From: a virus
Virus record (IMG/VR): IMGVR_UViG_3300025872_000302
Location: 1 to 23,994 of that record
Length of the DNA stretch: 23,994 nt
Direction: 5' to 3' (one strand)
Shown: in pieces, positions 1 to 23,994 of the stretch
How the letters are laid out: each line of letters begins with the position of its first letter
Numbering within the stretch: position 1 is the first letter of the stretch
Made by a program: the position numbers and the translations under genes
The notes under the pieces: generated by a model
Databases searched by the model: none
Told to the model about the DNA's origin: nothing
What the model saw: only the letters and a program-made list of their open reading frames with translations

Positions 1-92
1 TCAAGTGGGTCGACTACCTGGGTGCAGGCGCCATGGGTATCGCGTTCATTAGCTGGATCGTGACCCTCTTAGCATTGGTGTGGGGCCTCTGA
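1..92 (+). CDS. Small membrane protein, C-terminal fragment (5' end outside window)
   Basis: The frame starting at base 3 is open from the window edge and stops with TGA at 90-92, giving 29 visible residues. They are strongly hydrophobic (GAMGIAFISWIVTLLALVWGL), so the visible part is probably one membrane helix ending right at the C-terminus. The stop shares one base with the ATG of the next gene (TGATG), which suggests translational coupling. A function cannot be assigned from this fragment. Confidence 0.5.
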   Translation, partial: KWVDYLGAGAMGIAFISWIVTLLALVWGL

Positions 93-469
93 TGGACACC
101 AATCCCAAAACCCAATATGGCTTGGCGAAGCCGGGCCTGAGCAAGGTGCCCCCGCTTCCCCTCTTTGCTATTGGCCAAGTCATGGCAGACGGCGCCGCCA
201 AGTACGGTCACATGAACTGGCGCAAGGACCCGGTCTCTGCTTCCACCTACTACGATGCAGCGATGCGTCACCTGATGGCATGGTGGGACGGTCAAGACCT
301 TGACCCTATGACGGGCCTCTCGCACCTAGCCCACGTCGCCGCCAACATGTGCATCCTGCTTGATGCTGACAGCGGGCCATGGCTTTTGGACGACCGTCCC
401 CTCGCAGGCTTCGTCAACGAATTCATTTCTGACAACACAAGGGAACTGAAGGGAACTGCCAGTTCATGA
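92..469 (+). CDS. dATP/dGTP diphosphohydrolase-like protein
   Basis: 125 aa. The core around residues 35-85 (AAKYGHMNWRK, then SASTYYDAAMRHLMAWWDGQ, then GLSHLAHVAANM) matches what I recall of the phage dATP/dGTP diphosphohydrolase N-terminal family (former DUF5664), an all-helical MazG-related pyrophosphohydrolase group. The proposed role is removing the pyrophosphate of dATP or dGTP, shaping the nucleotide pool during infection. Acidic and His residues at D55, H60, D66, D69 and H78/H81 are plausible metal ligands. I chose ATG 92 over the in-frame GTG at 80 because it overlaps the previous stop by one base. Its TGA overlaps the ATG of the phosphoesterase gene (ATGA). Related MazZ proteins work in 2-aminoadenine (Z) genome phages, but no PurZ is in this window, so a Z genome is not shown. 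The family is fairly sure; the substrate is inferred. Confidence 0.75.
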   Translation: MDTNPKTQYGLAKPGLSKVPPLPLFAIGQVMADGAAKYGHMNWRKDPVSASTYYDAAMRHLMAWWDGQDLDPMTGLSHLAHVAANMCILLDADSGPWLLDDRPLAGFVNEFISDNTRELKGTASS

Positions 470-1242
470 CAAGTAAGTTCAAGCCCCAGACGGTGCTGCT
501 GATCCCCGACACCCACGCCATGCCGGGCGATAACTTTGAGCGGTTCGGTAAGCTGATGGCGTATCTGGATGGACGCAACGCAACGCTGGACAAGATCGTC
601 CATATCGGGGACCTGTGGGACTTCGCCTCGCTGTGTACGCACGACATGGACTCGCCCGATTGGTACAAGCGTTCGCTTAACGACGACATCCAAGCTGGCC
701 TCGACGCTCTCGATTGGATCATTTCGATAGCGCACGCACATGGCAAAGCCGAAATCCATTTCATCGAAGGCAACCACGAGGATCGCTACAACAAATGGAT
801 GAAGTCCGACAACCGCCTGCTTACCTCGGGCTTCCCCCAAACTGTCCAGCAACTGCTGAAGAACTCCCGACCGCAAGCGAACGTGAAGTTCCACCCGTTC
901 CTCAAGCCTGTCACGATTCTGGGTGCAGTCTTCCAGCACTACTTCGTGAGCGGCGTAATGGGGCGCCCGCAAGGCGGCGAACACCACGCCAATAACCTGC
1001 TGAAGTCACAGCACACCTCCTGCATCTGCGGCCACTCACACCTGCTGTCGACTGCCACCCGCACCAAGGCCGACGGCTCTAAGCTGCATGCCCTGGTGGG
1101 TGGTTGCTTCGTGGACCCGCAAGGCGATTTTGCTTACGCCAAAGCTGCCAAGAAGTTGTGGTGGAATGGTGTACATCTGTTACACTTCTATGCACCCGGT
1201 GAGTTCGACGTGGAGTCTATCAGTCTTGAAAGATTGAGCTAA
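466..1242 (+). CDS. Calcineurin-like metallophosphoesterase
   Basis: 258 aa. The ordered metal-binding motifs of the calcineurin-like phosphoesterase fold are visible: D15-T-H17, GD at 48-49, GNHED at 102-106, a histidine near 158 or 173-174, and GHSH at 189-192. These would bind two divalent metals and hydrolyse a phosphomonoester or phosphodiester. No signal peptide is seen, so it is probably cytoplasmic. It overlaps the diphosphohydrolase gene by 4 bp (ATGA), so the two are probably co-translated and may both act on nucleotides or nucleic acid ends. Phage enzymes of this family vary from DNA/RNA phosphatases to protein phosphatases, so the substrate is open. A promoter for the following gene lies in its last codons. 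Confidence 0.85.
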   Translation: MTSKFKPQTVLLIPDTHAMPGDNFERFGKLMAYLDGRNATLDKIVHIGDLWDFASLCTHDMDSPDWYKRSLNDDIQAGLDALDWIISIAHAHGKAEIHFIEGNHEDRYNKWMKSDNRLLTSGFPQTVQQLLKNSRPQANVKFHPFLKPVTILGAVFQHYFVSGVMGRPQGGEHHANNLLKSQHTSCICGHSHLLSTATRTKADGSKLHALVGGCFVDPQGDFAYAKAAKKLWWNGVHLLHFYAPGEFDVESISLERLS

Positions 1243-1254
1243 CTGTAGTATAAT
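1226..1254 (+). promoter_or_regulatory. Sigma70-like promoter, TTGAAA-17-TATAAT
   Basis: The -35 TTGAAA is at 1226-1231, the spacer is exactly 17 bp, and the -10 TATAAT is at 1249-1254. That is 11 of 12 consensus positions. It spans the end of the phosphoesterase gene. The expected start of transcription is about 1261, the A of the next ATG, so the message for that gene may be leaderless. The GGAGG at 1255-1259 lies too close to the ATG to be a normal ribosome site. It probably drives the lysis/accessory genes to 5942. Confidence 0.7.
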
Positions 1255-1260
1255 GGAGGC

Positions 1261-1515
1261 ATGGCCAAGACCCCAGCATGGCAACGGGCCGAAGGCAAGA
1301 ATCCCGCTGGTGGACTCAATGCTAAAGGCCGTGCCTCCTACAATCGTGCGAACCCCGGCAAGCCCGGCTTGAAGGCCCCTCAACCAGAGGGTGGACCTAG
1401 ACGCGATAGCTTCTGTGCCCGAATGAAAGGGATGAAGAAGAAGCTTACCTCAGCTAAGACGGCCAATGATCCCAACTCCCGCATCAACAAAAGCCTTCGG
1501 GCCTGGAATTGCTGA
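1261..1515 (+). CDS. Small basic DUF6321-like phage protein
   Basis: 84 aa, rich in Lys, Arg, Gly and Pro. The N-terminal half (PAWQRAEGKNPAGGLN, then AKGRASYNRANPGKPGLK, then QPEGGPRRDSFCARMKGM) matches a short family I recall from marine phages and some bacteria as DUF6321, of unknown function. The C-terminal part (SINKSL-type, with a final W-N-C) also fits that family. ATG 1261 is the start because the family motif begins a few residues later. The gene follows directly on a sigma70-like promoter and may be translated from a leaderless message. It has no membrane segment. The strong positive charge could suit nucleic acid binding, but that is only inferred from composition. Confidence 0.7.
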   Translation: MAKTPAWQRAEGKNPAGGLNAKGRASYNRANPGKPGLKAPQPEGGPRRDSFCARMKGMKKKLTSAKTANDPNSRINKSLRAWNC

Positions 1516-1516
1516 G

Positions 1517-2053
1517 ATGCCCCTCGCCAAAGGTAAATCCAACAAGACTGTAAGCAAGAATATCCAGACGCTGGTCGACGACTACCAGAAGTCAGGGCGC
1601 ATTGGTACCTCGAAGCCAGCCAACAAGAAGGCTGCCGTCAAGCAGGCCACTGCCATCGCCCTCCAAAAGGCAGGCCGCTCCAAGCCCAAGAAGTTCGCGG
1701 CGGGTGGCTCCATCAACGATCCTTACAATTTTGAAGTGGCGCCGGGCGTTAGCTATGAGCAGCAGTACGCCAAAGAGTTTAAGGCGCAAGCCCAGAAGGA
1801 AGCGGCTGCCAAGAAGGAAGAAGAGCCGACGCCTACGCCCGAAGTGCGGGAACGTCAGCGCCTTTCGCCCGCTACCAACCTGCCTTCCGATTCCAATGTG
1901 AACTACCAGAGCTTCAGGCGCACGCGCCCGAATGTGAAGTTCTTTGCTGAAGACATTGACGTGCGTCGCCCGATGGGCCGTCCAGCCAAAGCAGAAGAAC
2001 AGAAGGCTATGAAGAAGGGCGGCAAGGTGTCCGTCAAAAAGCGTCGTGCTTGA
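1517..2053 (+). CDS. Basic GG-motif phage protein (DUF6496-like N-terminus)
   Basis: 178 aa. ATG 1517 is one base after the previous TGA, and MPLAKGKS-type N-termini are common in related phage proteins, so the longer frame from 1466 is rejected. Residues 1-55 (KGKSNKTVSKNIQTLV, then KQATAIALQKAG) recall the DUF6496 type of short phage protein, though I am not sure of the name. The middle (85-125) is charged, with a Lys/Glu/Ala stretch and a Pro-Thr run. GG-motifs occur at 63-64 (FAAGGSI) and 168-169 (MKKGGKV), and the end is very basic. The same short motif recurs in the 404, 186 and 50 aa proteins downstream. It overlaps the holin gene by 8 bp. Function unknown. Confidence 0.65.
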   Translation: MPLAKGKSNKTVSKNIQTLVDDYQKSGRIGTSKPANKKAAVKQATAIALQKAGRSKPKKFAAGGSINDPYNFEVAPGVSYEQQYAKEFKAQAQKEAAAKKEEEPTPTPEVRERQRLSPATNLPSDSNVNYQSFRRTRPNVKFFAEDIDVRRPMGRPAKAEEQKAMKKGGKVSVKKRRA

Positions 2054-2516
2054 GACTCTGCTCGGCGGTGTGTTCGGGGGCCTGCTCCGTCTAGCGCCTG
2101 AAGTCTTCAAGATATTTGATAGGCGCAATGAGCGGCAACATGAACTGGCCATGCTCAATGCGGAGATGGAATTTGCTAAGGTGCGCGGCGAGATTGTTAT
2201 GCGCCAGACCGAAGCTACTATGACCATGGCCGAAATGGATACCATGGCGCAAGCCTTCAAGGAGCAGTCGTCTACTGCCAAGGCTGCGGGCAAATTCATT
2301 TCGGCGTTCTCGGCTATGGTGCGGCCCACCGTCACCTACTCGTTCTTGGGGCTATATGCTGCCGTCAAGATCGCAGCTTACCTGATTGCGTTGCAGCAGG
2401 GCGGTGATTGGAAGGACGTGCTGGTCAGCATGTGGAACACCGACGATCTGGCGGTCTTCAATATGATCATCAGCTTCTGGTTCGTGGGTCGGGTCTATGA
2501 GCGTACGGCTCGCTGA
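2046..2516 (+). CDS. Putative holin, GTA/3TM type
   Basis: 156 aa, starting at GTG 2046 inside the end of the previous gene. It has a short hydrophobic N-terminus (2-17), a long charged helical middle (25-80, with Met/Glu/Lys), and two clear membrane segments near 95-116 and 132-150. This layout fits the holin family recalled as 'holin of 3TMs, for gene-transfer release'. It would form membrane lesions that let the lysozyme reach the cell wall. It overlaps the lysozyme gene by 20 bp, the usual holin-endolysin order, which is the strongest support. The GTG start has no good ribosome site, so translation may depend on coupling to the upstream gene. Confidence 0.7.
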   Translation: MLETLLGGVFGGLLRLAPEVFKIFDRRNERQHELAMLNAEMEFAKVRGEIVMRQTEATMTMAEMDTMAQAFKEQSSTAKAAGKFISAFSAMVRPTVTYSFLGLYAAVKIAAYLIALQQGGDWKDVLVSMWNTDDLAVFNMIISFWFVGRVYERTAR

Positions 2517-2958
2517 AGCCATCGACATTGCTACCCGGCTTTGCAAGACGTTCGAGGGTCTGCGCCTAAAGCCTTATGTTTGTCCGGGCGGCTACCCGAC
2601 CATAGGCTACGGCACGGTCAACAAGCCTGACGGCACGCGCGTTACGATGGACCACCCGCCCATCACCAAAGAGATCGCCGAAGAGTGGCTCACGGGCGAA
2701 TTGGTTTCGACTTACATGGCGGGCGTGCTTCGGGCGTCTCCTGTCTTGGCTTCTAAGCCCCGCGCCCTCGGCGCCATTACGGACTTCGCCTACAACTTGG
2801 GCGTGCCCCGTTACCGATCCAGCACGTTGCGTCGCCGCATCGAAGCCGAGGATTGGAATGGTGCCCAAGAGGAACTCCTAAAATGGAACCGGGCGGGTGG
2901 CCGCATACTAACAGGTTTGGTTCGTCGGCGTCAAGCCGAATGTGCCTTCCTCAATTAA
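2497..2958 (+). CDS. Endolysin, GH24 T4-type lysozyme (muramidase)
   Basis: 153 aa, a usual length for phage muramidases. The active-site region is clear: E20 in TFEGLRLKPY, C29, and T35 in TIGYGT, an E-8-C-5-T triad as found in several GH24 endolysins where Cys replaces the Asp of T4 lysozyme. Later family motifs are the ALGAITDFAYNLG block (residues about 90-102) and the GLVRRRQAECAFL block near the end. It cleaves the glycan chains of peptidoglycan. There is no classical signal peptide or N-terminal SAR-like helix, so release through the overlapping holin is expected. No spanin gene is evident next to it. ATG 2497 gives a normal N-terminus for the family. Confidence 0.93.
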   Translation: MSVRLAEAIDIATRLCKTFEGLRLKPYVCPGGYPTIGYGTVNKPDGTRVTMDHPPITKEIAEEWLTGELVSTYMAGVLRASPVLASKPRALGAITDFAYNLGVPRYRSSTLRRRIEAEDWNGAQEELLKWNRAGGRILTGLVRRRQAECAFLN

Positions 2959-2990
2959 CTCCAACATCTTTCGCGTAAGGAACTAACCAC

Positions 2991-4205
2991 ATGAGACGAG
3001 TCAAATTCCAAGAAGGCGGGCAGGCCCGCGCGGAGTTTCCATTTGAGACACGCCGCCGCATGCGGGAAGAAGCTGCTGCCGCTGATCGTGCTGCTCGCGG
3101 AGAAGCGCCGCGCCGTTCCGTTCCAGATTGGCTAAGTGACTACTACCGTCAACTTGAGGAAGCGCAGCGGAACTTTCGGTCAAACCGGGGTGCCTCTCCC
3201 GCGACGCCGCCTGCTCCGTCTCGTGCGGCTCCAACTCCGGCGCCCACCATTCCCCGTAATCCTGCGACGGCGTCTCGCCCTCCCGCTTCTGGCGCCAACT
3301 TCCCTGGCGAAACCGTTACCGAGGCGGCTCCTATTGCTGACTACGAAGAGCGTATGCAACGCGGTGCGCTTCCGGCTGGACGTAGTGCAACACCCGGTCC
3401 AATGGGCCAGTATGGGGAAAGCGCCGCCGCAGGAAATGCTGCCCGCTCTCGTCCGGCTGCACGTCCAGCACCACGTCGTCCGGCGCAGCGCGAGATGTCT
3501 GCCGAAGAGCGTCAGGCTTTCATGGAACGCATGATGCGTGAGGAAGCGGATCGTGAAGCGGCTGCCCGTCGGTCGGAGCGTGGCTTCTTCGAGCGCATGG
3601 GCATTCGTCGCACTAACGAAACGGGCCTAGAGCCTGGCACCGAAGCTCGTATGCGTGACATGTATGGTTCACAATACAGCAGCCAATACAACATGAAGCA
3701 GGGCGGCAAGGTCAAAGCATATCGTGAGGGCGGTGCAATCCGTCAGGGCATGCAGTCTCCGAAGGCCCAAGAGGGTCGTGCGGAAATGGCCGAAGACGTG
3801 ATGCGCCGTGAACGTGCGCGTGAGCCGATCTCTGACAAGGAGCGCAAGGCTGGCCGGGCAGAAGCTGCTATGGATAGCGGCCCGCTGACAGGTGCCGAGA
3901 AGGAACGCATGCGTTCGTCCGGCTTCAAGAAGGGCGGCATGATCAAGCCGAAAGGTCATGGCATGAAGGAAGAAGCCATGGAAATGAAAGGCGGTCGTTA
4001 TCGTGGTGGCATGAAAGAAGAGATGGCAGAGATGCGCTCTATGTCCAAAATGAAGAAAGGCGGTGCTGTCAAGAAGGCTGCTGGCGGCAAGGTAGCTGCG
4101 CCCAAGAAGATGATGAAGGGCGGCATGACCTCCAAGCCCAAGAAGATGATGGGTGGCGGCAAAGTGAAGTACGCTAAAGGTGGTATGACCCGAGGCTGCA
4201 AGTAA
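2991..4205 (+). CDS. Low-complexity basic GG-motif protein, 404 aa
   Basis: I do not recognise a named family. ATG 2991 has an AAGGA ribosome site about 9 bases upstream. The N-terminus carries one GG-motif (VKFQEGG, 4-10). Residues 25-65 and 165-225 are charged helical stretches rich in Arg, Glu, Ala and Met. Residues 68-165 are a Pro/Ala/Arg/Ser-rich, probably disordered linker. From 234 to the end there are ten further GG-motifs of the type KQGGKV, REGGAI, KKGGMI and AKGGMT, with many Met and Lys. The protein is very basic, has no membrane segment and one Cys near the end (C403). It overlaps the next gene by one base (TAATG). Possible roles are DNA binding or a virion packaging tag; both are guesses from composition. 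Confidence 0.65.
   Translation: MRRVKFQEGGQARAEFPFETRRRMREEAAAADRAARGEAPRRSVPDWLSDYYRQLEEAQRNFRSNRGASPATPPAPSRAAPTPAPTIPRNPATASRPPASGANFPGETVTEAAPIADYEERMQRGALPAGRSATPGPMGQYGESAAAGNAARSRPAARPAPRRPAQREMSAEERQAFMERMMREEADREAAARRSERGFFERMGIRRTNETGLEPGTEARMRDMYGSQYSSQYNMKQGGKVKAYREGGAIRQGMQSPKAQEGRAEMAEDVMRRERAREPISDKERKAGRAEAAMDSGPLTGAEKERMRSSGFKKGGMIKPKGHGMKEEAMEMKGGRYRGGMKEEMAEMRSMSKMKKGGAVKKAAGGKVAAPKKMMKGGMTSKPKKMMGGGKVKYAKGGMTRGCK
3702..4184 (+). repeat. Ten GG-motif copies in the 404 aa protein
   Basis: Codons 238-398 of the 404 aa protein contain Gly-Gly pairs at residues 238-239, 247-248, 315-316, 334-335, 339-340, 357-358, 365-366, 377-378, 388-390 and 397-398. Most are preceded by Lys, Glu or Gln, often with Met, Phe or Tyr two or three residues earlier, and followed by one residue and Val, Ile or Thr. 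The spacing is irregular and the DNA is not a tight tandem repeat, so the repetition is conserved at protein level. Confidence 0.7.
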
Positions 4206-4765
4206 TGTCTGAACGCATGCCTCCCAAACGGCGTCGAACCCCGAATGAAAGGGGCATGACCGAAGAGGAAATTCTGCGGGACCGCTCTGGTCTTGATCCG
4301 ATGGCTCGCTATCCGTTTGCAACCAGCCGTGATCCAGGCTATGTTGTGGGTGGCCCCCAGATGACAGACCCTCGCCATTTCGAATTGATGCAACGTAACC
4401 GCGAAGAAGCCCGCACTCAGGGCACGCGCCTCAAGGGTGGCGGCATGGTCGAAATTGAAATCAAAGTGGGCGGCGGGGGCAAACACAAAATGCCTGACGG
4501 CTCCATGATGGAAGACCACGAAATGGAAGAAGGCGAAGAATACAAGAAGGGCGGTCGCGTCAAGAAGATGGCAAAGGGCGGCGCGACGGGTGGCAAGTTC
4601 ATTCAGAAGGCCATCAAGAAGCCGGGCGCTTTGCGGGCGCAAATGGGTGTCAAAGCGGGTGCCAAAATCCCTGCCAAGAAACTGGCCGCAGCCGCCAAAG
4701 CACCGGGTAAGCTGGGCCAACGCGCGCGGTTTGCACAAACTCTAGCTAAGATGAGGAAGAAGTAA
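4205..4765 (+). CDS. Basic GG-motif protein with conserved C-terminal block, 186 aa
   Basis: The start at ATG 4205 overlaps the stop of the 404 aa gene by one base. Residues 1-75 are charged and probably partly disordered. Residues 77-130 hold Gly-rich GG-motifs (KGGGMV, VGGGGKH, KKGGRV, AKGGAT) around an acidic patch (MMEDHEMEEGEEY, 101-113). Residues 131-186 (KFIQKAIKKPGALRAQMG, then AKIPAKKLAAAAK, then GQRARFAQTLAKM) match a block I recall as a free-standing or C-terminal segment in many unrelated phage proteins, with no known function. The protein is highly basic overall and has no Cys or membrane segment. Close coupling to its neighbours suggests joint expression with the 404 aa protein. 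Confidence 0.65.
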   Translation: MSERMPPKRRRTPNERGMTEEEILRDRSGLDPMARYPFATSRDPGYVVGGPQMTDPRHFELMQRNREEARTQGTRLKGGGMVEIEIKVGGGGKHKMPDGSMMEDHEMEEGEEYKKGGRVKKMAKGGATGGKFIQKAIKKPGALRAQMGVKAGAKIPAKKLAAAAKAPGKLGQRARFAQTLAKMRKK

Positions 4766-4935
4766 TGGCCCAGAAACCACGCCTCGCGCCAGAGGACATG
4801 CCAACTGAGCGCGAGATGGAGGGCATCCGGCAACTGCTTATGATGGTGGGCCAGATGCAACGCACTCTGAAGGAACAGAACCCAGAGATGTACGCGCAAC
4901 TTATGGAAATGCAGCAAAGGAAGCGGCAAGCATGA
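4765..4935 (+). CDS. Small helical protein, 56 aa
   Basis: Translated by hand: ATG 4765 overlaps the previous TAA (TAATG), and TGA 4933-4935 overlaps the next ATG (ATGA). The product starts MAQKPRLAPEDMPTEREMEG and continues with a Met/Gln/Glu-rich segment (residues 20-56) that looks like one amphipathic helix (IRQLLMMVGQMQRTLKEQ, then MYAQLMEMQQRKRQ). It has no Cys, no membrane segment and no GG-motif. Exact nesting between two genes at both ends supports it being real despite its size. I do not recognise the family; a small coiled-coil partner for the neighbouring basic proteins is possible. Confidence 0.6.
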   Translation: MAQKPRLAPEDMPTEREMEGIRQLLMMVGQMQRTLKEQNPEMYAQLMEMQQRKRQA

Positions 4936-5084
4936 TGCGTTCGAATATGAGTAAGCAGGTAACGCAAGGCCCCATGAAAAAGAAGGCCGTGAAGATGCAG
5001 AAGGGTGGGATGGTTCCTTGCAAGGGCTGCCCCAATCCGGCTGCATGCAAGAAGGCGGGCGGCTGCCTGATGAAGCGTGGCTAA
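4932..5084 (+). CDS. Small four-cysteine GG-motif protein, 50 aa
   Basis: Translated by hand: ATG 4932 overlaps the previous stop (ATGA), and a second in-frame ATG follows at 4935. The first 24 residues are basic, then KGGMV (24-28) gives the shared GG-motif. The C-terminal part carries C30-x2-C33-x5-C39-x5-C45 (VPCKGCPNPAACKKAGGC), a compact pattern that could hold one zinc ion like a zinc knuckle. I recall similar GCPxPAxCKxAGxCL tails in marine phage proteins but no function. The stop overlaps the GTG start of the next gene by 8 bp. Zinc or nucleic acid binding is inferred from the Cys spacing only. Confidence 0.6.
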   Translation: MMRSNMSKQVTQGPMKKKAVKMQKGGMVPCKGCPNPAACKKAGGCLMKRG

Positions 5085-5259
5085 GACGCCTTCACGCGTC
5101 AACGAAGCGGGCGTCTACACCAAACCCGGCATGCGGAAGTCCCTGTTTGAGGACATCAAAGCTGGCGGGAAGGGTGGGCGTCCGGGGCAGTGGAGCGCCA
5201 GAAAAGCGGCTATGTTAGCTAAGGAATATAAAGCTCGTGGCGGCGGCTACCGCAGTTAA
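5077..5259 (+). CDS. Small basic DUF5872-like protein, 60 aa
   Basis: The start is GTG 5077, overlapping the end of the four-cysteine gene. The product has a basic N-terminus (MAKTPSRVNEAGVYTKPGMR) and then FEDIKAGGKGGRPG and QWSARKAAMLAKEYKARGGGY. The latter is the hallmark of a small family found in phages, giant viruses and bacteria that I recall as DUF5872, function unknown. In some of those proteins I recall the segment fused directly to a domain like the 83 aa protein at 5691. Here the two are separated by the AT-rich endonuclease gene, which begins inside this gene's last codons. It is soluble and basic. Confidence 0.65.
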   Translation: MAKTPSRVNEAGVYTKPGMRKSLFEDIKAGGKGGRPGQWSARKAAMLAKEYKARGGGYRS

Positions 5260-5701
5260 ACAATGCACCAAATGTGAAATCGAGAAGCCGTTAACGGAGT
5301 TTCGTTCACGAGGTGGTAACATGAAGCACCTCCTTAAATCGTGGTGCAAAACTTGTCACTATGCGACCCATAAAAAATGGTGCGCCGATAATCAGGATCG
5401 CGTTAAAGAATATCGCGGGCGTGATGCTTGGACATTAGTTAAACGCTGTGCTAGGTACAACATTACGCCCGCTGAATTTGTAGCCGCTCATGAAGCTCAA
5501 GAAGGTAAGTGTTTAGTCTGCTACGAAACCATAAGCCAAATGGATAGTGCGATTGATCACAATCATAAGACAGGGGAATTCAGAGGAATCCTATGCAAGA
5601 AATGCAATCGCGCCATAGGGATGCTTCAAGACAGTCCTACAATCTTGCGTAGGGCCGCTGAATACCTAGAAACAAAAGGAAACTACGGCGATGGCACTTA
5701 A
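5237..5701 (+). CDS. Recombination endonuclease VII-like protein (Holliday junction resolvase / HNH)
   Basis: 154 aa, close to the 157 aa of T4 endonuclease VII. The catalytic core has zinc ligands C92-x2-C95 and C120-x2-C123, and D107-H108-N-H110 followed by N124 (AIDHNHKTGEFRGILCKKCN). These correspond to the T4 gp49 pattern of D40/H41, C58/C61 and N62. An extra N-terminal zinc ribbon is likely (C10-x2-C13 and C37-x2-C40). It would cut branched DNA, or act as a free-standing homing-type HNH nuclease. The only reasonable start is GTG 5237, since the first Met (29) would lose the ribbon. About 46% GC over 5281-5640, against about 60% just upstream, points to recent acquisition. It overlaps the flanking genes by 23 and 11 bp. 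Confidence 0.85.
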   Translation: MAAATAVKQCTKCEIEKPLTEFRSRGGNMKHLLKSWCKTCHYATHKKWCADNQDRVKEYRGRDAWTLVKRCARYNITPAEFVAAHEAQEGKCLVCYETISQMDSAIDHNHKTGEFRGILCKKCNRAIGMLQDSPTILRRAAEYLETKGNYGDGT

Positions 5702-5942
5702 GAAAACTCAGCAATCGCTAGTAGATTGGCACAAACAACGTTGGCGGACCAAGTCTGGTAAGCCAAGCACCCAAGGACCGGAGGCTACAGGTGAAAGATA
5801 TTTACCGGAAGCTGCGATCAAAGCTATGCCAAGCGGCACGTATGCTGCGTCGTCTGCTGCCAAAAGGAAAGCTACGAAGGCGGGCAAGCAGTTCTCAAAA
5901 CAACCCGCCCGCGCCGCCTCAATAGCCAAGAAGTTCCGCTAG
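5691..5942 (+). CDS. Small basic conserved phage protein, 83 aa
   Basis: The sequence (QQSLVDWHKQRWRTKSGKPS, then TGERYLPEAAIKAM, then AKRKATKAGKQFSKQP) matches a family I recall in many marine phages and giant viruses, sometimes fused behind a DUF5872-type segment; function unknown. It is very basic, has no Cys or membrane segment, and is probably cytoplasmic or DNA-associated. ATG 5691 lies within the end of the endonuclease gene, with AAGGA upstream near 5677. Its TAG (5940-5942) shares CTAG with the stop of the minus-strand glycan gene. This is the last plus-strand gene in the window. Confidence 0.65.
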   Translation: MALKKTQQSLVDWHKQRWRTKSGKPSTQGPEATGERYLPEAAIKAMPSGTYAASSAAKRKATKAGKQFSKQPARAASIAKKFR

Positions 5943-8092
5943 AACGGATACTCCTCTAGCGGGGTGTAGTTGTTGACAGTCGTGTCCCAGATGGCACCAC
6001 CCGCGCCTTCGCCGTGGAACTTGACGGTGATGCGATTGTCGACCAGCCACTTGTTCCACTGACCCAAGTCCTGCATCGCAGCAATCAGTTCGCCCGTCGT
6101 CAAGAATTGCTTGTCGGCTCCCAGCGTGATCTTCATCAGCGATTGCTTGATGTCTTCTTGCTTCACGTCTTCTGGGTAGAAGAAGTCATAGCCGTAGAAC
6201 TCGAAACGGCGGAAGCCCATCACAAACGCCAACATTGGAATGCGGGTCGCCGAGCAGGTACCACCCATCACGACCATGCCCCTGTCGAAGGACGCGGGCT
6301 TGGCTGCCAGAGTAGCTTGCGTATGTGCGTGCCACCCAAACAGTTGAGCGCCCTTGCTTTCGAGGTGCTTGCGTACTGACGGGTGCGTCATGGTCGCAAA
6401 CAGGACTTTGTCTTCGGGTCCCGCATCCGCGAACAGATCAGTTCTGATGATGCCGTGCGTGGACTTGCCGTCAACCGGGCGTGGGTCCAAGATGACAGTC
6501 CAATCAGGCGTGATGCCCGCGCGCTTCAGGGTGGGGAAGGCGTGCTTGACTGTAAACACCACCGCGCCCTTGGCTTGCCGCTCCTTGATTTCGTCTAGAT
6601 ACTTTTCGAGGGTCGGACCCGCGCTTACAAACAAAGCTACCTGTTCGTGCGCCTGATAGGAGCCGATCCAAGTTTTGAGGTTGGCAGCGTTATCAGCAAT
6701 ATGCTGCAATTGCTCGCCCTTGTCAACCGAATCTACAGGCTTTACTTGAATGCGCGTGCGAAGTTCTGGCATCTGATAGCCTTCGCGCACCACCAGCCCC
6801 AACGAGATGGTTTGCTTCAGACCCGCATAGCCGTCGCCGCTAGTGATCATGCGCTTCTGGCCAGCGACTTCCCCGAACACACGGCGCGGACCCTCGGGCG
6901 CACCCTCTTCCTCCTTGGCAATCACGTCATCGAATACCACGAAGGGCACGTGTGCTAGGTTGTCGTAGTCGGAGCGGGTCGTCTCATAGGAGTGACCGCC
7001 GTCGACGTAGGCGAAGGTGGCAGTCTTGACTACTTCCTTGGCGTTCGGTAACGTGACGAGGGTGTTGCCTTTCAGCAGGGTGTAGTCGAAGGTCAGGCCC
7101 TTGCGCGACATCATGCGGCTGTAGTTGTTGAGGCGGTTGCCTACAATCCAACTGCTGGCATGCGGCTTGGTGTGGCCTTCATGGGTGCGGTCGTTGCCGT
7201 CCTCGAAAGTGTCGAAGCCCACGTAGCTGACTTGCTTGAGGCCCGCAGCAAAAGCGCACTCGGCCATCTGGATCGCGCGGCTCCCATTCCACGTACCCAC
7301 TTCCACGATGTTCGCTTTGCCCGTCGCCTTGATGGACGCAGTCAGCAACTCACATAGCGTTTCGTATCGGGCGGGCGCCCCAAGCGCGGGGTTGGCGATG
7401 GTCTGCTTGTCGGGGCCTTTGTAATGGATCATATAGGCGCCCAAGAGCGATTGATGGAACGCATCCAGCCCAAGCGCACCCTCCGCTAAGTTCTTGACGA
7501 GCAGGCCGTGCGCCCGATGCAATATGACCAGCCTGTCGAGGACCGCGTTGTCGTGCGCCTTCTTGTAGTGGAACGCCTCGAAGCTATCGTACAGGCCCCA
7601 GTAATCGGCCAGCAGCGAAGCACCCTTGGGCGTAGCCAAGTTGAAGGCAAACCACGAACCCTCGCTTTCGGCGATGCCTTTCCTGTACAAGTACGTCAGG
7701 TGGGCGTTGTCGTCGAACAGCGACGAAAGTAGATTGTCGTCGACTGTACGCATGGTTTCGGTGTCGGCGTCAATGAAGCCAATCCAATCTAGCTGGGGCG
7801 TCACGCTAGATGCTAGGGCTACAGCCTTGAAGCAGTATTCGAGGGCCGGGCCATTCTTGGCATCAGCGCCCAAGCGCGCCTTCAGCTTCTGGAAGGACTT
7901 GGTTTCGTCCAGCGAGCGGAAGGTGACGCCTTCCAGGGAGGGCACATTGCCTTCGAGATCGTGGTGCCAAATTTCTAGCGAGATGTTGGAGGGCCAGAAC
8001 TTCAGGAAGGATTCAGCGAAGCGGCGACCATAGGTTTCCCAGCCGCCCGGCCCAATGGTGGTTACGATCTTAGCGTGCATTGTGGTAGGCAT
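5939..8092 (-). CDS. Tri-domain glycan protein: glycosyltransferase, methyltransferase, MptE/Maf-like
   Basis: 717 aa with three apparent modules. Residues 1-230 look like a GT-A glycosyltransferase (IVTTIGPGGWETYGRRF, with D108-A-D110 in WIGFIDADTE as the likely nucleotide-sugar/metal site). Residues 240-440 are a class I SAM methyltransferase of the Methyltransf_24 kind (IVEVGTWNGSRAIQMAE at 262-278, VGFDTF, AYVDGGHSYETTRSDY at 361-376, FDDV). Residues 480-640 resemble the DUF115/MptE-like domain of Maf flagellin glycosyltransferases (LFVSAGPTLEKYL, then GITPDWTVILDP, then GGTCSATRIPML and FYGYDFFY). Starts at 8092 or 8080 are both possible. It overlaps the upstream glycosyltransferase gene by up to 23 bp. 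A role in building or attaching a methylated glycan on host surface or virion proteins is inferred. No frameshift is seen. Confidence 0.75.
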   Translation of the reverse strand: MPTTMHAKIVTTIGPGGWETYGRRFAESFLKFWPSNISLEIWHHDLEGNVPSLEGVTFRSLDETKSFQKLKARLGADAKNGPALEYCFKAVALASSVTPQLDWIGFIDADTETMRTVDDNLLSSLFDDNAHLTYLYRKGIAESEGSWFAFNLATPKGASLLADYWGLYDSFEAFHYKKAHDNAVLDRLVILHRAHGLLVKNLAEGALGLDAFHQSLLGAYMIHYKGPDKQTIANPALGAPARYETLCELLTASIKATGKANIVEVGTWNGSRAIQMAECAFAAGLKQVSYVGFDTFEDGNDRTHEGHTKPHASSWIVGNRLNNYSRMMSRKGLTFDYTLLKGNTLVTLPNAKEVVKTATFAYVDGGHSYETTRSDYDNLAHVPFVVFDDVIAKEEEGAPEGPRRVFGEVAGQKRMITSGDGYAGLKQTISLGLVVREGYQMPELRTRIQVKPVDSVDKGEQLQHIADNAANLKTWIGSYQAHEQVALFVSAGPTLEKYLDEIKERQAKGAVVFTVKHAFPTLKRAGITPDWTVILDPRPVDGKSTHGIIRTDLFADAGPEDKVLFATMTHPSVRKHLESKGAQLFGWHAHTQATLAAKPASFDRGMVVMGGTCSATRIPMLAFVMGFRRFEFYGYDFFYPEDVKQEDIKQSLMKITLGADKQFLTTGELIAAMQDLGQWNKWLVDNRITVKFHGEGAGGAIWDTTVNNYTPLEEYPF

Positions 8093-8840
8093 CCGTTAGT
8101 TCGTTCGTCCAAAAGTTGTCAAAGGGTGTAGGCTCGCGGTCGACCATGCCCGGCGCCGGAGGCCCGAACGTGAAGTGGACTGCATTTACGGGGACGTTTT
8201 TGTTTTGGGCTTCCCGATCTAGGGCCGCGTCAGTGGTCGGGCTGTAGTTGGGAATCCAATGCCACGACTCTGAGAGGTAGCCGATGTCCGAGTCGCGCAA
8301 CCAGCCGAACGTGTGGAGGTGATTGCCGCTGGCTTCGTTGACCATCTCAACGGTGGGCAGCTTGTTGGACTTGAGATTCCACAACATGAGCGCCGACCAC
8401 ATCTTGCGCTTATAGCGGGACTGCACTTGACCATCCATCTTGACGGTCTTGTCAGGCTCGAAGTTGTGTGGTACCACCATGACCGTCTTGCTGGAGTCAG
8501 CTTCTTGGAGCAGCTTATGAATGTCGTCGAGCCACAGCCAATCGCAATCGGTGAAGAGCGCCCAATCTGTGACGCCGTCCAGCTTAGCGACGATGGGAGT
8601 GAGGAAGCGCGTGTGCGAGAACTGTACACTGAATGGCTTGCCGTCACGCTCGTCGGTGTAGGTGCCATCCTCATTGACTCGCCATGGACGGTCGAACAAT
8701 TGGCGGCGGCGCAGGTCGATGTGTTCTAGGCGCTTGACTTCAACGGGCTTGCTGGCATAGGCACGGACAGACGCCTCGGTAACTCGCAGTGCGTCCGGCT
8801 CTCTGTGATCTACGCCAATGTAGTAGGCAAAATTTGGCAT
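8070..8840 (-). CDS. GT-A type glycosyltransferase, 256 aa
   Basis: The N-terminus (YIGVDHREPDALRVTEASVR) and the D98-C-D100 motif in WALFTDCDWLW are typical of a GT-A nucleotide-diphospho-sugar transferase, GT8-like in style. The region KMWSALMLWN (146-155), the GYLSESWHWIPNY block (187-199) and a late histidine (H222 in AVHFTFG) fit acceptor and metal sites. There is no signal peptide or membrane helix, so the enzyme is cytoplasmic. It is the first gene of a two-gene unit with the tri-domain protein and has its own promoter upstream. Sugar and acceptor are unknown; tail or capsid proteins, DNA bases or host glycans are all possible. Confidence 0.75.
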   Translation of the reverse strand: MPNFAYYIGVDHREPDALRVTEASVRAYASKPVEVKRLEHIDLRRRQLFDRPWRVNEDGTYTDERDGKPFSVQFSHTRFLTPIVAKLDGVTDWALFTDCDWLWLDDIHKLLQEADSSKTVMVVPHNFEPDKTVKMDGQVQSRYKRKMWSALMLWNLKSNKLPTVEMVNEASGNHLHTFGWLRDSDIGYLSESWHWIPNYSPTTDAALDREAQNKNVPVNAVHFTFGPPAPGMVDREPTPFDNFWTNELTDAYHNAR

Positions 8841-8846
8841 GACGAC

Positions 8847-8875
8847 AGGATAATATTCTTGCCGTCATTTGTCAA
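8847..8875 (-). promoter_or_regulatory. Sigma70-like promoter for the glycosyltransferase unit, TTGACA-17-TATCCT
   Basis: Read on the minus strand, a perfect -35 TTGACA is at 8875-8870, a 17 bp spacer follows, and the -10 TATCCT is at 8852-8847 (4 of 6). It sits in the 39 bp gap between the giant gene and the glycosyltransferase gene. Expected transcription start is about 8840, the A of the ATG, so this message may also be leaderless. No clear ribosome site is present between -10 and ATG. Confidence 0.55.
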
Positions 8876-8880
8876 CAAAT
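8867..8880. promoter_or_regulatory. 14 bp palindrome over the -35 box (candidate operator)
   Basis: ATTTGT-CA-ACAAAT is a perfect 6 bp inverted repeat with a 2 bp centre. It covers the whole -35 hexamer of the glycosyltransferase promoter and touches the stop codon of the giant gene. Its place is right for a repressor site, but a 12 bp core of the same sequence also occurs inside coding DNA at 12633-12644, so chance is possible. Confidence 0.35.
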
Positions 8881-11800
8881 TACTCAGGTTTATTGCGCCA
8901 CAGTAGGGCCTGCGTTTGGCGTTCGATTTCAGGGCGCATAGCCACTGGAGCGCGACGCTGCATTATGGCTTGGCTTGGCATGCCCAGGAAGTCGTTCACT
9001 GCGCGCGTTTCGATGGCTGTCGTGTTCAGATTGATGCGACGATCCAGCGGCTTGCCATCTTGTTCTCGGACAATCTCAGCGACACGGGTGCGGAACTTTT
9101 CGAGTTCACGGGCAGCCCTAGTCATATCGCCATCGCGCCGTGCGTCAAGGCTGTTGGTCAAATACTTGGCCAGTTCCTTGTTGGCTTTCTCGGTGGGTTC
9201 GCGCATCTGTCGGCTGATTTCCTCGGACAGCGTAGCCGCTTCCCGCAAGTTGACAAGTTCAGGAGCCGGGAAGCCGACGGCCTGACGTAGCGCAGCAGGG
9301 AAGTTGGTGGTTTCGTTGTAGCTACGAAGGATGTCAGGCGTAAGCATGCGGTTGCCTTGCAGCGTGCGCTGCTCCTCGTTTACGTAAAGGTTGGCACCAC
9401 GAATGACGTTGCCCACGGCGCGCGGCATGACGACGGCGGCAGCATTCCAGTAGTCACCGTTCGCAATGTACTCGGGCATGCGGCTCAGGTAGGCTTCGGC
9501 AAGCCCGCCGACAGGACCCATCATCCCGAAAATCGAAAGCGGGGATATTTCTTGGAATGGTACGGGGTCAATTTTCATGCGGTTGGCAAGAGAGGCGCCG
9601 CCGTAAGCATGGGGCACACCGCGAAGCACGGCTTCAGCAAAGCGCCCGCCGCCGAGCCAGATGCGTGCGTCAGCATCAAAGTTCTGCGCGCCCTTGAACA
9701 GTTTGGCTGCCAGCTTCTCAAGCAGTTCCTTGGTGAAGTCAGCGCCCGGCAGGCCCCATACACCCGCCAGCAGAACAAGCGGGCCGACCATGCCCATCAT
9801 GCCGACAAAGCCAGCACGCGCCATGAACGGGTCCACTTTGTAGATACCTTCCAAAAGCATGGCGCCGTGACGCACATACTGTTCGATCATCTTGAGCGGG
9901 AACGACATAAACTGCGTAGCCACTTCAGCGCCCGGCGAGAAGCGTTGAATGTAAGCGCGGTCTTCCTTCGAAGTCAGGAACTGCGTATCAAAGACCTTGC
10001 CCATTGCGTAGCTGTAGGGGTCTGTGTAGCCTGTATTGTCAGCACGATTACCACGTTCGATTACTTTTGGGTCGGACTTAGCGAGGCGGTAGGCGGCAAG
10101 GAAGGTGGTCAACCTGTTGACTTCCTCGATGGCTTGCATAGGCTTGCCAAGGAAATTGGTCAGCTTGTTGAGAGTCCGGGCAGTGCCAGGAGCATTCTTT
10201 ACGCCAGCCTTACGTAGCCCTTCAGCAGTGAATTGCCCGCGACTTTCATTTGTGTAAACCGGGCTGAACACACCTTCGCGGGCGGCGCGTGTAACAGCGT
10301 CAGCTTCGTCACCCTTCAAAACTTTGCTGACGGTAGCCTTAGTAAACTGTGTTTCGCCACTCAACAGCTTGCCCAAGTCTTTGTTGAGAAGGACAGTGTT
10401 GTAGGCAGATGCCAGGAACTTGGAGGCACCCAGACCACCGTCACGGATCAGCATTGGAAGCGTTGTCTGGAAAGGCTGAGTCGCGTTTACGAGGGCAGTG
10501 TCAACGGCGGCTCCCAGATACATGAAGAATGCTGCACCGCGCGCGGCACCGAATGCTTCAGTTGGAGTTGTAGCATAGTCGCGCAGATCGTTCAAGAAGT
10601 TCTTATCGTTGAACGACAGATTTTCCAGGGACTTGTTCCACTCATCTTGGGTGTAGCGACGAGCTTGTATTTTGGCAACAGACATTGCGTACTGGGGCAG
10701 CACGTCCAGCACGTAGCTGGTTTCGTTATCGGGCGTAACCGCGCGCAGGATGTCTTGGTTGGGGCGGAACAGACGGTCAAGGCTGGCCTTGTCGATTTCC
10801 TTCTGCATCTTAGCAATCACTTGCTGGCCGTTTTTGCCCACCACCCCAATCAGTTGCTGCAAATACTCAGCAATGAAGTCACCCTGCTCGCGAAGCTTCT
10901 GGGCCTTCTGGTCGTTGGTGAATTGCTGGCCGCGCTCCATAATGGTATGGGTGGCGGCGCTAGGGAATTCCTTGCGGAGTTCCGCGATGGCTGCCTTTTC
11001 GGGATCAGCAAAACCGCGCAGCTTTTGCGCCATGTTCAGGGGCGTGTAGGGAATCAGACGCACGATGTCCTTGGCGCCACCGGCTCCCTTCTTGTAGGCA
11101 GCGACGAAGTGCGTGCCGCGTGCGATTTGCGGGAAGTAGTATGGGTTGCGAAGACGGTCGATCTCCTGCATTTTGCGGAAACCTTCGGGCGACGCGGCTG
11201 CCAGTTCCTTTGAGGGGATTTCCCACAGGTGTACACGGCCATGCTTGTCCCAGAAATTTTCGAGGCGGGCACGTTCGGCAGGCGCTTTACCTTCGTCGGG
11301 TAGGAAATATTTCATAACAAAGGCTTCTTGCAAATAGTCAAATGCACGCTGGCCCATGTCGAACATGCCTTGCAGAGCGGTCTTCTCTTCTGCTGTCAGG
11401 TTCTTGGTGTCAGGCTGTTTGCGTGTGCGGGAAGCAACTTCAGCAACGCGCGTAATCTTGGCGCGGGACTCAGGCGATAGACGCGCGGCGGGGGCCAGCA
11501 TCTCAACTAGCTCGTCCGAAGCTTCTTGGGTGCGGGTGTACATGTTCCGCATGGCTTCTGAAGCGGCACGCAAGGCGGGCTTGACTTTGCCCATAGTCAT
11601 GATACCAGAAGAGAACCACTTGAATACGCCCGTGATCTGATCGTCCATTGCTTGCTTGACAATCTTGTGGGCTTTGTTGGTATCGGTAGGAAGATGTGGC
11701 GAAGCCAGCGACTGCTGCACTGTTTGGGCATCAATGGTTGGATCGGCATCAGATGCTGAAGCGAGGCCAGACTGCTTGAGGATTTTGCCGTCACGATAGC

Positions 11801-14800
11801 CCTTGATGAAATCCTCGACAGCGCGGTCAGGCAGGGCTTGGCTACCGAAAGACGCAACAATCTTGCGATAGCCGTCGGCAATCTTCTTGAAAAACTTTTC
11901 TACTAAGCCGCGCGGAACCTCGTTGGTAACGGCCCACTTAGCTACGTTGTCAGCAAACCATTCTTGGAAGCTACGCAAATAACTATTGTCGATGTCTTTG
12001 AAGGGGGTATTAAGCATAGCGGCATTAACTTCGCGCAGCCTGATAGCCCGAGCGGGTGTACGAAGTTCCCCAAAAAATTCGCCTAGTGTCTGGCCTTCGG
12101 CTTTCTTCAAGAAGTTTTGGAAAGCATCCCGCACAGCCTGTTGAGTTGCAGCAGGCGCCCTGTTGAAAGCATCGTATTGGAAGTAGTGACCAATTTCGTG
12201 AGCGAGTGCCTCCATTTGTATTTCTGGTGAACGCGTAGTATCCACCATAATAACCACATCTTTGATGCCGGGGTTACTAAAGTAAATGCCCTGCGTAGTA
12301 GGTGACTGTGATCCGGCAGTACGTACAAAATTATATCTGCCGTACAACTTGTATTCGTCAGTAAAACCTGGGCGCTCGGCATCCTGTTTTGAAACAAAGA
12401 TGACATTTGAATTTGTCAACTTCAGTTCTTGGAGAAGCTTCTTGCCATAGTTGACAAGGTTCTTAGGCATGCTTCGGGTGGCAACAATTTGTTCGTTGAC
12501 AAACGGGCCTGCCGGATTATCTTTGGCAAGCTGCTCCAAGTTAAGGCGGCGCTCCTCAATTTTCTGAACGACGCGAGTAAGGTCTTCAGTGGTCAGGTAG
12601 CTCCCAGGAGGAACCCCCGTCGGCTTATTGTTTTTGTCAACAAAGTTGTCAATGCCGAAAGCATATGCTTTTGCATTTGGGTTGTTGCTAACGAAATAGT
12701 AGCGGAGGCTGCCGTTATTTTGATCGGGATGCTCGACAATACCTACCTTAGCATCCTGATAAATAATTTCGCCGCCCCTCAGAAAAGGGCGTTTGCCTAA
12801 AGCTACAGTGGTGTTGCTTTCGTAGGAGGGCGGCAATTGAGGTGGCGCAATCGGCGGGGCCTTCGGCGCAGGTGCAGCTTTAGGCTTGGCTTTCGGTGCA
12901 GGCGGAGGGGGCGCGGCTTTTGGTTGGGGTGCCGGAGCTTGCTTGGGGGCATCCACGTCACGCCACTTTAGGCGCCCGATACCGTCAACCAAACCTAGCT
13001 TGGTCGCCTGCTCATTAACAAAGCGCCCTTGTGCTTCTGAGAAGGGTATGTTATTTTCACGGAAAAGCTGCTGCCACTTCTTCCACGACATGACTTCGCG
13101 GGGGCTGCGGTTCTGCGTCAGACGTTGCAAAAGTTGCGGACCTTGCACCGGGTCACTAAGAAGCTGCTGAAGCTGGGCAGTACGCTGTAGTTCGGGCGCC
13201 CGCGCAATACCTAGCAGCGTTCCAAGCGGGTCTTCGGTGGGGCGGAAACCCGGAGCCGGAGTGACAGTCTCACGCAATTCCGTTTGCCCGCCGGGAGTTG
13301 TAACGCCTGCCGGAGCGGTAATGCCAGTGAGTTGCTCGATGCGCCGTGCCTGCTGCCCCGCAAAAGCGTTTTCAATTTCACGCATAAATTGCTGGCGCAT
13401 CGCAGGGTCTTGCGGCCAAATGTTTTGCAGAGTAGCAGCATTCTGGCTGCCCACTATGTTGATGAGTTCTGGTGAGAGCGCCAGTTCAGGATTGCGGCGG
13501 CGTTCAGCAGCCAACTGACTTTGCTTTTCGCGCGTGCCAATGTAGTCGTTGAAGAGATTGGCAACAGTGGGATCGGGGCGATTGCCAAACTTTGCTTGGT
13601 AGTCAGTAAGTTCTTGCTGGGTAAGGCCGCGATACTCACCTCCCAGGAACTGGCTGATCTTTTGGAGCGCGGGCACCTCTGTATTAAGGTATTCGCCGCT
13701 ACCCAAAAATTCACCGACGCGCCTGCCCACTTCTTGTTGCGCGGTTTCAGGAGCCTGACGCACAAGCCCTGCCAAGCCTGGGAACTCTGCGGCACCAGCT
13801 TCACCCTCGCGGCGAAGACCACGTTCACCGGGCTGCTGAAGGACACGCCCCTCGCGACGAGCTTTGATAGCTTCGAGAGTTTCGATGTCGCGCCCGGTTA
13901 CGCCGTAGGTTCCGCGCCCCTCATCGCCTTCAATAAGAAAGCCGTTTCTTTTCAAGGCTTCTAGTTGCTGCTTGACGAAGCCGATTTCTTTTTTGGTGGG
14001 AGCGTCAGCTTCAGGGCCGAGGCGCGCCAAAGCTTGGTTGGTGATGTCCTGAGCATTAAAGCTGCCAATGTTCAAGCCTGCTTGAGGGTCCTTAGCTGCT
14101 TCCAAAATGCGCTGCATGAACTGAACAGCCTGACCGTCGCGCACTTCACGAACTTGCATTTTGCCTTTTGCGTCCGGTTCTTCAAACGTGCGGATGGCTT
14201 TGGTTGCCATGAACTCGCCCAGTTCGTTTTGGCGGATTTTATTTACTTGGTCGCGATAATCTTGCTGCTGATAACGATTTGCCAATATAACAGCACCCTC
14301 GTCATCAATATCAAAACGGGGCGCAAACTCCGGCCTGCTTGCAAAGAATTGACGTGCCTCTTCGCCCGTGCTAAAAGGAGTCGGCGCAGGAGGCAACAAA
14401 GACGGCTCGGGCGGTTCTGCTTGGACGGGCGCGGTTTCGCCTTCAGCGGGAAGCTGGGGACCGTAGCCTGCGCGACTTTCCAATTCAGCACGGGCACGGG
14501 CCGGATCGCGCGCACCACTGACGCCGCCCAGCGCACCACCACCAATGGAACCTAGAGCAGCATCGAGCAAAACCCTGTCAGCACGATTGGCAACATCGAA
14601 GTTACCGGAGGCAAGCGCAGCAGTAGTTTCGCGGGCAGCACCGCCAACAGCTTCGCTACCACCTTCGAGGGCAATGCCTGCCAAGGTGCCGCGTGCGGCT
14701 GCTGATTGGGCACTGCGATTGCTTATCTGAATTAAGCCTTCAGCAGTTTCACGGCGCAGTGTCCTGCCAAGTGCCCTTGAAATCAAAGCACCTGCGGCGC

Positions 14801-15431
14801 CACCTTCGCCAGCACCAATGAGACCGCCAACCCCTACAGCCAAACGCCGTGCTGTGTCGGGGTCCACGTTCGGTTCGTTCTTAAGCAAGCCTTCAAGCTC
14901 GCTGGTAGAAGATAGCGCGCCCGTAAGAATGGACGTACCCAAGCCGACAGCACCCGCCAAACCTGCGCCCGCGCCCAAGCCCGCTACGCCCAATGCTGCC
15001 GCTACAGGCAATGCAACAGAACCCGCGAGCGACCCCGCCGCCGTACCAATAGCAGCAGGAATAGCCTCAGTGGGGCGGCTGACAACCTGACTCAGAAAAT
15101 CACGGAAGCCTTCAAATCCGCGTGTTTCAAGTGCAGGCTCACCGCTAACGGTCTGGCCCAGGTTACGCAGAGTTTCTTGGCCGGGCAGCCCGACAGTCTC
15201 AGCATAAGGCGCCGCACCAGATATTTGTGAGCCTAGCGCGCCTCGTGCCGAACTAACAAAGCTGGAACCCAGGCCCGTTAGTGGGCGACTTTCGTTCCAC
15301 TTGGCGAAGCCTTCTGGGTCGGATTGCCTGAAGTAATCGCGAGCCTTAGAGATAACTTCGGAACGCTTGTCTTCGGGCGCTTCGATTTCGACAATCTGGC
15401 CATTAGGCAGCGGGATTTCAAATAGCGGCAT
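8880..15431 (-). CDS. Giant polyvalent/ejection protein with zinc metallopeptidase motif, 2183 aa
   Basis: Probably an internal virion protein ejected with the DNA, judged by size, place in the late operon and domain style. Residues 124-220 are Gly/Ala-rich hydrophobic segments that could insert in a membrane. Residues 340-830 are helical and charged. A Pro/Ala/Lys linker lies at about 828-868. A zincin-type site follows: HEIGH at 1078-1082 with E1157 in FQEWFADN as the likely third ligand, a pattern known from phage polyvalent proteins. The C-terminal half has hydrophobic stretches near 1624-1660 and 1873-1895. A region at about 1750-1855 (GKPMQAIEEVNRLTTFLAAY and FMSFPLKMIEQYVRHG) recalls large-polyvalent-protein domains such as LPD38. 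No transglycosylase domain was recognised. It starts by TAATG overlap with the 299 aa gene. Confidence 0.75.
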   Translation of the reverse strand: MPLFEIPLPNGQIVEIEAPEDKRSEVISKARDYFRQSDPEGFAKWNESRPLTGLGSSFVSSARGALGSQISGAAPYAETVGLPGQETLRNLGQTVSGEPALETRGFEGFRDFLSQVVSRPTEAIPAAIGTAAGSLAGSVALPVAAALGVAGLGAGAGLAGAVGLGTSILTGALSSTSELEGLLKNEPNVDPDTARRLAVGVGGLIGAGEGGAAGALISRALGRTLRRETAEGLIQISNRSAQSAAARGTLAGIALEGGSEAVGGAARETTAALASGNFDVANRADRVLLDAALGSIGGGALGGVSGARDPARARAELESRAGYGPQLPAEGETAPVQAEPPEPSLLPPAPTPFSTGEEARQFFASRPEFAPRFDIDDEGAVILANRYQQQDYRDQVNKIRQNELGEFMATKAIRTFEEPDAKGKMQVREVRDGQAVQFMQRILEAAKDPQAGLNIGSFNAQDITNQALARLGPEADAPTKKEIGFVKQQLEALKRNGFLIEGDEGRGTYGVTGRDIETLEAIKARREGRVLQQPGERGLRREGEAGAAEFPGLAGLVRQAPETAQQEVGRRVGEFLGSGEYLNTEVPALQKISQFLGGEYRGLTQQELTDYQAKFGNRPDPTVANLFNDYIGTREKQSQLAAERRRNPELALSPELINIVGSQNAATLQNIWPQDPAMRQQFMREIENAFAGQQARRIEQLTGITAPAGVTTPGGQTELRETVTPAPGFRPTEDPLGTLLGIARAPELQRTAQLQQLLSDPVQGPQLLQRLTQNRSPREVMSWKKWQQLFRENNIPFSEAQGRFVNEQATKLGLVDGIGRLKWRDVDAPKQAPAPQPKAAPPPPAPKAKPKAAPAPKAPPIAPPQLPPSYESNTTVALGKRPFLRGGEIIYQDAKVGIVEHPDQNNGSLRYYFVSNNPNAKAYAFGIDNFVDKNNKPTGVPPGSYLTTEDLTRVVQKIEERRLNLEQLAKDNPAGPFVNEQIVATRSMPKNLVNYGKKLLQELKLTNSNVIFVSKQDAERPGFTDEYKLYGRYNFVRTAGSQSPTTQGIYFSNPGIKDVVIMVDTTRSPEIQMEALAHEIGHYFQYDAFNRAPAATQQAVRDAFQNFLKKAEGQTLGEFFGELRTPARAIRLREVNAAMLNTPFKDIDNSYLRSFQEWFADNVAKWAVTNEVPRGLVEKFFKKIADGYRKIVASFGSQALPDRAVEDFIKGYRDGKILKQSGLASASDADPTIDAQTVQQSLASPHLPTDTNKAHKIVKQAMDDQITGVFKWFSSGIMTMGKVKPALRAASEAMRNMYTRTQEASDELVEMLAPAARLSPESRAKITRVAEVASRTRKQPDTKNLTAEEKTALQGMFDMGQRAFDYLQEAFVMKYFLPDEGKAPAERARLENFWDKHGRVHLWEIPSKELAAASPEGFRKMQEIDRLRNPYYFPQIARGTHFVAAYKKGAGGAKDIVRLIPYTPLNMAQKLRGFADPEKAAIAELRKEFPSAATHTIMERGQQFTNDQKAQKLREQGDFIAEYLQQLIGVVGKNGQQVIAKMQKEIDKASLDRLFRPNQDILRAVTPDNETSYVLDVLPQYAMSVAKIQARRYTQDEWNKSLENLSFNDKNFLNDLRDYATTPTEAFGAARGAAFFMYLGAAVDTALVNATQPFQTTLPMLIRDGGLGASKFLASAYNTVLLNKDLGKLLSGETQFTKATVSKVLKGDEADAVTRAAREGVFSPVYTNESRGQFTAEGLRKAGVKNAPGTARTLNKLTNFLGKPMQAIEEVNRLTTFLAAYRLAKSDPKVIERGNRADNTGYTDPYSYAMGKVFDTQFLTSKEDRAYIQRFSPGAEVATQFMSFPLKMIEQYVRHGAMLLEGIYKVDPFMARAGFVGMMGMVGPLVLLAGVWGLPGADFTKELLEKLAAKLFKGAQNFDADARIWLGGGRFAEAVLRGVPHAYGGASLANRMKIDPVPFQEISPLSIFGMMGPVGGLAEAYLSRMPEYIANGDYWNAAAVVMPRAVGNVIRGANLYVNEEQRTLQGNRMLTPDILRSYNETTNFPAALRQAVGFPAPELVNLREAATLSEEISRQMREPTEKANKELAKYLTNSLDARRDGDMTRAARELEKFRTRVAEIVREQDGKPLDRRINLNTTAIETRAVNDFLGMPSQAIMQRRAPVAMRPEIERQTQALLWRNKPE

Positions 15432-16330
15432 TAGAGCGGGCGACCTGTATTAAAGTCAATACGTGTACGGTTTTCGTTTTGTGCTGGCGCAGCAGCGGCA
15501 GCGGGGGCATTCGGATCAGGCCGCTGTTCCCACGGCGCACGAGGACGCGGGTTATTTCGCAGCCACGCCTGCAAATCATTTTGAATACGCGCCTCACGTT
15601 GCTCGGGCGACTCAGTAATCGAAGGCGCGGTTGCGCGCAAGCGGCTTTCAAGATTTTCGCGGGACTGCGACCATGCCGCATAGCGGCGCGCTTCAGGGGA
15701 GCGTTCTGGATCAACGAAGGATGGACCACCCTCGCCGCCGACGCGAGTAACCCTGCCGCTCTCGTGAACATTGTAAAGATTGCCGTCGGCATCGCGCTGC
15801 TGCCCAACTACACGGTCACGCTGTTCTTGATTGGCGCGGCGAGTAGCAGCGTCAGCAGCCCTCACATCAGCTTCGGCTTTCATAAGGGCAGCGCGGGCTT
15901 GCCAGCTATCGGGATTTTCTTTATAGCGTTGCTCGGCATCAGCCAAGATAATCTTAGCTTGAGTTTCAGCACTTTTGCGACGTTCTTCGCTGGCACGTGC
16001 GTCGAATTGCTGCTGGGCTTGCATGCCTGCGGCCAAGTCGCCAAAGAAGCCATAGCGGCTACGCGGATTCGTTAGCATGCCCGCACCTAGTGCGGCAAGG
16101 CGGTCAGCAGTAGACGGTTCCGGGCTTACCATATCGCGGACGCTTTCCCGCAGTGTCTCCAAGAGGGGAGGCCGTTCGGCTGGTGTTTGTGCCGCGCCGG
16201 GGGTCACAACAGGAGTAGCAGCAGGAGCCGGGGCTGCCGCTTGACCGGGACGTTGACCTACTGTCTGCTGCCACAATCGACGAAGTTCTTCACGAAAACC
16301 AGATTGTGCTTGCGGTGTCGGTTCAGCCAT
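15431..16330 (-). CDS. Helical candidate internal virion protein, 299 aa
   Basis: No named family recognised. Residues 28-55 and 265-290 are Ala/Pro-rich linkers. Residues 76-106 (RLAALGAGMLTNPRSRYGFF) contain a small mildly hydrophobic patch typical of internal proteins in marine podoviruses as I recall them. Residues 103-175 form a long Ala/Glu/Gln/Arg helix that is probably a coiled coil. There is no Cys and no signal peptide. It lies between two candidate internal proteins and is joined to the giant gene by a one-base overlap, so an internal core or ejection role is the best guess. An AGGA ribosome site lies about 9 bases before ATG 16330. The 42 bp gap upstream holds no convincing promoter. 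Confidence 0.55.
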   Translation of the reverse strand: MAEPTPQAQSGFREELRRLWQQTVGQRPGQAAAPAPAATPVVTPGAAQTPAERPPLLETLRESVRDMVSPEPSTADRLAALGAGMLTNPRSRYGFFGDLAAGMQAQQQFDARASEERRKSAETQAKIILADAEQRYKENPDSWQARAALMKAEADVRAADAATRRANQEQRDRVVGQQRDADGNLYNVHESGRVTRVGGEGGPSFVDPERSPEARRYAAWSQSRENLESRLRATAPSITESPEQREARIQNDLQAWLRNNPRPRAPWEQRPDPNAPAAAAAPAQNENRTRIDFNTGRPL

Positions 16331-16372
16331 TTGCTTTTGTCCTAGACAGTGCGTGTTGACTAAAGTTAATTT

Positions 16373-17323
16373 TTATAGACCCAGCGCGCCGCCAAGTTCT
16401 TTTAAGTTTTTAATGAACTTAGGACCCTGGTTGATGGCGCCAACAACGGCTGTGAGAGGATTGGCGCCCGGCTGCGAGCCTGCTTGCGAAGTGCCCACGC
16501 CCAGGACTTGAGGGCTAAGGCCGAGGGTCTGGCGCAGGGCGGTAATGCCACGCAGCGGGAAGTCACGTTCTTCTTCGTACTGCTGACGGAGGACGTCGAG
16601 GTTCGCTTGTTCGCGTGCCTGCTGCAAGCCGCCCGTCTGGAGAAGCGGATTGACCATGCTACCAAAAGCGCCTTGCGTTTGTTGGAGGCCCGTGCCAAGT
16701 TGGCCCTGCATCTGAGCGTAGAGCGCGGGGATGTTGGCTTGGTCTTTGCGGAACTGCTCAAGAGCTTGGTTGTAGGCTTTGGCGCGCTCGGCTGCGGTCG
16801 TTTCGGCGATGTTGCGCTGGGTGCCACGGCTTAGTTCGGATTCGGCGATGGCTTGGCGGGAACCGCCGAAGGAGCCTGTGCGTGCGGATTGTTGGCCGAG
16901 GGCAAGGCGTTCCTTGGCAGCGCGCTCTTCAATGGCCCGGATCATGGGGTCGATGACGCCCTGCGTGTACGGCGACATGTACGCTTGGATGTCGGTCTCA
17001 GGCAAAGTAGTGGCCATCTTGCGCGTAGCCGAAATGGCTTCATTCGCGAGGCCCGGTGTAAGACCGCTCAGGCCCCCGGCTTGCTCGGCTAGGGTGCGGG
17101 CAGACTCGAAAGCTTGTTGCTGGTCGGGCGTGAACTGAGCGACGCGGGGAATGGCATTGCCTTGCGCGTCGACGTAAGGCTGGTAGGGTTCGGCAGCAAA
17201 GCCGCGCGTGCGTGCAAGCAGTTCATCAACGGTGGCCTGCGTATTTGAGGGGAGGGTGGGCGTCGTAGTCTGTGAAGTCTTTTGAGGCCCGATGCCGAAC
17301 AGAGTTGAAAGCACGCCGCTCAT
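16373..17323 (-). CDS. Helical candidate internal virion/DNA-ejection protein, 316 aa
   Basis: Residues 42-72 (EPYQPYVDAQGNAIPRVAQF, then TPDQQQAF), the MSPYTQGVIDPMIRAIEE block (116-133) and ARTGSFGGSRQAIAESE (147-163) match a family I recall widely in podovirus-like genomes beside tail genes. Its members are often annotated only as hypothetical or as putative internal/DNA-transfer proteins. The middle is long Ala/Gln/Arg helix and the C-terminus is Gly-rich and mildly hydrophobic. ATG 17323 overlaps the stop of the 869 aa gene (ATGA), with AAGGA about 9 bases upstream. The late-operon position supports a virion role; a catalytic function is not apparent. Confidence 0.6.
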   Translation of the reverse strand: MSGVLSTLFGIGPQKTSQTTTPTLPSNTQATVDELLARTRGFAAEPYQPYVDAQGNAIPRVAQFTPDQQQAFESARTLAEQAGGLSGLTPGLANEAISATRKMATTLPETDIQAYMSPYTQGVIDPMIRAIEERAAKERLALGQQSARTGSFGGSRQAIAESELSRGTQRNIAETTAAERAKAYNQALEQFRKDQANIPALYAQMQGQLGTGLQQTQGAFGSMVNPLLQTGGLQQAREQANLDVLRQQYEEERDFPLRGITALRQTLGLSPQVLGVGTSQAGSQPGANPLTAVVGAINQGPKFIKNLKELGGALGL

Positions 17324-19929
17324 TTCATAGTCCTTTCGAGAATCTTGCCGACGGGCAGGGGACCTGCCTGCTTAGAGGTGCCGGTCTTTTCTTGGCGCAC
17401 TTGGCGCACTATATCGTAAAGGCGCTTGGCACCAGCGTTGGAGGAGCCGTCGCCCATCATGCTGACCACGTCGGCTGGAATGACGAACTCGCCGTCCGAG
17501 AGGGCAGCAGCGCGGCGTCCGTCAATGGAAGTCGGGATCAGGTCATCGAGACCACCGCCCGGCCCGCGCGCCACTTTGCCGCCACCCACCAGAGGAATCA
17601 GGCCGCCGCCCGCGAACGCCATCTCCGGCTGGACTTCGTCAAGCGAAAGCTGCGGCATGGAAGGCTGGGACTGATCCAAAGCTCCGTAGTAGTTTGTGTA
17701 ACTATACGGCATTTCGCCCGGTAAGTCAACCAAGCCGCCTTCCTGATAGCGCACCATTCCGCCCTCCGCGAACAAGCCTCCAAAGAAATCACCGATACTG
17801 CCAAAGATGTCACCGAAGACGTCACTAATCCACTCGACACCTTTTTCGATTTGCGTGGAAATCCAGCTAATGCCATCTTGAATGGGGCTTTCATATCCTA
17901 GCGCATCGGAAAGAACACTGTCAAGTACAAGGGCCGCGCTAATAAAGGGGCCTGCGCCAGGGATGCCGAGCGCCGCCAAAGCAGATGCGCCCATGTCGAC
18001 GGCTGCATTAGTCAGTAGGGTCGTAGCAACATTGGCAGCCGACTCGGCAAAACTGTCACCGCTGATGAGCGACGTTATCATGCCCGTGACAGGGTCGCCG
18101 CCCAGCCCTATGAAATCTGCTACGTCACTGCTAATGTCGGTGAGTTTGCCAACACCTTCTGCAAGCGCATTGAAAGCTTCGCTGTCAAGACTGTTAGCTA
18201 TTTCACGGGCAACAGCGTTTACGTCAATGCCAACAGAAGTGTCGCCTTCCCCGCCACCACCAAAGGTCAGAAACTGTGATGCAGCCGACTCGCCCACCAA
18301 CTTAGAGAGTACGTCCGGTTGACTGATGGCTTCGTAAATGAAGTTGCTGCGAAAATCATCTGGCGAGAAATTCGCCGACATGATGTTGTTGGCATAATAA
18401 TCATCAGCAAATTTTTGCAGACTGTTTACGAGTTCGGAGTTACCTGCGTTTGCACTTGCAAATTGTGCAAGTTGTTCTGCCGTAAGAGAAGTGGTGGCAG
18501 GAGCATTTGTTGCAGTTTGAGTGGGCTGCTTGAAGTAGCGGTCGTATTCGGCTTGGCTGATCTTGGAAGCTTCTTCGCCAGCACGCGCGCCACTGATGAT
18601 GTTTTGAGCGACCTCGTCAGGAGTGGCACCTGCCGCAAGTTGTGAGCGGAAGTACGACAAGCCTTCTGCGTCGGGCGCGCGATCAAGCAAATCCTCATAG
18701 AGTTTGCTGACGGTGTCGGTGTTTTGGGCTGCTTGGATGTCAGCACCTTGAGCGCCGGACACAAGATCACGCAGCAAGTCCGTCGAAGATTTACCAGAAG
18801 CAAGCTGTCCGGTCCAATAGTCAAGACCTTCCTGATCGACATCGGTGCGCCCAAACACTTGCTGATAAGCGTTCTTTACGGTCTGTTCGTCAGCGGCTTT
18901 ACGGCGTGCGGCTTCTATTTCAGCTTCGGTAGGACCAGTTACAACTGAAGTGTCGTTGCCTTCGCCGCCGCTAATAGTATCAATACCGTTGCCGCCACCA
19001 ATAGTGTCTAGATTAGAGAGGCCACCGTCAATGGTGTCGTTGCCGGTACCACCTTCAACAGTTCCAATGTCAGCTTTGAATTCTCGGTCATCAAAATACT
19101 TGCCAACGTCAAAGGTTTTGGCTTTGGTAATGTCTTCGCCTTGGGCGCCCCCAATAAAGTCGCGGACAATGTCTTCGAAAGGACGGTTGCCCTTCTCAAT
19201 TTCCTTAATCCAATACGCTTCACCTTCTGCATCGGATTCCCGACCAAGAATGTCTTTGTACAGCGACTCGACAAGTTGCTCATTAGCCGACTTGGTAACG
19301 GTGTCATTGACATTACCGCCCGAGATGGTATCTACAGTGTTGCCACCCGTTAGCGTATCAACAGTATTTCCGCCAGATATGGTGTCGACAGTGTTGCCGC
19401 CCGTGACGGTGTTGGTTACAGTGCCTTCGTCGTCTCGGCGTTGTTTTTTCTTTTCTTTTTCTTCACCACCACCAGAGGAGATCAACTGCATTAGAATTTC
19501 GTCAAGATTGTAGTCTTGCTGGTCTTGTTGGTCTTCGGTGGTGGTGCTGGCTGTCGTAGTGGTAACAGCTTGGACGGGCATCTGGTAGCGTTGCGGGGAC
19601 CAGAACAGATGGCCAGCGGACTCGGTGCCATAGCCTCCGGGCTTGACGTCTTGTTGCGGGCCGTAGTAACCGCGCGTAAATGTAATGTCAGTGAGGCCGG
19701 GCTGATAGTCTGGCTTGACTTGGATGCCCGGAAATAGCTGGGCGATTTGTTCGAGACCGCCCGTGAATTGGTCAAATGATATATTGGGAATGGTACGGTT
19801 CAGATAGGAGGCAAGATCGGGGGTCTCGGCACCGGAGTCAGCAGTGAGGTTATCCAGACCACCCATGGTATGGTACGTATCTTCGTCGTCGGAATAGGTG
19901 GGTTTCTTGCTGGAGAATGTATCGGACAT
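17320..19929 (-). CDS. Virion-associated protein with RTX-type nonapeptides and three DUF4214 repeats, 869 aa
   Basis: Order of parts: an acidic N-terminus; a Thr-rich, then Lys/Arg-rich segment (122-168); four GGNTVDTIS-type nonapeptides (177-212); DUF4214 repeat 1 (217-262, LYKDILGRESDAEGEAYW); further RTX-like units (293-329, with GGTGNDTID and GGEGNDTSV); DUF4214 repeats 2 (350-395) and 3 (405-450); a helical, partly hydrophobic region (570-720); two GG-motifs (AEGGMVRYQEGGLV, 721-734); and a conserved phage C-terminus (GPGGGLDDLIPTSIDGRRAA, then LSDGEFVIPADVVS, 789-823). RTX units normally bind calcium, and DUF4214 is common in secreted adhesins. ATG 19929 is chosen because the 59 codons before it overlap another gene and look random, and a -10 box plus GAGG precede it. 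A tail or internal virion role is inferred. Confidence 0.75.
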   Translation of the reverse strand: MSDTFSSKKPTYSDDEDTYHTMGGLDNLTADSGAETPDLASYLNRTIPNISFDQFTGGLEQIAQLFPGIQVKPDYQPGLTDITFTRGYYGPQQDVKPGGYGTESAGHLFWSPQRYQMPVQAVTTTTASTTTEDQQDQQDYNLDEILMQLISSGGGEEKEKKKQRRDDEGTVTNTVTGGNTVDTISGGNTVDTLTGGNTVDTISGGNVNDTVTKSANEQLVESLYKDILGRESDAEGEAYWIKEIEKGNRPFEDIVRDFIGGAQGEDITKAKTFDVGKYFDDREFKADIGTVEGGTGNDTIDGGLSNLDTIGGGNGIDTISGGEGNDTSVVTGPTEAEIEAARRKAADEQTVKNAYQQVFGRTDVDQEGLDYWTGQLASGKSSTDLLRDLVSGAQGADIQAAQNTDTVSKLYEDLLDRAPDAEGLSYFRSQLAAGATPDEVAQNIISGARAGEEASKISQAEYDRYFKQPTQTATNAPATTSLTAEQLAQFASANAGNSELVNSLQKFADDYYANNIMSANFSPDDFRSNFIYEAISQPDVLSKLVGESAASQFLTFGGGGEGDTSVGIDVNAVAREIANSLDSEAFNALAEGVGKLTDISSDVADFIGLGGDPVTGMITSLISGDSFAESAANVATTLLTNAAVDMGASALAALGIPGAGPFISAALVLDSVLSDALGYESPIQDGISWISTQIEKGVEWISDVFGDIFGSIGDFFGGLFAEGGMVRYQEGGLVDLPGEMPYSYTNYYGALDQSQPSMPQLSLDEVQPEMAFAGGGLIPLVGGGKVARGPGGGLDDLIPTSIDGRRAAALSDGEFVIPADVVSMMGDGSSNAGAKRLYDIVRQVRQEKTGTSKQAGPLPVGKILERTMK
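18943..19053 (-). repeat. Second RTX-like block with canonical units
   Basis: Codons 293-329 encode GGTGNDTID and, at the end, GGEGNDTSV, both fitting GGxGxDxUx or nearly so. Two less regular Gly/Asp units lie between them. The block sits between DUF4214 repeats 1 and 2. Confidence 0.65.
19294..19401 (-). repeat. Four 27 bp units coding for RTX-like nonapeptides
   Basis: Codons 177-212 of the 869 aa protein encode GGNTVDTIS, GGNTVDTLT, GGNTVDTIS and GGNVNDTVT. They keep the GGxxxDxUx frame of RTX calcium-binding repeats, but the fourth position is Thr or Val instead of Gly. The codons differ between units, so the DNA repeat has diverged while the peptide has been kept. Confidence 0.75.
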
Positions 19930-19945
19930 ATGTGCCTCGCCTGCT

Positions 19946-19974
19946 ATTATATCACGTAAGGGCAGTAAATTAAA
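19946..19974 (-). promoter_or_regulatory. Possible promoter for the 869 aa gene, TTTAAT-17-TATAAT
   Basis: On the minus strand the -10 is a perfect TATAAT (19951-19946); the -35 at the 17 bp position is only TTTAAT (3 of 6), straddling the stop of the 92 aa gene. The expected start near 19939 leaves a leader of about 10 bases that includes GAGG before ATG 19929. It could boost the distal late genes. Confidence 0.4.
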
Positions 19975-20248
19975 GCTCTCGAACATCGACGAAGTTGCTG
20001 GGCTGCAAAGCCAAGAGCAGCTTACCGACGACGTGCGTGAGGGCTGTAACGGATGGACTGTTGACGTCGAGCGTGACCGGGGCGCTGACTGTGCCCTGCA
20101 CCACAAATAGCGGGCGCGAGCGTCGGCCTAGGTCGAAGAGGTCGCTCTGCTCCAGCACTTTGGTGAGCTTGTTCCAGGCATCGCGGGAGGAGTCGTCCCA
20201 GGAGGCGGGCGCGGCTGGCAGGGAGCGGGAGGATATGCGGCGGGTCAT
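19970..20248 (-). CDS. Small conserved tail-cluster protein, 92 aa
   Basis: ATG 20248 overlaps the stop of the tail hub gene (ATGA), so translation is probably coupled. The N-terminus is basic (MTRRISSRSLPAAP), followed by a helical segment (ASWDDSSRDAWNKLTKVLEQ) and a beta-rich end (PLFVVQGTVSAPVTLDV and ALTHVVGKLLLALQ). Small proteins of this shape often follow the P22 gp10-like gene in related phage genomes, but I know no function. There is no membrane segment or Cys. A minor tail or assembly role is inferred from its place. Confidence 0.6.
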   Translation of the reverse strand: MTRRISSRSLPAAPASWDDSSRDAWNKLTKVLEQSDLFDLGRRSRPLFVVQGTVSAPVTLDVNSPSVTALTHVVGKLLLALQPSNFVDVREL

Positions 20249-22101
20249 CTCAGGCCATCAGCTTCGATGGCAAGGCGGAATTGACCCATGCGCCACGGCA
20301 CATCCGAGGAGGTGGAGGATTGGATTTGGATGGCGATCTCGCGGCCACGCAAGCGGGTCGAGACCTTTTGGGTGGTGCCTGTTACAGGGAAGGGACCCTT
20401 GGTGGTGACATCGCCACCCGGATACTTGCGCGCCTGCAACGAAACCGCGAGGGTGCCGGAGTAAGGAGTGTTGTTGGAAAGGTTGCTGAAGTCGGGCGAG
20501 AATTTGTTGGCGAACATGATGCGGTTGCCGTCTTCCATATCGAAGTAGGCGGACTGTAAGTTGGCGCCCATGGCGGAGGTGTCGGCGGTGTAGCCGTACT
20601 CTTGGTAGTAGAGGTCGGACGGGGCGGCGTTGATGGCAAGGGGGTATTGGAAAGTGCCGCTGTCTTCCCAGACCGTGCGGGTCATGGTGCCAATAGTCCA
20701 GTGCTGCTCGCGCGTATTGTAGATGACGTAGCGGTCGTTCTCGCTATTGGTGCTGGCGGTCGACGGATAGAACCAAATGATCTCGTCGAAGGTGGAATTG
20801 GTGCCCGCATAGATTTTTTCGAGGTTGTTGTCGTCGAGATTATCGTATATAAAGCGCAGAACAGTGCAGGGCAGTGGGGCGACCCGACCATTGTACTGAT
20901 AGAACTGACCGTTGTTTGACATCCAATAGAGGACGCCGCCGTATTCGATTGCCGCATTGCGAGAGATGACGCCACAGTTTTCGCCTGCCGCCGTAAAACC
21001 AAAGACGTCGTTGCCGCCAATGTAGGCTTGGATGTATAGGTCGTTGTCGGTCAGGATAGCGGTCTTGTCACCGACGCGATTGACGGCCCGGATTTCGGAA
21101 CCACGGCTGGGCAGCGGATAGTCGCCCGCATTGTTGATGTTGGAGGGCGTCCAATCCGTGAAGTCTTCTTGGGTACACCACCTGATGAGGAGCGGGTCAT
21201 AGGAGCCGCTGACGTCGTGCGTACCGTACAGGAGAACGTGCCGGGCTTCAGAGGCGACGCGCACAATCTGATTGACGGAGGGCGCCGCTGTGACGATGGT
21301 CATGCGTTCGGTGATGCCTGCGCTTGTGTTCCAATACATGAGGGGGCCTTTGGAAGGAATCGCCATAATGTCGCTGCCCCACAAATCGGCAGACCACAGA
21401 CGCAAGGGAGCCGGGAAGCTGGCGAGAGATTCGTTCCAGCCGAAGTTGCCGCCCCAAGCGCCCGTACCCCAGCCTCCTTGAAGTTGCGTGGACGTAGTGC
21501 CCGCATTGTAGTTGAAGCCTAATGTGACCGAGCCGCCTGTCCCAGCCGAGGTAGCAGCGGCAGTTGTGCCTACGTTGATAGCGAAGCTGTTGGAATCGAT
21601 GACGCTGGCTTGGAAGGTGGCAGTCGTGGACGCAGGCGAATTGATAAGGATATTGCCACCAATGGTTGTGCCCGCCGAAACTACTTCGACGAGGGTGCCA
21701 TTGGTAAGGCCGTGCGCCGATACGGAGACGACGACGTTGGTGGAGCCTGCTGTAGTCGAGAGGATGTTGGAGGAGGCGACAGTTGTGACACGGGGCGTGA
21801 TGTTGTAGAAGGTCGATAGTTCGCTTGAGAAGGCGCCCGCATTGGTGGCAATGAAGGCAGCAGCCTGGCCAAGACGATTGCGAAGGGTATCGAGGAGACG
21901 GGGGACGCCGAAGATTTTGCCGTCCTGCGAAGGGTCGATGACGCGCTGCCAACCGCCCATGAGTTCGGGGCGCCCGAAACGGAAGCGGATTTTGTCGGCG
22001 TCGGTCCAATAGCTAGTAGCGTCGAGTTGCGTCTTTTCTTTGTAGACGCCGACCTTGAAATTCAGTTCAGTAAGTTTTTGGTCTTGCAGCGATGCTGACA
22101 T
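20245..22101 (-). CDS. Tail hub / packaged DNA stabilisation protein, P22 gp10-like
   Basis: 618 aa, beta-rich. The N-terminus (TSYWTDADKIRFRFGRPELM, then GGWQRVI) and repeated beta-propeller-like segments (EARHVLLYGTHD, then RAVNRVGDKTAILTDNDLYI, then YGGVLYWMSNNGQFYQYNG, then YVIYNTREQHWTIGTM) match the gp10-like tail hub family of podoviruses. That protein closes the portal channel and joins the tail needle or fibres. Residues 103-196 form an extra beta domain (SAHGLTNGTLVEVVSAGTT, then IDSNSFAINVG) resembling the FCCH-type module often seen in these proteins. It starts 2 bases after the tail-fibre gene stop and ends overlapping the 92 aa gene. Confidence 0.75.
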   Translation of the reverse strand: MSASLQDQKLTELNFKVGVYKEKTQLDATSYWTDADKIRFRFGRPELMGGWQRVIDPSQDGKIFGVPRLLDTLRNRLGQAAAFIATNAGAFSSELSTFYNITPRVTTVASSNILSTTAGSTNVVVSVSAHGLTNGTLVEVVSAGTTIGGNILINSPASTTATFQASVIDSNSFAINVGTTAAATSAGTGGSVTLGFNYNAGTTSTQLQGGWGTGAWGGNFGWNESLASFPAPLRLWSADLWGSDIMAIPSKGPLMYWNTSAGITERMTIVTAAPSVNQIVRVASEARHVLLYGTHDVSGSYDPLLIRWCTQEDFTDWTPSNINNAGDYPLPSRGSEIRAVNRVGDKTAILTDNDLYIQAYIGGNDVFGFTAAGENCGVISRNAAIEYGGVLYWMSNNGQFYQYNGRVAPLPCTVLRFIYDNLDDNNLEKIYAGTNSTFDEIIWFYPSTASTNSENDRYVIYNTREQHWTIGTMTRTVWEDSGTFQYPLAINAAPSDLYYQEYGYTADTSAMGANLQSAYFDMEDGNRIMFANKFSPDFSNLSNNTPYSGTLAVSLQARKYPGGDVTTKGPFPVTGTTQKVSTRLRGREIAIQIQSSTSSDVPWRMGQFRLAIEADGLR

Positions 22102-22103
22102 GG

Positions 22104-22703
22104 TTACTCGATGACACGGATGTCAAGACTGTTGATGGTGCTGACGAGAGCGGACACAGCGGCAAGCTGCGTGTTGATAACTGAGACGGACGCCGAGACC
22201 GCCGCGATACGCGCATCAAGCGACGAGGTCAAAGCGGAGACAGCATTGACTTGGACCTGAAGCGCCGACACCGAAGCGGAGACTGCGGCGATGCGTGAGT
22301 CAAGAGCGCCGACAAGGCCGTAGCAGGTGGTGGAGGTGCAAATGATGAGTTCGTTGCCGGTAGTGGGAAGGGTGGCGCCCGTGCCTGCGTTCTTGACGAT
22401 GATGTCGAAGGCGCCCGACGTGCCCCTGATGATGGCGTAGGTTTTGGGTTCGGAGGGCACAATGATGTTGGCGTTGCCGGTCAGAGTGCCCTGAACGAGG
22501 AGGATCGCCGAGCGGGCTTGGTCGGTTGCGGCGTTGGCAGTCGAGAGGGTGGTGTCGCCACTAGACACGCTGACGGTAGCTACGCCCGCAATAGCTGCTG
22601 CGATGAGTTGGAGATTGTTGTTGGTCTTAGTGCCCCAGGTGGTGGCGTTCTCGCCAGTAGCCTGAAGCTCAAGCCTTAGAAGGGGATCGTATGTAGAGGG
22701 CAT
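22104..22703 (-). CDS. Tail-fibre-like protein with C-terminal coiled-coil repeats, 199 aa
   Basis: The N-terminal block (MPSTYDPLLRLELQATGENA, then TWGTKTNNNLQLIAAAIAG) is a motif I know from many phage tail-fibre or tail-attached proteins, and the following beta region (50-130) fits too. Residues 134-198 are Ala/Ser/Val heptad-like segments with a 28-residue near-repeat: LDSRIAAVSASVS at 134-146 and LDARIAAVSASVS at 162-174. This suggests a trimeric coiled-coil stalk. It lacks any large receptor-binding tip, so it may be an adaptor for another fibre or a short fibre. It starts by TAATG overlap with the membrane coiled-coil gene. Confidence 0.7.
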   Translation of the reverse strand: MPSTYDPLLRLELQATGENATTWGTKTNNNLQLIAAAIAGVATVSVSSGDTTLSTANAATDQARSAILLVQGTLTGNANIIVPSEPKTYAIIRGTSGAFDIIVKNAGTGATLPTTGNELIICTSTTCYGLVGALDSRIAAVSASVSALQVQVNAVSALTSSLDARIAAVSASVSVINTQLAAVSALVSTINSLDIRVIE

Positions 22704-22963
22704 TACTTGCGCTCCTGAAGGATTCGTGTTACTTTGTCGTCGATCCGATTAAGGACCGTTGTGAGTTTGTTTTCGAGTTCGCTGACTACCTCGCGGGTAG
22801 CAAAGTCCTTGTTCACCTGGGCTACGTGCCGATGGTGTTCGTCGTGGATTTTTTCGATCTTCTGGTTCACGGCGACAAGCTCCCGGTGGATGTAAGCCGC
22901 GTACGCAATAGCGAGAGGCCATATGAATTTGGAGATGAAGTCGAACAACATTTGCATATCCAT
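22703..22963 (-). CDS. Membrane-anchored coiled-coil protein, 86 aa
   Basis: ATG 22963 is chosen because a GAGG lies 6 bases upstream and the next gene begins by TAATG overlap; the longer frame to 23002 would run into the preceding gene. Residues 6-25 (LFDFISKFIWPLAIAYAAYI) form one membrane helix. Residues 28-84 are a charged coiled coil (VAVNQKIEKIHDEHHRHVAQ, then VSELENKLTTVLNRIDDKV). This layout resembles small phage membrane proteins such as spanin-like or holin-like accessories, but no lipobox is present. Its place among tail genes is unusual for a lysis protein, so the role is open. Confidence 0.65.
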   Translation of the reverse strand: MDMQMLFDFISKFIWPLAIAYAAYIHRELVAVNQKIEKIHDEHHRHVAQVNKDFATREVVSELENKLTTVLNRIDDKVTRILQERK

Positions 22964-22971
22964 GATGGGCC

Positions 22972-23286
22972 TCACGACGGCACGCTTTGAGAGGGAGTCC
23001 ACACCACACCTGTAACGATGATTTGGTCGCCCGTCTCAGTGAGTAGGTAGCCACCAGCTTCGGTGGTAAGGTACACAGTAAGGTCTTGCTGGGCGCGCCC
23101 ATCGGGTACTGGAAGGAGTTCGCGGCGGGGCTTCGCTGAATAGTTTTGTGGGTGGTTCTTTAAGTCGAAGCGCCCATCAAAGCAAGTGTGGCAGACGACA
23201 AAGTTAGTGGTTTCTTTGCGGAGTTGCTTACGTTTGTAGTTGAAGCCGCAGCGGTCACAGACCGACCACATCCGCCACACGGACAT
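22972..23286 (-). CDS. Four-cysteine zinc-ribbon-like protein, 104 aa
   Basis: C10-x2-C13 (VCDRCGFNYKRKQLRKE) and C32-x2-C35 (VVCHTCFDGRFDLKNHPQNY) form a likely zinc site. The N-terminal half matches a small protein I recall beside head-tail genes in many podo- and siphophages, function unknown. The C-terminal half (DLTVYLTTEAGGYLLTETGD) is a short beta segment of a kind seen in virion proteins. It starts by TAATG overlap with the adaptor gene. A structural or assembly role is inferred from context. Confidence 0.65.
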   Translation of the reverse strand: MSVWRMWSVCDRCGFNYKRKQLRKETTNFVVCHTCFDGRFDLKNHPQNYSAKPRRELLPVPDGRAQQDLTVYLTTEAGGYLLTETGDQIIVTGVVWTPSQSVPS

Positions 23287-23939
23287 TAGGGCTGCCCTGC
23301 CAACGTGTTCTCAGGCGAGCCGAGATTGCGATTAGAAGTGTCGGAGCGCCGTGCCCGCGTGTACTCGATATTCAGGACCGCCAGTTCCTCATCGGCAATG
23401 CCCTTCCAGATTTGGACCGCATTCGCGTTCTTGGTCCAGGCATTGGCGTACATCATGGCTGCCGCAAAGAAAGCCGAGTCCGCGCGCTCCGAAAAGTAGT
23501 TCGTGGGGAAGGCAGAACTCAGAATGGTGACTTGCGGTATGTACTCGATGAGGGCCGAAGCATTGGAGGGCGGCGTCGGCGCCAAGAAGATAGTGGCGTT
23601 GTCCTTGGGCGCATAGTATTTGGTGGGCGCGCACGAAGTGTAGTCAGGCCAATAGGCGGTGAGGAATTCGTTGTTCTGCTCTATGAGAGTGGACCAGCCG
23701 CCCGTCGCGCATACCTGAATGGACTTCAGCACGAGGAGGTCAGCAGGTAAGGACAGGGTGCGGGAGGAGGCGCTGACCGAGACGGTCGTGAAACGGAAGG
23801 TATTGATGGGATCGAGGCGCCGCTGGAGGTAGCCTTGGGCGCGTTCGATAATGGACGGCAAAGCGGAGACGAACTCGGCAGAGTCCTCTTCCATGTTGGC
23901 TTGGATGTCGGCGACAAGAGTGCTATAAGTGTAGCCCAT
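23286..23939 (-). CDS. Head-tail adaptor, SU10-like
   Basis: 217 aa. The N-terminus (YSTLVADIQANMEEDSAEFV, then LPSIIERAQGYLQRRLDPIN) and the later blocks (YWPDYTSCAPTKYYAPKDN, then ATIFLAPTPPSNASALIEYI, then FFAAAMMYANAWTKN) match the adaptor family that binds below the portal ring in short-tailed phages such as SU10 and, distantly, P22 gp4. It would join the portal to the tail hub encoded at 20245-22101. It starts by TAATG overlap with the partial gene upstream and ends by TAATG overlap with the zinc-ribbon gene. Confidence 0.8.
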   Translation of the reverse strand: MGYTYSTLVADIQANMEEDSAEFVSALPSIIERAQGYLQRRLDPINTFRFTTVSVSASSRTLSLPADLLVLKSIQVCATGGWSTLIEQNNEFLTAYWPDYTSCAPTKYYAPKDNATIFLAPTPPSNASALIEYIPQVTILSSAFPTNYFSERADSAFFAAAMMYANAWTKNANAVQIWKGIADEELAVLNIEYTRARRSDTSNRNLGSPENTLAGQP

Positions 23940-23994
23940 TAGCGGCGTCCAATCTTAATGCGGATGTTGCCGCGTTCACGGTCTTCGCGCATCG
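23939..23994 (-). CDS. C-terminal fragment of an upstream late gene
   Basis: The last bases of the window on the minus strand read as MREDRERGNIRIKIGRR and a TAA that overlaps the adaptor start (TAATG). The basic end is too short to identify. The gene continues outside the window; from its place before the adaptor it is probably a capsid-region or head protein. Confidence 0.5.
   Translation of the reverse strand, partial: MREDRERGNIRIKIGRR

Follow-up and report, generated by a model that had tools for sequence, protein, structure and literature searches.

A conserved predicted zincin metallopeptidase in a giant polyvalent-type phage protein found mainly in uncultivated viral contigs

What does a phage protein of more than two thousand residues do with a metallopeptidase site, and on what would that site act? 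The question is raised by the window analysed here, the whole stretch of 23,994 nucleotides of IMG/VR record IMGVR_UViG_3300025872_000302 (positions 1 to 23,994), for which a sequence-only reading had proposed a 2183-aa candidate ejection protein with a zincin-type zinc site and membrane-type segments near both ends. The open reading frame is real and lies on the minus strand, a detail that the earlier reading had left out. Its parts are as follows.

8880–15431, minus strand: 2183-aa polyvalent-type giant protein (P0001), ATG at 15431, stop at 8880
15297–15431, minus strand: exchangeable N-terminal module (PDG/PNG type), residues 1–45, candidate head-loading tag (N-terminus HMM)
14934–15041, minus strand: hydrophobic Gly/Ala-rich segment, residues 131–166 (Kyte-Doolittle)
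12792–12947, minus strand: Pro/Ala-rich linker ahead of the protease region, residues 829–880 (18 Pro in the 40 residues from 829)
11787–12515, minus strand: predicted zincin metallopeptidase domain, residues 973–1215 (alignments, fold prediction, structure matches)
12186–12200, minus strand: HEIGH, residues 1078–1082, predicted two zinc ligands and catalytic Glu (motif, conservation)
11949–11963, minus strand: EWFAD, residues 1157–1161, with E1157 the predicted third zinc ligand and Y1151 six residues before it (motif, conservation)
11118–11138, minus strand: degenerate counterpart of the PLxRFG motif, residues 1432–1438, with Y and P kept and the motif R not at the aligned place (sequence alignment)
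9084–10601, minus strand: NF032893 tail-700 / PLxRFG tail domain, residues 1611–2116 (E 7e-41, 140.5 bits, cut-off 100)
9741–9815, minus strand: hydrophobic segment within the tail domain, residues 1873–1897 (Kyte-Doolittle)

Relatives of this protein were found here mainly in uncultivated viral contigs, with successive scans of viral contigs yielding 3, 4, 16 and 103 encoding stretches, each time including one contig identical to the window, and contigs of bacterial genomes adding three loci. Among isolate phages, tblastn with the window zincin matched three records at E ≤ 1, of which two also passed E ≤ 0.01, and with the zincin of a relative (L026) it matched none at E ≤ 0.001. A set of 85 ORFs was built from 79 of the 80 loci kept from the 103 relatives together with L003, L004, L005, L007, L008 and L022; the locus left out, L024, is the same contig as L002 and is identical to the window. 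Four alignments were drawn from the relatives: 12 zincin sequences (the window and 11 of 15 segments, leaving out L007, L008, L013 and L015); 22 full-length proteins (P0001 with 21 relatives taken from a non-redundant set of 30, leaving out L003, which reads HEMGE, and L004, L005, L007, L008, L022, L091, L094 and L095); 57 sequences (the window and 56 non-redundant sequences out of 86, L007 and L008 not among them); and a further alignment (A6) of 22 of 23 chosen relatives, from which L010 was left out for its length and which also lacks L007 and L008. N4-like zincins were represented by N4 and 6 of 218 matching records.

The zinc site is where the sequence-only reading had placed it, with HEIGH at residues 1078–1082 and E1157 in EWFAD at 1157–1161 forming a zincin-type ligand set. 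HEIGH is the sole HExxH in P0001, in which about 0.004 would be expected from composition (11 His, 157 Glu). That reading had made its proposal depend on ligand conservation in homologues, and this conservation holds: in 89 sequences, comprising the 85 ORFs, P0001 and the three bacterial-genome loci and including near-copies, HExxH is kept in 88, the exception being HEMGE in L003, and the third-ligand Glu of FxE[WY] is kept in all 89. The Tyr six residues before that Glu is present in 87 of the 89 and replaced by Asn in L003 and L004. Dropping copies more than 80% identical reduced the 86 locus sequences to 56, which share 21–34% identity with the window; among the resulting 57 sequences, columns holding H, E, G, F, E and W are invariant and eleven more, the second His and the Tyr among them, are conserved at 90% or above. 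The patterns used to find relatives contained the FxEW stretch and not HExxH (one of them began at the second His), so that the conservation of HExxH is the cleaner evidence; six rows without the FxEW pattern still keep both the Glu and the Tyr. The zincin domain is also the best conserved part of the giant protein, since 11 of the 13 invariant columns in the 22-protein alignment fall within residues 1078–1201, the other two being prolines in a badly aligned region.

Structure prediction supports a zincin fold. AlphaFold2, run on residues 973–1222 with the 12-sequence alignment, gave a model with mean pLDDT 72 and pTM 0.71 in which an N-terminal helix and strands are followed by a helix bearing HExxH (model residues 97–115), more helices and a helix bearing EWFAD (183–196). 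The predicted model thus has the HEXXH helix, the later helix with Glu and the small sheet with an N-terminal helix ahead of them by which Iyer et al. 2017 recognise the zincin MPTase. Block-mean pLDDT reaches 81–87 over model residues 91–150, which hold HExxH, and 82–84 over residues 171–190, which hold EWFAD; the weak parts are residues 61–90 (53–72) and everything from residue 221 on (below 50). Foldseek of this model against the PDB gave no match at E ≤ 0.001, its best being anthrax lethal factor at E 0.021, and from about rank 12 the matches are mostly unrelated proteins. Among the best 50 entries from VIA, anthrax lethal factor 4dv8 scored Z 8.0 (151 residues, rmsd 4.2, 16% identity), PPEP-2 Z 7.5 and IrrE/PprI about 5.3; zincins and lethal-factor-fold domains make up most of the top of that list, though a Z of 8 is borderline by the tool's own note. 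The two best structural matches, the catalytic domain of lethal factor and the Pro-Pro endopeptidases, belong to what we take to be peptidase family M34, from which the P0001 domain differs in sharing about 15–17% identity in the structural alignments and no significant sequence match. In BFVD, which holds predicted viral structures, the best match was an uncultured-phage ‘Large polyvalent protein associated domain-containing protein’ (E 6e-11). The region is modelled with a zincin topology and its best structural matches are zincins, each of them individually borderline, as compared with sequence searches in which Pfam found no peptidase above cut-off in P0001 and domain profiles found no significant match among PDB sequences. 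The Pfam polyvalent MPTase model, presumably the one named MPTase-PolyVal, was ruled out as a match, being absent from the 18 families matched by any of the 12 members at E ≤ 1. The domain looks like a catalytically competent endopeptidase.

We read P0001 as one of the phage-type polyvalent proteins that Iyer et al. described in 2017, together with proposed roles for their zincins. They describe such proteins in phages and conjugative elements, with the zincin MPTase as the commonest domain, divided into 12 clades and linked by profile to lethal factor 4dv8 (PMC5512222). P0001 shares with their phage-type proteins its size and late context, a zincin with HExxH and a Glu in a later helix, and the link to 4dv8, and its relatives carry LPD38, ART and ddrB-ParB domains: among the 22 full-length proteins, Pfam finds LPD38 in 8, LPD39 in 4, ddrB-ParB in 3 and ART-PolyVal in 3, none of them in P0001, and GNAT also occurs in some relatives. 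LPD38 is listed by the same authors as phage-type only (PMC5512222). P0001 differs in that its zincin lies below Pfam cut-offs and no second enzymatic domain or LPD is recognised beside it, LPD domains giving no match in P0001 at E ≤ 1. Of the several disparate activities that the class combines in one chain, family searches and fold prediction recognise only the zincin as an enzyme in P0001; the front half of the protein contains the hydrophobic segment and low-complexity stretches.

A second comparison is with the virion RNA polymerase (vRNAP) of phage N4, which a preprint describes as an ejected protein with a membrane-binding N terminus, linkers, the polymerase, a C1 domain with HExxH and a helical C2 domain (PMC12633501). 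The order of a membrane-segment N-terminal part, a linker, a zincin and a large C-terminal part is common to both, but P0001 has no RNA polymerase module, none of the vRNAP Pfam families that match N4 gp50 matching it, and gp50 has no tail-700 match. With hhalign, P0001-type and N4-like zincins (57 versus 7 sequences) align over 200 columns including HExxH at probability 88.2 and E 2.9e-6; when N4 C1 was entered as one sequence and set against the 12-sequence alignment, the probability was only 2.7. In a tree that contains long branches and whose bootstrap had not settled, a branch supported at 99/94 separates the 7 N4-like zincins from the others, the window adjoins L025 (99/93) and P1 DdrB, the longest branch, groups with the N4-like zincins (92/91). 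On these sequence comparisons, the P0001 zincin is distinct from that of N4 vRNAP. Mass spectrometry has shown DdrB, to which Iyer et al. assigned a C-terminal zincin (PMC5512222), to be present in P1 virions, where it is placed in the head (PMC9024508); this head protein resembles P0001 in its HExxH zincin candidate and differs in its length of 995 aa, its great distance and its lack of a PLxRFG tail. BLASTP of P0001 against P1 DarB and DdrB found nothing significant.

At the other end of the chain, NCBIfam NF032893 ‘PLxRFG domain-containing protein’ matches residues 1611–2116 above its curated cut-off (140.5 versus 100 bits), phrog_11358 matches residues 1577–2017, and NF032893 is matched by 8 of the 22 full-length proteins, P0001 included. 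This likeness to the tail-700 proteins has two limits. The literal PLxRFG motif is absent from P0001, in which YFPQIARG at 1432–1439 stands in its place, and the whole of P0001 matched 57 isolate phage records at E ≤ 0.01, of which at most three could hold this zincin (tblastn E ≤ 1); the 40 matches listed all lie within P0001 residues 1461–2102. Some RefSeq records of the NF032893 type are named ‘DarB-like antirestriction’, and Lastavirus phages encode a 495-kDa ‘PLxRFG’ protein (PMC9505181). Structure prediction of residues 1222–2183 gave a poor model (pLDDT 47, pTM 0.38).

The N terminus appears to be modular. An HMM built from 23 N-termini, searched against all ORFs of at least 60 residues in the 85 related loci, the window and the three genome loci, matched 30 ORFs at E ≤ 0.1, several of them near-copies and one a separate 998-aa ORF in L090, with the best match in each at the giant-ORF N terminus and extra short secondary alignments further inside in 12. 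Because 23 of the 30 are training sequences, the search speaks for the specificity of the module and not for its breadth. Other relatives begin with quite different short segments, among them repeated ‘PEGW’, ‘LLSDD’ and helix-like segments. In P1 DarB the first 30 residues suffice to direct a reporter into the head (PMC9024508), which makes a loading tag a reasonable reading of the module of about 45 residues, and by this analogy we regard such exchangeable modules as candidate head-loading tags, reminiscent of sorting tags; the HMM itself found no match in P1 DarB or DdrB. If they are loading tags, they could provide an easy way of directing proteins into phage heads, as in P1 DarB. The membrane-type segments that the sequence-only reading saw near both ends are a fair description of P0001 itself (residues about 131–166 and about 1873–1897) and not of its relatives in general: by the same crude measure, a hydrophobic segment is found on the N side in 24 and on the C side in 15 of 69 sequences (the window and 68 full-length relatives, near-copies included), counts that rule out hydrophobic ends as a conserved family feature.

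Whether the protein travels with the virion has to be read from its genomic surroundings, in which the following genes lie next to it.

15431–16330, minus strand: 299-aa protein, gene directly upstream of the giant ORF, no family match
16373–17323, minus strand: DNA ejection protein (phrog_4287, E 5.4e-17), two genes upstream of the giant ORF
17320–19929, minus strand: DUF4214 late protein (Pfam)

Further upstream come genes for a virion protein (phrog_3287) and an SU10-type adaptor; the 2183-aa protein sits in a minus-strand run with the DUF4214, ejection-protein and structural genes. The arrangement recurs in part: with near-copies counted and not all loci holding upstream DNA, 47 of the 85 related loci have a homologue of the ejection protein (38 are without one) and 42 have one of the DUF4214 protein, and the 40 ejection-gene matches listed of the 47 are all upstream on the same strand. 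By phmmer, the virion gene 20245 has a homologue in 4 of the 85 loci, and the 299-aa gene, the SU10 adaptor and genes 22972, 22703 and 22104 have none. In Vibrio phage VS-ABTNL-3 the giant gene, annotated ‘putative DNA methylase’, is separated by one gene from a preceding ‘putative DNA injection protein’ gene, and in Microcystis phage Mae-Yong1326-1 the giant gene, annotated ‘peptidoglycan transglycosylase’, ends the structural module. The late position that the sequence-only reading gave the protein is supported, the giant gene coming two genes after that of a DNA ejection protein, with the 299-aa gene in between; from this gene order we infer that the giant protein is probably present in the virion and ejected with the DNA.

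Taken together, we consider it likely that P0001 is an ejected polyvalent protein with a working zincin. It would be a late product that is packaged in the virion and enters the cell with the DNA, its chain running from the exchangeable N-terminal module through the front half and the Pro-rich linker to the zincin and the PLxRFG-type tail. H1078, H1082 and E1157 would hold zinc and E1079 would activate water, with Y1151, as we presume by analogy with other zincins, perhaps stabilising the transition state. After ejection the protease would refold in the cell and cut its own chain and co-ejected proteins, or else a host protein. For such zincins Iyer et al. 2017 proposed that they process their own chain, either before packaging or once injected, or that they attack host proteins (PMC5512222). 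Given an ejected working zincin, cleavage of itself or its partners has not far short of an even chance and is slightly favoured because it is the standing proposal in the literature; host targets come next as a substantial possibility, nearly as likely because the protease is strongly conserved and P0001 has no other recognised enzymatic domain; processing at assembly or a non-catalytic role would then be unlikely. The N4 preprint contains a sentence beginning ‘We observe no evidence of degradation’ (PMC12633501), which speaks against automatic self-cleavage in the N4 relative.

A host target is the strongest rival, being a sub-case of the same proposal with a different substrate: the injected zincin would work as an effector, cleaving a defence or envelope factor of the host early in infection, with the remaining chain as its scaffold for delivery and anchoring. 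In its favour, conservation is strongest in the protease and the remainder of the protein diverges, P0001 has no other recognised enzymatic domain to be released, and Iyer et al. note zincin effectors in other conflict systems (PMC5512222); some relatives, however, carry effector-like domains (ART, ddrB-ParB, GNAT), which fits release from the chain too, and we hold this account to be possible and somewhat unlikely. It is doubtful that the domain is instead an assembly protease which processes the giant protein or other virion proteins before or during packaging. Iyer et al. made that proposal for P1 DdrB, which is processed to about 76 kDa before packaging with its own zincin suggested as the agent, but they also note that N4 vRNAP is packaged unprocessed (PMC5512222). 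Less probable still is a structural or regulatory element that is stabilised by zinc and lacks protease activity, as might hold within the C-terminal region of N4 vRNAP, where the part with HExxH has been assigned an inhibitory role and the sections of the preprint drawn on here do not mention protease activity (PMC12633501); one relative, L003, has lost a ligand His, but the general base E1079 and the Tyr are kept almost everywhere, and zinc binding alone would not need them. That HExxH arose by chance in a giant structural protein of another kind, for which the lack of a peptidase above cut-off in single-sequence family searches might speak, can be set aside in view of the predicted fold, of HExxH in 88 of 89 sequences and of the roughly 0.004 occurrences that composition predicts for P0001.

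Beyond the ejected polyvalent protein that we favour, a bolder and, as a whole, rather improbable extension would be a clade of ejected proteases of largely uncultivated phages in which the zincin is the one constant function and, as infection begins, acts in trans on a conserved protein that is either the host's or co-ejected, and the chain is a delivery vehicle with exchangeable head-loading tags of about 45 residues and a PLxRFG tail. The zincin is the commonest domain of polyvalent proteins and the sections of Iyer et al. drawn on here name no proven substrate for it (PMC5512222); in the sections of the literature that we searched for a substrate of polyvalent-protein zincins, none was found. 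As the best conserved part of a protein of about 2000 residues across very divergent viruses, the domain described here is a good place to test self-cleavage against host cleavage by injected phage proteases.

Several minor observations concern individual relatives and neighbouring genes. In L003, HEMGE lies at residue 1839 of an otherwise open 3083-codon frame, one ligand His being lost, and activity may therefore be dispensable in some members. A second HExxH, HELVH, occurs elsewhere in the giant ORF of L016 (frame residue 2439) and L099 (offset 859), perhaps giving two zincins per chain, and the same HELVH form is found in N4 vRNAP. In the window, the DUF4214 late protein (17320–19929, minus strand) has three DUF4214 stretches, together with RTX-type calcium-binding repeats too weak to reach the Pfam cut-off. 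Downstream of the giant ORF, a gene at 5939–8092 (minus strand) encodes Methyltransf_24 and MptE-like domains and one at 8070–8840 (minus strand) a 256-aa protein without a family match, each with a homologue in 4 of the 85 related loci, and the plus-strand genes at 1466–2053 and 4205–4765 encode small basic proteins with KKGG-type motifs.
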